A DNA stretch of 64,000 bases from Methylopila sp. Yamaguchi. GTDB taxonomy: Bacteria; Pseudomonadota; Alphaproteobacteria; Rhizobiales; Methylopilaceae. The translations under genes were made by a program, and so were the position numbers. The stretch spans positions 1-64,000 of the forward strand of contig NZ_BAUX01000010.1 in NCBI RefSeq assembly GCF_002897035.1, written 5' to 3'. Shown here in pieces: positions 1-64,000 of the stretch. The notes under the pieces are model-generated. The model ran no database searches and had not been told where the DNA came from. It saw only the letters and a list, made by a program, of their open reading frames with translations. Positions within the stretch are counted from its first letter, which is position 1. Every line of letters starts with the position of its first letter.

Positions 1-3000
1 CTCAGGCTCGACGGACTGGCGCTGCTGAGGGGCGACGTTCGGGTGCGCTCCGTCCACGCGACGACCCCGCGCATCGACGCGCAGTTCGAACAGACGATGG
101 GCGCGGCCTCGAAACGGACCGACCTGCCGGACCGCATCCTCGCGGGGGTTGCCGACCTCGACCGGCTGCTCGGGCCGGGCGGCGCGGTCGGCGCGCTCGA
201 GGAGGTCGAGGTCACCGGCGCCGCGCTGCTGGTCGGACGCGCCGGCCAGTCGGTCATGACGCAGGACAACGTCGCGCTGCGGCTCTCCCGAGGGGAACAC
301 GGGGCCATCGCCCTGACGACCTCGTCGGCGCGCCCCGAGGATCGCTGGACGATCGCCGTCACGATCGCCCCGGACGCCGCGACGAACGGGCGCGTGATCG
401 ACCTGGGGCTGGAGAACGTGTCCCTCGCGCCGTACTCGGCGCCGTTCGCCCAGAAGGCCGGCGCTCCGCCAGCCACGGGGAGGCTGTCGGGCCATCTCAG
501 CGCCCGCATCGGGCCCGACGGGCGGCTCGCGGCGGGCGACGGGCGGATCGGCGCCCGGAGTCTCTCGGTCGCCCTTCCCGGCGCGTCCGACGGCGCGGCG
601 CGCAGCATCGACGTCGATGACCTGAAGCTCGATCTCGCCTGGGATCCGGCGAAGCGCGCCGTGGTCATCGAGCCCTCCCGCATCGTCGGACGCACGGGCC
701 AGATGTCGTTCAGCGGCGCGCTGACCGCGCCGGCCCCCGGCCAGAGCATGTGGCTCGCCCATCTCGACGGGCGCGACGTGCTGCTCGCGGGCGAACAGTT
801 GGGCGACACGCCGCTCCGGCTCGACCAAGTGGTCCTGGACGCCCGATTTGACGCAGAGGCTGCGACTCTCGACGTGACGCGGGCCCAAGTGCTTGGTCCG
901 ACCGCCAAGGCGGCGGCGACCGCGCTGATCCGCTTCGAAGGCGCAAGCCCCGCCATTCGGCTCGGCGTGGTCAGCGACCCGATGCCGACCTCCGCCATCC
1001 TGCGCCTATGGCCGCCCTTTCTCGGTCGCGACGTGCGGAATTGGGCGGTACAGAACATCCGCGCCGGCCAGGTCGACGCATTCTCCTTGACCCTCGACAT
1101 TCCCGCCGGCGCGCTCGCCGCAATGGGGCCGACGGACCCGCTTCCTCCGGGCTCGATGGCGATCGACGTCGCCTTCTCCGACGCGACCCTGCGCGGGGCG
1201 CCGACGCTGCCCTGGATCGAAGCCGCCACGGGCTCGGTCGCGGCGACGGCGACCGACGCCCGCGTCACGGTAGGGAAGGGCTTCGTCCCCGGTCCGGGCG
1301 GCGGTTTGTCGATCGCCGACGTCAGTTTCGCCACGGGCGGCTTCGGCGCGCCCTTCCCGAAGGCGACGGTCGCGTTCACGGCGCAGGGCGCTCTCGATCC
1401 GGCGCTCGCGCTCCTGGCCTCAGGCGCGGTCGGACCGAACCCGCTTCCGCCGCAGCTCGATCCCGCGAAAGTCTCGGGCAAGGTCTCGGCCGACGTTTCG
1501 GCCGCCTTCGAGCTTGGGCATTCCGACGCCAAGCCGGGACCGCCGGTCGCGGTCAAGGTCGCCGCCGACATCACCGACGTCACAATCACCGACGTTTTCG
1601 CCGGCCGCGCCTTCGACAAGGGCGCCTTCAAGCTCGCCGTGGACGGCGCGAGCAAGACGCTGTCGGGGAAAGGCCGCATCGCGGGCGCCCCGGCGACGAT
1701 CGGCGTAATCGAGACGCCTGCGACCGCGAGCTCGCCCGCCAAACGCCAGTTGACCGCGACCCTCACGGCTGACGCTTCCGACTTGACGCGGCTCGGCTTC
1801 GACGTTCCGGGAACGCTCAAAGGCGCCGTGCCGCTGCAGATAGCGCTCGCCCTCGACGAACCTCGCGCTCCGATCAGCCTGTCGGCCGATCTCACCGCCG
1901 TCGGGATCGACGGGCTGGTGCCGGGGTTTCGGAAGCCTGCCGGACGGCCCGGCAAGCTCGCGCTGATCGTGGATAAGACCCCCGAAAAGACGGTCGTGAG
2001 GGATTTCGCGATCGAAAGCGGCGACCGGTCGGTGCGCGGGGGCATCGAGTTCGGCCCCAAGGGCGAACTGCTCGCGGCCACCTTCCCGATCTACCGCCCA
2101 GCCCCCGGCGACGACGCGCGGGTCGAGATCGACAAGCTCCGGTCCGGCTCGACCAAGGTGGTGGTCCAGGGCGCGGCGCTGGACTTGAAGCCGTTGCTCG
2201 ACTCGTTCCGGGGCAAGACCGCGGCGGCGCGGGGCGCCGACAAGCCCGCCTCCGGCGGCGTTCCGAAGACGCTCGACGTGGTCGCCAAGCTCGGCACCGG
2301 CCTCGGCTACGGCGGCGAAGCGATCGCGGGGCTTGATCTCAGGCTCGCCATGCGCGACGGCCGGGTGACGGACGCGGATGGCTCAGGGCGGATCGGAAGC
2401 GGCGGCATCAGGCTCGCGACCGCCGACGACGGCCGGCTGCGGCTCAGCGGCGGCGACGCGGGCGCCTTCTTTCGATTTGCGGATCTCTACGGCCGCGTGG
2501 ATGGCGGACAGTTCGACCTGCAGGCCTCGCTTGCGGGCGGTCCCGGCGTCCTGAACGTCAGGGACTTCCTTGTGCGGAATGAGACCGCGCTCGACCGGGT
2601 GCGACAGACGACGGGAGCGGACGCGAACGCCGCCGCCGCGGACGCCCGGAGGGGCGCCACGCGGTTCGAGCGGCTGCGGGTGGCCTTCGCGCAGGGGCAG
2701 GGACGGATTGAGGTCAAGGACGCGGTCGTCTACGGGCCGCAACTCGGCGCGACGCTCGAAGGCGTGGTGGACTACGCCGCCGACAGCGTCTCGCTCGTCG
2801 GCACCTTCGTGCCGGCGTATTCGCTGAACAACCTCTTCAGCAAGGTTCCGATCATCGGCGCGCTGCTGACCGGCGGAAAGAATGGCGGTCTTCTGGGCGT
2901 GACCTTCCAGGTCACCGGCAAGACCGCGTCGCCGACGGTGACCATCAACCCGATGTCCGCGGTGGCGCCGGGCTTCCTGCGCAAGCTGTTCGAGTTCCGG

Positions 3001-3054
3001 CAGGGCGCCCCCGAGGGCGGGACCGCAGGCAATGTCCCGGCCGAGGCGCAGTAG
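1..3054 (+). CDS. AsmA/DUF3971-like envelope protein (5' end outside window)
   Basis: The frame is open from base 1, so the gene starts upstream and at least 1017 residues of the C-terminal part are seen. The protein is a long, low-complexity beta-rich chain of Ala/Gly/Asp/Val repeats with few charged helices. It ends in a segment (about 880-975 of the visible part) of the AsmA-C type, with a GVVDYAADSVSLVGTFVPAY core followed by a short hydrophobic stretch. This is the look of the DUF3971/AsmA-like proteins (YhdP/TamB superfamily) thought to bridge inner and outer membrane and move lipid. The substrate cannot be told from the sequence. It converges on tyrS with 9 bases between the stops. Confidence 0.72.
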   Translation, partial: LRLDGLALLRGDVRVRSVHATTPRIDAQFEQTMGAASKRTDLPDRILAGVADLDRLLGPGGAVGALEEVEVTGAALLVGRAGQSVMTQDNVALRLSRGEHGAIALTTSSARPEDRWTIAVTIAPDAATNGRVIDLGLENVSLAPYSAPFAQKAGAPPATGRLSGHLSARIGPDGRLAAGDGRIGARSLSVALPGASDGAARSIDVDDLKLDLAWDPAKRAVVIEPSRIVGRTGQMSFSGALTAPAPGQSMWLAHLDGRDVLLAGEQLGDTPLRLDQVVLDARFDAEAATLDVTRAQVLGPTAKAAATALIRFEGASPAIRLGVVSDPMPTSAILRLWPPFLGRDVRNWAVQNIRAGQVDAFSLTLDIPAGALAAMGPTDPLPPGSMAIDVAFSDATLRGAPTLPWIEAATGSVAATATDARVTVGKGFVPGPGGGLSIADVSFATGGFGAPFPKATVAFTAQGALDPALALLASGAVGPNPLPPQLDPAKVSGKVSADVSAAFELGHSDAKPGPPVAVKVAADITDVTITDVFAGRAFDKGAFKLAVDGASKTLSGKGRIAGAPATIGVIETPATASSPAKRQLTATLTADASDLTRLGFDVPGTLKGAVPLQIALALDEPRAPISLSADLTAVGIDGLVPGFRKPAGRPGKLALIVDKTPEKTVVRDFAIESGDRSVRGGIEFGPKGELLAATFPIYRPAPGDDARVEIDKLRSGSTKVVVQGAALDLKPLLDSFRGKTAAARGADKPASGGVPKTLDVVAKLGTGLGYGGEAIAGLDLRLAMRDGRVTDADGSGRIGSGGIRLATADDGRLRLSGGDAGAFFRFADLYGRVDGGQFDLQASLAGGPGVLNVRDFLVRNETALDRVRQTTGADANAAAADARRGATRFERLRVAFAQGQGRIEVKDAVVYGPQLGATLEGVVDYAADSVSLVGTFVPAYSLNNLFSKVPIIGALLTGGKNGGLLGVTFQVTGKTASPTVTINPMSAVAPGFLRKLFEFRQGAPEGGTAGNVPAEAQ

Positions 3055-3063
3055 AGCTTGAGT

Positions 3064-4323
3064 TCAGCCGCGCGGACGCAGAAGCACGTGCTTCTTGCGG
3101 CCCAGCGAAAGCTTGATCACGCCCTCGGGGGTGAGGTCCGCCGCGGTCAAGCTCGCGCGCTCGTCCGTCACCGGGGCGTCGTTGACCCGGAGGCCGCCGC
3201 CCTTCACCTGCCGGCGCGCCTCGCCGTTGGAGGCGACGAGCCTGGCGATCTCGGCGAAGGCGGTTAGCACGCCCAAACCGGCCGCGAGCGCCGAAGACTC
3301 CACCTCGACCGTCGGCAGGGTGTCGGCGAGGGCGCCTTCCTCGAAGGTCTTGCGAGCTGTGGCCTCCGCCTCTTCCGCCGCCGCGCGGCCGTGGACCAGC
3401 GCGGTCGCCTCCGTCGCCAGAACCTTCTTGGCTTCGTTGATCTCAGCGCCGCCGAGCGCGCCGAGGCGTTCGATCTCGGAAAGCGGCAGGTCGGTGAACA
3501 GCTTGAGGAAGCGCACCACGTCGGCGTCCTCGGTGTTCCGCCAGTACTGCCAGAACACGTAGGGGCTCGCCATGTCGGCGTTCAGCCACACCGCGCCGCC
3601 GGCGGTCTTGCCCATCTTGGCGCCCGAGGCTGTGGTGATGAGCGGGCAGGTGAGGGCGAACACGCCGGCGCCGTCCACGCGGCGCGACAGCTCGATGCCG
3701 TTGACGATGTTGCCCCACTGGTCGGAGCCGCCCATCTGGAGCCGGCAGCCGTAGCGCCGGTTCAGCTCCAGGAAGTCGTAGGCCTGCAAGATCATGTAGT
3801 TGAACTCGAGGAAGGAGAACGGCTGCTCCTGCTCGAGGCGGGTCTTCACGCTGTCGAACGACAGCATGCGGTTGATCGAGAAATGCCGGCCGATCTCGCG
3901 CAGGAACGGCACGTACTCGAGCCTGTCGAGCCACTCCGCGTTGTCGACCATGATCGCGTCGGTCGGGCCCTCGCCGAAGGCCATGAACTGCTGGAAAACG
4001 GTCTTGATCGACTGCTTGTTGGCCGCGATCTGTGCGTCGTCGAGCAGCGGGCGCTGGGTGTCGCGGAACGACGGGTCGCCGATCTTGGTGGTGCCGCCGC
4101 CCATCAGCACGATCGGCCGATGCCCGGTCTGTTGCAGCCGCCGCAGCATCATGATGTTCGCCATGTGCCCGACGTGCAGGCTTGGCGCCGTCAGGTCGTA
4201 GCCGATGTAGGCCGTGACGATCCCCTCGCTCGCGAGCTGGTCGAGCGCGACCGGGTCGGAGATCTGATGGATCTGGCCGCGCTCCTCGAGCAGGCGCAGG
4301 AAATCGGAACGGTATGCGGTCAT
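3064..4323 (-). CDS. tyrS: Tyrosyl-tRNA synthetase
   Basis: A cytosolic class I aminoacyl-tRNA synthetase of 419 residues, the normal bacterial length, that charges tRNA-Tyr. The HIGH-type motif is HVGH at 50-53, the tyrosine pocket [12 protein letters not shown] is at 39-50, and GGSDQWGN is at 198-205. The KMSKS loop reads KMGKT at 236-240, a variant common in TyrS. The last 60 or so residues form an S4-type RNA-binding domain ending in a basic tail. It is transcribed alone on the minus strand. Confidence 0.97.
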
Positions 4324-4440
4324 AGGGCGCAGGCTCGTCGCTCAACAGGACTGGATGCGCGGCGTGTGTATCAGGTTCCGGGGGTGAATCCACGCTGATC
4401 ACCCGAAACGGGCGCGCGCTGGTAGGGGCTTAGAGCCGGT

Positions 4441-4563
4441 CCGCCAATGCCTTACGGTCCGATCTGGCGTCGTCCCGAGCTTGTCCCGGCACCTATAGCC
4501 TCAGCGGTTCATGGTCTGACGCCGTCGCGGCTAGGGGGACCGGCGCTTCGGCCGGAATGACGC
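4441..4563. repeat. Degenerate compound-palindrome intergenic element
   Basis: Between tyrS and the next gene lies non-coding DNA with GC-rich arms at both ends: CCCGAGCTTGTCCCGG near 4472 and GACCGGCGCTTCGGCCGGAA near 4540, the latter able to form a hairpin. The layout resembles the better preserved elements at 17.1, 21.0, 31.9 and 32.8 kb, but the sequence has diverged too far to claim common origin. Confidence 0.35.
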
Positions 4564-4602
4564 CTTTCGTCGGTCGCGCTGTGGGACTTGTAGGACGGAT
4601 CC

Positions 4603-5148
4603 CTAGTCGCAGCGACTCTCAGCTTGGTGCGACACCCTGTACGGACTGTAACCTGCTCCAAACATTGCAAAACATTCTCTCAGCTCGGCAGGCGAGAAGA
4701 AGCGGCGCGCTTTGGGCTCGCGCCGCGGTCGGTCCACTGCGCCGAGATAAGTCCATGTGGCGCTGTCGCTGGAGCTTACCCTCGGCTTGAAAACATCCTC
4801 ACCGGCCTTTGGGTCGTTGACGTCGACCATTTCGCTGTCTCCGCCGCCCCCCAAGACGACCAGCCATTCATCTGGCGTCCGATAGAAATTCACTCGCGTG
4901 GCAGGTCCCCAGTTCGACCAAAGCCTCCGCTTAGTGGCGCCACGCGGCGTTTGCACGACGAGCCAGAATGTCTCATCGGCGACGCCGGACCACGCTTCAA
5001 AGCGGACAGCGACGCCGGCCAAAGGAACGGGCACGTCTACCGAAGCGGAAGGGAGGGCAAAGGCGTAAAGTAAAATCGCACCCATGCACGCGATGACCGC
5101 CACGATAAACGCCGCGGCAATCTTCAGCGCGAGGAGCACGAATCTCAT
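4603..5148 (-). CDS. Small single-pass membrane protein of unknown function
   Basis: A 181-residue protein. The start at 5148 (MRFVLLALKIAAAF) is chosen because it opens directly into an N-terminal transmembrane helix (about 4-30); the frame is open further upstream but that part is polar and not protein-like. After the helix comes a soluble domain with many aromatic residues (FWLVVQTP, RVNFYRTPDEWLVVLGG) and a C-terminal stretch with one Cys pair. I do not recognise the family. It is divergent from anmK across about 127 bases that must hold both promoters. Confidence 0.6.
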   Translation of the reverse strand: MRFVLLALKIAAAFIVAVIACMGAILLYAFALPSASVDVPVPLAGVAVRFEAWSGVADETFWLVVQTPRGATKRRLWSNWGPATRVNFYRTPDEWLVVLGGGGDSEMVDVNDPKAGEDVFKPRVSSSDSATWTYLGAVDRPRREPKARRFFSPAELRECFAMFGAGYSPYRVSHQAESRCD

Positions 5149-5275
5149 AACGGAATTATACCTGGACCAGCGGTGTTCTCGTGCTCGTTTCGGCATCTGC
5201 GTCGACGGCGCTGGCTGAAACATTGATGTCCTGGCGCGCAGTTGAACGCTTTGATTGATGATGCAAGGTGCGAAT

Positions 5276-6370
5276 ATGCGCGCGATCGGCCTGATGAGCG
5301 GTACCTCCTTCGACGGCGTCGATGTGGCGTTGGTGGAGACGAACGGCGAGCGCATCGAGGCCTTCGGGCCCTCAGGCTATCGGCCCTATACGACTGACGA
5401 ACGCGCCGTGCTCGCCCGGGCCTTGGCCGACGCGCCTGCGATCTCGGTCCGGACGGAGCGGCCCGGCGCCGTCGCGGAGGCCGAATCAATCGTGACGGAC
5501 GCTCACGCGGAGGCGGTCGAGCGGTTCTTCGCCGAGCATGGGCTCCGCGCCGACGACGTCGACGTCATCGGCTTCCACGGGCAGACCGTGCTGCACCGGC
5601 CGGCCGACCGCCTAACGGTGCAGATCGGCGACGGCCAGGCGCTCGCCCGCAGGCTGGGCGTTCAGGTGGTCTACGATTTTCGCGCCGCGGACGTGGCGGC
5701 GGGCGGGCAGGGGGCGCCGCTCGCGCCCACCATCCACCCCGTGCTGGTGCGGGCGCTCGACCTGCCGCGCCCGTTGGCGGTGCTTAACCTCGGCGGCGTC
5801 GGAAACGTCACCTTCATCGGGGCGGACGGCGCGCTGGTGGCCTTCGACACGGGACCGGCCAACGCGCTCATGGACGATCGGTTGCTGCGCGAGACCGGCG
5901 AGGCCTTCGACCGCGACGGCGCGATCGCGGCGTCAGGCGTCGTGAACCGTGAGGCGCTCGCCCGTCTGTTGGGCCATCCCTACTTCGACGTCGCGCCGCC
6001 GAAGTCGCTCGACCGCAACGCCTTCGACGCCGGCCCCACGGAGACGCTGCCGCTGCCGGACGCCTTGGCGACCCTCGCGGCCTTCACGGTCGAGGCGGTC
6101 GTCCGGGCCGCGGGCCATCTGCCGCAGCCGCCCGCGCTCTGGATCGTCGCCGGCGGCGGGGCGCGCAACCCGACGCTCCTGGCGGGGCTTCGGGATCGGC
6201 TTCAGGTCGAGGTGAAAACCGCTGACGCCGTAGGGCTTTCGGCCGATGCGCTGGAGGCGCAGGCCTTCGCGGTGCTCGCGGTGCGCAGTCTGAAGGGGTT
6301 GCCGCTGACCTATCCCGGCACCACCGGCGCGCCGCGCCCCTTGACCGGCGGCGTGCTCGCCCGGTCATAA
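5276..6370 (+). CDS. anmK: Anhydro-N-acetylmuramic acid kinase
   Basis: This enzyme phosphorylates and opens 1,6-anhydro-MurNAc released during peptidoglycan turnover, giving MurNAc-6-P for recycling in the cytosol. The protein is 364 residues, the usual length, and starts with the family signature GLMSGTSFDGVD. It also has FHGQTVLH, FDTGPAN, and the nucleotide-binding VAGGGARNP. The start at 5276 is preferred over an in-frame ATG at 5255 because AAGG at 5265-5268 gives a 7-base spacing and because the signature begins at once. The neighbouring tyrS is a familiar companion in Rhizobiales. Confidence 0.95.
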   Translation: MRAIGLMSGTSFDGVDVALVETNGERIEAFGPSGYRPYTTDERAVLARALADAPAISVRTERPGAVAEAESIVTDAHAEAVERFFAEHGLRADDVDVIGFHGQTVLHRPADRLTVQIGDGQALARRLGVQVVYDFRAADVAAGGQGAPLAPTIHPVLVRALDLPRPLAVLNLGGVGNVTFIGADGALVAFDTGPANALMDDRLLRETGEAFDRDGAIAASGVVNREALARLLGHPYFDVAPPKSLDRNAFDAGPTETLPLPDALATLAAFTVEAVVRAAGHLPQPPALWIVAGGGARNPTLLAGLRDRLQVEVKTADAVGLSADALEAQAFAVLAVRSLKGLPLTYPGTTGAPRPLTGGVLARS

Positions 6371-6517
6371 GCCGCATAAGATGTTGTTCCGCCTTGATCT
6401 CGCGGCATTCGTCGGGGAAGTTCCAACCTCCTTCCTCTGACGCTTCGGCGCTCGGACCACGCCGGGGTCACCCCAGGCGCGCCCGGTCGCCCGTGGCGTG
6501 CATGCGAACCGGCGGGC

Positions 6518-8332
6518 ATGGACAACATCACGGTCGTCAATGCGATCCTGCTGTTCGGGGCGGCGCTGGTGCTCGTCGGCATCCTGTCGTCGCTCGTCGC
6601 ATCCCGGTTCGGCGCGCCGCTGCTGCTCGTCTTCCTCATCATCGGCATGCTGACCGGCGCGGACGGGCCGGGCGGCGTCGCCTTCGACAACTACCGGCTG
6701 ACCTATCTGATCGGCTCGCTCGCGCTCGCGATCATCCTGTTCGACGGCGGGCTGCGCACGCGCATCTCCCATCTCGCGGGCTCGCTCGCGCCGGCGATCG
6801 GGCTCGCCACGGTCGGCGTGGTGATCACAGCCGGGCTGATCGGCGCCTTCGCCTCCTACGTGCTGAACCTCAGGCTTTCGGAAGGCTTCCTGATCGGGGC
6901 CACCATCGCCTCGACCGACGCCGCGGCGGTGTTCTTCCTGATCCGCGCCAGCGGCCTGCAGCTCCAGCGGCGGGTCGGCGGCGTGCTGGAGATCGAATCC
7001 AGCACCAACGACCCGGTCGCGGTGTTCCTCACCGTCATGATGGTCGGGCTGGTCAGCGCCTCCGGCGGGCACGACGGGCTGACGATCCTCGGCGAGTTCC
7101 TGCAGGAGGCGATCATCGGCGGCGCGGCCGGCGTCGCGGGCGGGTTCGCGCTCGCCTTTGTGCTGAACAAGGTCGATCTGCCGTCCGGGCTGCACCCGCT
7201 GTTCGTGGTGGCGAGCGCCGTCGCGCTGTTCGCGCTCGCGGCGGTCATGCACGGTTCCGGCTTTCTGGCGGTCTATCTCGCGGGCATCGTGGTGGGCAAC
7301 CGGCAGGTGCGCGCGCTTCCCAGCATCATCGCCTTCCACGACACCGTCACCTGGCTTTGCCAGATCGTGATGTTCATCGTGCTCGGCCTTCTCGTCACGC
7401 CGTCGACCCTCCTGCCGTCCCTCGGCGCTTCGCTCGCGATCGCCTTCGTTCTGATCTTCGTGGCGCGGCCGGCGGCGGTCGCGCTCTGCCTGCTGCCGTT
7501 TGGTTTCTCGCGCAAGGAGATCGGCTTCGTGGGCTGGGTCGGTCTGCGCGGCGCGGTGTCGATCTTCCTCGCCGCGATCCCGACGCTGGCCGGCGCTCCC
7601 AACGCGCAGATCTATTTCAACGTCGCATTCGTGGTGGTGATCGTCTCGCTGCTGGTGCAGGGCTGGACGATCACCGAGCTCGCGAAGCGGCTGGGCCTCG
7701 CCGTCCGCCAGACCGGCCGGCAGGTGCAGCGGATCGAGATCGACCTGCCGGGCCAGCTCGCGCAGGAGATGGTCGGCTACCCCGTGACGCCGAAATGTCC
7801 GATCCTCGCCCGGGACGCGGTGCCCAAATGGGCGACGCCGGTGTTCGTGATCCGGGAGGACCGCATCCTCGATCCGCTCCAGGCCGGCGCGCTGAAGCCT
7901 GGCGACTACGGCTATTTTCTTGCGCCGCACAACCGCGTGGCGGAGCTCGATGGCCTCTTCGCGTCCACCGAAGCCGGGCGCGCGCGGCCTGCGCTCAGCG
8001 AGTTCGCGCTGCGGGGAGACGCGGCGCTCGCGACGCTGTCGGCTATGTACGGCCTTGAGGTGCCCCCCGAGGACGCCGGATCGACGGTCGCGGAGGTCTT
8101 CGCCCGGCGCTTCGAGAACGAACCTGCCGTCGGCGACGCCGTGGAGTTCGGCGGGGCGACCCTCGTCGTGCGCGGCGTCGACGAGGGCAAGGTCGTGCGG
8201 GTCGGCCTCCGCATCGAGGACGAGCCCGACGCGACGGTCTCGCTCGTCCCCACGGGGCCGCGCGCCGCCTCGCGCAACGCCGCGGACAGGCTGTGGCGGA
8301 AAGTGCAGGGCGCGCTGAAACGCGCGGCTTAA
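6518..8332 (+). CDS. CPA1-family potassium (cation)/proton antiporter, NhaP2/CvrA type
   Basis: An inner-membrane antiporter of 604 residues with about twelve hydrophobic segments over the first 390. It has the ion-path motif of the family (TIASTDAAAVFFL, and later STNDPVAVFL) and LRGAVSIFLA. After residue 400 come soluble regulatory domains: a TrkA-C-like part (about 405-475) and a CorC/HlyC-like C-terminal part. This arrangement is that of NhaP2/CvrA, which protects against high internal K+ or alkalinity. The ion specificity is inferred from family resemblance only. The start is weakly supported by a GGCGGG stretch upstream. Confidence 0.88.
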   Translation: MDNITVVNAILLFGAALVLVGILSSLVASRFGAPLLLVFLIIGMLTGADGPGGVAFDNYRLTYLIGSLALAIILFDGGLRTRISHLAGSLAPAIGLATVGVVITAGLIGAFASYVLNLRLSEGFLIGATIASTDAAAVFFLIRASGLQLQRRVGGVLEIESSTNDPVAVFLTVMMVGLVSASGGHDGLTILGEFLQEAIIGGAAGVAGGFALAFVLNKVDLPSGLHPLFVVASAVALFALAAVMHGSGFLAVYLAGIVVGNRQVRALPSIIAFHDTVTWLCQIVMFIVLGLLVTPSTLLPSLGASLAIAFVLIFVARPAAVALCLLPFGFSRKEIGFVGWVGLRGAVSIFLAAIPTLAGAPNAQIYFNVAFVVVIVSLLVQGWTITELAKRLGLAVRQTGRQVQRIEIDLPGQLAQEMVGYPVTPKCPILARDAVPKWATPVFVIREDRILDPLQAGALKPGDYGYFLAPHNRVAELDGLFASTEAGRARPALSEFALRGDAALATLSAMYGLEVPPEDAGSTVAEVFARRFENEPAVGDAVEFGGATLVVRGVDEGKVVRVGLRIEDEPDATVSLVPTGPRAASRNAADRLWRKVQGALKRAA

Positions 8333-8369
8333 AGGAATTCGAAACCATGTCGGCGTCACTCTCGCGGAC

Positions 8370-8681
8370 ATGATCATTCGTCACCGTTGGCGCACGGCCG
8401 CCGCCCAGCTCGCGCTCTGGCTCGTCGCCGCCGGCGCAATCGTCTATTTCAGCCAGCAGGCCTATGTGGGCGCCCACGGCCTCGTCGCCAGCCGCGAGTT
8501 CGAGGCTGAGATCGCGACGCTGTCGGAGCAGCTCGCCTCTCTCAAGGAGACGCGCCAGAGCTACGAGCATCGGATCGACCTGCTCAGCTCCGACCAGCTC
8601 GACCCTGACCTGCTCGATGAAGAAGCCCGCGTCGACCTCGGCTGGCTGCACCCCAACGACAGGGTCGTCGAGACGCGCTGA
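8370..8681 (+). CDS. ftsB: Septum formation initiator, FtsB/DivIC family
   Basis: A 103-residue bitopic protein with a short cytosolic N-terminus, one membrane helix (about 11-29) and a periplasmic coiled coil (about 40-72, EFEAEIATLSEQLASLKETR). The conserved tail LLDEEARVDLGWLHPNDRVV marks the FtsB/DivIC family of the divisome FtsQBL complex. Its place directly ahead of the PDH operon is standard in Rhizobiales, where enolase usually lies upstream; here the upstream gene is an antiporter instead. Confidence 0.88.
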   Translation: MIIRHRWRTAAAQLALWLVAAGAIVYFSQQAYVGAHGLVASREFEAEIATLSEQLASLKETRQSYEHRIDLLSSDQLDPDLLDEEARVDLGWLHPNDRVVETR

Positions 8682-8872
8682 CGTCTTCGCAGATGCAGCG
8701 CAGCCTGTTGGGCTGCTCTTCGCTATCGCACAATCAAAATACTCTATGGACCCCCTTGCGACTTTAGTTGCATCCGGGCACATACGTTCCAAGCGATCTG
8801 GGCGTCGGCTCGATTTGCCTTAAGGTCGCGTTAGGTTTCCGTCTTAAGGAAGCCCAGCCCAGGGGAACGTCC

Positions 8873-9931
8873 ATGGCCGTATCCGCCGCAAAAGCCGCCC
8901 CGACCTCCGACAGCCAACCCGCGCCGGAAGCCGCTCCCGAGACCGGGGTCTCGTCCGCGAGCGGGGCGCTCGAGTTCACGAAGGAGGAAGAGCTTCACGC
9001 CCATCGCGAGATGCTCCTCATTCGCCGCTTCGAGGAGAAGGCCGGCCAGCTCTACGGCATGGGCCTCATCGGCGGCTTCTGCCACCTCTATATCGGCCAG
9101 GAAGCCGTCGTCATCGGCATGCAGATGGCGGTTGAGCCAGGCGACCAGGTGATCACCGGCTACCGCGACCACGGCCACATGCTCGCCTGCGAGATGGACC
9201 CGAAGGGCGTCATGGCGGAGCTCACGGGGCGTCGCGGCGGCTACTCCAAGGGCAAAGGCGGCTCGATGCACATGTTCAGCGTCGAGAAGCAGTTCTACGG
9301 CGGCCACGGCATCGTCGGCGCGCAGGTGTCCCTCGGGACGGGCCTCGCCTTCGCCAACCGCTACAAGAAGAACGGCAAGGTCTCCCTGGTCTATTTCGGG
9401 GACGGCGCGTCCAACCAGGGCCAGGTCTACGAGAGCTTCAACATGGCGAAGCTCTGGAAGCTGCCGGTCGTCTACGTCATCGAAAACAACAAGTACGGCA
9501 TGGGCACCTCGGTCGAGCGCGCCTCGTCGAACACCAACCTGTCCCAGCGGGGCGCGAGCTTCGACATCCCCGGCGAGCAGGTCGACGGCATGGACGTGCG
9601 CGCGGTCAAGGCCGCCGGCGCGCGGGCGATCGCCCACGCCCGCGAGGGCAAGGGCCCGTACATCCTCGAGATGGTCACCTACCGCTACCGCGGCCACTCG
9701 ATGTCCGATCCGGCGAAGTACCGCTCGAAGGACGAAGTCCAGAAGATGCGCGAGACCCATGACCCGATCGAGCAGGTGCGCGCGCGCCTGATCAAGGCGG
9801 GGCTTGCGACCGAGGACGAACTCAAGGCCGTCGACAAGGAGGTGCGCGACATCGTCAACGCCGCCGCCGAGTTCGCGACCAACGATCCCGAGCCCGATCC
9901 GTCGGAGCTCTGGACCGACATTCTGCGCTGA
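8873..9931 (+). CDS. pdhA: Pyruvate dehydrogenase E1 component, alpha subunit
   Basis: The thiamine-diphosphate half of E1, decarboxylating pyruvate together with PdhB. It has 352 residues; the start at 8873 follows AGGGGAA, and the frame extension upstream is not protein-like. An Ala/Pro-rich leader of about 35 residues precedes the catalytic domain. The TPP/Mg motif is GDGASNQGQVYESFN, and RYRGHSMSDPAKYR is the conserved phosphorylation-loop region of the family. It is the first gene of pdhABC-lpd; about 190 bases after ftsB probably carry the operon promoter. Confidence 0.96.
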   Translation: MAVSAAKAAPTSDSQPAPEAAPETGVSSASGALEFTKEEELHAHREMLLIRRFEEKAGQLYGMGLIGGFCHLYIGQEAVVIGMQMAVEPGDQVITGYRDHGHMLACEMDPKGVMAELTGRRGGYSKGKGGSMHMFSVEKQFYGGHGIVGAQVSLGTGLAFANRYKKNGKVSLVYFGDGASNQGQVYESFNMAKLWKLPVVYVIENNKYGMGTSVERASSNTNLSQRGASFDIPGEQVDGMDVRAVKAAGARAIAHAREGKGPYILEMVTYRYRGHSMSDPAKYRSKDEVQKMRETHDPIEQVRARLIKAGLATEDELKAVDKEVRDIVNAAAEFATNDPEPDPSELWTDILR

Positions 9932-10014
9932 GCGGCCGAACGTAAGCAGTCGTTGCGCCGCCGGCGGGCTCCGCCGCCGGCCAAAAAGCCTTCAAGGATA
10001 GAGGGACGTCCCCG

Positions 10015-11496
10015 ATGCCGATCGAAGTCCTCATGCCGGCGTTGTCGCCGACCATGGAGGCGGGGAAGCTCGCCAAGTGGTTGAAGAAGGAAGGCGACGC
10101 CGTGAAGTCCGGCGACGTCATCGCGGAGATCGAGACCGACAAGGCGACCATGGAGGTCGAGGCGGTCGACGAGGGCGTGCTCGGCAAGATCCTCATCGCG
10201 GACGGTTCCGAGGACGTGAAGGTCAACACCCCGATCGCGCTGATCCTGGCGGACGGAGAAGACGAGAGCGCGCTGAAGAACGGCGCCTCGACTCCGGCTG
10301 GAGACGCGCAGCCGAAGCCCGACGCGGCGCCCGCTGCCGGCGAGCCGAAGACCGGCGGGGAGGCGGCCGCGAAACGCGCCGACGAAGGCGCAGCGAAAGA
10401 CGCGAGCGGCGGCAAGCAGCCGACAGGCGATGCGAAGGCCACGGGTTCGGCGGCGGCGAACCCGCCGGCGCCCGAGGTCCTGCCGGAACCCGACGTCCCT
10501 GAGGGCACCGAGATGGTGATGACCACCGTCCGGGACGCTCTGCGCGACGCGATGCTTGAGGAGATGCGCGCCGACGAGCGCGTGTTCCTGATGGGCGAGG
10601 AGGTCGCCGAGTACCAGGGCGCCTACAAGGTCAGCCAGGGGCTGCTCGAGGAGTTCGGCGCGGAGCGCGTGATCGACACGCCGATCACCGAGCACGGCTT
10701 CGCCGGCGTCGGCGTCGGCGCGGCGCTCGCCGGCCTCAAGCCCATCGTCGAGTTCATGACGTTCAACTTCGCGATGCAGGCGATCGACCAGATCATCAAC
10801 TCCGCCGCGAAGACCCTCTACATGTCCGGCGGCCAGATGGGCTGTTCGATCGTGTTCCGCGGCGCGAACGGCGCCGCCGCCCGGGTCGGCGCGCAGCACA
10901 GCCAGGACTACGCCGCCTGGTACTCGAACGTGCCGGGCCTCACCGTGCTCGCCCCCTACACCGCGGCCGACGCCAAGGGCCTGCTCAAGGCCGCGATCCG
11001 GGACAACAACACGGTCATCTTCCTCGAGAACGAGATCCTCTACGGCCAGCAGTTCCCGGTGCCGAAGCTCGACGACTACGTCGTGCCGATCGGCAAGGCC
11101 AAGATCGCGCGACCGGGCAAGGACGTGACCATCGTCGCCTGGTCGATCGGAATGACCTACGCCCTGAAGGCCGCGGAAGAACTCGCCAAGGACGGCGTCG
11201 ACGCCGAGGTGATCGATCTGCGCACCATCCGTCCGATGGACACGGACACGATCATCGAGTCGGTCAAGAAGACCGGGCGGCTCGTGACCGTCGAGGAGGG
11301 GTGGGCGCAGTCCGGCGTCGGCGCCGAGATTTCGGCGCGCGTCATGGAGCGCGCCTTCGACTGGCTCGACGCCCCCGTGACCCGCGTTTCAGGCAAAGAT
11401 GTGCCGATGCCCTACGCCGCGAACCTCGAGAAGCTCGCGCTGCCGAGCGTCGCCGAGGTCGTCGAGGCGGCCAAGGCGGTGTGCTACCGGACGTGA
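10015..11496 (+). CDS. pdhB: Pyruvate dehydrogenase E1 beta subunit with N-terminal lipoyl domain
   Basis: A 493-residue protein in three parts: a lipoyl domain (1-80, lipoyl-lysine K43 in [11 protein letters not shown]), a flexible Ala/Pro/Lys-rich linker (about 85-160), and the E1-beta transketolase-like domain (about 165-493, starting near [20 protein letters not shown]). A lipoylated E1-beta is typical of alphaproteobacterial PDH. The lipoyl domain is close to that of PdhC at both DNA and protein level. The 83-base gap after pdhA holds a small GC-rich hairpin (9961-9980). Confidence 0.96.
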
Positions 11497-11506
11497 GGAG
11501 ACGCAG

Positions 11507-11674
11507 ATGCTCGGACGTATCCTGAAGACGGTCGCGAACGAGTTTCTGCGTAACCGCGCCCAGCGCGCCGGCTCGGGGCCCCGGCGGCTGCCCCCGACCT
11601 CCTTGCGCGAGGCCCAGAGCCGGGTGGTCCATCATGTGGTCCGCACGGTGCTGAACAGGTTCATGAGGCGATGA
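11507..11674 (+). CDS. Small basic hypothetical protein in the PDH operon
   Basis: A 55-residue reading frame starting 10 bases after the pdhB stop, with GAGGAG as a good ribosome binding site just before the ATG. The product is strongly basic (many Arg, LRNRAQRAG and TVLNRFMRR) with two amphipathic stretches. I do not recognise a family. Support comes from the ribosome binding site, the tight spacing, and the next gene starting 4 bases after its stop. It may be a real small protein or only part of the spacer acquired with the Uma2 gene. Confidence 0.45.
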   Translation: MLGRILKTVANEFLRNRAQRAGSGPRRLPPTSLREAQSRVVHHVVRTVLNRFMRR

Positions 11675-11678
11675 CCGC

Positions 11679-12281
11679 ATGAGCGCCGATCCGGCTCTTC
11701 GCCGCGCAACTTACGCCGATCTGGAGGCTGTCCCGCCGCATCGCGTGGCGGAAATCATCAATGGCCGCTTGGAGACGCACCCGCGGCCGAGGCCGACCCA
11801 CGGCGCCGCGGCCTTGCGCCTGGGCGCGAAGCTCGGCGAGCCGTTCGATTTCGGCGACGGAGGTCACGGAGGCTGGATTTTCATCATGGAGCCCGAGCTT
11901 CATTTCGGAACTGACGTGGTGGTTCCCGATCTGGCCGGCTGGCGCCGTGAACGGCTGCCGGTCGAACCGAAGACCCCCTACCTTGAGATCGCGCCCGATT
12001 GGGCCTGCGAAATCCTGTCTCCGCCGACCGAGCGGCTCGATCGTGGCCCGAAGCGCCGGATCTACGCCGACGCCGGCGTCGGCCATCTCTGGCTTCTCGA
12101 CCCCACCGTCCGATTGCTCGAAGTCTTCGGCAACGTAGCGGGCCAATGGTTGCTGCTCGCGACCGCCGAGCCGGGCGAAGAGGTCCGCGCGGCCCCCTTC
12201 GACGCCGTGGGTTTCCCGCTCGACGCGCTGTTTCCGTTCGACGCGCCTTCTCCCGATACGAAGCCTTCCGAAGAGGCCTGA
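11679..12281 (+). CDS. Uma2 family (DUF820) putative PD-(D/E)XK endonuclease
   Basis: A 200-residue protein of the Uma2/DUF820 family, which has a restriction-endonuclease-like fold and is most abundant in cyanobacteria, often in many copies with unknown targets. Visible core residues are P83-D84 (VVPDLAGW), E111 in CEILSPPTE, K125 in GPKRRIYAD, and GVGHLWLLD. The nuclease centre therefore looks intact. It sits between pdhB and pdhC, 4 bases after the preceding ORF and 4 bases before pdhC, so it must be transcribed with PDH. Nothing in it suggests a role in PDH; acquisition by transfer is the likely reason. Confidence 0.85.
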   Translation: MSADPALRRATYADLEAVPPHRVAEIINGRLETHPRPRPTHGAAALRLGAKLGEPFDFGDGGHGGWIFIMEPELHFGTDVVVPDLAGWRRERLPVEPKTPYLEIAPDWACEILSPPTERLDRGPKRRIYADAGVGHLWLLDPTVRLLEVFGNVAGQWLLLATAEPGEEVRAAPFDAVGFPLDALFPFDAPSPDTKPSEEA

Positions 12282-12285
12282 ACCG

Positions 12286-13680
12286 ATGCCGACCAACATC
12301 CTGATGCCCGCGCTGTCGCCGACGATGGAGAAGGGCAACCTCGCCAAGTGGCTCGTGAAGGAGGGCGACGCGGTCAAGTCCGGCGACGTGATCGCCGAGA
12401 TCGAGACCGACAAGGCGACCATGGAGGTCGAGGCCGTCGACGAGGGCACCGTTGGAAAGATCGTGGTGCCGGAAGGCACGTCCGACGTCCCGGTCAACGA
12501 ATTGATTGCGGTCCTCCTGGAGGAGGGCGAAGACGCCAGCGCTCTGGACGGGGCCTCGAAGCCGCAGGCGAAGGCCGCGCCGGAGCCGGCCAAATCCGAA
12601 GCGCCGACGTCCGACGCGGCCCCGCGCCCGAGCGAAGCGGCGCACGACGACGCTCCGAAATCCGAGAGCAAGGCGGAGGCGCCGAAGGCGGCCGCGAACG
12701 GTCATGACAAGGGCGAACGCGTGTTCGCCTCGCCGCTCGCGCGGCGGCTCGCCAAGGAAGCGGGCGTCGACCTGAAGGCGATCTCCGGATCAGGCCCGCA
12801 CGGCCGCGTGGTGAAGGCCGACGTGGAGCAGGCCAAGGCCTCCGGGGGTGCGAAGGCCGCCAGCGAAGCGAAGACGCCGTCTTCGGACGCCAACGCGCCG
12901 GAGGCGGCGCCCGCCGTCAAGGCCCCGACGCCCACCGGCGCCTCCGACGAGGCGATCAAGAAGCTTTTCGCACCGGGCTCTTATGAGGAGATCCCGCACG
13001 ACGGCATGCGCAAGACCATCGCGCGCCGCATGACCGAAGCCCGCCAGACGGTGCCGACGTTCTATCTCACGGTCGACTGTGAGATCGACGCGCTGCTGGC
13101 CCTCCGGGAGCAGATCAACGCTTCCGCTCCGGAGAAGGATGGCAAGGCCGCCTGGAAGGTCTCCGTGAACGACATGGTGATCAAGGCGCTCGGCGTGGCG
13201 CTGGCGCAGGTGCCGGACGCCAATGTGAGCTGGACCGAGGGCGCCATGCTGAGACACAAGCACGCCGACGTCGGCGTCGCAGTGGCGCTGCCGAACAACG
13301 GCCTGATCACGCCGATCATTCGCGCGGTCGAGACCAAGACGCTGTCGGTGATCGCGAAGGAGATGAAGGACTTCGCCCAGCGGGCGAAGGACCGCAAGCT
13401 GAAGCCTGAGGAGTATCAGGGCGGCACCAGCGCGGTGTCGAACCTCGGCATGTTCGGGATCAAGGACTTCACCGCGGTGATCAACCCGCCGCACTCGACC
13501 ATCCTGGCGGTCGGCGGCGGCGAGAAGCGCGCGGTGGTCAAGGGCGGCGAGATCAAGATCGCGACCGTCATGAGCCTCACGCTGTCCTGCGACCACCGCT
13601 CCGTCGACGGCGCGCTCGGCGCGACGCTGATCTCCGCTATCAAGCGGCTGATCGAGAAGCCCATGGGGCTTTTAGTCTAG
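12286..13680 (+). CDS. pdhC: Dihydrolipoamide acetyltransferase (PDH E2)
   Basis: The core of the PDH complex, transferring acetyl groups from lipoamide to CoA. The protein is 464 residues: lipoyl domain 1-80 (K43), Ala/Pro/Lys linker, peripheral subunit-binding domain around 143-180 (RVFASPLARRLAKEAGV), second linker, and the catalytic domain from about 235. The active-site motif DHRSVDGALGA is close to the C-terminus. One lipoyl domain here plus one on PdhB gives the usual alphaproteobacterial complex. It starts 4 bases after the Uma2 gene. Confidence 0.97.
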   Translation: MPTNILMPALSPTMEKGNLAKWLVKEGDAVKSGDVIAEIETDKATMEVEAVDEGTVGKIVVPEGTSDVPVNELIAVLLEEGEDASALDGASKPQAKAAPEPAKSEAPTSDAAPRPSEAAHDDAPKSESKAEAPKAAANGHDKGERVFASPLARRLAKEAGVDLKAISGSGPHGRVVKADVEQAKASGGAKAASEAKTPSSDANAPEAAPAVKAPTPTGASDEAIKKLFAPGSYEEIPHDGMRKTIARRMTEARQTVPTFYLTVDCEIDALLALREQINASAPEKDGKAAWKVSVNDMVIKALGVALAQVPDANVSWTEGAMLRHKHADVGVAVALPNNGLITPIIRAVETKTLSVIAKEMKDFAQRAKDRKLKPEEYQGGTSAVSNLGMFGIKDFTAVINPPHSTILAVGGGEKRAVVKGGEIKIATVMSLTLSCDHRSVDGALGATLISAIKRLIEKPMGLLV

Positions 13681-13682
13681 CC

Positions 13683-14063
13683 ATGCCCCTGGTTCGCGTT
13701 TCTCTCCTGAAGGGCCGCAGCGCGGCCGCCAAGCGCGCGATCGCCGATGGGGTTTATGACGCCCTGCGCGCGGTGTTCTCAGTCCCGGAAGACGACAAGT
13801 TCGTCGTGTTTCACGAGCACGACGCCGACGGGTTCATCTTCGAGCCGAGCTATCTCGGCGTCGCGCATGACGACGGCCTCGTGATCCTCCAGATCGCGAT
13901 CAGCGACGGGCGCACGGTCGAGCTGAAGCAGGCGTTCTATCGCAGCGTCGTCGAGCGGCTTCAGGCGGACCCGGGCGTCGAGCCGCGCAACGTCTTCATC
14001 AACCTGATCGAGGTCAGGAAAGAAAACTGGTCGTTCGGCGACGGCGTCGCTCAGTACGTCTGA
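13683..14063 (+). CDS. Tautomerase-family protein (malonate semialdehyde decarboxylase-like)
   Basis: A 126-residue protein starting 2 bases after the pdhC stop. After Met removal it begins with Pro (MPLVRVS), the catalytic base of the tautomerase superfamily. The C-terminal part VFINLIEVRKENWSFG is like the larger Tautomerase_2/MSAD branch rather than the 60-residue 4-oxalocrotonate tautomerases. The substrate is unknown. Its place between pdhC and lpdA suggests coexpression with pyruvate oxidation, perhaps as a side-product or aldehyde-handling enzyme; this is inference. Confidence 0.82.
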   Translation: MPLVRVSLLKGRSAAAKRAIADGVYDALRAVFSVPEDDKFVVFHEHDADGFIFEPSYLGVAHDDGLVILQIAISDGRTVELKQAFYRSVVERLQADPGVEPRNVFINLIEVRKENWSFGDGVAQYV

Positions 14064-14080
14064 CCACTAAGGGGAACCCC

Positions 14081-15520
14081 ATGGCCGACACCTACGACGT
14101 CCTCATCATCGGCGGCGGTCCCGGCGGCTACGTGACGGCGATCCGCGCGGCGCAGCTCGGCTTCAAGACGGCCGTGGTCGAGCGTGAGCATCTCGGCGGC
14201 ATCTGCCTGAACTGGGGCTGCATCCCGACCAAGGCGCTGCTGCGGTCGGCCGAAGTGTTCCACTACATGGAGCACGCCAAGGACTACGGCCTCTCGGCCG
14301 AGAAGGTCGGCTTCGACATGGCGGCCGTCGTGAAGCGCTCACGCGGGGTCTCGTCGCAGCTCAACGGCGGCGTCGGCTACCTGCTGAAGAAGAACAAGGT
14401 CGACGTGATCTGGGGCGAGGCGACGCTGACCAAGCCCGGCGAGGTCAAGGTCGTCGCGCCGAAGAAGTCCGTGCAGGGTCCGCCCGCGCCGGCCCCAAAG
14501 GGCGCGCTGGGGGAGGGAACCTACGCCGCCAAGAACGTCATCGTCGCCACCGGCGCGCGGCCGCGGGTGCTGCCGGGCCTCGAGCCTGACAAGAAGCTCG
14601 TCTGGACCTACTTCGAGGCCATGGTCCCCGAAGCCATGCCCAAGTCCCTGCTGGTCGTGGGCTCAGGCGCGATCGGCATCGAATTCGCGAGCTTCTACCG
14701 CACCATGGGCGCCGAGGTGACCGTGGTCGAGGTGCTGCCGCAGATCCTGCCCGTCGAGGACGAGGAGATCGCGGCCCACGCAAGGAAGCGCTTTGAAAAG
14801 CAGGGCATCCGCATTCTCACCGGGGCCAAGGTGACCAAGCTCGACAAGAGCGCGAACGACGTCACCGCGACCGTGGAGCTCGGCGACGGCAAGACCGAGA
14901 CGATCAAGGTCGATCGTGTCATCTCGGCCGTCGGCGTCGTCGGCAACATCGAGAACCTCGGGCTTGAGGCGCTCGGGGTGAAGACCGATCGCGGCTGCGT
15001 CGTGACGGACGGCCTCGGCCGCACCAACGTGAAGGGCGTCTACGCCATTGGCGACGTCGCCGGTCCGCCTATGCTCGCGCACAAGGCCGAGCATGAGGGC
15101 GTCATCTGCGTTGAGGGCATCAAGGGTCTGCACCCTCACGAGATGGACAAGGCGAAGATCCCCGGCTGCACCTATTGTCAGCCGCAGATCGCCTCGGTGG
15201 GCGTCACGGAGAAGAAGGCCAAGGAGCAGGGCCGTAAGGTCAGAGTCGGCCGCTTCCCGTTCAACGGCAACGGCAAGGCGATCGCGCTGGGCGAGCCGGA
15301 AGGTCTGGTCAAGACCATCTTCGACGCGGAGACGGGCGAACTCATCGGAGCGCACATGGTGGGCGCCGAGGTGACCGAGCTGATCCAGGGCTTCGTGGTC
15401 GCCATGAACCTCGAGACCACCGAAGAAGAGCTGATGCATGCGGTCTTCCCGCACCCCACGCTCTCGGAAATGATGCACGAGAGCGTGCTCGACGCCTATG
15501 GCCGCGTCATTCACACGTGA
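14081..15520 (+). CDS. lpdA: Dihydrolipoamide dehydrogenase (E3)
   Basis: A flavoprotein that reoxidises dihydrolipoamide with NAD+. It has 479 residues with the FAD-binding GGGPGGYVTAIRAAQLG at the N-terminus, the redox disulfide in GGICLNWGCIPTKALL, an NAD-binding VVGSGAIGIEFASFY, a second FAD motif ending in YAIGDVAGPPMLAHKAEHEG, and the dimer-interface HPTLSEMMHE near the C-terminus. GGGG before the ATG at 14081 serves as ribosome binding site. It is the last enzyme of the PDH operon. Confidence 0.97.
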   Translation: MADTYDVLIIGGGPGGYVTAIRAAQLGFKTAVVEREHLGGICLNWGCIPTKALLRSAEVFHYMEHAKDYGLSAEKVGFDMAAVVKRSRGVSSQLNGGVGYLLKKNKVDVIWGEATLTKPGEVKVVAPKKSVQGPPAPAPKGALGEGTYAAKNVIVATGARPRVLPGLEPDKKLVWTYFEAMVPEAMPKSLLVVGSGAIGIEFASFYRTMGAEVTVVEVLPQILPVEDEEIAAHARKRFEKQGIRILTGAKVTKLDKSANDVTATVELGDGKTETIKVDRVISAVGVVGNIENLGLEALGVKTDRGCVVTDGLGRTNVKGVYAIGDVAGPPMLAHKAEHEGVICVEGIKGLHPHEMDKAKIPGCTYCQPQIASVGVTEKKAKEQGRKVRVGRFPFNGNGKAIALGEPEGLVKTIFDAETGELIGAHMVGAEVTELIQGFVVAMNLETTEEELMHAVFPHPTLSEMMHESVLDAYGRVIHT

Positions 15521-15570
15521 GGGCGGAGTGAATTTTTTCCCGAGCCCGGAACGAGGAACCGCCTCCGAGG

Positions 15571-15593
15571 TTTATGTCCCGTCGGGACATAAA
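15571..15593. promoter_or_regulatory. Perfect 23-bp palindrome upstream of GlsB-like gene (candidate operator)
   Basis: Eleven bases TTTATGTCCCG are followed by one T and then the exact inverse CGGGACATAAA. A single-base centre leaves no room for an RNA hairpin loop, so a dimeric DNA-binding protein site is the more natural reading. It directly abuts the ribosome binding site GGGAG (15594-15598) of the gene starting at 15607, where a bound repressor would block transcription or translation. The regulator is unknown. Confidence 0.5.
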
Positions 15594-15606
15594 GGGAGTG
15601 CTGTCC

Positions 15607-15867
15607 ATGGAAGGCGTCGGCTGGCTTATGGCGATCATTCTCGGCGCGATCGCCGGGTGGATCGCCGAGCAGATCATGAAATCGGACATGGGTCTGCTCA
15701 TGAACATTATCCTCGGCATCGTCGGGGCTCTGGTCATGAACGCGATCCTCAAGGCTGTCGGCGTGATCCCGCCGGGCGGCTGGATCTGGCAATGCATCGT
15801 GGCGGTCGCGGGCGCGTGCCTGCTGATCTTCCTCTGGCGCCTCATCGCGGGCCGTCGCACGGTCTAG
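15607..15867 (+). CDS. GlsB/YeaQ/YmgE family stress-response membrane protein
   Basis: An 86-residue inner-membrane protein with three hydrophobic segments rich in Gly and Ile (WLMAIILGAIAGWIAEQIM, GLLMNIILGIVGALVMNAIL, and a C-terminal helix). This is the pattern of the transglycosylase-associated/YeaQ family, often induced in stress. The ATG at 15607 is chosen over an in-frame ATG at 15574 because GGGAG lies 8 bases upstream and the longer form would place the palindrome inside the coding region. It stands between lpdA and a terminator. Confidence 0.82.
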   Translation: MEGVGWLMAIILGAIAGWIAEQIMKSDMGLLMNIILGIVGALVMNAILKAVGVIPPGGWIWQCIVAVAGACLLIFLWRLIAGRRTV

Positions 15868-15945
15868 TTCTGCGCGGCGCGCTCCTCGGCCATGCGGAGC
15901 CGGGCGCGCGGATCGACGGCGAAGGCGTCTTCGCCTAAGTTTTGA

Positions 15946-15979
15946 GGAGAGCGGGCTCGCGTCCGCTCTCCTTTTTGTT
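15946..15979 (+). terminator. Rho-independent terminator
   Basis: A 9-bp stem GGAGAGCGG / CCGCTCTCC (15946-15954 with 15963-15971) with an 8-base loop is followed by TTTTTGTTT. It would end the PDH/GlsB transcript just before lipA, so lipA needs its own promoter or read-through. Confidence 0.85.
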
Positions 15980-16025
15980 TGCCGCGAGGGTTCTCGCGAC
16001 GGAAACGGAAAGACGACACGCTCCC

Positions 16026-17009
16026 ATGGTCACGGTCCTCGATCGCACGACCGGCCCCGTCCGGCCGCGCCACCCCGAAAAGGCGCGCCGGCCCGAGACC
16101 GAACAGCTCAAGAAGCCGGATTGGATCCGCGTGCGCGCGCCGGGGTCGCCGGTCTGGCGCGAGACGCAGGAGATCGTGCGCTCCAACAAACTCGTCACCG
16201 TCTGCGAGGAGGCCGGCTGCCCGAACATCGGCGAGTGCTGGTCGAAGAAGCACGCGACCTTCATGATCCTCGGCGACACCTGCACGCGCGCCTGCGCCTT
16301 CTGCAACGTCCGAACCGGCATGCCCGAGGCGGTCGACGGCGGCGAGCCGCAGCGGGTTGCGGAGGCTGTCGCAAAGCTCGGCCTGCACCATGTGGTCATC
16401 ACCTCTGTCGACCGTGACGACCTGGCCGACGGCGGCGCAAGGCATTTTGCGGACGTCATCGGCGCCATTCGGCGGTCGAGCCCGGGCACCACGATCGAGG
16501 TGCTGACGCCCGACTTCCTCCGGAAGCCGGGCGCGCTGGAGATCGTCGTCGAGGCGCGGCCCGACGTGTTCAACCACAACCTCGAATGCGTGCCGTCGCT
16601 CTATCTCACCGTCCGTCCCGGCGCCCGCTACTTCCACTCCATCCGCTTGCTCCAGCGGGTGAAGGAGTTGGACCCCTCGATGTTCACGAAATCCGGCATC
16701 ATGGTCGGGCTGGGCGAGGAGCGGAACGAGGTGCTGCAGCTGATGGACGACCTGCGCACCGCCGAGGTCGACTTCCTGACGATCGGCCAGTACCTGCAGC
16801 CGACCAAGCGCCACCACGCCATCGCCCGCTTCGTCACGCCGGACGAGTTCAAATCCTACGAGACCATCGCCTACGCCAAAGGCTTTCTGATGGTGTCGTC
16901 GAGCCCGCTCACCCGCTCGTCGCATCACGCCGGCGAAGATTTTGCGCAGATGGTGGCGAACCGCGCGGCCAAGCTCGGCGCAAAGCCTGCGGCCGTCGCG
17001 GCGGAGTAG
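16026..17009 (+). CDS. lipA: Lipoyl synthase
   Basis: A radical-SAM enzyme inserting two sulfurs into protein-bound octanoyl chains; its products include the lipoyl domains of PdhB and PdhC next door. It has 327 residues. The auxiliary cluster cysteines are C60, C65 and C71 ([13 protein letters not shown]); the radical-SAM cysteines are C86, C90 and C93 (CTRACAFC). The family C-terminus ([15 protein letters not shown]) is present. The start at 16026 ([10 protein letters not shown]) is used because the upstream in-frame region overlaps the terminator. Confidence 0.97.
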
Positions 17010-17373
17010 TGCCTTTCCGCCCGGTTGTTTGCTTGAGAGCCGTTCGAGCCGAACACTGCGTTTGCGACGGCGCGAGCGTCCCGCTTGATCAAGAGCAGGC
17101 AAGGCTAGGCGCCGTCATGGTCCGTCTTGACCGGACAATCCACGTCCGATGTCGAGTTTTAAGCTCTCGTCATTCCCCGGTTCATCGGGGAATCCAGGCC
17201 GGATCGTCAAGTACGAGCGGGGCAGGGCTGGATGCCCCGGATAAACCGGGGCATGACGCGCGAGGCATCAGGCGGGGTCATATTCCAGACAAGCGCTGAG
17301 GCCCGTTGCCGCTCCGGATCCGAGCTTCAGGCCGTTACATGAGGGCCATGTTCCCAGCCGGATGGAGGCAGCC
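17010..17373. other. 364-base intergenic region without a gene
   Basis: Between the convergent lipA and the alpha/beta hydrolase there is no credible reading frame. The region is largely filled by the palindromic repeat elements at 17113-17258; the remainder shows nothing recognisable. No T-tract terminator was seen, so the palindromes may also serve to end both transcripts. Confidence 0.6.
17113..17258. repeat. Compound palindromic repeat element
   Basis: Two adjoining parts. Bases 17113-17166 match the reverse complement of 32805-32858 over 54 bases with about 6-9 mismatches, all in intergenic DNA. Bases 17171-17258 carry two hairpins in inverted arrangement, ATTCCCCG/CGGGGAAT (17172-17193) and TGCCCCGG/CCGGGGCA (17233-17253). 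This looks like a family of short dispersed palindromic elements. Confidence 0.7.
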
Positions 17374-18069
17374 TTACGCCGCGTCCTCGCCCGTGCCGGG
17401 CTCCGCTGGGGGCGCCGCGGCTTCTCCGATCGGTCCGAGGCGCTTGTCGAGGTAGGCGTTCACCTCGGTGAGCAGCTCCTCGGTGCGATTCTCGAAGAAA
17501 TGGTTGGCGCCCGGGATGATCGACTGATCGATCACGATGCCCTTCTGCGTCTTCAGCTTCTCGATGAGCGTCTGGACGTCCTTCATCGGCGCCACGCGGT
17601 CCTGGTCGCCGTGCACGAACAGGCCGGAGGAGGGGCAGGGCGCAAGGAAGGAGAAGTCGAAGCGGTTCGCAGGCGGGGCGACGGAGATGAACCCTTCGAC
17701 CTCTGGGCGGCGCATCAGCAACTGCATGCCGATCCAGGCTCCGAAGGAGACGCCGGCGATCCAGCAGGCGCGGGCGTCGGGATTAAGAGCCTGCGCCCAG
17801 TCGAGCGCGGAGGCGGCGTCCGACAGCTCGCCCGAGCCGTGATCGAAGCTGCCCTGGCTGCGGCCGACGCCCCGGAAGTTGAAGCGCAGCACCGAAAAGC
17901 CGCGGTTCAGGAAGGCGTAATAGAGGTTGTACACGATCTGGTTGTTCATCGTGCCCCCGAACTGCGGGTGCGGGTGCAGGATGAGCGCGATCGGAGCCCG
18001 CCGCTTCTTGGCCGGGTGGTAGCGGCCTTCGATGCGGCCGGCCGGTCCGTTGAAGATCACCTCGGGCAT
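17374..18069 (-). CDS. Alpha/beta hydrolase (dienelactone hydrolase-like)
   Basis: A 231-residue cytosolic serine hydrolase. It has the oxyanion strand ALILHPHPQFGGTMNN, nucleophile elbow GVSFGAW, an acid-bearing FVHGDQDRVAP and the histidine in PGANHFF. The HPHPxxGGxMxN pattern is typical of a conserved subfamily often found next to suf genes in alphaproteobacteria. The substrate is unknown. It is divergent from the cysteine desulfurase at 18265 across about 195 bases. Confidence 0.85.
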   Translation of the reverse strand: MPEVIFNGPAGRIEGRYHPAKKRRAPIALILHPHPQFGGTMNNQIVYNLYYAFLNRGFSVLRFNFRGVGRSQGSFDHGSGELSDAASALDWAQALNPDARACWIAGVSFGAWIGMQLLMRRPEVEGFISVAPPANRFDFSFLAPCPSSGLFVHGDQDRVAPMKDVQTLIEKLKTQKGIVIDQSIIPGANHFFENRTEELLTEVNAYLDKRLGPIGEAAAPPAEPGTGEDAA

Positions 18070-18264
18070 AGATGTGTCCTTGAAAAACGGAGCGCGGCCG
18101 CTCCCTCATTCGCGAAACGCGGCGCAAGGCTGCGTCAGCGGCCATGGCCGCGAGGCCGCCTTGCATATAGGAAGCGCTGTCTCTAGCACGAATGATCCGG
18201 CGGAATGCAAGGCTTGCGCATCCGCTCAGCCTGTGCGGCCCGGCGAAGACGATCGGAGGCCCCG

Positions 18265-19431
18265 ATGCGCGTCTATCTCGACCACAACGCCACCACCACG
18301 ACCCGCCCTGAAGCGATCGCCGCGATCGCCGAGACGCTCGCGACGGTCGGCAACCCGTCGTCGGTCCACGCCGATGGCCGCGGCAAGCGCCGGCTGGTGG
18401 AGGAGGCGCGGGCGAAGATCGCACGGCTCGTCGGCGCGCAGCCGTCCGGCGTCGTCTTCACCAGCGGTGGTACGGAAGCCTCGAACCTCGCTCTGTCGTC
18501 CTCGATCCGCGATCCGCGGGATCCGCGACCGGTGACGCGCCTGATCGCCTCGGCGATCGAACACCCCGCGGTCCTCGCCGGCGCCCGCTTTTCGGCGGAC
18601 GCCGTGACGATCGCGCCCGTGACGGCAGCGGGTCTGATCGACCTCGCCGCCTTGGAGCGCGCTCTTGCGGAGCACGCCGCCGCGCATCCCGGCAAGCGGG
18701 CGATCCTGGCCCTGATGCTCGCCAACAACGAGACAGGCGTGATCCAGCCGGTGGCGGACGCTGTCGCGCTCGCGAAGCGCTACGGCGCGCTGGTCCATGT
18801 CGACGCCGTTCAGGCGGTCGGCAAGATCCCGGTCGCTCTCGACGCGCTCGGCTGCGACTTCCTCGCCCTTGCGGCCCACAAGTTCGGCGGCCCGGCCGGC
18901 GTCGGCGCGCTCGTGCGCCGGGACGAAGGGATCCATGTGGACGAAGCCGTCGTGCGCGGCGGCGGACAGGAAAAGGGCTGGCGCGGCGGCACCGAGAACG
19001 TCGCCGGCATCGTCGGCCTCGGCGTCGCGGCTGAGGCGGCTGGCCGTGATCTCGAGGCTTTCGCCCGGCTGGCGGAACAGCGCGACCGTCTCGAGGCGGG
19101 GGTGAAGGCGCTCGGCCCGGTCACGATCTTCGGCGCGGAGGCGCCGCGGCTGCCCAACACCTCCTGCTTCGCCGACCCGCGGGTGTCGTCGTCGAGCGCG
19201 ATGATCGCGCTCGATCTCGCCGGCGTCTCGGTTTCGTCGGGGTCGGCCTGCTCGTCGGGGAAAGCGAAAGCGTCTCCGGTGCTTGACGCAATGGGAGTGA
19301 CGCACGATCTGTCGAACGGAATGCTACGCGCGAGCTTCGGCTGGTCCTCGGGACCGAACGACGCCGAAACGTTTCTCGCTGCTTGGTCCGGCATCGTCAA
19401 ACGCATCGTAGCTCATGCGAACGCGGCTTGA
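18265..19431 (+). CDS. Cysteine desulfurase (IscS/NifS type) of the SUF operon
   Basis: A PLP enzyme of 388 residues releasing sulfur from cysteine as a persulfide. PLP-lysine K206 is in AAHKFGGPAG and the catalytic cysteine C329 in SSGSACSSGK. It belongs to class I (IscS/NifS-like), distinct from SufS at 23378, so the operon has two desulfurases. This arrangement before sufB is typical in Rhizobiales. The start at 18265 (MRVYLDHNATTT) follows GGAGG. The promoter of the suf operon is probably in the divergent region 18070-18264. Confidence 0.92.
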   Translation: MRVYLDHNATTTTRPEAIAAIAETLATVGNPSSVHADGRGKRRLVEEARAKIARLVGAQPSGVVFTSGGTEASNLALSSSIRDPRDPRPVTRLIASAIEHPAVLAGARFSADAVTIAPVTAAGLIDLAALERALAEHAAAHPGKRAILALMLANNETGVIQPVADAVALAKRYGALVHVDAVQAVGKIPVALDALGCDFLALAAHKFGGPAGVGALVRRDEGIHVDEAVVRGGGQEKGWRGGTENVAGIVGLGVAAEAAGRDLEAFARLAEQRDRLEAGVKALGPVTIFGAEAPRLPNTSCFADPRVSSSSAMIALDLAGVSVSSGSACSSGKAKASPVLDAMGVTHDLSNGMLRASFGWSSGPNDAETFLAAWSGIVKRIVAHANAA

Positions 19432-19530
19432 CGGTGCGTCAATCGGCCTTCAGCAAGCGTCGCATTCCTGCTACTTAGACTCGTTCAAGCACCGCCTGGC
19501 CTCCCGCCGGACGGATGGGAGTGAAGAAAT

Positions 19531-21000
<1,470 letters not shown>

Positions 21001-21011
21001 GGTCTCGCGGC

Positions 21012-21119
21012 GTCATCCCGGCCGAGCGAAGCGAGAGCCGGGATCGTCTCCAGAACGGGACGTCATATTTTGGATAACGATCCCGGCTCGCGAGGCTCCG
21101 CCTCGCGTCCGGGAAGACG
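21012..21119. repeat. Compound palindromic repeat in the sufB-sufC gap
   Basis: Two GC-rich arms, ATCCCGGC/GCCGGGAT (21015-21044) and TCCCGG/CCGGGA with an inner CGCGAGG/CCTCGCG (21081-21114), face each other across an AT-richer centre around 21061-21075. The layout is like the elements at 17.1, 31.9 and 32.8 kb. It lies inside the suf operon, so its RNA would fold between sufB and sufC and could affect relative expression. Confidence 0.65.
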
Positions 21120-21139
21120 GATGTTGAAACGGGAAGACA

Positions 21140-21892
21140 ATGCTCTCGATCAAAAACCTCCACGCCTCCATCGAGGACAAGCCGATCCTGCGCGGGCTCG
21201 ACCTCGAGGTGAAACCGGGGGAGGTGCACGCGATCATGGGGCCGAACGGCTCGGGCAAGTCGACGCTGTCCTACGTGCTCGCCGGCAAGGACGACTACGA
21301 GGTGACCGAGGGTTCCGCGACACTCGACGGTCAGGACCTGTTCGCTCTGGCGGCCGACGAGCGCGCCGCGGCGGGCCTGTTCCTCGCCTTCCAGTACCCG
21401 TTGGAGATCCCCGGCGTCGCCACCATGACCTTCCTCAAGGCGGCGGTGAACGCGCAGCGGCGCGCTCGCGGCGAGGGCGACCTGCCGACCCCGCAGTTCA
21501 TGAAGCTCGTGCGGGAAAAAGCTGACGGCCTTGGCATTTCCAGCGACATGCTGAAGCGTGGACTCAACGTCGGCTTCTCCGGCGGCGAGAAGAAGCGCAA
21601 CGAAATTTTGCAGATGGCGCTGCTGGAGCCGAAGCTCTGCGTGCTCGACGAGACCGACTCCGGCCTCGACATTGACGCGCTGAAGGTCGTCTCCGAGGGC
21701 GTCAACGCGCTCCGGGCCAAGGACCGCGCGTTTGTCGTCATCACCCATTACCAGCGCCTGCTCGACCACATCGCGCCGGACGTGGTGCATGTGATGGCGA
21801 AGGGCCGCATCGTCCGCACCGGCGGACCGGAGCTCGCCCATGAGCTCGAAGCTCGCGGCTACGCCGATTACGTCGGCGAAGCCGCGGCGTGA
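21140..21892 (+). CDS. sufC: SUF system ATPase SufC
   Basis: A 250-residue ABC-type ATPase of the SufBC2D complex, cytosolic rather than a transporter. Walker A is GPNGSGKST (34-42), the signature FSGGEKKRNE, Walker B LCVLDETDSGLD, and the switch histidine in VITHYQR. The 139-base gap after sufB is occupied by a palindromic repeat. Confidence 0.97.
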   Translation: MLSIKNLHASIEDKPILRGLDLEVKPGEVHAIMGPNGSGKSTLSYVLAGKDDYEVTEGSATLDGQDLFALAADERAAAGLFLAFQYPLEIPGVATMTFLKAAVNAQRRARGEGDLPTPQFMKLVREKADGLGISSDMLKRGLNVGFSGGEKKRNEILQMALLEPKLCVLDETDSGLDIDALKVVSEGVNALRAKDRAFVVITHYQRLLDHIAPDVVHVMAKGRIVRTGGPELAHELEARGYADYVGEAAA

Positions 21893-21906
21893 GGAGCGAC
21901 GACACG

Positions 21907-23226
21907 ATGAACGCCGAAGTCCGCTCCATCCGCACCGCCGCCGAGACCGCCCTCTCCGAGATCTTCGCCTCGGCCTTCGCGGGGCTTCCGGGCGACGCGG
22001 CGGTCGCCGAGCGCCGCCGGACCGCCTTCGACGCCTTCAAGACCGCCGGCCTGCCGTCGCGGCGCGTCGAGGACTGGAAGTACACCGACCTGCGCGCTCT
22101 GATGCGCGACGCCAAGCCTGTCGCGGGCGCGCCCGACGGCGTGATGATCGCGGCGGCCCGTGGCGCGCTCGCGCCCTACGCCGCGATCGACGCCACCCGC
22201 GTGACCTTCGTCAACGGCCGCTTCGTCGAGGAGCTGTCGGACCTTGCGACGGCTGAGGGCGTGTCGGTGACGCTGCTCAAGGACACGCTCGCGACCGGAG
22301 CCGGCGTCGAGGCGCTGTCGGACGGCGTTTCGCCCGTCGGCAACGTCGCCGTCGCGCTTAACACGGCCTTCGTCGCCGACGGCGTCGTGGTCTCGGTCGC
22401 ACCCGGCGTGACCGCGTCGCGGCCGCTCCACGTCGCGAACATCCAGGCGGGCTCGGAGCACGCGGCCTACGGCAGGGTCGTGGCGAGGGTCGGAGAGGGC
22501 GGAAACGTCCTGCTGATCGAGAGTCACATCGGCGACGCCGGCGCCCACCAGACCAACAGCGTCGTCACCCTCGACGTCGCGGACGGCGCCCGCGCCGAGC
22601 TGGTCAAGATCCAGGACGAGAGCCTCGACACCCTGCATCTCGCCACTCTCGCCGTTCGCTTGGGCGCCAAGGCGGAGCTGAAGACCTTCGCGCTCGCCGC
22701 CGGCGCCCGGGCCGCGCGGCAGCAGATCTACGTCTCCTTCACCGGCGACGCCTCCACCGCGGAGATCCGCGGCGCAGGGTTCGCCGGCGCCTCGCGGCAC
22801 CTCGACACCACGCTGGTCGTCGAGCACGACGCGGTCGGCTGCGCCAGCCGCGAGCACTTCAAGACCGCGCTCGACGGCGAGGCCCGCTCGGTGTTCCAGG
22901 GCAAGATCGTGGTGAAGCCTGGCGCGCAGAAGACCGACGGCAAGATGATGGCGCAGGCCCTGCTGCTGTCGGAGGCGGCCGAGGCGGACGCCAAGCCGGA
23001 GCTCGAGATCTTCGCCGACGACGTGGTCTGCGGCCATGGCGCGACGGTCGGCGCGCTGGACGACGAGCTGCTGTTCTACCTGAAGTCCCGCGGCATCCCC
23101 CAGAAGGAAGCCGAGGCGCTGATGGTGCAGGCCTTCGTCGGCGAAGTGATCGAGACCATCGAGCATGAGGGTCTGCGCGAGCTCGTCACCCACCGCGCGC
23201 TCGCTTGGCTCACCGCCCGGACGTGA
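21907..23226 (+). CDS. sufD: Fe-S cluster assembly protein SufD
   Basis: The SufB paralogue of the scaffold, 439 residues. It has an N-terminal helical part with SRRVEDWKYTDLRAL, a beta-helix core, and the C-terminal signature GHGATVGALDDELLFYLKSRGI found in SufD. The start at 21907 (MNAEVRS) is 14 bases after the sufC stop. Confidence 0.95.
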   Translation: MNAEVRSIRTAAETALSEIFASAFAGLPGDAAVAERRRTAFDAFKTAGLPSRRVEDWKYTDLRALMRDAKPVAGAPDGVMIAAARGALAPYAAIDATRVTFVNGRFVEELSDLATAEGVSVTLLKDTLATGAGVEALSDGVSPVGNVAVALNTAFVADGVVVSVAPGVTASRPLHVANIQAGSEHAAYGRVVARVGEGGNVLLIESHIGDAGAHQTNSVVTLDVADGARAELVKIQDESLDTLHLATLAVRLGAKAELKTFALAAGARAARQQIYVSFTGDASTAEIRGAGFAGASRHLDTTLVVEHDAVGCASREHFKTALDGEARSVFQGKIVVKPGAQKTDGKMMAQALLLSEAAEADAKPELEIFADDVVCGHGATVGALDDELLFYLKSRGIPQKEAEALMVQAFVGEVIETIEHEGLRELVTHRALAWLTART

Positions 23227-23377
23227 GCCCCGACGCTTCCGCAGGGCGGCGTCGCGCTGTCGTCGGGCAACGGATCAGCGAGCGCTAGGGTTCATCGCCG
23301 TCGCAACATGGTCATGGCCGCCGACGCGTGTGGGCGCTGGGGCTTGTGATCTGACGCAAAACAGTTAGATCACTAGC

Positions 23378-24625
23378 ATGTCCCTCGCCCATATCGCTGA
23401 CGCGCCTTCCTACGACGTCGAACGCCTGCGCGCGGACTTTCCCGCGCTCGCGCTGACCGTCCACGGCAAGCCGCTCGCCTATCTCGACAACGGCGCTTCG
23501 GCGCAGAAGCCTGTCCAGGTGCTCGACCGCATGCGGCGCGCCTATGAGACGGAGTATTCGAACGTCCATCGCGGCCTGCATTACCTGGCGAACGCCGCGA
23601 CGGAAGCCTTTGAAGGCGGCCGCGAGAGCGTGCGCGCCTTCCTGAACGCCCCGTCGATCGACGACATCGTCTTCACGCGTTCCGCGACGGAGGCGATCAA
23701 TCTCGTCGCGAACGGCGTCGGCCTCGCCGGCATTAAGGAGGGCGACGAGATCGTCCTCACCATTATGGAGCATCACTCCAACATCGTGCCGTGGCATTTC
23801 CTGCGCGAGCGCCGCGGCGCGGTGCTGAAGTGGGTTCAGGTGCGCGAGGACGGCTCGTTCGACATCGAGGCCTTCGAGGCCGCGCTGACGGAGCGCACCA
23901 AGTTCGTCGCGGTCACCCACATGTCGAACGTGCTCGGCACCGTGGTGCCGGTGAAGGAGGTCTGCCGCCTGGCCCATGAGCGCGGCGTGCCCGTTCTCGT
24001 CGACGGCAGCCAGGGCGCGGTCCACCTCGCGCCGGACGTCCAGGACATTGACTGCGACTACTACGTGCTCACGGGCCACAAGGTCTACGGGCCCACGGGC
24101 ATCGGCGCGCTCTACGGCAAGACCGAGCGGCTCAGGGCGCTCGCGCCGTTCAACGGTGGCGGCGAGATGATCCGCGACGTGACGGAAGGCAACGTGACCT
24201 ACGGCGACCCGCCGCACAGGTTCGAGGCCGGCACGCCGCCCATCGTTCAGGCGATCGGCCTCGGCGCCGCGCTCGACTACATGCGGGCGGTGGGGCTCGA
24301 CGCCATCGCGGCCCATGAGGCCGCGCTCGGCGCCTATGCGCACGAGCGCCTCAGCCGGATCAACGCCGTCACGATCTTCGGCCACGCGCCGGGGAAGGGG
24401 GCGATCGTCGCCTTCAATCTTGAGGGCGCCCATGCCCACGACGTTGCGACGGTGCTCGACCGCTCGGGCGTCGCGGTGCGCGCCGGCACCCATTGCGCGC
24501 AGCCGCTGCTGCAGCGGCTCGGCGTCACGTCCACCTGCCGGGCCTCGTTCGCCCTTTACAACACGACCGACGAGATTGATCGTCTCGCGGAAGCGCTCAC
24601 GAAGGCGCGCGACCTGTTCGCGTGA
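23378..24625 (+). CDS. sufS: Cysteine desulfurase SufS
   Basis: A class II cysteine desulfurase of 415 residues. PLP-lysine K235 is in TGHKVYGPTG and the catalytic cysteine C373 in RAGTHCAQP, the SufS form. No SufE gene is seen in the window, so the sulfur acceptor is elsewhere or SufU/SufE-independent. The 151-base gap after sufD shows no clear element. Confidence 0.96.
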   Translation: MSLAHIADAPSYDVERLRADFPALALTVHGKPLAYLDNGASAQKPVQVLDRMRRAYETEYSNVHRGLHYLANAATEAFEGGRESVRAFLNAPSIDDIVFTRSATEAINLVANGVGLAGIKEGDEIVLTIMEHHSNIVPWHFLRERRGAVLKWVQVREDGSFDIEAFEAALTERTKFVAVTHMSNVLGTVVPVKEVCRLAHERGVPVLVDGSQGAVHLAPDVQDIDCDYYVLTGHKVYGPTGIGALYGKTERLRALAPFNGGGEMIRDVTEGNVTYGDPPHRFEAGTPPIVQAIGLGAALDYMRAVGLDAIAAHEAALGAYAHERLSRINAVTIFGHAPGKGAIVAFNLEGAHAHDVATVLDRSGVAVRAGTHCAQPLLQRLGVTSTCRASFALYNTTDEIDRLAEALTKARDLFA

Positions 24626-24639
24626 GGAAAGGCTCTGAC

Positions 24640-25011
24640 ATGAGCGATGCTGACGTCACCACGGCGCCTGCGCCGTCCGCCGCATCCGCCATCCCGCCGG
24701 AGGAGCTCGACCGTCTGACGGACGAGATCATCGGCGCGCTGAAGACCGTGTACGATCCTGAGATCCCGGTCGACATTTACGAACTCGGTCTCGTCTATCG
24801 CATCGACGTGTCCGACGACCGCGACATCGCGATCGATATGACGCTGACTGCGCCGGGTTGCCCCGTGGCGGGCGAGATGCCGGGCTGGGTTGAGAACGCG
24901 GTCAGCGCGGTGCCGGGCGTCGGCAAGGTGACGGTGACCATGGTGTTCGACCCGCCGTGGGACCAGAGCCGCATGTCCGATGAGGCCCGCGTCGCGCTCG
25001 ACATGTGGTGA
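24640..25011 (+). CDS. SUF system DUF59 protein (SufT-like)
   Basis: A 123-residue MIP18/DUF59-family protein, assisting Fe-S cluster maturation. The core reads TVYDPEIPVDIYELGLVYRI and LTAPGCPVAGEMPGWV, with the conserved cysteine in the second motif, and the tail VTMVFDPPWDQSRMSDEARVA's start is typical of the family. The ATG at 24640 with an AGGAAAGG stretch upstream is chosen; it starts 14 bases after sufS. Confidence 0.92.
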   Translation: MSDADVTTAPAPSAASAIPPEELDRLTDEIIGALKTVYDPEIPVDIYELGLVYRIDVSDDRDIAIDMTLTAPGCPVAGEMPGWVENAVSAVPGVGKVTVTMVFDPPWDQSRMSDEARVALDMW

Positions 25012-25017
25012 CGCCGC

Positions 25018-25452
25018 ATGGCGGACGATGGGAACGGCTCGCCTCGCATCGCCCGCGTCCTTGAGACGGCGCTCTACGTCGACGATCTCGTTCGCGCCTC
25101 GCACTTCTATGATCATCTGTTCGGCTTCTCTAAGCTCTTCGCCGACGCGCGGCTGATCGCCTATGACGTCGGCGGGGAAAGCGTGCTTCTGCTCTTCGCG
25201 CGCGGCGCGAGCGTGACCACCCAAACGCTGCCGGGCGGCGAAATCCCTGCTCACGACGGCTCCGGCGCGCTGCACATGGCGTTTGCGATCGACCGCGACG
25301 AGCTTGCCCCGTGGGAGGACCGGCTCGGCGCCGGAGGGATCGCCATCGAAGGCCGGGTGGAATGGCCCCGCGGGGGGGTGAGCCTCTATTTCCGTGATCC
25401 GGACCGGAACCTGCTGGAGCTCGCCACGCCGGGGCTCTGGAAAAGCTACTGA
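25018..25452 (+). CDS. VOC-family (glyoxalase/bleomycin-resistance/dioxygenase fold) protein
   Basis: A 144-residue protein of the vicinal oxygen chelate superfamily: two beta-alpha-beta-beta-beta modules, with ETALYVDDLVRASHFYDHLFGF at the start, GALHMAFAID in the middle and SLYFRDPDRNLLELATPGLW at the end. The metal-ligand pattern includes H in LHMAFAI and E in LLELATPG. Function unknown; a dioxygenase or detoxification enzyme is as likely as a Fe-S role. It lies 6 bases after sufT and 112 before sufA. Confidence 0.83.
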   Translation: MADDGNGSPRIARVLETALYVDDLVRASHFYDHLFGFSKLFADARLIAYDVGGESVLLLFARGASVTTQTLPGGEIPAHDGSGALHMAFAIDRDELAPWEDRLGAGGIAIEGRVEWPRGGVSLYFRDPDRNLLELATPGLWKSY

Positions 25453-25564
25453 AGCGCGCTCAAGCCGGCATGAGCTCAAGGCGTCCGCTGCTCTTCATTT
25501 CGAATGCGCGAAGGCTTATCTTCCGGACCAACGGAAAGCCCGCCGCTACCGGAGCTTCAAGATC

Positions 25565-25951
25565 ATGGCCGCTGCCCGACCCAGGCCCAAGGTGATGACG
25601 TTGACCGACCGCGCAGCCCAGCGCGTGCGCACGATCATCGAACGTTCGGAGACGCCGCTCGCGGGCCTGCGCATCGGCGTCAAGACCGGCGGCTGCGCCG
25701 GCATGGAGTACACGATGGCCTACGCCGCCGAGGCCGGCGCCCTTGACGAGATCGTCGAGGACAAGGGCGTCAAGGTGATGATCGATCCCAAGGCGATCCT
25801 GTACCTGCTCGGGACCGAAATGGACTTCGTGACCGAGAAGCTCACCCAGCGTTTCGTGTTCAACAACCCCAATCAGACCTCCGCCTGCGGTTGCGGCGAG
25901 TCGGTCGCCATTACGCCCGCGCTGCCCGAGAGCTACGTCTCCGCGAACTGA
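25565..25951 (+). CDS. sufA: A-type Fe-S carrier protein SufA
   Basis: A 128-residue A-type carrier passing clusters from SufBCD to apo-proteins. The three conserved cysteines are in TGGCAGMEY and in SACGCGESV near the C-terminus. The start at 25565 (MAAARPRPKV) is selected on family length; the frame continues upstream through the VOC gene region but is not protein-like. It ends in TGATG, overlapping the next start. Confidence 0.95.
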   Translation: MAAARPRPKVMTLTDRAAQRVRTIIERSETPLAGLRIGVKTGGCAGMEYTMAYAAEAGALDEIVEDKGVKVMIDPKAILYLLGTEMDFVTEKLTQRFVFNNPNQTSACGCGESVAITPALPESYVSAN

Positions 25952-26313
25952 TGGCCCTCGAGGCGGACGAGGCGGCGGAGCTCTTTCGCAAGCTGGGACC
26001 GGTCCAGGTGCGCCGGATGTTCGGGGGTGTGGGCGTGTACCACGCGGGCGCAATGTTCGCGCTCGAGGCTGCCGGCACGCTGTACCTCAAGGCGGATCCC
26101 GCCGCCGCCGACGCTTTCCGTTCGGAGGGCTGCGAGCCGTTCTCCTACGAGACCACGACCGGACGGCGGACCATCACATCGTTCTGGCGGGCGCCTGAGC
26201 GGTTGATGGACGAGCCGGACGAACTCGCCCTGTGGGCGCGCCGCTCGGTCGCGATCGCCCTGGCGAAGAAAGACGCTGCGAAGCCGCGGCGACGGAAGGG
26301 AGCCCGCTCATGA
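25951..26313 (+). CDS. TfoX/Sxy N-terminal domain protein
   Basis: A 120-residue protein of the TfoX_N family: ELFRKLGPVQVRRMFGGVGVYHAG, then LYLKADPAAADAF and SFWRAPERLMDEPDEL. Stand-alone TfoX_N proteins lack the C-terminal half of the competence regulator Sxy and have no known role. Its ATG overlaps the sufA stop and its stop overlaps the next ATG, so translation is coupled across sufA, this gene and tenA. Confidence 0.88.
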   Translation: MALEADEAAELFRKLGPVQVRRMFGGVGVYHAGAMFALEAAGTLYLKADPAAADAFRSEGCEPFSYETTTGRRTITSFWRAPERLMDEPDELALWARRSVAIALAKKDAAKPRRRKGARS

Positions 26314-26975
26314 CTCTCTTTGAGCGGCTCAAAGCCGACGCCGCCGCGGAGTGGCGCTCCTACGTGGACCACGATTTCGTCCGCGCCCTGGGGGACGGCT
26401 CGCTGCCGGAGGCGGCGTTCCGCAGCTATCTCGTCCAAGATTACTTGTTCCTCATCCAGTTCGCCCGCGCCTACGGCCTCGCCGTCTACAAGGGCGGGCG
26501 GCTGTCCGACATGCGCGCGGCCGCGGCCACGCTTCACGCCATCCTCGATGTCGAGATGGACCTGCACGTCCGCGTCTGCGCCCAGTGGGGACTGACGGAG
26601 AGGGACCTTGAAGCGGCGGAGGAGGGCGGGGCCTGCGTGGCCTACACGCGCTTCGTGCTCGACGCCGGGCTGCGCGGGGACCTGTTGGACCTGCTGACGG
26701 CTCTCAGCCCCTGCGTCGTGGGCTACGCGGAGATCGGCGCGGCCTTGGCCCGAGGCGGCGTGGCGGCGGACAATCCTTACCGCTCCTGGATCGAGGAGTA
26801 CGCCGGCTCCGCCTATCAGCAGATCGCCGAGAGCGCGCGCGCGACGCTCGACCGTCTCGGCGAGGAGCGGCTGACGCTGACGCGCTACGCCGAGCTCGCA
26901 AAGCTCTTCGCCGCGGCGTCGCGGCTGGAGGCCGCATTCTGGCAGGCAGGCTTGGACGCAGCGGCGGCCCGCTGA
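26310..26975 (+). CDS. tenA: TenA-family thiaminase II (thiamine salvage)
   Basis: A 221-residue all-helical TenA/PqqC-fold protein. The catalytic cysteine C135 (SPCVVGY) is at the same number as in Bacillus TenA, with D44 in YLVQDYLFL. It hydrolyses aminopyrimidine products of thiamine breakdown for reuse. ATGA overlap with the preceding gene. No other thiamine gene is nearby; the link with SUF may lie in the Fe-S enzyme ThiC, which is inference. Confidence 0.85.
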   Translation: MTLFERLKADAAAEWRSYVDHDFVRALGDGSLPEAAFRSYLVQDYLFLIQFARAYGLAVYKGGRLSDMRAAAATLHAILDVEMDLHVRVCAQWGLTERDLEAAEEGGACVAYTRFVLDAGLRGDLLDLLTALSPCVVGYAEIGAALARGGVAADNPYRSWIEEYAGSAYQQIAESARATLDRLGEERLTLTRYAELAKLFAAASRLEAAFWQAGLDAAAAR

Positions 26976-27111
26976 GCGCCGGGCGTTGGCGCAGATCTGG
27001 GTTGCGCGCGGATGTCCCGACGCGGCCTCCCGCCAGGAACAGGGCGACCTATCTCGCACTCCAAGGTTCGCGGCCGACGAGCCGCGGCCCAGCAAAAGAC
27101 CGGAGCCTTTG

Positions 27112-28224
27112 ATGACCGACACCCTCGACCCGCTCTTCCAGCCGCTGAAGGCGGGCGCCCTCAACCTTCGCAACCGCATTGTGATGGCGCCGCTGACGCG
27201 ATCGCGCGCCGACCACAAGACGCTCGCGCCCCGGCAGATCAACGCCGACTACTATGGCCAGCGGGCGAGCGCCGGCATGATCATCGCGGAGGCGACCCAG
27301 ATCATGCCCGAGGGCCAGGGCTACGCCTGGACGCCGGGCATCTACTCCGACGAGCAGATCGCGGGCTGGAAGCTCGTCACGGACGCCGTCCACGCCAAGG
27401 GCGGCACGATCGTGCTGCAGCTTTGGCACGTGGGGCGCATCTCGCACCGCGACCTGCAGCCCGGCGGCAAGCTTCCCGTCGCGCCCTCGGCGGTGAAGCC
27501 CGAGGGGAAGGCCTTTACCGAGACCGGCTTCAAGGATCTCGAGACGCCTCGGGCGCTGGAGCTCGACGAAATCCCCGGCATCGTCGCCCAGTACGGTCAG
27601 GCCTCGAAGAACGCCATCGCCGCCGGGTTCGACGGCGTCGAGGTGCACGGCGCGAACGGGTATCTGCTGGACCAGTTCCTGCGCGACAAGACCAACCTGC
27701 GCACTGACGCCTACGGCGGATCGATACCGAACCGCGCTCGGTTCCTGCTGGAGGCGACCCAGGCCGCGGTGGACGCAATCGGCAAGGAGCGCGTCGGCAT
27801 CCGCCTGTCGCCGGTCAGCCCGGCCAACGACTGCGCCGACTCGAATCCCGAACCGCTGTTCACCTACGTGACGGAAAAGCTCTCGGAGATGGGCCTGGCC
27901 TTCCTCCACGTGATCGAAGGCGAGACCCGCGGCTCGCGCGCGCCCGAGGGCGCCTTCGACCTCTCGGTGCTGCGAAAGGCCTTCAAAGGCGTCTACATCG
28001 GCAACAACGGCTACGATCCGAAGCTCGCGGCGGCGCGCGTGGCGAACGGCGAAGTCGACGCTGTCGCTTTCGGCCGGCCGTTCATCGCGAACCCGGACCT
28101 CGTGGAGCGGATCCGCGACGGGGCGCCGCTGGCGCAGCCGGACGAGGCCACGTTCTACGGCGGCGACGCGAAAGGCTACGTGGACTACCCGACCTACCGC
28201 GAAGCGGACGCGAAGGTGGCCTGA
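27112..28224 (+). CDS. Alkene reductase, Old Yellow Enzyme family (NemA-like)
   Basis: A 370-residue FMN-dependent ene-reductase with NADPH as donor, acting on activated alkenes or nitroesters. It has the N-terminal LFQPLKAGALNLRNRIVMAPLTR, the substrate/FMN loop HGANGYLLDQFLRDKTN, YGGSIPNRARF, and the FGRPFIANPDL FMN-phosphate site. Start at 27112 (MTDTLDPLF). The last 31 bases overlap the 3' end of the convergent GGDEF gene. Confidence 0.94.
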   Translation: MTDTLDPLFQPLKAGALNLRNRIVMAPLTRSRADHKTLAPRQINADYYGQRASAGMIIAEATQIMPEGQGYAWTPGIYSDEQIAGWKLVTDAVHAKGGTIVLQLWHVGRISHRDLQPGGKLPVAPSAVKPEGKAFTETGFKDLETPRALELDEIPGIVAQYGQASKNAIAAGFDGVEVHGANGYLLDQFLRDKTNLRTDAYGGSIPNRARFLLEATQAAVDAIGKERVGIRLSPVSPANDCADSNPEPLFTYVTEKLSEMGLAFLHVIEGETRGSRAPEGAFDLSVLRKAFKGVYIGNNGYDPKLAAARVANGEVDAVAFGRPFIANPDLVERIRDGAPLAQPDEATFYGGDAKGYVDYPTYREADAKVA

Positions 28225-29315
28225 CGCGGGCCGGCGTGCTCGCCGGCGGCGTCCATCTCCGAAAACAGCGGATCGGTCTCGGCGATCACGAGGTTCCGTC
28301 CGCTTCGTTTCGCGACGTACATGCAGCGGTCGGCGCGGTCGATCACGGTTTGGCCCGTGTCGCCGCGCCGCCATTCCGCGACGCCGACGGACACCGTGAC
28401 CCGGCCGAGGTGTTCGCCCGTCGAGCGCTTTACCAGGTCCTTGGTCATGACCGCGCGGCGGATGCGCTCCGCCACGGCGATCGCGCCCTGCAGGCCGGTG
28501 TCCGGCAGCACGATCGCGAACTCCTCGCCGCCGAAGCGCGCGGCGAGGTCTTGCCCCTTCACGTTCTGCTTGAGCGCGAGCGCGACGAGCCGAAGGACCT
28601 GATCGCCGGTGAGATGGCCGTAGCTGTCGTTGAAGGTCTTGAACCGGTCGATGTCGATCAGCAGAACGGAGAACTGCGCCGGCCGGTCGGCTTGCGACTC
28701 GGCGTCCAGCAGCGCGCGGTCAAGCGCGCCCTGCAGGAACTTGCGGTTCGCGAGACCGGTGAGCGGATCGGTGAGCGACTCCGCGCGGATCACCTCGAGC
28801 GTGTCGTGAAGCTTGCGCATTTCGGTCTGCGAACCGGCGAGCCGCTCCTCGAGGGCTTTCGTCCGGTTGATCATCGCGTGCGTCGCCGACAGCAGCAGCT
28901 CGCCAAGACGTCCGAGCACGACGCCGCCGGCGCCTTCGACGCTCTGGGCCTCGCGCATGACGCTTTCGAGCGCTTTGGCGTAATCGCTGTTTGCGCCCCG
29001 CGCGGCCTTCAGCGCGTCGTTGACCTCACCGATCTCTTCGATGATGCGGGTGCCGACGTGATCGACGCGTTCCGACAGACGCAACGGCGACAGGTAGGTT
29101 TCGTACAGCAGGTCAAGATCAGCCTCGGAGATGCCCGGGCTGTGCTCCAGCGCCTCGTTGATCGCGCGGTTCAGCGCGGAGTTATACCCCGTCGCATAGG
29201 TGTACCAGAGCTCGTAATTGCGTGGATAGGCCGCGTGCCGGTGCACACGCAGCCGCTGGATCGCGGCGTCGCTGAAAGCCAGCGTCCGGTCGAAGTCACT
29301 TGAGCCCCGCGTCAT
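28194..29315 (-). CDS. GGDEF-domain diguanylate cyclase
   Basis: A 373-residue cytosolic protein. Residues 1-170 are a helical domain with coiled-coil character that I do not match to a named sensor; 178-345 is the GGDEF domain with active site GGEEF at 262-266. The inhibitory I-site position RxxD reads K253-G-Q-D256, so product inhibition may be weaker. No membrane segment is seen. Known cyclases of this shape make c-di-GMP to steer motility or attachment. Confidence 0.92.
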   Translation of the reverse strand: MTRGSSDFDRTLAFSDAAIQRLRVHRHAAYPRNYELWYTYATGYNSALNRAINEALEHSPGISEADLDLLYETYLSPLRLSERVDHVGTRIIEEIGEVNDALKAARGANSDYAKALESVMREAQSVEGAGGVVLGRLGELLLSATHAMINRTKALEERLAGSQTEMRKLHDTLEVIRAESLTDPLTGLANRKFLQGALDRALLDAESQADRPAQFSVLLIDIDRFKTFNDSYGHLTGDQVLRLVALALKQNVKGQDLAARFGGEEFAIVLPDTGLQGAIAVAERIRRAVMTKDLVKRSTGEHLGRVTVSVGVAEWRRGDTGQTVIDRADRCMYVAKRSGRNLVIAETDPLFSEMDAAGEHAGPRQATFASASR

Positions 29316-29467
29316 CGGAGGGCGCTCCCCAGCCTGCCGTCCCCCACCTCCCCGGCGGGAGTCGTCGGCAGCGGCTTTCGGCCGACAAGTCCTAGATGAC
29401 GTCCGAGGGCGTAAAACTCGCGTTAAAGCTGCGGCGCCTATTTAAGCTGATTGCAGCTGCGACGATC

Positions 29468-30958
29468 TTACGCGCGCTTGAGCCGTACAGGCCTAAGCAG
29501 GAATGCGGGCACATGATCGCCGAGGCCGAGGACCGGCGCGTCGTCATGCGCCGAGGCCGGCGGCCGGCGCTCGCTATGGTTGCGCGGTCCGCGCGAGGGG
29601 GAGGAGCCATCGGTCCGATGCGCGCGCGCGGCGGGAGGCGCCTCGCGGGCCGGCGGGGGAGCCACTGCGGCGGCAGGCGGCTTCGCGCTCCGAGCCCGCT
29701 CTTTCGGGGCGGGGGAGGCGGCCTCGGCCGCTGGCGAGGCCGCTTCGATCTTGGGCGCAGTCTTGGCCGCGCCAGCGGCGCGACCGCCGCGCGTGCGCCG
29801 CCGCGGAGCGGCGCTGGCGAGCGCCTCGGCGTCGGGCGCGCCGCCCTGCCACTCAAGCTTTGTCTTGATCAGCTTCTCGATCGTCTCGAGGTACTTCCCG
29901 TCCGACGGCGAGACCAGCGTCAACGCCACGCCGCTGCGCCCGGCGCGGCCGGTGCGGCCGATGCGGTGGACGTAGTCTTCGGCGTGGATCGGCACGTCGT
30001 AGTTCACGACGTGGCTGACGTCCGGGATGTCCAGGCCGCGCGCGGCGACGTCGCTCGCCACGAGCAGGTCGACTTCGCCCGTCTTGAAGCTGTCGAGCGC
30101 GGCCATGCGGGCGCGCTGGTCCAGATCGCCATGCAGCGCCGCGACCTTGAAGCCGTGCTGCTGCAGGGATTTGTAGACGACGGCCACGTCGCGCTTGCGG
30201 TTGCAGAAAATGATCGCGTTCTTGAACCCCTCGACCTGCGCCACTTCGCGGCGCAGGACCTCGCGCTTGTCGGCGGCGTCGTCGCTGGTGGCGATCAGGC
30301 GCTGCGTCACAGTCGTCGCGGTGGAGGAGGGCCGCGCCACCTCGATGCGGACGGGATCGCGCAGGAACTGCTCGGTGAGGCGGGTAATCTCCGGCGGCAT
30401 CGTCGCGGAGAAGAACAGCGTCTGCCGGGCGGCCGGGATCAGCTTGCAGATGCGCTCAATGTCCGGGATGAAGCCCATGTCGAGCATGCGGTCGGCTTCG
30501 TCGATCACGAGGATCTCGATCCCGGTCAGCAGAAGGCGTCCGCGCTCGTGATGGTCGAGCAGGCGGCCGGGGGTCGCGATCAGAACGTCGACGCCGCGGG
30601 TGAGCTTGGCGTCCTGGTCGCCGAAGGAGACGCCGCCGATGAGGAGCGCCATCGAGAGCTTATGGTTCTGCCCGTACTTCGCGAAGCTTTCCTCGACCTG
30701 AGCCGCGAGTTCGCGGGTGGGCTCAAGGATCAGCGTGCGCGGCATACGCGCGCGCGCGCGGCCTTGCTCAAGCCGCGTCAGCATCGGAAGGGTGAAGGAG
30801 GCCGTCTTGCCGGTGCCGGTCTGAGCGATGCCGAGCACGTCCTTGCGCGCCAGCACTTCGGGAATGGCGGCCGCCTGGATCGGCGTCGGGTTCGTGTACC
30901 CCGACGCTTCCACGGCGGACAGCACTTTCGGGCTCAGGCCGAGATCGGAAAAGGTCAT
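29468..30958 (-). CDS. DEAD-box RNA helicase (RhlE-like)
   Basis: A 496-residue ATP-dependent RNA helicase. It has a Q-motif region (FSDLGLSPKVLSAVEASGYTN's core), AQTGTGKTASF (motif I), PTRELAAQ (Ia), VIDEADRMLDMG (II), SAT (III), ARGLDIPDVSHV (V) and HRIGRTGRAG (VI). The helicase core ends near residue 370 and is followed by a long Ala/Pro/Arg-rich disordered tail of about 120 residues, common in RhlE. The start at 30958 (MTFSDLGL) is the normal one for the family. Confidence 0.94.
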   Translation of the reverse strand: MTFSDLGLSPKVLSAVEASGYTNPTPIQAAAIPEVLARKDVLGIAQTGTGKTASFTLPMLTRLEQGRARARMPRTLILEPTRELAAQVEESFAKYGQNHKLSMALLIGGVSFGDQDAKLTRGVDVLIATPGRLLDHHERGRLLLTGIEILVIDEADRMLDMGFIPDIERICKLIPAARQTLFFSATMPPEITRLTEQFLRDPVRIEVARPSSTATTVTQRLIATSDDAADKREVLRREVAQVEGFKNAIIFCNRKRDVAVVYKSLQQHGFKVAALHGDLDQRARMAALDSFKTGEVDLLVASDVAARGLDIPDVSHVVNYDVPIHAEDYVHRIGRTGRAGRSGVALTLVSPSDGKYLETIEKLIKTKLEWQGGAPDAEALASAAPRRRTRGGRAAGAAKTAPKIEAASPAAEAASPAPKERARSAKPPAAAVAPPPAREAPPAARAHRTDGSSPSRGPRNHSERRPPASAHDDAPVLGLGDHVPAFLLRPVRLKRA

Positions 30959-31156
30959 GTCATCCTTAAGCGGTTCGATCGAGGAGCCGGCGCGGCGCGT
31001 CCGCCGAAAGATCCAACTCCTTGGCCCGTGCGGGACGACATCGTCCCACGGCCAGCGATCTGCCGCGGAGATGAGGCATTTGCAGCGAATTGTCAATTGC
31101 CGTGGACGCGGAAACTATAACGCGGAGCGCGGACACACGGCGGGAGCGACGATCTG

Positions 31157-31855
31157 ATGGAAGCAACATTGCCAATCGTCTTCGCGCCCGGTCTCGGTTG
31201 CACGGAACGACTGTTCACGCCGCAGATCGCGAACCTTGGCGCTCGGCCGTTCATGACGGTCGACCATCGCAGGCATGCGACGATCGCCGAGATCGCCGCC
31301 GCGGCGCTGGCCGAGGCTCCGGAGCGTTTCGCGCTGGTCGGGCTTTCCATGGGCGGCTACGTCGCCTTTGAGATGCTGAAAGCGGCTCCCGAGCGGATCG
31401 TCCGCCTCGCGCTGCTGGACACGACCGCCTACCCCGACACCGAGGAGGGCCGGGGGCGGCGCCGGGTCCTGATCGCCGCGGCCGAGCGCGGCAAGCTCGG
31501 TTCGATCCACGCTGCGACCTACGCGCGCTACGTCCACCCCGCCCGCGCCGACGAGCGCGACCTCGAACGCGTCGTTCATGCCATGCTGATCGAAACCGGA
31601 GCGCCGGCCTTCGCGCGGCAGATGACCGCGATCCTGAATCGTGAGGATTTCTCGTCGATCCCGCCGACCATCCGCTGTCCCACGCTCGTGCTTGTGGGCG
31701 ACGAGGACACGCCGACGCCGCCGGAGCACGCGCGGCGCATGGCGGCCGCCATTCCCGGCGCCGACCTCGTGATCGTCCCGGACTGCGGCCACCTGTCGAC
31801 CCTGGAGCGGCCCGAGGCCGTCAACGCGGCGCTCGGGCGCCTGCTGGCGGTGTAG
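31157..31855 (+). CDS. Alpha/beta hydrolase
   Basis: A 232-residue serine hydrolase with nucleophile elbow GLSMGGY, the acid-bearing VLVGDEDTPTPP and a late histidine in DCGHLSTLERPE. The last motif is common in the esterase/3-oxoadipate enol-lactonase-like group. The substrate is unknown. It is divergent from the helicase across about 200 bases. Confidence 0.86.
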   Translation: MEATLPIVFAPGLGCTERLFTPQIANLGARPFMTVDHRRHATIAEIAAAALAEAPERFALVGLSMGGYVAFEMLKAAPERIVRLALLDTTAYPDTEEGRGRRRVLIAAAERGKLGSIHAATYARYVHPARADERDLERVVHAMLIETGAPAFARQMTAILNREDFSSIPPTIRCPTLVLVGDEDTPTPPEHARRMAAAIPGADLVIVPDCGHLSTLERPEAVNAALGRLLAV

Positions 31856-31898
31856 GGCGGTCTATTGAAGCGCGGACTCTTGGTGCTAACCACACCCC

Positions 31899-32012
31899 TG
31901 TCCCGGCCTTGAGCCGGGACCCAGATCCGCCTGCGCTCGTGGATTGAGCGCTGGGGCGTCCTGCTAATTTTGAGAACTCTGAGGGTTTGGGTCCCGGCTC
32001 GAGGCCGGGACA
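31899..32012. repeat. 114-bp element with 25-base terminal inverted repeats
   Basis: The first and last 25 bases (31899-31923 and 31988-32012) are inverted copies with a single mismatch, and each arm is itself a hairpin (GTCCCGGC...GCCGGGAC). About 64 unique bases lie between. It sits between two genes, and the layout matches the other compound palindromes of the window. It is too short to code for anything, so it resembles a small non-autonomous element. Confidence 0.72.
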
Positions 32013-32079
32013 AGGCAGGCGCGTGGCCCGTCGCGAAGAGCTCAGCTCCCGTGCATCCCCGGCCGCGTCGACCGAGACG

Positions 32080-32604
32080 TTAGTTCGTAGCCGGACCGAA
32101 CCGCGTGTCGCCGGGGTCTCCGATGATCAGCACCCAGGTGTCGCGGATGCCGTCCTTGTCAGGGGCCGTGTCCATGAACACCGACACGCCGGTGTCGCTG
32201 GCCTCGGCGCGAACGTCGCCGAAGGTGAGCTTCGCGGCCTCCGCGTCTTCAAGCTCCTTCGTCTGCACGATCGCGCCGTCGGGTTCCTTCAGCCACTGCA
32301 CGTAGAACCGCTGGCGATCTCCGTCGATCACGCCGATGACACGCGAAAAGCCCTTCCCCTCCGCGCCCTCCCAGGGCGCCGCGATGCGGGCGGCGAAGAC
32401 GTTCGGCGCGACGCCGAGCGGATCCTCGGCGGCCTGGGGCGCGTCCGGTTTGGTCGGCGGCGCCGGCTCGTCCGGCCGCATAGGACCTGGGTCGATCTTT
32501 TCCGGCGGCGCGGACGGAACGGGCGAGGGGGCGGGTTGCGCGCCGGCGCTGAACGCGGAAAGCGTCGCGAGCAGCGCGAGCGGCAGGAGAGGGGGTCTCG
32601 GCAT
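32080..32604 (-). CDS. Secreted hypothetical protein
   Basis: A 174-residue protein with an N-terminal signal peptide (MPRPPLLPLALLATLSAFSA, cleavage likely near AGA-QP), then a Pro-rich segment (about 25-60), then a compact domain with DRQRFYVQWLKEPDG and DTWVLIIGDPGDTRFG. No family recognised; periplasmic or outer location is likely. It is followed at its 5' side by a 337-base gap with a repeat element. Confidence 0.6.
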   Translation of the reverse strand: MPRPPLLPLALLATLSAFSAGAQPAPSPVPSAPPEKIDPGPMRPDEPAPPTKPDAPQAAEDPLGVAPNVFAARIAAPWEGAEGKGFSRVIGVIDGDRQRFYVQWLKEPDGAIVQTKELEDAEAAKLTFGDVRAEASDTGVSVFMDTAPDKDGIRDTWVLIIGDPGDTRFGPATN

Positions 32605-32941
32605 CGGGGCCTCCAAGGCGCCGGAGGGCGCTGTGCGGATGGTCGCCGAGGTTAACGGCCGAAACGCGGCGTTCGATCCAAGACGCCGCTCGTGATGACG
32701 TCCGCTCCGTCTGCGGCCGACCAAGGAAGCGCCGACCGTTACGCATCCCTCCGCTTCGCTCCCACTCCGCCGTCGTCCTCCGGCTCGACCGGAGGACCCA
32801 CGTCGAGCATGGAACTCGACGTCGGACGTGGATGGTCCGGTCAAGCCGGACCATGACGGCGCTTGGGTCAGACCCGCGCGCACTCGAACACAGTTCCCGG
32901 CCCGACGCGCAGGTAATGACGAGAGCGCTTTCAGCGTCGCC
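32605..32941. other. 337-base intergenic region without a gene
   Basis: No credible reading frame. It holds the palindromic repeat at 32772-32858 and otherwise nothing recognisable. Both flanking genes are on the minus strand, so it contains the promoter of the secreted protein gene and the end of parE. Confidence 0.6.
32772..32858. repeat. Compound palindromic repeat, opposite orientation to the 17.1-kb copy
   Basis: Two hairpins, TCCTCCGG/CCGGAGGA (32776-32796) and TGGTCCGG/CCGGACCA (32833-32853), flank an inner palindromic centre (GTCGAG near 32802 against CTCGAC near 32815). Bases 32805-32858 are an inverted copy of 17113-17166. Confidence 0.75.
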
Positions 32942-34987
<2,046 letters not shown>

Positions 34988-35157
34988 ACGCCTGTCCATA
35001 ACGATTCGCGCCGCTGCGCGCCAAGACCATCTTGTCACGTGGTCGCTCGGCGAGTCGCCCCCGGAAGGGCGGAGAGCCGCGCGCCGCGCCCAGATTTCGC
35101 TTCATTCGCAGCGCCCGATCGGGTCATGTTGGTGCGATGCAACAGGAGCGGCCTCGG

Positions 35158-36102
35158 ATGCGGGAACCTGTCAGCCCCCAGGCGCGCCTGCTCTGCATGG
35201 CGCTGCGCTACGGCGTAAAGCCCCGGCTGACCGCTAACCCCGATCTGCTTCGTCTCCGCCGCCAGATCGACGCCATCGCCCGTCTTGCGCCCGACCTGCC
35301 GAAGAACGTGGAACGCAGCGCGTTGCGCATCGCGGGCCTCGCAGCCGAGCGGCACGCGCCGGTCGGCTACTGCGGCGGCCGGGTCATCCTCTATCTGCAC
35401 GGCGGCGCCTTCGTCGCGGGGTCGCCCCGGACCCACCGCGGCGTCGCCGGGCGGCTGGCGCGGGGGGCGCGCGCAGAAACCATCGTTCCGGATTACCGCT
35501 TGGCCCCCGAGCACCCGCACCCCGCGTCGCTGGAGGACTCGCTCGCTGTCTACCGCGCCTTGCTCGACCGTGGGCGGTCGCCCGCCGCGATCGCGGTGGC
35601 CGGCGACAGCGCGGGCGGCAATCTCGTGTTCGCGCTGTTGCTGCGGCTCAAGGCGGAGGGGCTGCCGCTTCCCGCTGCGGCGGTCGCGCTCTCGCCCTTC
35701 GTCGACATGAGCGGCGAGGGCGAAAGCATGCGGAAAAACGCGGTGTTGGACCCGTTTCTTCAGGTGGCGTGTCTGCCGGTGGTGGTCGACGCCTATGCGC
35801 CGGGCCGGGATGTCCGCGAGCCTTCGCTGTCGCCGCTCTACGGCGATCTGGTGGGGCTGCCGCCGTGTCTGATCCAGTGCGGCGGCGACGAGATCCTGCG
35901 CGACGACTCCGTCCGCATGCACCGGGCGTTGCTGGCGGCCGGCGTCGCGGCCGAACTCGAGGTCTGGCCCAAGATGCCCCACGTCTGGCAGGCCTTCGCC
36001 CGCTTTCTGCCCGAGGCGCGCTCCGCCATCCGGCGGATCACGTCGTTCCTCGACGCCCAGATGGAGCGCGAAGGCGAGGGCGGCCTGACGGAGGCCGCGT
36101 GA
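35158..36102 (+). CDS. Alpha/beta hydrolase of the HSL (acetyl esterase) family
   Basis: A 314-residue esterase of the hormone-sensitive-lipase family: oxyanion motif HGGAFVAGS, nucleophile elbow GDSAGGN, and the late acid and histidine in GGDEILRDDS and MPHVWQAF. AGGAG at 35142-35146 favours the ATG at 35158; an ATG at 35137 would add 7 residues. Likely acts on short-chain esters; its natural substrate is unknown. Divergent from parE. Confidence 0.86.
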   Translation: MREPVSPQARLLCMALRYGVKPRLTANPDLLRLRRQIDAIARLAPDLPKNVERSALRIAGLAAERHAPVGYCGGRVILYLHGGAFVAGSPRTHRGVAGRLARGARAETIVPDYRLAPEHPHPASLEDSLAVYRALLDRGRSPAAIAVAGDSAGGNLVFALLLRLKAEGLPLPAAAVALSPFVDMSGEGESMRKNAVLDPFLQVACLPVVVDAYAPGRDVREPSLSPLYGDLVGLPPCLIQCGGDEILRDDSVRMHRALLAAGVAAELEVWPKMPHVWQAFARFLPEARSAIRRITSFLDAQMEREGEGGLTEAA

Positions 36103-36117
36103 CGTGAAGGCGTCGCC

Positions 36118-36951
36118 CTACTCCGCCGCGGCTTTCGCGGCGCGTTCGGCCGCCTTCGCCTCGTTCCAGATGGCGTCCATCTCGTCGAGATCGCTGTCCG
36201 CCGGGGTCTTGCCGCGCGCCCGGAGGCCCGCCTCGATCGCCCGAAAGCGGCGTTCGAATTTTGCGTTGGAGCGGCGGACCGCCGTCTCCGGGTCGACGCC
36301 CATGTGGCGCGCGAGGTTCGCGACGGCGCAGAACAGGTCGCCGATCTCGTCCTCGACCGCGTCGCGGTCACCGCTTGCGACCGCCTCGGCGACCTCGTCG
36401 GCCTCCTCGCGCACCTTGCCGACGACCAGCGCGACGTCGTCCCAGTCGAAGCCGACGGTCGCCGCCTTCTCCTGAAGTTTCACGGCGCGGGTAAGGCCGG
36501 GGAGGGCGCGGGTCACTCCGTCCAGGAGGCTCTGCGCCCTCGCCGGCTCGCCGCGGCGGGCGGCGCGCTCGGCCTTCTCCTCGGCCTTGATGGCGGCCCA
36601 GAGCGACTTGACCTCGTCGGCCGGGAGATCGCGCGCGTCGCCGAAGACGTGCGGGTGCCGGCGCACCAGCTTGGTCGTGATGGCCTCGACGACGTCGGGG
36701 AGGGCGAAAGCGCCCTGCTCCTCGGCCATGCGGGCATGGAACACCACCTGCAGCAGCAGGTCGCCGAGCTCTTCGCGCAGGTCTTCCAGGTCGCCGCGCT
36801 GGATGGCGTCCGCGACCTCGTAGGCCTCCTCGATCGTGAATGGCGCAATGGTCGCGAAGCTCTGCTCGAGGTCCCACGGACAGCCGGTCCCGGGCGTCCG
36901 CAGCGCGGCCATGATCTCGACGAGGCGCGCGACGTCGCGGGAAGGTGTCAT
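36118..36951 (-). CDS. mazG: Nucleoside triphosphate pyrophosphohydrolase MazG
   Basis: A 277-residue house-cleaning enzyme hydrolysing (d)NTPs to monophosphates and PPi. It has two MazG domains: the N-terminal one with CPWDLEQSFATIAPFTIEEAY and EELGDLLLQVVFHARMAEE, the second with VREEADEVAEAV and EDEIGDLFCAVANLAR. These EExxE/EL.D blocks carry the Mg2+ ligands. The C-terminus is Ala/Lys-rich. Confidence 0.95.
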   Translation of the reverse strand: MTPSRDVARLVEIMAALRTPGTGCPWDLEQSFATIAPFTIEEAYEVADAIQRGDLEDLREELGDLLLQVVFHARMAEEQGAFALPDVVEAITTKLVRRHPHVFGDARDLPADEVKSLWAAIKAEEKAERAARRGEPARAQSLLDGVTRALPGLTRAVKLQEKAATVGFDWDDVALVVGKVREEADEVAEAVASGDRDAVEDEIGDLFCAVANLARHMGVDPETAVRRSNAKFERRFRAIEAGLRARGKTPADSDLDEMDAIWNEAKAAERAAKAAAE

Positions 36952-37010
36952 GGGGCGGCTCGGGCTCGCGTTGGGGAGTTCGCTTAGGTCGCCTTGAGCG
37001 CCCCGTCAGG

Positions 37011-37580
37011 TCAAGAGTCGTGGAAGCCGAGCGACGGCTCCGCCGTCTCCCACATCCGGTCCATGGCGAAGCTCGGCAGCCCCCAGGTCGCGATGTGCCC
37101 ATAGAGCGGCGACAGCTGCCACTCCGCCGTCTCTTCGTCGGCGTGCTTGATCGCGGCGAGATAAAGCGCGGAGGCCGCTCCAGTGCGGTCCGCGCCGCTG
37201 CGGCAGTGGATCAGCAGCGGCTTCGGCGCGTCGCGCATGGTCTGGATCAGCCGCTCGACCTCCATCGGAGTGAGCTCCGACGAGGCCGACATGCGGAAAT
37301 CGATCAGGGTCACGCCGGCGTCGCGCGCGGCCGCCGCCTCGGCGTCGTACCAGCCCTTGCCGGCGCTTGCGCCGCGCAGGTTCAGGACGCTGGCGACGCC
37401 GTAGTTCGCCTTGATCGCGCGCAGGTCGTCCGGCGAGGGTTGCGCCGAGCGATAGACCTCTCCGGGCACAAGCTCATGAAAGTTGTTGGTGGCCACAAGG
37501 ACGCCGGCGTAGGCGCCCGTCAGGCCCGCGACCGACACGCCCAAGGCGATCGCCCAGCGTCGCACGGAACGGGAGAACAT
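37011..37580 (-). CDS. Membrane-anchored tyrosine/dual-specificity phosphatase
   Basis: A 189-residue protein with an N-terminal membrane helix (about 9-30) and a phosphatase domain. The P-loop is HCRSGADRTG with C126 and R132 in CX5R; the general acid is probably one of the Asp in LIDFRMSAS. It resembles the DSP family that acts on phosphotyrosine or phosphoinositide-like substrates. Its target is unknown. Confidence 0.86.
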   Translation of the reverse strand: MFSRSVRRWAIALGVSVAGLTGAYAGVLVATNNFHELVPGEVYRSAQPSPDDLRAIKANYGVASVLNLRGASAGKGWYDAEAAAARDAGVTLIDFRMSASSELTPMEVERLIQTMRDAPKPLLIHCRSGADRTGAASALYLAAIKHADEETAEWQLSPLYGHIATWGLPSFAMDRMWETAEPSLGFHDS

Positions 37581-38062
37581 GCGGGCGACCTCACATCGAG
37601 CGGGCAGGCGACGAACGTCGTCGCGGACGACGCAAGATTGGCCGCTGCGGCCAAGGCGGAACTAAGGCGCTGCGCTGGCGTCCTGGCCAACCCCCGAGCG
37701 ATGATCCGAGTCGCATAAGATATATTATGGAACCAAGTCGCCTTCTCATCGGGGCTGAAGGGGCTTCTCCTTAGACGTGACTGGCCTGCGGCGAGACGCC
37801 GGATCAGCCCTGAGTTTGGGCGGAACCGGCGCAAATGTTGTCCCGCCATATCCCGCCACGTCCAGCGTTTTGCCGTAACATGGCGGATCGGTGGTTCCGC
37901 GTCGCAGCCGGACCGATCCGCCAGCCGATCCCGCCGGGGGGTCGGCGTTTCGCCGGCCCGACGTATGAGGCGCGGAGCTCGCAGGCGACGCGAGCTTTGC
38001 CCGCGAAGGCTCTGCGGCGGCGGCGGATTTGGCCCCGCTGGTCCAGGCGCCGCCCCGGCGCC
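37581..38062. other. 482-base intergenic region without an assigned gene
   Basis: It lies between two minus-strand genes. Reading frames here are short, overlap neighbours and are not protein-like. An AT-rich patch (ATATATTATG, around 37718-37730), unusual in this GC-rich DNA, could mark a promoter for the phosphatase, but no convincing -35/-10 pair was found. Several short CCCGCCA/TGGCGG repeats are present around 37845-37890. Confidence 0.45.
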
Positions 38063-39154
38063 TCAGGCCACGATCTCGCGCGCGGTGATGACGTATTTGA
38101 ACCCGTCGGCGTCGAGGCAGTCGAGCCGGCCGGCCGCGGTCTCCGCCTGCGGGTACATCAGGAAGCCGAGCTTTCCGCCGGTCGCGCCCGGCAGCGCGAC
38201 GTCGTGGGCGTCGTTGTAGGCGATCCAGTTGGTCTCCCAGGCGCCGAACAGCGTCTTGCGGGCCGCGGCGACCTTCGGGTCGTCGAGCGGACGGGTCGCC
38301 GGCGGCTCCTCCAGCGCGACCTTGCGGACGTCGGCCGGATCGACCGGCACCCAGCCCGGTCCGTCGAGCCAGACCTCGGCGCGGCAATGCTGCGCCTTTG
38401 TGATCGTCTCGGAGTTCGCGCCGAGGCTCTTGTAGCCGAAGCGCGAGGGCGCGACGCGGATGCCGTAGACGTCGCGCGCCGGCAGGCCCGCAGCGCGGGC
38501 GAGGCCGACATAGAGCGCGTTGATGTCGGCGCATTTGCCGCCGAGGTTGCCGCTCTCCAGCATGGTCGCGACGTCGCCGAGGCCGCAGCCGCGCACCTTG
38601 GCGTCGCGGTGGGTGTTCTCGACCACCCACTGGTAGATCGCCTCGGCCTTCGCGCGGTCCGTCTGCGCCGCGCCGATCGCCTTCTTCGCGGTCTCGGCCA
38701 CAATGCCGTCGGTGGGGATGAGGTCGCTCGGCGCGAGATAGCGCGCGCGCTCGTCCGCCGACAGCGTCGCGCCGGTCGCCGCGAGGTCGACCGCGCGGTC
38801 GCGGGTCTGGACGCGGTTCACGACCTCGAGCACCGGCGCCTCAGCGCCGCCTGCCCATTCCGCGACGACCATGCCTACGGGCGCTGAGACCAGCTTCGCC
38901 GTCCGCGCGTTGCCGCTGAAAGTGGTCGGCTGGGGACGGGTCCAGCCGCTGTCGGCGAAGACGGGAACCGGCGCCCAGACGCGCGCCGCGCCTTTGACCG
39001 AGACGAGCTCGATCCGCGTGCGCATTTCAAAGGTGCGCCAGGCCCCGGGGGCGGGGGCGAATGCGCCCTCCTCCGCAAACGCCAGCCGAGGCGTCGCGAA
39101 GGCCGCAGCGGCGAACGCGGCTCCGGTCTTCAAAAGCGTGCGGCGGCGCATCAT
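38063..39154 (-). CDS. Exported transglutaminase-like cysteine peptidase-fold protein
   Basis: A 363-residue protein with a twin-arginine-like leader (MRRRTLLKTGAAFAAAAF), so probably exported folded to the periplasm. A beta domain (30-130) precedes the transglutaminase core with a complete triad: C208 (GGKCADIN), H256 (QHCRAEVWL) and D272 (VDPADV). Proteins of this type hydrolyse or ligate peptide bonds; the substrate is unknown. Its gene starts 16 bases after the TlpA gene, so both are probably cotranscribed. Confidence 0.86.
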   Translation of the reverse strand: MMRRRTLLKTGAAFAAAAFATPRLAFAEEGAFAPAPGAWRTFEMRTRIELVSVKGAARVWAPVPVFADSGWTRPQPTTFSGNARTAKLVSAPVGMVVAEWAGGAEAPVLEVVNRVQTRDRAVDLAATGATLSADERARYLAPSDLIPTDGIVAETAKKAIGAAQTDRAKAEAIYQWVVENTHRDAKVRGCGLGDVATMLESGNLGGKCADINALYVGLARAAGLPARDVYGIRVAPSRFGYKSLGANSETITKAQHCRAEVWLDGPGWVPVDPADVRKVALEEPPATRPLDDPKVAAARKTLFGAWETNWIAYNDAHDVALPGATGGKLGFLMYPQAETAAGRLDCLDADGFKYVITAREIVA

Positions 39155-39170
39155 GGCGTTCTCCCTCGGA

Positions 39171-39737
39171 TCATTGTGTTTGTTCGTTTTCCAGGTGAGC
39201 CGAAACTGGGTCGACGGCCCCAAGCGCGGCGAGCGTCCGCGGGGTCGAGGAGGCGTCCCAGTCGACGGGTCCGTGCGCGGCGGCGGCGGTCCTGCCGCCG
39301 GGCGCGAGCGCCACGGTGCTCGGAAGGACCTTCACGCCGAACCTCCGCGCCAGCGACCGGTCTTCGTCGAGCGCGACGGGCAAGGCGACGCCGAGCGATG
39401 CGAGGAAGCCGCGGACGCGCGACGCCGGCTCGCCGACGGCGACGCCCACGACGCGGACGCCCTCCCCTTGGCGGCCGACGAAGCCCGCCAGCGCCGGCAG
39501 CTCCTCCCGGCAGGGCGCGCACCAGGTGGCGAAGAAATGCACGAGCACGGGACGATCGGCGTCCGCGGCCAATGACACGCCGGCGCCGTCGACGCCCAGG
39601 ACCGGTCCGGTGGGTGGAGCGATCGGGTCCCGCGCCTCGAACGTGGCCACCTCCGCCGCGGCCGGCGCCGTCCATACAACGGCTGCGAAGGCGAGCGCCG
39701 TCGCCGGTCGTCGGGGGTGGGGGCGGGTCGCCGTCAC
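39171..39737 (-). CDS. TlpA-family periplasmic thioredoxin-like protein
   Basis: A 188-residue exported thioredoxin-fold protein. The N-terminal leader is Ala-rich (ALAFAAVVWTAPAAA), followed by the redox motif FFATWCAPCREELP (C73/C76) and the cis-Pro region VKVLPSTVALAP. It would act as a periplasmic thiol reductase. The downstream transglutaminase-like protein depends on a free cysteine, so keeping C208 reduced is a plausible shared task; this is inference. Confidence 0.88.
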   Translation of the reverse strand: MTATRPHPRRPATALAFAAVVWTAPAAAEVATFEARDPIAPPTGPVLGVDGAGVSLAADADRPVLVHFFATWCAPCREELPALAGFVGRQGEGVRVVGVAVGEPASRVRGFLASLGVALPVALDEDRSLARRFGVKVLPSTVALAPGGRTAAAAHGPVDWDASSTPRTLAALGAVDPVSAHLENEQTQ

Positions 39738-39923
39738 GCGGCAGGTCTCCGTAAGACTGTGACGCTACGATGGGTCCGGCCGCCGCGAGGGTCAAGCTGT
39801 CGCAGGCCCCGCGCCGAGGTTCGTGATGGCGCCGCGGCGTCGTTTCAGCCATGCGGTCGGCATTGATGCTTCGCCGGCTCCCCTCGCCTATGCTTCCGCG
39901 CCGACCTGAAGGACCTGTTCGCC

Positions 39924-41144
39924 ATGACCGTGACGCTCGCCGACGTTCAGGCGGCCCAGAAGATCCTCGAGGGCGCGGTCACGCCGAGCCCCATGCTCGC
40001 GGCGCCGAAGCTCTCGGCGATGACCGGCGCCGACGTCCGCGTGAAGTATGAAAACCTCCACGTCACCAACGCCTTTAAGGAGCGCGGGGCGGTGGTGCGG
40101 CTCAGCCGCCTGGACGCAGAAGCCCGCGCACGCGGCGTGATCGCCATGTCGGCGGGCAACCACGCGCAGGCGGTCGCCTACCACGCCCGGCGGCTCGGCA
40201 TTCCGGCCACGATCGTGATGCCCGAGACGACGCCGCACGTGAAGGTGGCGGCCACCCGCGGCTTCGGCGCCGAGGTCGTGCTCGACGGCGAGACGGTCGC
40301 CGAGAGCCAGATCCGCGCCAGCGCGATCGCGCTCGAGCGCGGCCTCACCTTCGTCCACCCCTATGACGATCCCGACGTCATCGCCGGCCAAGGCACGATC
40401 GCGCTCGAGATGCTCGCGGAGGCGCCCGAACTCGACGTGATCCTCGTGCCGATCGGCGGCGGCGGGCTGATCTCCGGCGTCGCCGTCGCCGCCAAGGCGC
40501 TGAAGCCCTCGATCCAGATCATCGGCGTCGAGGCCGCCCTCTATCCCTCCATGTGGAACGCGCTGAAGGGCGCGGAGCTGCCGACCGGCGGCCCGACGCT
40601 GGCCGAGGGCATCGCCGTCAAGACGGCAGGCGCCCTCACCCGCGAGATCGCGGCGCGGCTCGTGGACGACATCATCCTCGTCAGCGAGGCCGAGCTCGAG
40701 CGAGCGGTGAACGCCTACCTCATGCAGCAGAAGGCGGTCGCGGAGGGCGCGGGCGCCGCGGGCCTCGCGGCGTTGTTCGCCGCGCCCGGGCGGTTCGCGG
40801 GCAAGACGGTCGGCCTCATCCTGTGCGGCGGCAATATCGACCCGCGCATCCTCGCCTCCATCATGGTGCGCGAACTCGAGCGCGAGCAGAAGATTCTGGC
40901 CTTCCGCATGACGATCGCGGACCGGCCGGGCATGCTGGGCACCATCGCGACCCGGCTCGGCGAACTCGGCGCCAACATCCTCGAGGTGCACCACCAGCGC
41001 GGCTTCCTCGACGTGCCCGCCAAGGGCGCCACGCTCGATCTCACCGTCGAGATTCGCGACGGCGCCCATGCCGACGCCATTCTGACGTCCTTCACCGAAA
41101 GCGGCCTCCCCTGCCGCCGCCTCGACGGCGGCGCCGGCGGGTGA
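39924..41144 (+). CDS. Threonine ammonia-lyase
   Basis: A 406-residue PLP enzyme converting threonine to 2-oxobutyrate. PLP-lysine is in NAFKERGA; the phosphate loop GGGGLISG is present; a C-terminal ACT domain (about 325-400, RMTIADRPGMLGTIATRLGEL) suggests allosteric control. The short form with a single ACT domain is nearer to catabolic TdcB/IlvA2-type enzymes than to biosynthetic IlvA. Confidence 0.93.
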   Translation: MTVTLADVQAAQKILEGAVTPSPMLAAPKLSAMTGADVRVKYENLHVTNAFKERGAVVRLSRLDAEARARGVIAMSAGNHAQAVAYHARRLGIPATIVMPETTPHVKVAATRGFGAEVVLDGETVAESQIRASAIALERGLTFVHPYDDPDVIAGQGTIALEMLAEAPELDVILVPIGGGGLISGVAVAAKALKPSIQIIGVEAALYPSMWNALKGAELPTGGPTLAEGIAVKTAGALTREIAARLVDDIILVSEAELERAVNAYLMQQKAVAEGAGAAGLAALFAAPGRFAGKTVGLILCGGNIDPRILASIMVRELEREQKILAFRMTIADRPGMLGTIATRLGELGANILEVHHQRGFLDVPAKGATLDLTVEIRDGAHADAILTSFTESGLPCRRLDGGAGG

Positions 41145-41286
41145 AGCGTCGCGGCGCGTCGCAGACGGCCTTACGCCCTTTGGCGGAATCGCTTGGGTTC
41201 CGCGCCGGCCTTGCCTATAAGAGCCGCTCGTCGCGGCCGTCGGCCTCCGCCGGCCGCCCGTTCACGTCTCAAGCTCGGCTCCCCGC

Positions 41287-41754
41287 TTGGATCCCGTCGT
41301 CTTCGTCCTCAACGGCCCGAACCTGAACCTGCTCGGCCTGCGCGAGCCGGCGGTCTACGGATCGTCGACATTGGCGGACGTCGAGGCGCTGGCGCGGGCG
41401 ACCGGGGACCGCCTGGGCCTCGTCGTGGAGTGCCGCCAGTCGAACCACGAGGGCGACCTCGTCGACTGGATCCAGGAAGCGCGGACGCGGGCGCGGGGCA
41501 TCGTGCTGAATGCAGGAGCCCTCACTCATACGTCGGTCGCGATCCATGACGCGATCCGCGGCGTGGGGGTGCCGACGATCGAGGTGCACATCTCCAACGT
41601 CCACGCGCGGGAGAGCTTCCGGCACCACTCCTACATCTCGCCTGTCGCGGCGGGCGTCATCGTCGGGCTCGGCCTCGACGGTTACGACCTCGCGCTTCAG
41701 GCGCTCGCCCGCCGCATCAAGCGGCCTGACCCATCCGAACCGATCACGGCGTGA
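41287..41754 (+). CDS. aroQ: Type II 3-dehydroquinate dehydratase
   Basis: A shikimate pathway enzyme of 155 residues. The family signature [17 protein letters not shown] is near the N-terminus, with [33 protein letters not shown] and [15 protein letters not shown]'s core following. No ATG is available before the conserved start; TTG at 41287 ([10 protein letters not shown]) is the only reasonable initiation codon. It begins the aroQ-accB-accC-aat run usual in Rhizobiales. Confidence 0.95.
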
Positions 41755-41783
41755 TCTCGAACGCCGGCGGAGATCGTCCTTCC

Positions 41784-42254
41784 ATGAGCAAGCTGCCTTC
41801 CAAAGCGTCCATCGACCAGGAGCTGATCCGCGAACTCGCGAAGCTGCTGTCGGAAAACGATCTGACCGAGATCGAGATCGAGCACGACCAGCTGCGCGTG
41901 CGCGTCGCCCGGCATCTCTCGGCCGCCCCGACGACGGCCTACGTTGGCGCGCTGACGGCCGCGCCGGCCTCCCCGGCTGCGGCCCCGGTCGCCGCGGCTC
42001 CGACCGATCCGGCCAAGCACCCGGGCGTGGTCCTCTCGCCCATGGTCGGCACCGCCTACATGTCGCCCGAGCCCGGCGCCCGCGCCTTTGTCGAGGTGGG
42101 CCAGACGGTCCGCCAGGGCCAGACGCTGCTGATCGTCGAGGCGATGAAGACGATGAACGCGATTCCGGCGACCCGCGCCGGCATCGTCCGAGAAATCCTG
42201 ATCGCGGACGGGCAGCCGGTTGAATTCGGCGAACCCCTCCTGATCGTGGACTGA
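41784..42254 (+). CDS. accB: Biotin carboxyl carrier protein of acetyl-CoA carboxylase
   Basis: A 156-residue protein carrying biotin in fatty-acid synthesis. An N-terminal helical part (1-45) and an Ala/Pro linker precede the biotinyl domain (about 80-156) with K122 in VEAMKTMN. The thumb-like segment between strands is normal. The ATG at 41784 is used; it starts 29 bases after the aroQ stop, and accC follows 7 bases after its stop. Confidence 0.97.
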
Positions 42255-42261
42255 CGGGCCC

Positions 42262-43620
42262 ATGGCGAGCTTCGACAAGGTTCTGATCGCCAACCGCGGC
42301 GAGATCGCGCTGCGCATCCTGCGCGCCTGCAAGGAGCTCGGCATCGCGACCGTCGCCGTGCATTCGACGGCCGACGCGGACGCCATGCACGTCCGCCTCG
42401 CGGACGAGAGCGTCTGCATCGGACCGCCGGCCGCCCGAGACAGCTATCTCAACATCCCGGCTCTGCTCGCGGCGTGCGAGATCACCGGCGCGGACGCCGT
42501 GCATCCGGGCTACGGCTTCCTGTCCGAGAACGCGCGCTTCGCCGAGATTCTTGAGGAGCACGGGCTGATCTTCATCGGCCCGAAACCCGAGCACATCCGC
42601 ATCATGGGCGACAAGATCGCCGCCAAGCAGACCGCGAAACGTCTGGGCATCCCGGTCGTCCCGGGCTCAGACGGCGGCATCACCGACGACGACGAGGCCA
42701 GGCGCGTCGCCCGCGACATCGGCTATCCCGTCCTGGTGAAGGCGGCCTCCGGCGGCGGCGGACGCGGCATGAAGGTCGCGATGACCGAGGACGACCTCGT
42801 CGAGGCGCTGCAGACCGCGCGCTCGGAGGCGAAGGCGGCGTTCGGCGACGACGCGGTCTATCTCGAGAAGTATCTCGGCAAGCCGCGCCACATCGAGGTG
42901 CAGGTGCTGGGCGACGGCCACGGCGCCGCGATCCATCTCGGCGAACGCGACTGCTCGCTGCAGCGCCGCCACCAGAAGGTCTGGGAGGAGGCGCCCTCCC
43001 CGGCTCTCAACGTCGAGCAGCGTGAGACGATCGGCGAGACGGTCGCCGCCGCCATGCGCGAGCTCAAGTACCGTGGCGTCGGCACGGTCGAGTTCCTGTA
43101 CGAGAACGGCGAGTTCTACTTCATCGAGATGAACACCCGGATCCAGGTGGAGCATCCGGTGACGGAGATGGTCACCGGCATCGACCTGATCAACGAGCAG
43201 ATCCGCATCGCGAGCGGCGCCCGGCTCGCCATCGCGCAGGAGGACGTGGTCTTCCGCGGCCACGCCATCGAATGCCGCGTGAACGCCGAGAACGCCGAGA
43301 CCTTCCGCCCCTCCCCCGGCCGCATCGCCTACTATCACGTGCCCGGCGGTCTGGGCGTCCGCGTGGATTCCGCGGCCTATCAGGGCTATCTGATCCCGCC
43401 CCACTACGACAGCATGATCGGCAAGCTGATCGTCCACGGCCGTAACCGCACCGAATGCCTGATGCGGCTTCGGCGCGCGCTGGACGAGTTCGTGGTGGAC
43501 GGCGTCGACACCACGCTGCCGCTCTTCCGCCGGCTGGTGCGCGACCCGTCGATTCAGGACGGCGAGTACGACATCCACTGGCTGGAGAAGATGTTGGCGG
43601 AGAGCCAGGGGGCCGCTTAA
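42262..43620 (+). CDS. accC: Biotin carboxylase subunit of acetyl-CoA carboxylase
   Basis: An ATP-grasp enzyme of 452 residues that carboxylates biotin on AccB. It has the N-terminal [12 protein letters not shown], the glycine-rich ATP loop [45 protein letters not shown] and the catalytic [14 protein letters not shown]. Length and motifs are normal. Confidence 0.98.
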
Positions 43621-43630
43621 GCTTCGCCCC

Positions 43631-44299
43631 ATGACCCGCATCAACGACGTTCTCGTCGAGATCACGCCCGAGGTCCTGCTCAAGGCCTACGCCTGCGGCA
43701 TCTTCCCGATGGCGGAGAGCGCCGAGGATCCCGGGCTCTACTGGATCGAGCCGGAACTGCGCGGCGTGGTGCCGCTCGACAGCTTCCACGTGACCGAGCG
43801 GCTTGCGCGGACGGTGCGGGCGGACGTGTTCGAGATGCGCGTCGACACCGCCTTCGAGGCGGTGCTCGACGGATGCGCCTCTCCGGCGCCCGGCCGCATG
43901 AAGACCTGGATCAACGGCCGCATCCGCCGGCTCTATCTCGACCTCTTCCGGCTCGGGCACTGCCACAGCGTCGAGGCTTGGCGGGAGGGGAAGCTTGTCG
44001 GCGGCCTCTATGGGGTGCGGCTCGGCGGCGCTTTCTTCGGCGAGAGCATGTTCCACGTCGAGCGCGACGCCTCGAAGGTCGCCCTCGTGCACCTCGTCGC
44101 CCGCCTCAAACGGGGCGGCTTCTCCCTGCTCGACACCCAGTTCGTCACCGATCACCTCAGGCGGTTCGGCGCGATCGAGACGCCGCGACGGGACTACCAC
44201 CGCCTGCTCGACGCGGCGGTGGAGCGGGACGCGGACTTCTTTTCCTGGCCGAAGAACCGGACGGTCACCGGCACCGAAGTCCTGGAGGCGATCCGGTAA
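43631..44299 (+). CDS. aat: Leucyl/phenylalanyl-tRNA-protein transferase
   Basis: A 222-residue enzyme attaching Leu or Phe to proteins with N-terminal Lys/Arg, marking them for ClpS/ClpAP. It has [48 protein letters not shown] and [15 protein letters not shown], all typical of Aat. It starts 10 bases after the accC stop. Confidence 0.96.
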
Positions 44300-44358
44300 C
44301 CCTCCGGTAACCGTGATGGAGGGTTAATTGCGGGCAGAGTTAACCCGCGAGTAACCCG

Positions 44359-45258
44359 ATGTCGCCCGAGTCGAACCGCGACCTGCCCTCCCCCGGCTTC
44401 GGCCGCCCCCGGCCCGCGGTCACGGTGTGGTCGTCCCGACGGCCGCACCCGACGATCGACCTGTACCCGGAGGAGCCAGCCTCCCGGCGCTTCGGGCGGC
44501 TGTGGCCCTACGCTACGGCGCTGTCGCTGGCCCTGGCGGCGGGAGCCGGCGCCGCGACCTTTGCGACCGCGCCGGCATTGACCGACGGCGTCGACGAAGT
44601 GTCCGCGATATCGGCGATCGAAGCCCGGAGCATGGGCCTCGCCCTCAACATCGATCCGACCGGCGAGCGGGCCCGCGACGCCGCCCTCGGCCGCGACGTC
44701 GGAGCGCTGAAGTCCGAGATCGCCCGCCTCAACCGGGCGTTGGGACAGGCGAAGGCCAATCAGGCCGCCCTCTCTAAGACCGCAGCCGGCCAAGCCGCGG
44801 CGGGACAGGAGGACGTCAAGGCGCTGAAGGCCGAGATCCTCGCCCTCCAGAAGGACCTCGCCGCGACGCGCGAGACCGCCTCGGCCAAGATCGTCGAGCT
44901 GACCGCGAAGGTGGAGCAGCCCCCGAAGCCGGCCGAGGACGCGCAGCGCTTCTCGGAGCTCAAGGAGCGCCTCGACAAGATCGAGAGCCGCGAAACGGTC
45001 GCGGCCGCCAAGCCGAAGCCGGTCGACGAGCCCGAGACCACTGGAAGCGTGGCGCCGGACGCCGGCGGCTCCGTCGTTCGCAATTGGACCCTGCGGGAGG
45101 TCTACGACGGCCTCGCCCTCGTCGAGGGCCGGCAGGGCTCCTACGAGGTCGCGCGGGGCGATCCGATCCCGGGCGTCGGCCGGGTGCGCTCCATCGAACG
45201 GCGCGACCGGCAGTGGGTCGTCGTGACCGACCGCGGGGTCATCCTTCAACGCCCTTAG
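44359..45258 (+). CDS. Single-pass membrane protein with coiled coil
   Basis: A 299-residue protein of unknown function: a cytosolic N-terminus (1-45), one membrane helix (about 50-72), a coiled coil (about 112-205, ALKSEIARLNRALGQAKANQ and further heptads), a Pro/Lys-rich linker (210-240), and a compact C-terminal beta domain (WTLREVYDGLALVEGRQGSY to the end). The last domain resembles PilP/GspC-type HR domains by look only. The neighbouring sequence 44300-44358 has several GTTAAC/GGTTA-like repeats. Confidence 0.6.
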   Translation: MSPESNRDLPSPGFGRPRPAVTVWSSRRPHPTIDLYPEEPASRRFGRLWPYATALSLALAAGAGAATFATAPALTDGVDEVSAISAIEARSMGLALNIDPTGERARDAALGRDVGALKSEIARLNRALGQAKANQAALSKTAAGQAAAGQEDVKALKAEILALQKDLAATRETASAKIVELTAKVEQPPKPAEDAQRFSELKERLDKIESRETVAAAKPKPVDEPETTGSVAPDAGGSVVRNWTLREVYDGLALVEGRQGSYEVARGDPIPGVGRVRSIERRDRQWVVVTDRGVILQRP

Positions 45259-45283
45259 CCGCTTTAAGCCGCCCTTAAAGCGG
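45259..45283 (+). terminator. 10-bp perfect hairpin directly after the stop codon (possible terminator)
   Basis: CCGCTTTAAG (45259-45268) and CTTAAAGCGG (45274-45283) form a perfect stem with a 5-base loop immediately after the TAG of the coiled-coil gene. There is no T-tract, so factor-independent termination is doubtful; it may protect the 3' end or bind a protein. Confidence 0.45.
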
Positions 45284-45323
45284 ACCGTGACAGGGTCGGC
45301 GCGCCCTCGTACGGAGCGCGCCC

Positions 45324-46298
45324 ATGCCGCTTGCTGAAGTCCTGCGCGACACCTCGTTCGGCGTCACCCGCGAGGTCGCGGCCCAGCCGCTGAAGATCGC
45401 CGTGCTGCTGCCTTGCTACAACGAGGAGGCCGCCATCGGCGAGGTCGTGCGCGGCTTCCGCATGGCGCTGCCGGCGGCGGACATCTACGTCTACGACAAC
45501 AATTCGACCGACCGCACGATCGAGCGCGCGAGCGAGGCCGGCGCCATCGTCCGTCGCGAGCGCCTGCAGGGCAAAGGCAACGTCGTCCGGCGCATGCTCG
45601 CGGACGTCGAGGCCGACGTCTATCTGATGGCGGACGGCGACCTGACCTATGATCCCCTCGCCGCGCCTCTCCTGATCGATCGGCTCGTCAGCCAGCAGCT
45701 CGACATGGTGGTCGCGACCCGCCAGGGCGAAGGCATGCAGGTTCGCCGGGGGCATGCCGCCGGCAATCTGATGTTCAATCAGATGATCGGCCGCCTGTTC
45801 GGTCCCGGCTTCACCGACATTCTGTCGGGCTATCGCGCCGTGTCGCGTCGCTTCGCCAAGTCGTTCCCGGCCTCGTCCGGCGGCTTCGAGATCGAAACCG
45901 AGCTCGCGATCCACGCCCTCGATCTGCGGCTCGCGGTCGAGGAGATCCCGGTGCGTTACGGCCGGCGACCGGCGGACTCGGTCAGTAAGCTCTCCACCTT
46001 CCGCGACGGCTTCCGCATCCTCTGGACCATCGCGATGATGTACCGCGCCGTGAAGCCCTTCCGGTTCTTCGGCATGATCGCCCTCGCCCTCGCCGCGACG
46101 TCGTTGTGGCTCGCGTTTCCCGTCATCACGCATTTTCTCGAGACGAGGCTGGTGCCCCGCCTGCCGACGGCGGTCCTCGCCGCCTCCATCATGCAGCTCT
46201 CGGTGTTGAGCTTCGTCTGCGGGATCATCGTGCAGGCCGTGTCCGAAGGCCGGCGCGAGGCGAAGCGCCTGCGCTACCTCGAACTTAAGAGCGCCTAG
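45324..46298 (+). CDS. GT2 family membrane glycosyltransferase
   Basis: A 324-residue GT-A fold transferase with two C-terminal membrane helices (about 245-270 and 280-305). It has VLLPCYNEEAAIGEVV, DNNSTDRT, the metal-binding MADGDLTYDP and SGYRAVSRRFAKSF. It resembles polyprenyl-phosphate sugar transferases (DPM/GtrB-like). The sugar and acceptor are unknown. Confidence 0.87.
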   Translation: MPLAEVLRDTSFGVTREVAAQPLKIAVLLPCYNEEAAIGEVVRGFRMALPAADIYVYDNNSTDRTIERASEAGAIVRRERLQGKGNVVRRMLADVEADVYLMADGDLTYDPLAAPLLIDRLVSQQLDMVVATRQGEGMQVRRGHAAGNLMFNQMIGRLFGPGFTDILSGYRAVSRRFAKSFPASSGGFEIETELAIHALDLRLAVEEIPVRYGRRPADSVSKLSTFRDGFRILWTIAMMYRAVKPFRFFGMIALALAATSLWLAFPVITHFLETRLVPRLPTAVLAASIMQLSVLSFVCGIIVQAVSEGRREAKRLRYLELKSA

Positions 46299-46384
46299 CG
46301 GGGTCTGCGCCGCCCCAGCTTGGCGCGGCCGGCCGGACGGCTTATGTTTCCGTCTCCCAAGAACCGCCGATCGCTACGCCCCAG

Positions 46385-47215
46385 ATGACCTTCGTCGACG
46401 CCCAGACCGCCCCTCTCCGCAAGAACGGGGCGATCAAGATTCACGACGCCGAGGCGTTCGAAGGCATGCGCCGCGCCGGCCGCCTGGTGGCGGAAGCGCT
46501 CGATCTGATGAACGACCACGTGGCGCCCGGCGTGACGACCGAAGCGCTCGACAAGCTCGCGCTCGAGTTCGCAATGGACCACGGCGCGCTGCCGGCGTGC
46601 CTTTACTATCGCGGCTACACCAAGACGATCTGCACCTCGATCAATCATGTGGTCTGCCACGGCATCCCGAACGACAAGCCGCTTCGCGAGGGCGACATCG
46701 TCAACATCGACGTCACCTTCATCCTCGACGGATGGCACGGAGATTCGAGCCGGATGTATCCGGTGGGCCAGATCCCGCGCCGCGCCGAGCGGCTGATCGA
46801 GATCACTTACGAGTCTCTGATGCGCGGCCTCGCCGCGATCAAGCCCGGCGCGACCACTGGCGACATCGGGGCGGCGATCCAGGAGTACGCCGAGGGCGAG
46901 CGGACCTCAGTGGTGCGCGACTTCTGTGGTCACGGCATCGGCCGCCTGTTCCACGACGAGCCGAACATCCTGCACTACGGCCGCGCCGGCGAGGGCGTCG
47001 CGCTTAAGCCGGGCATGTTTTTCACCGTGGAGCCGATGATCAATCTCGGCCGCCCTCATGTCAAAGTGCTTGCGGACGGCTGGACCGCGGTGACGCGCGA
47101 CCGGTCGCTCTCGGCGCAGTTCGAGCACATGATCGGCGTGACCGAAAGCGGCTGCGAGATCTTTACCCTGTCGCCTCGCGGGCTTCACCAGCCGACGTTC
47201 GCCGCCTCCGCCTGA
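46385..47215 (+). CDS. map: Type I methionine aminopeptidase
   Basis: A 276-residue metalloprotease removing N-terminal Met. The metal ligands fall in the usual blocks: [18 protein letters not shown] (two Asp), [15 protein letters not shown] (His), FTVEPMI (Glu) and the late [10 protein letters not shown] (Glu). Length is normal for the alphaproteobacterial form with a short N-terminal extension. Next to radC, as often in Rhizobiales. Confidence 0.96.
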
Positions 47216-47310
47216 GACGGCGCCGGCTCACGCCTGCTTCCCCTCACGACTCACTTGCAGCGCGGCGCGCTCCGCGCGACGCTTTGCGCGTAGGCGAAGG
47301 CGTGGCGCGT

Positions 47311-48087
47311 ATGGCGACAAGGTCTCGAAGCGGCGACGACGGGGAAGTGGAGCTGCCGGGCCTGTCCGAGGCGCCGACGCTTCCCTCCCGACGGAAATCG
47401 GCGCCTAAGGTTGAGGCGCCGCACCATGCCGGCCACCGCGAGCGCCTGCGGGCGCGGTTCCTGCAGACGGGCCCGGATACGCTCCCGGACTACGAACTGA
47501 TGGAGCTGGTGCTCTTCCGCACGATCCCGATGAAGGACGTGAAGCCGCTGGCCAAACAGTTGATCGCGACGTTCGGCTCCTTCGCGGAAGCCTTGGCGGC
47601 ACCCTATGAGCGCCTCGTCGAGATCAAGGGCGTCAAGGACGCCACGGCCACCGATTTCAAGATCCTGGAGGGGGCGGCGCGGCGCTTCGCCAGGGGCGCC
47701 ATCGGCAAACGCCCCGTGCTGTCGTCTTGGTCCGCCGTCATCGACTACTGTCGGACCGCCATGGCCTTCGAGGATCGCGAGCGCTTTCGGATTTTGTTTC
47801 TCGACAAGCGGAACGCTCTCATCGCCGACGAGGTGCAGCAGACCGGGACCGTGGACCACACGCCGGTCTACCCGCGCGAGGTGGTCCGGCGGGCGCTTGA
47901 ACTGCGCGCGACGGCGCTCATTCTCGTCCACAACCACCCGTCCGGCGATCCCACCCCAAGCCGCGCCGACATCGAGATGACGAAAACTATCGTGGACGTC
48001 GGGAAGCCGCTCGGCATTCTCGTGCACGACCACGTCATCGTCGGGCGCGACGGACACGCAAGTTTCAGGGGTCTCAAGCTGATCTGA
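47311..48087 (+). CDS. radC: RadC-family JAB-domain protein
   Basis: A 258-residue protein with an N-terminal helix-hairpin-helix-like part ([22 protein letters not shown]) and a JAMM-type metallo domain with [18 protein letters not shown]. The ATG at 47311 is preferred to a TTG at 47284. Despite its name, no DNA repair role has been demonstrated for the family; a nuclease or isopeptidase role is possible. It lies 105 bases ahead of the ATP-grasp cluster on the same strand. Confidence 0.9.
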
Positions 48088-48192
48088 TGAGACTTTGCGC
48101 AGGCGTCATGCACCAAAAACGCGCAGAACACCCCTTTCCACGCGGCCGATCCGGATTAGCATCCTTCCAGGACACCGCAGCGAGGCCGAGGC

Positions 48193-49614
48193 TTGAGCAC
48201 CGCCCCTTTCGACGAAATGACCCTGGCTGACGGCTCCGTCCGCCAGGCCTACGCCAAGCTTTCGGAATGGCTCAAGACGGCCCCAGCCGAGCTGTTGAAC
48301 TACCGCGTTGAGGAAGCGGAGCTTCTGTTCCGGCGCATCGGCATCACCTTCGCAGTCTACGGCGACCAGCAGGCGCAGGAGCGCCTGATCCCTTTCGACA
48401 TCATTCCGCGGATCATCACCGCTGAGGAGTGGGGTCGCCTGAGCGTCGGACTGGAGCAGCGGGTCGACGCGCTGAACCGCTTCATTTCGGACATGTACGG
48501 CCGCCGGGAGATCCTGAAGGCCGGCATCATCCCGGAGGACCTCGTCTTCCAAAACGAGGCGTTCCGCCCCGAGATGGCGGGCAAGACGCCGCCGCACGAC
48601 ATCTGGGTGCACATCGCCGGCATCGACATCGTGCGGGTGGACTCTGAGACGTTCTATGTCCTCGAGGACAACGCCCGCACGCCCTCCGGCGTCTCCTACA
48701 TGCTGGAGAACCGGGAGGTGATGATCCGCCTGTTCCCGGAGCTGTTCTCGCGCCACCGCGTCGCCCCGGTCGAACGCTACTCCGACGAACTGCTGGCCAC
48801 GCTGCGGTCGCTCGCGCCGCGGTCGTCCTCGGCCGATCCCAACGTCGTGCTGCTGACGCCGGGCGTCTACAACTCGGCCTATTACGAGCACTCGTTCCTG
48901 GCCGACAAGCTCGGCATCGAGCTGGTTGAGGGCCGCGATCTCTTCGTGCGGGACGACGTCGTCTACATGCGCACGACCGAAGGGCCGAAGCGCGTCGACG
49001 TGATCTATCGCAGGCTGGACGACGAGTTCCTCGACCCGCTGGTGTTCCGTCCCGACAGCGTGCTCGGCGTGCCGGGCCTGATGGCCGCCTACCACGCTGG
49101 CAACGTGACGCTGACCAACGCGGTCGGCACGGGCGTCGCCGACGACAAGGCGATCTACAGCTACATGCCGGAGATCATCAAATTCTATCTGGGCTCCGAG
49201 CCGATCCTGAAGAACGTTCCGACCTATCGCTGCCGCGAGCCGGAAGCGCTGAAATACGTGCTCGACCACCTGCCCGAGCTGGTCGTGAAGGAGGTCCACG
49301 GCTCCGGCGGCTACGGGATGCTGGTCGGGCCTCACGCCTCCAAGGAGCAGATCGAGCTGTTCCGCGCCAAGCTGATCGCGTCGCCGGCCGGGTTCATCGC
49401 GCAGCCGACGCTCGCGCTCTCGACATGCCCGACCTACGTCAATTCCGGAGTGGCGCCGCGCCATGTGGATCTGCGGCCCTTCGTGCTGACGGGCTCCGAC
49501 GGCGTCCGGATCGTGCCCGGCGGCCTAACCCGCGTGGCGATGCGCGAAGGGTCGCTGGTGGTGAACTCGAGCCAGGGCGGCGGCACCAAGGACACCTGGG
49601 TGCTGGACGAATGA
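48193..49614 (+). CDS. Circularly permuted ATP-grasp protein (COG2308, type 2)
   Basis: A 473-residue ATP-grasp ligase with permuted domain order, likely forming amide bonds between amino acids or peptides. The conserved blocks are RPDIPH-type VFQNEAFRPEMAG, VLEDNARTPSGVSYML, NVVLLTPGVYNSAYYEHSFLA, EGRDLFVRDDVVYMRT and VKEVHGSGGYGMLVGP. The only early start is TTG at 48193 (MSTAPFDEMTLADG). It is the first gene of a cluster with alpha-E, transglutaminase-like and Anbu protease genes, a known association. Confidence 0.93.
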   Translation: MSTAPFDEMTLADGSVRQAYAKLSEWLKTAPAELLNYRVEEAELLFRRIGITFAVYGDQQAQERLIPFDIIPRIITAEEWGRLSVGLEQRVDALNRFISDMYGRREILKAGIIPEDLVFQNEAFRPEMAGKTPPHDIWVHIAGIDIVRVDSETFYVLEDNARTPSGVSYMLENREVMIRLFPELFSRHRVAPVERYSDELLATLRSLAPRSSSADPNVVLLTPGVYNSAYYEHSFLADKLGIELVEGRDLFVRDDVVYMRTTEGPKRVDVIYRRLDDEFLDPLVFRPDSVLGVPGLMAAYHAGNVTLTNAVGTGVADDKAIYSYMPEIIKFYLGSEPILKNVPTYRCREPEALKYVLDHLPELVVKEVHGSGGYGMLVGPHASKEQIELFRAKLIASPAGFIAQPTLALSTCPTYVNSGVAPRHVDLRPFVLTGSDGVRIVPGGLTRVAMREGSLVVNSSQGGGTKDTWVLDE

Positions 49615-49660
49615 CCGCCGCCGAACCCATGACCGCAGGACGAACGAGGACGCCGCCCGT

Positions 49661-50602
49661 ATGCTGAGCCGCACCGCCGACAACCTGTTCTGGCTGTCGC
49701 GCTACGTCGAGCGCGCGGAAGCGCTCGCCCGCATCCTGGAGGCGACCCAGCGCCTCGCGTCGCTGCCCGTGGCTTACGCCGGCTCGAGCAACGAGTGGGA
49801 GAGCGCGGTCTTCACCGCGGGCTGTGACGACGGCTTCTTCGCCAAGTACGAGGACGCGACGGCCGAGACCGTGATCGACTACCTCGTGTTCGAGAAGGAA
49901 AACCCCTCCTCGATCGTCAGTTGCTTTGAGGTCGCGCGGCACAACGCGCGTGCGGTCCGCACCGCGCTGACCGTCGAGATGTGGGAGGCGATCAACGGCG
50001 CCTGGCTTGAGCTCCGTCGGCGGCAGGACCGGAAGCTCGAGGGCGAGGAGCTCACGCGTTTCCTCGCCTGGGTCAAGGAGATCGGGCTGCGGTTCGACGG
50101 CTCCGGCCACCGCACGATGCTGCGGAACGACATCTACGACTTCTCGCGCCTCGGCATGCTCCTGGAGCGGGCGGACAACACGGCGCGCATCCTCGACGTG
50201 AAATACCACCTGCTCCTGCCGAAGGAGACCCAGGTCGGCGGCGGGCTGGACTACTATCAGTGGTCGGCCATCCTGCGCGCCGTGTCCGCGGTCACGAGCT
50301 ATCATTGGGTGTACCGCGAAAGCCTGAAGCCGTGGCTGATCGCGGACCTGCTCATTCTGAACGACCAGATGCCGCGCTCGCTCGCGGCCTGCTACGGCGA
50401 CCTGGTGCGGCACCTCGACGATCTGGCGAGCGGCTACGGACGACAGGGCCCCGCTCAGCGGATCGCCCGCTCGACGCGCATCAAGCTGGAGAACGCCGAG
50501 ATCAAGCAGGTCTTTCAGGGCGGGCTGCACGAGTTCATCACGGCTTTCATCGCGGACAACAACCGTCTCGGCGCCGCGATCGCGGAGCAGTACCTGATAT
50601 GA
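49661..50602 (+). CDS. Alpha-E domain protein
   Basis: A 313-residue all-helical protein of the alpha-E family, always or nearly always encoded with a permuted ATP-grasp. It begins MLSRTADNLFWLSRYVERAE and has NDIYDFSRLGMLLERADNTARILDVKYH's core and the ending LHEFITAFIADNNRLGAAIAE. A role as adaptor or additional catalytic subunit has been proposed from gene context; it is not proven. Confidence 0.92.
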   Translation: MLSRTADNLFWLSRYVERAEALARILEATQRLASLPVAYAGSSNEWESAVFTAGCDDGFFAKYEDATAETVIDYLVFEKENPSSIVSCFEVARHNARAVRTALTVEMWEAINGAWLELRRRQDRKLEGEELTRFLAWVKEIGLRFDGSGHRTMLRNDIYDFSRLGMLLERADNTARILDVKYHLLLPKETQVGGGLDYYQWSAILRAVSAVTSYHWVYRESLKPWLIADLLILNDQMPRSLAACYGDLVRHLDDLASGYGRQGPAQRIARSTRIKLENAEIKQVFQGGLHEFITAFIADNNRLGAAIAEQYLI

Positions 50603-50642
50603 CGCGCGCGCCCCACTTCGATGACATGGGACCGGACGGTTC

Positions 50643-51542
50643 ATGCGCCTGAGCATTCGCCACCAGATCACCTACGGCTTCGAGATCCCCGCGACCGCGG
50701 TGGTTCAGACGTTGCGGCTGACGCCGCGGAACTACGAAGGCCAGCATGTCGTCCGGTGGCGGCTCGACGTCGACCGCAACTGCCGCCTCCGCTCGTCCGA
50801 AGACGCCTTCGGCAACCTCACGCACGTCTTCGCAGCCGAAGGCCCGATCGAGACCCTGACGGTTCTGGTCGAAGGCGAAGTGGACACGATGGACAACGCC
50901 GGAGTGGTGCGCTCGACAGTTGAGCGCTTTCCGCCCGCGCTCTACCTCCGGAACACGGACCTCACGGCGCCCGACCTCGACATCGGCGCCTACGCCCAGT
51001 CCGTCATCGCGGACAGTCCTGGCGACGTGCTGGCGCAGCTCCACACGCTGCTGGCGGCGCTGCATGAGGACATGAGCTATGAGCGCGGCCCTCGCGACAG
51101 CATGACGACGGCCGCCGAAACGTTCCGCCTGAAGCGCGGCGCGAGCCACGACCTGGCCCATGTCTTCCTCGTCGCCGCGCGCCACCTCGGCATTCCGGCG
51201 CGCTACGTCAGCGGCTACTACCGGCGCGACGACGAAGCTGAGCCCGCAAACGACGGCGGCCACGCCTGGGTGGAAGCCCACGTTCCGGGCCTCGGCTGGG
51301 TGGGCTTCGACCCCTCGACGGGCGTCTCCACCACGGACCGGCACATCCGGCTTGCGAGCGCGCTCGACTATCTCGGCGCCGCCCCCATCCGCGGGACGCA
51401 CTACGGCGGCGGCGGCGAGACGCTCGACATCTCGGCTGTGGTCAGCGATTGCCAGGCGACGCGTAACTACCGCCGAAAAGTCCGCTCCGATCCAGGGCCT
51501 GATACGCCGGCCATTGGTGGGCAGACGCAGGTCCAGCGCTAG
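50643..51542 (+). CDS. Transglutaminase-like protein with Ser at the catalytic Cys position
   Basis: A 299-residue protein with the N-terminal bacterial transglutaminase-like beta domain (1-100, IRHQITYGFEIPATAVVQT) and the core domain. The helix that normally carries the nucleophile as G-x-C-x-D reads G-A-S168-H-D (codon AGC). The remaining triad members are present: H207 (GGHAWVEAHV) and D223 (VGFDPSTG). It may be a serine-based variant or inactive. It belongs to the cluster, 40 bases after the alpha-E stop. Confidence 0.9.
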   Translation: MRLSIRHQITYGFEIPATAVVQTLRLTPRNYEGQHVVRWRLDVDRNCRLRSSEDAFGNLTHVFAAEGPIETLTVLVEGEVDTMDNAGVVRSTVERFPPALYLRNTDLTAPDLDIGAYAQSVIADSPGDVLAQLHTLLAALHEDMSYERGPRDSMTTAAETFRLKRGASHDLAHVFLVAARHLGIPARYVSGYYRRDDEAEPANDGGHAWVEAHVPGLGWVGFDPSTGVSTTDRHIRLASALDYLGAAPIRGTHYGGGGETLDISAVVSDCQATRNYRRKVRSDPGPDTPAIGGQTQVQR

Positions 51543-51585
51543 ATCCCGTCGGCGCGGCGAAGCGCCGCCCGATCAAGGATCTCGC

Positions 51586-52026
51586 ATGACTGGATATCGT
51601 CTGGCGGCCGCCTTCGCGGCCGGATTCATTTCGGTGCTGGTGTTTCATCAGAGCCTACTCGCGCTTCTCGCCGCCGCCGGCCTGACGGCGGCGCAGCCCT
51701 GGTCCTTGGCGCCGACGGCGCCCTTCGGCGTCGCCCGCGTGATCTCCGCAAGCTTCTTTGGCGGCCTGTGGGGCGTCGCTTTGGCGTTTCTTCTGCTCCG
51801 GTTTCCGAAAGCGCCAAGCTACTGGATCGTCGCCCTGCTCTTCGGCGCGATCGCCCCGAGTCTGATCGCATGGTTCGTGGTGCAGCCGCTTAAGGGCTCC
51901 CCCGTGGGCGGCGGTTTCCCACTCGCCGGCGTTCTGGTGGCGCTTGCAGTGAACGGCGCATGGGGTCTTGGGGCGGCGCTTCTGTTCCGGCTGGTCGGCC
52001 CGCGCCGGTCCGCGCTCGCGATCTAA
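51586..52026 (+). CDS. Four-helix membrane protein within the ATP-grasp/Anbu cluster
   Basis: A 146-residue integral membrane protein with four hydrophobic segments (about 5-35, 45-72, 79-100, 112-137). Pattern: MTGYRLAAAFAAGFISVLVF at the start and GPRRSALAI at the end. I do not recognise the family. It starts 43 bases after the transglutaminase-like gene and ends 126 bases before the Anbu gene on the same strand, so it may be part of the cluster, perhaps tying it to the membrane. Confidence 0.7.
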   Translation: MTGYRLAAAFAAGFISVLVFHQSLLALLAAAGLTAAQPWSLAPTAPFGVARVISASFFGGLWGVALAFLLLRFPKAPSYWIVALLFGAIAPSLIAWFVVQPLKGSPVGGGFPLAGVLVALAVNGAWGLGAALLFRLVGPRRSALAI

Positions 52027-52152
52027 GCCGCCGCAGGCGCCCAAATGACACGCCTGCCCCGCTTCCATGCAGGATCAGGCCGCAAGCCATTGGCGCTGGC
52101 GGGTGTCTCTTGATAGCGTCCCGCGTCACGTCAGTCGGGGCTCAAGCGTATC

Positions 52153-52911
52153 ATGACCTATTGCGTCGGCATTCTCGTCCGCGACGGCCTCGTCATGATC
52201 GCCGACACGCGCACGAACGCGGGCATCGACAACATCGCCGTCTTCAGGAAACTCAAGATCGTCTCGGAGAAGGGCCGGCGGGTGCTCGCGATCGCGACCT
52301 CCGGCAACCTCTCGATCAGCCAGTCCGTCCTGAGCCTTCTGGCGGAAGGGCTCGAGAATCCGGAGACCGGAGATCTCGAGACGCTCGAGAATCAGCCGAC
52401 GATGTTCAAGGCCGCCCAACTTGTGGGCCGCGCCGTGCGCGAGGTCTGGCGCACCGACGGCCCCAGCCTGGAACAGATGTCGGCGCGCTTCGACGTGCAG
52501 CTGCTGTTCGGAGGCCAGGTCGCGGGCGGGCGCCTGCGGCTTTTCATGATCTACGCCGCGGGCAACTTCATCGAGGTGACCCCGGACACGCCCTATTTCC
52601 AGATCGGCGAGCACAAGTACGGCAAGCCCATTCTCGACCGGGCGGTGAAGTACGAGACCGACCTCTATGACGCGCTCAAGATCGGTCTGATCTCCATGGA
52701 TTCGACCATGCGCTCGAACCTCGGCGTCGGGCCGCCCATCGACGTTCTCGTGCTGCGGAAGGACGCCCTGACGCCCGAGCTCGACTACAGAATCGAGCCG
52801 ACGGAGCCGTATTTCCTCGATCTTCGCGAGCGCTGGTCTGCGGCCCTGCGCACCGCGCACATCGAGATCCCGCGGCCGCCCTACGGCGACAACGTTCCCG
52901 GCGACATCTGA
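52153..52911 (+). CDS. Proteasome-type protease, Anbu family
   Basis: A 252-residue Ntn hydrolase similar to proteasome beta subunits. The N-terminus MTYCVGILVRDGLVMIADTR puts T2 as the nucleophile after Met removal, with D18 and Lys residues in FRKLKI completing the site. Anbu forms a ring- or helix-like assembly in other bacteria; its substrates are not established. The association with ATP-grasp and alpha-E proteins suggests that they make or attach peptides that Anbu cleaves; this is inference. Confidence 0.93.
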   Translation: MTYCVGILVRDGLVMIADTRTNAGIDNIAVFRKLKIVSEKGRRVLAIATSGNLSISQSVLSLLAEGLENPETGDLETLENQPTMFKAAQLVGRAVREVWRTDGPSLEQMSARFDVQLLFGGQVAGGRLRLFMIYAAGNFIEVTPDTPYFQIGEHKYGKPILDRAVKYETDLYDALKIGLISMDSTMRSNLGVGPPIDVLVLRKDALTPELDYRIEPTEPYFLDLRERWSAALRTAHIEIPRPPYGDNVPGDI

Positions 52912-52967
52912 GGCGCGACAATCGTCAGCGCGGCATCAGGCTTGAGGGCGGCGGGTTGAGCCGGCGC

Positions 52968-53456
52968 TTACTCGCCGAGCGTCGGGCCCTGCGGCGCCTG
53001 CGGGCGTGCGCCGCCTTTGCAGTCGACCAGCCACACGTCGTAAATCGGGTGCTCGACGCCGGAAAGCCCTGGGCTGGAGGCGAACATCCAGCCCGAGAAG
53101 ATCTTCTTCTGCTCGTTGGTCAGCGTCGTCTCGATCACGTCGACATAGGACGTCGTGTTGGGCGCTTCGGTCGGGGGCCGCGTGTAGCACACGTGCGGCG
53201 TGACCTTGAGCTCGCCGAACGCCACGGTTTTGTCGATCTGCGCGTCGAATTCGGTGATGCGGCCGGTGATCTTGTCGAGCCCGTTGAACACCGCCACGGG
53301 GTTGTCGATGCGCGGGGTCGGCGCGACGATCTCTGGCTTGCCCGCCTTTGGCTGAGGGCCGATCGGCGCGGTGCCGGGGCTCTGGGCCTGCGCCGGAGCC
53401 CCATGAAGCGCTCCGAGGGACAAGACGGCGGCGGTCAAAGAACGTTTGAAGGACAC
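52968..53456 (-). CDS. DUF2155 secreted protein
   Basis: A 162-residue protein of the DUF2155 family, common in alphaproteobacteria. An N-terminal signal peptide (SFKRSLTAAVLSLGALHGA) starts at a GTG codon at 53456. The domain has the family blocks VAVFNGLDKITGRITEFDA, KTVAFGELKVTPHVCYTRPP and IFSGWMFASSPGLSGVEHPI. The function is unknown. The frame is open beyond the GTG, but that region is a shadow of the NDUFA12 gene. Confidence 0.9.
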   Translation of the reverse strand: MSFKRSLTAAVLSLGALHGAPAQAQSPGTAPIGPQPKAGKPEIVAPTPRIDNPVAVFNGLDKITGRITEFDAQIDKTVAFGELKVTPHVCYTRPPTEAPNTTSYVDVIETTLTNEQKKIFSGWMFASSPGLSGVEHPIYDVWLVDCKGGARPQAPQGPTLGE

Positions 53457-53545
53457 GAAGTGATTCTCGCGGGCGAGGCGTGGCGGATGCCTGTCGCGAC
53501 AAAGCCCGCCAAATGCGGCCCCGTCGGGGCGGCGCAGCGGGACGA

Positions 53546-53965
53546 TCAGGCGCCCGGCGACCAGGCGTCGTAGTCCCCCGTCGCGGCCGGGCGGCGGCGA
53601 TCCGGCGAAAGGGTCGAGCCCTTGGGGCGGTAGGCCTCGACCGAGCCGGTCTTGTTGGACCGGTGCGGCTTCTGCCACTCCTTGGCGGCGTAGGTTTCCG
53701 CCGTCGGCGGCGTGTCGACGGTGTGGTGCATCCAGCCGTGCCAGCCGGTCGGAATGGAGGAGGCGTCGGCGTAGCCGGCGTAGACCACCCAGCGACGTTC
53801 CGGGCCGAAGGCGGCGTTCTTGGTCGGGTCGTTCTTGAGCCGGTAGTACCGGTTTCCAGCCTCGTCCTCGCCGACAAGCTCCCCTCCCCGCAGCGCTACG
53901 CGCGTGCCGATGGTGGAGCCGTTCCACCAGGTGAAGATGTCGGTGAGGACGCTCATCAAGGACAT
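53546..53965 (-). CDS. NADH:ubiquinone oxidoreductase NDUFA12-family subunit
   Basis: A 139-residue accessory subunit of complex I, found in alphaproteobacteria and mitochondria. It starts FTWWNGSTIGTRVALRGGELV after a short leader, and the diagnostic VGEDEAGNRYYR, RRWVVYAG, SSIPTGWHGWMHHTVD and WQKPHRSNKTG blocks are all present. It is 89 bases upstream of DUF2155 in the same direction. Confidence 0.95.
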   Translation of the reverse strand: MSLMSVLTDIFTWWNGSTIGTRVALRGGELVGEDEAGNRYYRLKNDPTKNAAFGPERRWVVYAGYADASSIPTGWHGWMHHTVDTPPTAETYAAKEWQKPHRSNKTGSVEAYRPKGSTLSPDRRRPAATGDYDAWSPGA

Positions 53966-54051
53966 GGACGTCGCTGGCTCGTGCGGTTGCTCGGCGGAAT
54001 GGAGCCGTTATGCGACCTACCCCCGCCAAAGTCCAGCCATGGGGGTGAGCG

Positions 54052-54705
54052 TCATGGGCGTCGGATCGCGACAAGCTTGTAGGCGAACGGGCCCTTCTTG
54101 CCGTCCTTCGGAAAATCGCTGATCGAGACCCGGTTCCCTTGGTTGCCGCCGAGAAGCGAGATCTTGTTTCCCAGATCGGCGACGTAGAAGCCGACATGTC
54201 CGCCAGAGCTCGACCCGCCGGTGCGGGTGAAGACGACGATGTCGCCGACGGCCGGAGACGTCGCTCTGGAGCCGAAACTCTTCCAGTCAAGCGCCCAGGC
54301 GCTTTTCAGCCCCGTCCGGCCGTCCATCTCCACGCACCAGTTGACGAAGGCGGCGCACCACGCGGTGGCGTCGGTCCCTTTAGCGGCGGCGGACAGAGTG
54401 GTCGTCGCGAGGTATTCAAGAATGCGCGGGTTCGAACCTGGATCGCGCTCGGCCACGCCGATTTCGCGGCGGGCGATCTTGAACCAGCCGGGTTCGGTCC
54501 CCGGATAGACCTCCGCCGCCGCGGCGGCCAGAAGCTTCGGCCGGGATACAGCCTCCGGCAGCAGGATGGCCTGGCCCGAAAAGATGAGGTTGGGATTCTC
54601 GATCTGCGGTTTGATGTCCAGCAGCGCCGCCAGCGGCGTTCCGGCCCAATGAGCGATCCCGCCGAGCGTGTCGCCCGGCCGTACGTTGTACATTTTGTGC
54701 GGCAT
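54052..54705 (-). CDS. LysM plus CHAP-type (TIGR02594-like) peptidoglycan amidase
   Basis: A 217-residue protein: a LysM domain (1-48, MYNVRPGDTLGGIAHWAGTP) and a CHAP/NlpC-like domain with C in TAWCAAFVNWC and H in GGHVGFYV, ending GNQGNRVSISDFPKDG. Residues match the TIGR02594 family seen in phages and bacterial chromosomes. It lacks an obvious signal peptide. It probably cleaves peptidoglycan, perhaps during growth or lysis. Start at 54705 (MPHKMYNV) chosen over 54735. Confidence 0.84.
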   Translation of the reverse strand: MPHKMYNVRPGDTLGGIAHWAGTPLAALLDIKPQIENPNLIFSGQAILLPEAVSRPKLLAAAAAEVYPGTEPGWFKIARREIGVAERDPGSNPRILEYLATTTLSAAAKGTDATAWCAAFVNWCVEMDGRTGLKSAWALDWKSFGSRATSPAVGDIVVFTRTGGSSSGGHVGFYVADLGNKISLLGGNQGNRVSISDFPKDGKKGPFAYKLVAIRRP

Positions 54706-55240
54706 CTCATCCCCCGATCTCGCCGTTGCAACCATAATGAGATATGGCGATTTAAATGCAACTTTAAAGTGATTTTCTCTCTCCAGGCCGCCGCGGCGGG
54801 TGCGTCGTCCCCGTTCTTATGCACAGCGTCCGGCAGCGCCGGCGACCGACGGGCGGCATTGATCGATCAGGCGAAAACGGTCTCGGCCGCCGCGTCGTCA
54901 ACCTTTGATTCACGGTTGGCGGACACCATATCTGGTGTCGATGGATGATGCCGCGACGATAGCTAGTGTTCAGCGGGGTGGAAAACCCAGGTTCCGACTC
55001 GACGGCCTGTAAGACTCGATTTACGTTCCTAGCCGTCGCCGAGGCCCGAGGGGCCCGCGCTGCGTAACACCTGACCTTTGATTTCGAACGGCGATTTCGC
55101 GATCGCCGCACCGTCGTCGCGCAATTCGTTTGCGGGCTCGCGCCCGTGCGCTTCGACAATCGTCGCCGGACCCCTCCCGGCATGCGTTTTCGCCTTGACG
55201 CCCCTCGCTGCGGCGTCTTTCGGACTGGAGCTTGGACGAG
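54706..55240. other. 535-base region between LysM-amidase and nrdJ
   Basis: No credible gene. The part next to the amidase (54706-54770) is AT-rich and probably holds its promoter. The nrdJ side has the NrdR-like boxes at 54923-54969 and a roughly 270-base leader down to the nrdJ start, with no recognisable riboswitch. Confidence 0.6.
54923..54969 (+). promoter_or_regulatory. Paired NrdR-like boxes upstream of nrdJ
   Basis: Box 1, ACACCATATCTGGTGT (54923-54938), and box 2, CGACGATAGCTAGTGT (54954-54969), both fit the NrdR consensus acaCwAtATaTwGtgt: box 1 at almost all positions, box 2 in the left ACxA and right TaGTGT half. The centres are 31 bases apart, the spacing typical of NrdR pairs on one face of the helix. 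A possible -35 TTGATT (54905-54910) and -10 ATATCT (54928-54933) with 17-base spacing overlap box 1. Confidence 0.7.
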
Positions 55241-58936
<3,696 letters not shown>

Positions 58937-58959
58937 TTTACGACGACCTATGGCGGGAG

Positions 58960-58990
58960 ACCCAAAGTTGGGAATTCCGACCCAAAGTTT
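58960..58990. repeat. Direct pair of ACCCAAAGTT sequences, left edge of accessory islet
   Basis: ACCCAAAGTTG (58960-58970) and ACCCAAAGTTT (58980-58990) lie exactly 20 bases apart just after nrdJ. The inverse, CAACTTTGGGT, is at 60716-60726 on the other side of the kinase gene. Beyond the 11 identical bases the first copy and the right-hand one also share a GAA a few bases further in. Confidence 0.6.
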
Positions 58991-58997
58991 GAAACAA

Positions 58998-59034
58998 GAC
59001 GCCCGCCCGACATTCTCGTCGGGCGGGCGTCTTT
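58998..59034 (+). terminator. Rho-independent terminator after nrdJ
   Basis: A perfect 14-bp stem GACGCCCGCCCGAC / GTCGGGCGGGCGTC (58998-59011, 59018-59031), extended by AA/TT on the flanks, with loop ATTCTC and a short TTT run. It isolates nrdJ from the genes downstream. Confidence 0.85.
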
Positions 59035-59091
59035 CGAAGCGCCATCGGCCGCTCGGGCTGGTGGGCAGAGCGCATTGCCTTCAGGAGGGCG

Positions 59092-59559
59092 ATGGTGAAG
59101 TCGCTAGGCATCAACCTGATGAAGGGGGTCGTGCATCACGCCGTGCTCGAGGGCACCGCCGACGCCCCGGTCTACGTCGCGCACGACCGCTCGCGTTTCG
59201 ACGCTGACCAAGGTCGCACCGACCAGGCCAACTTCTTCCGGAACCTGTTCAACGAGCTGATCACCCGCCACGCCCCGACCGTCATCGGCTACCGGGTCTC
59301 CCTCGACGCGAAAAAGGCCGACCAAGTCGCCTACCTGCACTTCCCATACGGCGTGCTGAACCTCCTCGCCTACGATCAGCACCTCCCCTCGGAGGGCGTC
59401 ACCAGCAGCGCGTTCACGGCCAAGAGACTGAAGCGGATACCTGCTCCGGGCACCAAGTTCGACAAGCTGGCCTCTTGTGACACAATCTCTGGTTGCCCGA
59501 GCGGTTGGAACAACGACGCGAAGATCGCAGCGCTGACGGCATGGATTTTCCTGACGTGA
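59092..59559 (+). CDS. Small protein of predicted RNase H-like fold (DUF3010-like), partner of a kinase
   Basis: A 155-residue protein. AGGAGG just upstream supports a start at ATG 59092 or GTG 59095. It has a beta-hairpin start KSLGINLMKGVVHHAVLE, helix 46-60, a strand with TVIGYRV (63-69), a Lys/Tyr/Phe-rich segment, and a terminal helix NNDAKIAALTAWIFLT. This order resembles DUF3010 proteins and the RuvC/YqgF type of RNase H fold, but the first-strand Asp of those nucleases is Asn (N8), so catalysis is uncertain. Its end overlaps the kinase start by 19 bases. The codon usage is less GC-rich than in neighbours. Confidence 0.55.
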   Translation: MVKSLGINLMKGVVHHAVLEGTADAPVYVAHDRSRFDADQGRTDQANFFRNLFNELITRHAPTVIGYRVSLDAKKADQVAYLHFPYGVLNLLAYDQHLPSEGVTSSAFTAKRLKRIPAPGTKFDKLASCDTISGCPSGWNNDAKIAALTAWIFLT

Positions 59560-60617
59560 CCTTGCCAGCCAAGCCACTGTTCCAACCAGGCGATGTCGTG
59601 ATTGGCAAGTACCGGATCGACGTCGCGTTGGGCGCCGGACGCTATGGCGAGGTCTATCGGGTCTTCAATACCGCGATGGGCCACATGTCGGCGCTGAAGG
59701 TAATCAACGTCGAGAACCCGGCCCTGCACAAGGCTGGCATCGAGGCCCAGGCTCACGCGTTGTGCCAGCACGACCATGTCGTGAAGATCCTGACGGCCGA
59801 CGTCCTCAATGGCGCGGTGCTGATAGAGATGGAGCTCATCGACGGTCGGTCACTCGAAGACCGCCTGTTCGCTGAGTTCGTCCCCGTCCTCGAGTCGCTC
59901 TCGTTCATCAAGGACATCCTGTTCGCGCTCGAGCACGCCCATGCCCGCGGGATCATCCATCGAGACGTGAAGCCGGGGAACATCATGCTGTGCGCCGGGC
60001 GAGCAAAGCTGTCCGACTTCGGCGTCGCGCTTCATCCCGAGACTGGCCTGAGCCCCAGCGGCCACTCCCACTTCTATCGGCCCCATGCCTCGCCCGAGGC
60101 CTACAACGACAACTCCTTCTCAGCTTCGAGCGACGTGTTCTCGACCGGGCTCACCCTCCTCCGCGCCGTAAACAATCAGGCGGACTGGAAGGGAGCGCTC
60201 GGCGGGGCCGACTGGCGCGCTCTCGTCGGCAACGGCAGGCTCGCCGAGCAGATGGGTGTAGCCCCGTATGTCCCGCGAGCACTCAAGACTATCATCAACA
60301 AAGCGGTCCACCGCGACCCGGGCCAGCGCTACGACAGCGCCGTGAAGTTTCGGGAGGCACTGCAGCGGCTGCGCCCAGCTCGCTCTTGGTTGCGGGAGAG
60401 CGATGACCATTGGAGCTGCTTGTTCAAGGGCAAGACCGAGATCGTGCGCTTCATCCCGGCAACCAACGCCGTGGACTACCTTGTCTCGGGTCGTCGCCAA
60501 TCGTTCGGGTCTAAGAGGTTCGACACCGAGCTGCAGGCTCGCGCCCATATGGCCAAGCTGATCGGTGAGTCGACGCTCCTGAAGCCGACGGCTAGGCGGC
60601 CTCGCCCTGCAGCCTGA
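59541..60617 (+). CDS. Ser/Thr protein kinase with unrecognised C-terminal domain
   Basis: A 358-residue cytosolic kinase with all catalytic motifs: Gly loop GAGRYGEV (31-38), K53 in ALK, HRDVKPGN (140-147), DFG (159-161), SPE (184-186) and D198 in SSDVFSTG. The fold ends near 278. Residues 280-345 (RSWLRESDDHWSCLFKGKTE to HMAKLIGES) form a further domain with alternating aromatic and basic residues that I do not recognise; no membrane helix follows, unlike PASTA-type kinases. Start at 59541 (MDFPDVT) lies within the preceding gene, so translation is coupled. Confidence 0.88.
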   Translation: MDFPDVTLPAKPLFQPGDVVIGKYRIDVALGAGRYGEVYRVFNTAMGHMSALKVINVENPALHKAGIEAQAHALCQHDHVVKILTADVLNGAVLIEMELIDGRSLEDRLFAEFVPVLESLSFIKDILFALEHAHARGIIHRDVKPGNIMLCAGRAKLSDFGVALHPETGLSPSGHSHFYRPHASPEAYNDNSFSASSDVFSTGLTLLRAVNNQADWKGALGGADWRALVGNGRLAEQMGVAPYVPRALKTIINKAVHRDPGQRYDSAVKFREALQRLRPARSWLRESDDHWSCLFKGKTEIVRFIPATNAVDYLVSGRRQSFGSKRFDTELQARAHMAKLIGESTLLKPTARRPRPAA

Positions 60618-60715
60618 TAGACACTGGATGAAACCCTGTCCCGAACTCATCCTTGGCAGCCGTGTCCAGGTCGAACGGAAGTCGAGCCATCATTCGGGAT
60701 CGGATCTCAAGTTCT

Positions 60716-60726
60716 CAACTTTGGGT
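60716..60726. repeat. Inverted copy of ACCCAAAGTTG, right edge of accessory islet
   Basis: CAACTTTGGGT is the exact reverse complement of 58960-58970. Read inward, the next bases (AGAAC against GGAAT) are partly similar. The 1.77-kb span between the two contains the two-gene module and the nrdJ terminator. Confidence 0.55.
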
Positions 60727-60892
60727 TCAATCGCTACCCAACATAGGCTCCGGTTTTCAAGCGCCCCAAAATGCCCTCGGACGCAATCGGTTATCGATGG
60801 GGCTGTTCGCAACTTTGCGTCTCCCGCCAACCTACAGAAAGGCGCTCTCTACGAGCTTTCGGTTGTCCGTAACTGGACCATACTTTCGAAAC

Positions 60893-60920
60893 CCGGGCGG
60901 CCTCGAGTTGGGCCGCCCGG
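60893..60920. terminator. GC-rich hairpin, possible terminator
   Basis: CCGGGCGGCC (60893-60902) and GGCCGCCCGG (60911-60920) form a perfect 10-bp stem with loop TCGAGTTG. The bases after it are AAGGCG, so no T-tract on the plus strand; on the minus strand the stem is followed by GTTTCG, a weak tract. Confidence 0.4.
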
Positions 60921-61036
60921 AAGGCGTTAAGGAACATACGACGAACGGCTGCAGACGCTGCGCCGGGATCGACGGAGCCCCCTTCGGGCACGGGATCTGC
61001 CCCGCCCGCCAGACGCGCCATCGCTCGAAGCTTCTT

Positions 61037-61051
61037 GAACCACGCGGGAAC
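61037..61051 (+). promoter_or_regulatory. SOS (LexA) box 1, alphaproteobacterial type
   Basis: GAAC CACGCGG GAAC: an exact GAAC-N7-GAAC direct repeat, the LexA site known from alphaproteobacteria (GTTC-N7-GTTC on the other strand). It is 82 bases from the lexA start. Confidence 0.65.
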
Positions 61052-61069
61052 GGAACGTTAAGAGTTGCG

Positions 61070-61084
61070 GAACACATCTAGAAC
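61070..61084 (+). promoter_or_regulatory. SOS (LexA) box 2, alphaproteobacterial type
   Basis: GAAC ACATCTA GAAC: a second exact GAAC-N7-GAAC site, 33 bases (about three helical turns) after the first and 49 bases before the lexA ATG, a promoter-proximal place fitting autoregulation. Confidence 0.8.
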
Positions 61085-61132
61085 AGGTAGATATCTGTTC
61101 ATGATTTGTTTTGATTCTCGGCGGACCCGCCC

Positions 61133-61834
61133 ATGCTGACGCGCAAACAGTACGAACTGCTCCGCTTCATCCATGAGCGGCTGAAGGAGACCGGCGTGCC
61201 GCCGTCCTTCGACGAGATGAAGGACGCGCTGGACCTTAAGTCGAAGTCCGGGATCCACCGGCTCATCATGGCCCTCGAGGAGCGCGGGTTCATCCGTCGC
61301 CTTCCAAACCGGGCCCGGGCTCTCGAGGTGGTGAAGCTGCCGGAGGCGGCTGCGCCGCCCGTCTCGCGGCCCACCGGCCGGTTCGCGCCCAATGTCATCG
61401 AGGGCAATCTCGGGCGCGTGCGCCCGCCGCAGTCGGACGATGACGACAATCGCATGGTCGCGATCCCCGTCATGGGCAGGATCGCCGCCGGCGTGCCGAT
61501 CGAGGCGATCCAGGCGAAAAGCCACACCATCGCGGTCTCCCCCGACATGCTGTCCACGGGCGAGCACTTCGCGCTCGAAGTGCGCGGCGACTCGATGATT
61601 GAGGCGGGGATCCTCGATGGCGACCTCGTTCTGATCCGCAAGCAGACCGTCGCGGACACCGGCGACATCGTGGTCGCGTTGGTCGACGACGAGGAGGCGA
61701 CGCTGAAGCGCCTGCGCAAGCGCGGAGCGTCGATCGCCCTCGAGGCGGCCAATCCGGCCTACGAAACGCGCATCTTCGGCCCGGACCGTGTGGCGATCCA
61801 GGGACGGCTCGTTGGGCTCATCCGGCGCTACTGA
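61133..61834 (+). CDS. lexA: SOS repressor LexA
   Basis: A 233-residue repressor and self-cleaving peptidase. The N-terminal winged helix (1-66, [20 protein letters not shown]) is followed by a linker longer than in Escherichia coli, as usual for this class. Cleavage site is A119-G120 in GRIAAGVP; the dyad is S154 (GDSMIEAG) and K192 (ATLKRL). Two SOS boxes upstream indicate self-regulation. Its last 7 bases overlap the convergent comEC gene. Confidence 0.97.
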
Positions 61835-64000
61835 TCGTCGTCCGAAGGCGCGTCGTCGTCCGCCGGATCGGTGGGATCGACTGGTTTTGCGACAGCGTTC
61901 GCCTTCGGGGGGCGGCGCGGTGCGAAGCGCAGCGCCAGAACGTCCGGCGGCGGGCGGACGATCGACGCGGATCCCTCCCAGGGCCGATGTCCGGCGGGAT
62001 CGCGCGCCGCGGTCGCGATAAAGGCGTCGCCCTGGCGGGTCAGCGACAGCGCGCCGGTGGCCCGCAGGGCGGCGCGGTCGATCACGGCCGCCGTCTCCGC
62101 GCAGGCGGGGGGCGCATCGAGCCGGGTGATGACGAGCGCCGCGCGGCGGCAGTCCTCCTCGAACGCGCGGGCGTCCCAGACCAGCGCCACGTCGCGTCCG
62201 TCGTCGAGGCGGCCGACGCAGCCATAAGGGTCGCAGCGCGGCGTCGCTGGTCCTGGGGGCCGACCATCGCGGTCCGCGATGTCGCCGTCGGCCGCGAGCC
62301 AGACCTTCGCGGCGAAATTGGTCGCGCGGGCGCCGAGCAGCGCCAGCCGGCCGTCAGGGCCCCGGATCGCCGCGGCGCGTCCGTCGCGGTCGATCGCGAC
62401 GTCCGGCCGCGCAGGCGCCGCCGCCAAAGCGAGGCCCGCCGCGATCATTGGCGCGGCGGCGTACCGGAGGGCGGTGCGCCACACGCAGAGCCAGGCCAGC
62501 CCTAGTGACAGCAGCGCGAGCGCGGTCGAGCCGAAGGCAGGGATCGCGCGCTCGGAGCCTGGCCAGGAGGCGACCGCGCGGGCGATCGCCAGCACGCCGC
62601 TGAGGCCCCATCCCATCAAGGTCCACCACGGCCCATCGAGGCCGAGCGGCGCGAACAGCAGGCCGCCGACCACGCAGGGCATGACGATCAGGCTGATCAG
62701 CGGCGTCGCAAGCGCGTTTCCAGCGAGCGCATAGGGCGTCACCCGGTGGAAGTGGTAGGCGGCGAAGGGCGCGGTCGCGAGCCCCGCCACCAGCGTGGTG
62801 ACGAGCGCGAGCGCGGCTGCAGTCCGCAGCCATCGCAGCGCGCGCGCCGCCCGGCCGTCGGGCGGCGGCCGCTCGTCGCGCGGCCGGGCCTCGAACCAGG
62901 CGACGAGCGCCGCGACGGCCGCGAACGACATCTGGAAACTCGGACCCAAGACGGCCTCGGGCGTCAGCGCCATGACGCACAGCGCCGCAAGCGCGAGGTT
63001 GCGCGGGGTGACGGCCGGGCGGCCGACGACGATGGCCGCGAACACGATCGCGACCATCAGGAAGGACCGCTGGGTCGCCACCTCCGCCCCGGAGAGCGCG
63101 AGGTAGAACGCGGCGCCCGCAAGCGCGACGACCGCCGCGACGCTCTTTACCGGCCAGGCGAGCGCCGCGCGTTGCGACAGCGCGAGCGCGGCGCGCACCA
63201 GCCAGAACAGGGTGCCCGCGACCAGCGCCATGTGCAGCCCCGAGATCGAGAGAATGTGGCTGAGGCCGGCCGCGCGCATTTCGTCTTCGACGGTCGCGCT
63301 GATCGGCCCCCGCACGCCGGTGACGAGAGCCGCCGCGACGGCGCCTTCGTCGCCGGCGACCGTGGCCGAGATCCGCGCCGTCAGGCGCTCCCTCAACCGT
63401 TCGAGCCGCGCGGCCAGCCGCTCGGCCGGGCCTGCGTCCGTCGCTGGCCCCAAATTGCGGACGTCCCTTGCCTGCTGCCCTGTCGCGCCCACGGCCTCGA
63501 AGAAGGCCGCCCGGGCGAAGTCGTAGCCGCCGGGCCGCACCGGCCCCTGGGGCGGCCGCCAGAACGCCGAAAGGGTCAGGCGGTCGCCGGCGGAGAGGGC
63601 CGGCCCCGCGCCGAGCGTCACCCGCGCCCGTCGGGGTCGCTCGCCGGGACTGAGCGACCCAAGCCGCTCGAGCTCCAGGGTGATCCGGCGCTGGCCGCGG
63701 TCGCTCGGCTCGATCGCGATCACCCGGCCCGTGGCCTCCGCCCGAAACGCGCGCGTCAGGGCCGGGGCCTCGACGCGGACGGTCGCGAGCTTGGCCGCGA
63801 GGAATCCCGCTGGCCCGAACGCGAGGACAAGCGCGAGCCCGAGGGCGACGAAGCGGCGCCGCGCGGCGACAGCCAGCCCCGCGCCCAGCCCCGCGAGCAG
63901 GACGGCGGCCCAGAGTTCGGGCTCGTGCGCCGCGGTGAAGTAGAGGATGACCCCGGCGCCGAAGGCGACCGGCGCCCACAGCGCGAAGCGCCCTGCGTCG
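61828..64000 (-). CDS. comEC: ComEC/Rec2-family DNA uptake protein (N-terminus outside window)
   Basis: At least 724 residues; the frame stays open to the last base of the window and the start is upstream of it. The visible part begins with two or three membrane helices (63740-64000, not a shadow: [14 protein letters not shown] and [16 protein letters not shown]), then an OB-like periplasmic domain, then the competence domain of about eight helices with [15 protein letters not shown]. No complete beta-lactamase-like C-terminal domain is seen, so this is the shorter ComEC form. It would form the channel for DNA passage into the cytosol. Confidence 0.9.

Follow-up and report, generated by a model that had tools for sequence, protein, structure and literature searches.

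A small RuvC-like gene paired with a protein kinase on an islet behind nrdJ in Methylopila sp. Yamaguchi, a candidate abortive-infection module

The two-gene islet and its insertion signature

The window, meaning the whole stretch of DNA that was analysed, comprises 64,000 nucleotides of Methylopila sp. Yamaguchi (contig NZ_BAUX01000010.1, positions 1 to 64,000, forward strand). Between nrdJ and lexA it contains a gene for a 155-residue protein and a complete protein kinase gene, which overlap by 19 bases (59541-59559), the kinase starting with the ATG at 59541. The small-gene ATG is preceded at a distance of 3 nt by AGGAGG (59083-59088), and the element containing both genes has a GC content of 62.4 %, compared with 68.4 % for the window, 68.7 % for nrdJ and 75.7 % for the gene at 61828-63999. 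The original prediction had described this arrangement, including the ribosome-binding site and the lower GC content, and its coordinates were confirmed. Both are considered real genes and not chance open reading frames (ORFs) because homologues of both occur in other families. Orthologues of nrdJ were found in 14 of the 18 genomes of the family. The features of the locus are as follows.

55232-58936, plus strand: nrdJ (B12-dependent ribonucleotide reductase), upstream of the insertion slot, context only (ORF list)
58946-58950, no strand: left copy of the 5-bp target-site duplication ACCTA (sequence, empty-site comparison)
58951-58974, plus strand: left terminal inverted repeat TGGCGGGAGACCCAAAGTTGGGAA, 92 % complementary to the right arm
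58979-58989, plus strand: sub-terminal repeat GACCCAAAGTT, second copy, 20 bp from the first (repeat count)
58996-59033, plus strand: perfect 16-bp hairpin, an insulating terminator-like structure within the element (pairing)
59083-59088, plus strand: ribosome-binding site AGGAGG (sequence)
59092-59559, plus strand: small gene, predicted RuvC-fold pseudonuclease-like protein, 155 aa (ORF list, model, profile alignment)
59541-60617, plus strand: eukaryotic-type protein kinase with a small C-terminal domain, 358 aa (ORF, domain match, tree)
60717-60727, minus strand: sub-terminal repeat AACCCAAAGTT, inverted (repeat count)
60806-60829, minus strand: right terminal inverted repeat, matching the left arm
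60830-60834, no strand: right copy of the target-site duplication ACCTA (sequence, empty-site comparison)
61133-61834, plus strand: lexA, downstream of the slot, context only (LexA_DNA_bind and Peptidase_S24 matches)

The window copy carries a full insertion signature, which the original prediction had missed. The element is 1,879 bp long, with 24-bp inverted repeats at both ends (58951-58974 and 60806-60829) and a 5-bp ACCTA duplication; the terminal repeats match at 22 of 24 positions, against a best value of 18 of 24 among 500 composition shuffles. The sub-terminal repeat GACCCAAAGTT occurs inside both element ends, with four matches in the window where 0.31 were expected, and no further copy of either terminal repeat sequence was found in the whole genome. 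An empty site is present in G142, the nearest congener sharing this gene order (nrdJ end 95 % identical at the DNA level, LexA 100 % identical), and excising 58951-60834 from the window makes it collinear with that site. The small gene was not found in nine congeners, all of which retain nrdJ, or in two further genomes of the same family in the sampled set, as expected for the variable islet that had been proposed.

The islet had also been described as isolated by a terminator on its left. The hairpin at 58996-59033 is indeed fully paired (16/16, about -38 kcal/mol); it has a short T tail, is missing from the terminator-scan list and lies inside the inserted element. Its position behind the left end is kept in the window and in the congener G252 (L067, about 265-310), with different arms. 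At 60941 the nrdJ end recurs as a 14-bp direct repeat; this could have marked an att site, but it is probably a coincidence and was discarded.

The islet is best read as a transposon-like, non-autonomous cassette that has inserted immediately 3' of nrdJ. The inverted ends, sub-terminal repeats and short target duplication characteristic of Mu/Tn7/Tn5053/IS21-like elements are all present, and the element shares with the Tn7, Tn5053 and IS21-like group TG...CA ends, sub-terminal repeats, a 5-bp duplication and insertion directly 3' of one conserved gene. Unlike those elements it has no internal transposase genes: no transposase ORF lies within it, and the TnsB/MuA-type C-terminal domain (PF09299), the only transposase type searched for, is absent from this genome. 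Tn7-like site-specific insertion is an attractive, unproven way in which the element may have arrived.

Related left ends were found just behind nrdJ in G252 (79 bp at 87 % identity to the window element) and, decayed, in G235 (L019/L063; 5 of 24 positions mismatched), whose locus has no recognisable right end or cargo; the right end was not found in G252 either. Across 397 genomes the left end matched only in the genome studied here and in G252, a blastn search of plasmids with the element ends gave nothing meaningful, and no bounding inverted repeats were found around the other inserts in this slot (G215, G193, G111, G252, G235). In these two genomes the left end may belong to a family of nrdJ-directed elements or may be an old feature of the nrdJ 3' end. 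The latter would fit an alternative account of the origin of the islet, though not of its function, in which the left end and hairpin are the native nrdJ 3' region of the genus, the islet is no transposable element and the right repeat is secondary. The confinement of the left end to nrdJ, the missing right ends in G252 and G235 and the lack of both an internal transposase and a TnsB/MuA C-terminal type in the genome agree with this account, which we nevertheless consider rather unlikely in view of the 22/24 inverted repeats, the exact ACCTA duplication and the collinearity with G142 that is restored by removing 58951-60834.

The small protein and the kinase

An AlphaFold2 model of the small protein, built from four sequences only (pLDDT 89, pTM 0.85), was compared with known structures using Foldseek and VIA-align, and RuvC occupied all of the first eight rows. 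The best superposition covers 147 of 155 residues at 2.5 Å (Z 18.7, TM 0.80), with sequence identities of 10-20 %. The model shows a complete RuvC (RNase H) fold, and this bears out the RNase H-like assignment first proposed for the protein. Profiles built on the close members pick up RuvC itself in four other genomes, and hhalign of the small-protein profile against those RuvCs gives 97 % at E 1e-10. The family libraries contained no match for the protein, and none of the models in the PADLOC defence library covers it.

The active site fared differently from the fold. RuvC Asp7 aligns with Asn8 of the window protein; at this position the four close members have Asn, Ser, Asp or Asn, and the phage and restriction branches described below have Arg. 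RuvC Glu66 aligns with Arg68, which does not vary among the four close members, and all members aligned have Arg or Lys there; the Asp138/Asp141 acid pair in the last helix is, by alignment, not kept in the window group. Given the loss of most catalytic acids and the substitution of Glu66 in the alignment, the small protein is regarded as a probable pseudonuclease, and the earlier proposal of a nuclease unit is not upheld. The RuvC Holliday junction resolvase thus shares its whole predicted fold with the window protein, which differs in having lost most active-site acids and in not lying beside ruvAB.

The kinase matches Pkinase at 1.5e-33, its nearest solved relatives are StkP and PknA/B, and its catalytic residues are intact (Lys53, HRD 140-142, Asn147, DFG 159-161). 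A C-terminal region of about 75 residues follows the kinase domain and is the only region modelled with confidence; the kinase structure model as a whole was too poor (mean pLDDT 53), and its Foldseek result was set aside. The library matches are Pkinase and PK_Tyr_Ser-Thr, with none to HipA, and the kinase does not fall in the HipA/HipBST toxin kinase family. Its domain matches PD-T4-6 models at E 1e-44, a value to be read with the similar scores of mad6 and other systems' models, the domain being common to many kinases. The PD-T4-6 and Stk2 anti-phage kinases act as single genes, whereas in the copies of the pair described here the kinase always has a RuvC-like partner. The locus is not a MADS system (mad1-mad8): the element has no further gene, and its neighbours are nrdJ and lexA.

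The pair in other genomes, plasmids and phages, and the slot behind nrdJ

Close homologues of the small protein were found in G230 and Mesorhizobium NFR06, behind nrdJ, and in G514, behind groEL, with a kinase next in each. The kinase therefore directly follows the small gene in all four close members, and the pair lies behind nrdJ in three of the four. In Mesorhizobium NFR06 (G229; L003:1943-2958) the small gene is intact and the kinase is frameshifted in its C-lobe, reflecting either a pseudogene or an assembly error. Weak matches in G174 (L004, L005) were attributed to chance.

A tblastn search of plasmids and phages with the window small protein gave no match, nor did its three close homologues match plasmids or viral contigs, because the family is too diverged; relatives were found via the kinase instead. 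The best E-values of the kinase among plasmids were to Methylocystis and Novosphingobium, each with a gene for 153-155 residues directly upstream, and both pairs (Novosphingobium pHR1a and Methylocystis pMpar-1; L091, L092) are flanked by hsdS and hsdR within Type I restriction operons. The Methylocystis plasmid copy is also accompanied by a GIY-YIG PDC-S14 gene. Providencia and Klebsiella plasmid kinases have an upstream gene for 152-153 residues, and no such small gene precedes the Caballeronia and Ruegeria T6SS kinases.

Lambdoid phages carry, upstream of stk, a gene whose product is 93-94 % identical to the small protein of Klebsiella; the order in these phages is cI, DUF3024, RuvC-like Holliday junction resolvase (RefSeq annotation) and stk. 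This phage-type pair was found in 223 of 5,426 E. coli genomes and in 37 viral contigs. Bacillus SPbeta-like phages carry a diverged small gene, also with a kinase behind it, as in phage SPbetaL7 (L137:1986-3538), where the kinase is unannotated and the genes overlap by 4 bp. The kinase adjoined the small gene in all 39 viral loci checked, and the spacing between the two genes ranges from -19 to +32 across members. The search for homologues thus upheld the pairing that had been predicted, in the four close members, four plasmid pairs and the 39 viral loci. From Alphaproteobacteria to Bacillus phages, each copy that was checked pairs a RuvC-like gene with a kinase.

In a kinase tree with few outgroups and long branches, the 12 paired kinases fall on one side of a branch with support 100/99 and the six unpaired kinases on the other, and pairing requires one change compared with 5.2 in shuffles. 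The profile of the window small protein gave 3 % and 8 % against the phage and restriction groups, neither significant, with the phage alignment (3 %) collinear, and the C-terminal domains of the kinases are not demonstrably homologous across groups. A common origin of the small proteins across the branches is suggested instead by their fold or annotation, length, gene order, kinase lineage and the basic residue at Glu66.

The original prediction had also suggested a defence or stress islet, and defence or toxin-antitoxin genes do occupy the same slot elsewhere. In G252 a 525-residue reverse transcriptase matching Drt2 (L067:618-2195; 5.5e-125) lies behind nrdJ and the shared left end; DRT2 is a demonstrated antiviral system (PMC12039810). 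Elsewhere in the genus the slot holds a PDC-M41A/B candidate defence pair in G215 (L065), a pentapeptide protein in G193 (L068), and an MBL-fold gene, an E2-E1-JAB fusion and a patatin in G111 (L070). The corresponding Mesorhizobium slot, bounded by nrdJ and a VOC gene (L054-L057), contains HicAB in three genomes and HTH plus ImmA/IrrE in one, and in NFR06 it contains the RuvC-like/kinase pair. G230 has the pair in its nrdJ slot, and within its genus RES/Xre occupies the slot in G106 (L072) and the start of the same antitoxin gene in G070. Defence or toxin-antitoxin genes therefore occur in the slot in three genera, and these examples suggest that the nrdJ 3' end may be enriched in such genes, a candidate defence and toxin-antitoxin hotspot in Hyphomicrobiales.

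Proposed function and alternatives

The closest systems are the stk loci of phages 933W and phi24B. As in the window, stk overlaps an upstream gene, annotated as a RuvC-like Holliday junction resolvase, in the same order and with products of about 150 and 350 residues; the kinases belong to one lineage, and a basic residue replaces the RuvC catalytic Glu. The window pair shows features of a 933W Stk-type module, namely intact kinase residues, an overlapping upstream gene of about 150 residues and Stk lineage. In the prophage the pair follows cI, in the window it is carried by a small element behind nrdJ, and identities between the two are 22 % for the kinases and about 11-16 % for the small proteins. 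The pairs of the Type I restriction operons (pHR1a, pMpar-1) have kinases of the same lineage, 28-29 % identical to that of the window, and small proteins 14-15 % identical; unlike them, the window pair has no adjoining restriction genes.

Work on 933W reportedly concerns the kinase and not the upstream gene, and we know of no phenotype for any member of the paired family outside 933W. The pairing had been put forward as undescribed, and this holds in part. Annotations of lambdoid phages already list the two genes in this order ('RuvC-like Holliday junction resolvase | serine-threonine kinase'), and two articles present Stk as an abortive-infection factor (PMC6356687, PMC3681748): HK97 infection activates the 933W kinase, which aborts that infection (PMC3681748, PMC6356687), and PMC6356687, citing Friedman 2011, refers to it as a prophage abortive-infection system. 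The stk gene is expressed from pRM in lysogens (PMC3430580). No paper on a two-gene system was found in the open-access literature, which likewise yielded no description of a conserved RuvC-like/kinase pair, of its presence in Type I restriction operons or of the nrdJ slot. Stk and the phage gene order are already known; the two-gene system, its restriction-operon location and the nrdJ slot appear to be new.

The simplest reading is that the window pair would be a chromosomal, mobile branch of the 933W Stk system, and the islet is probably a mobile two-gene abortive-infection module of that kind, with the dead RuvC as sensor or brake. We infer from these comparisons the defence activity of the window copy, the sensor or brake role, the trigger and the phosphorylation targets. 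The small RuvC-fold protein, lacking the RuvC active site, would most likely act as a sensor and as a brake that keeps the kinase silent, and may be triggered either by some component of the phage or by phage DNA in an unusual state (branched, replicating), the ligand it would have inherited. Infection would release the kinase, which would phosphorylate host or phage targets and so stop the cell before phage is made.

A classical toxin-antitoxin system, in which the kinase is a constitutive toxin and the RuvC-like protein a labile antitoxin that maintains the element and has no anti-phage role, could also account for a pair of short genes that overlap, the smaller leading, for an element without other cargo and for the HicAB and RES/Xre modules in the nrdJ slot elsewhere. 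We judge it unlikely, as the small protein is by its model a whole RuvC fold and not a DNA-binding antitoxin type, and the two pairs inside Type I restriction operons point to defence. It is very improbable that the pair is a kinase-controlled nuclease whose small protein, once phosphorylated, cuts branched DNA or RNA: the predicted RuvC fold and the probable nucleic-acid binding surface that goes with it would suit this function, which is opposed by the Asn, Ser, Asp or Asn at Asp7 in close members (Arg in the phage and restriction branches), the Arg or Lys at Glu66 in all aligned members and the loss of Asp138/Asp141 in the window group. Slightly less credible still is a host regulatory pair tied to nrdJ or lexA, serving nucleotide supply or SOS control with no defence role. 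Such a pair might be expected because three of the four close members have it behind nrdJ and because lexA adjoins it in the window; against it stand the location behind groEL in G514, the absence from nine congeners that keep nrdJ, the precise insertion with target duplication and the unrelated defence cargo in the same slot.

Beyond the abortive-infection module favoured for the window, it is conceivable, though on balance doubtful, that the pairs form a widespread, unrecognised two-gene immune family of chromosomes, Type I restriction operons, lambdoid prophages and Bacillus SPbeta-like phages, in which a RuvC without active site would sense phage replication or recombination DNA and directly switch an abortive kinase, while a passenger-only, nrdJ-targeted element would shuttle cassettes (the pair, DRT2) into one slot in the genus.

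Stk has so far been treated as a lone abortive-infection gene, and its off-state and switching lack an explanation in the work cited. The data suggest that Stk does not travel alone, and the RuvC-like gene upstream in every copy checked offers a concrete candidate for its sensor or brake. The module is also found within restriction operons and at the nrdJ-linked slot, and this collecting point for defence cassettes is a place in which to search for further systems.
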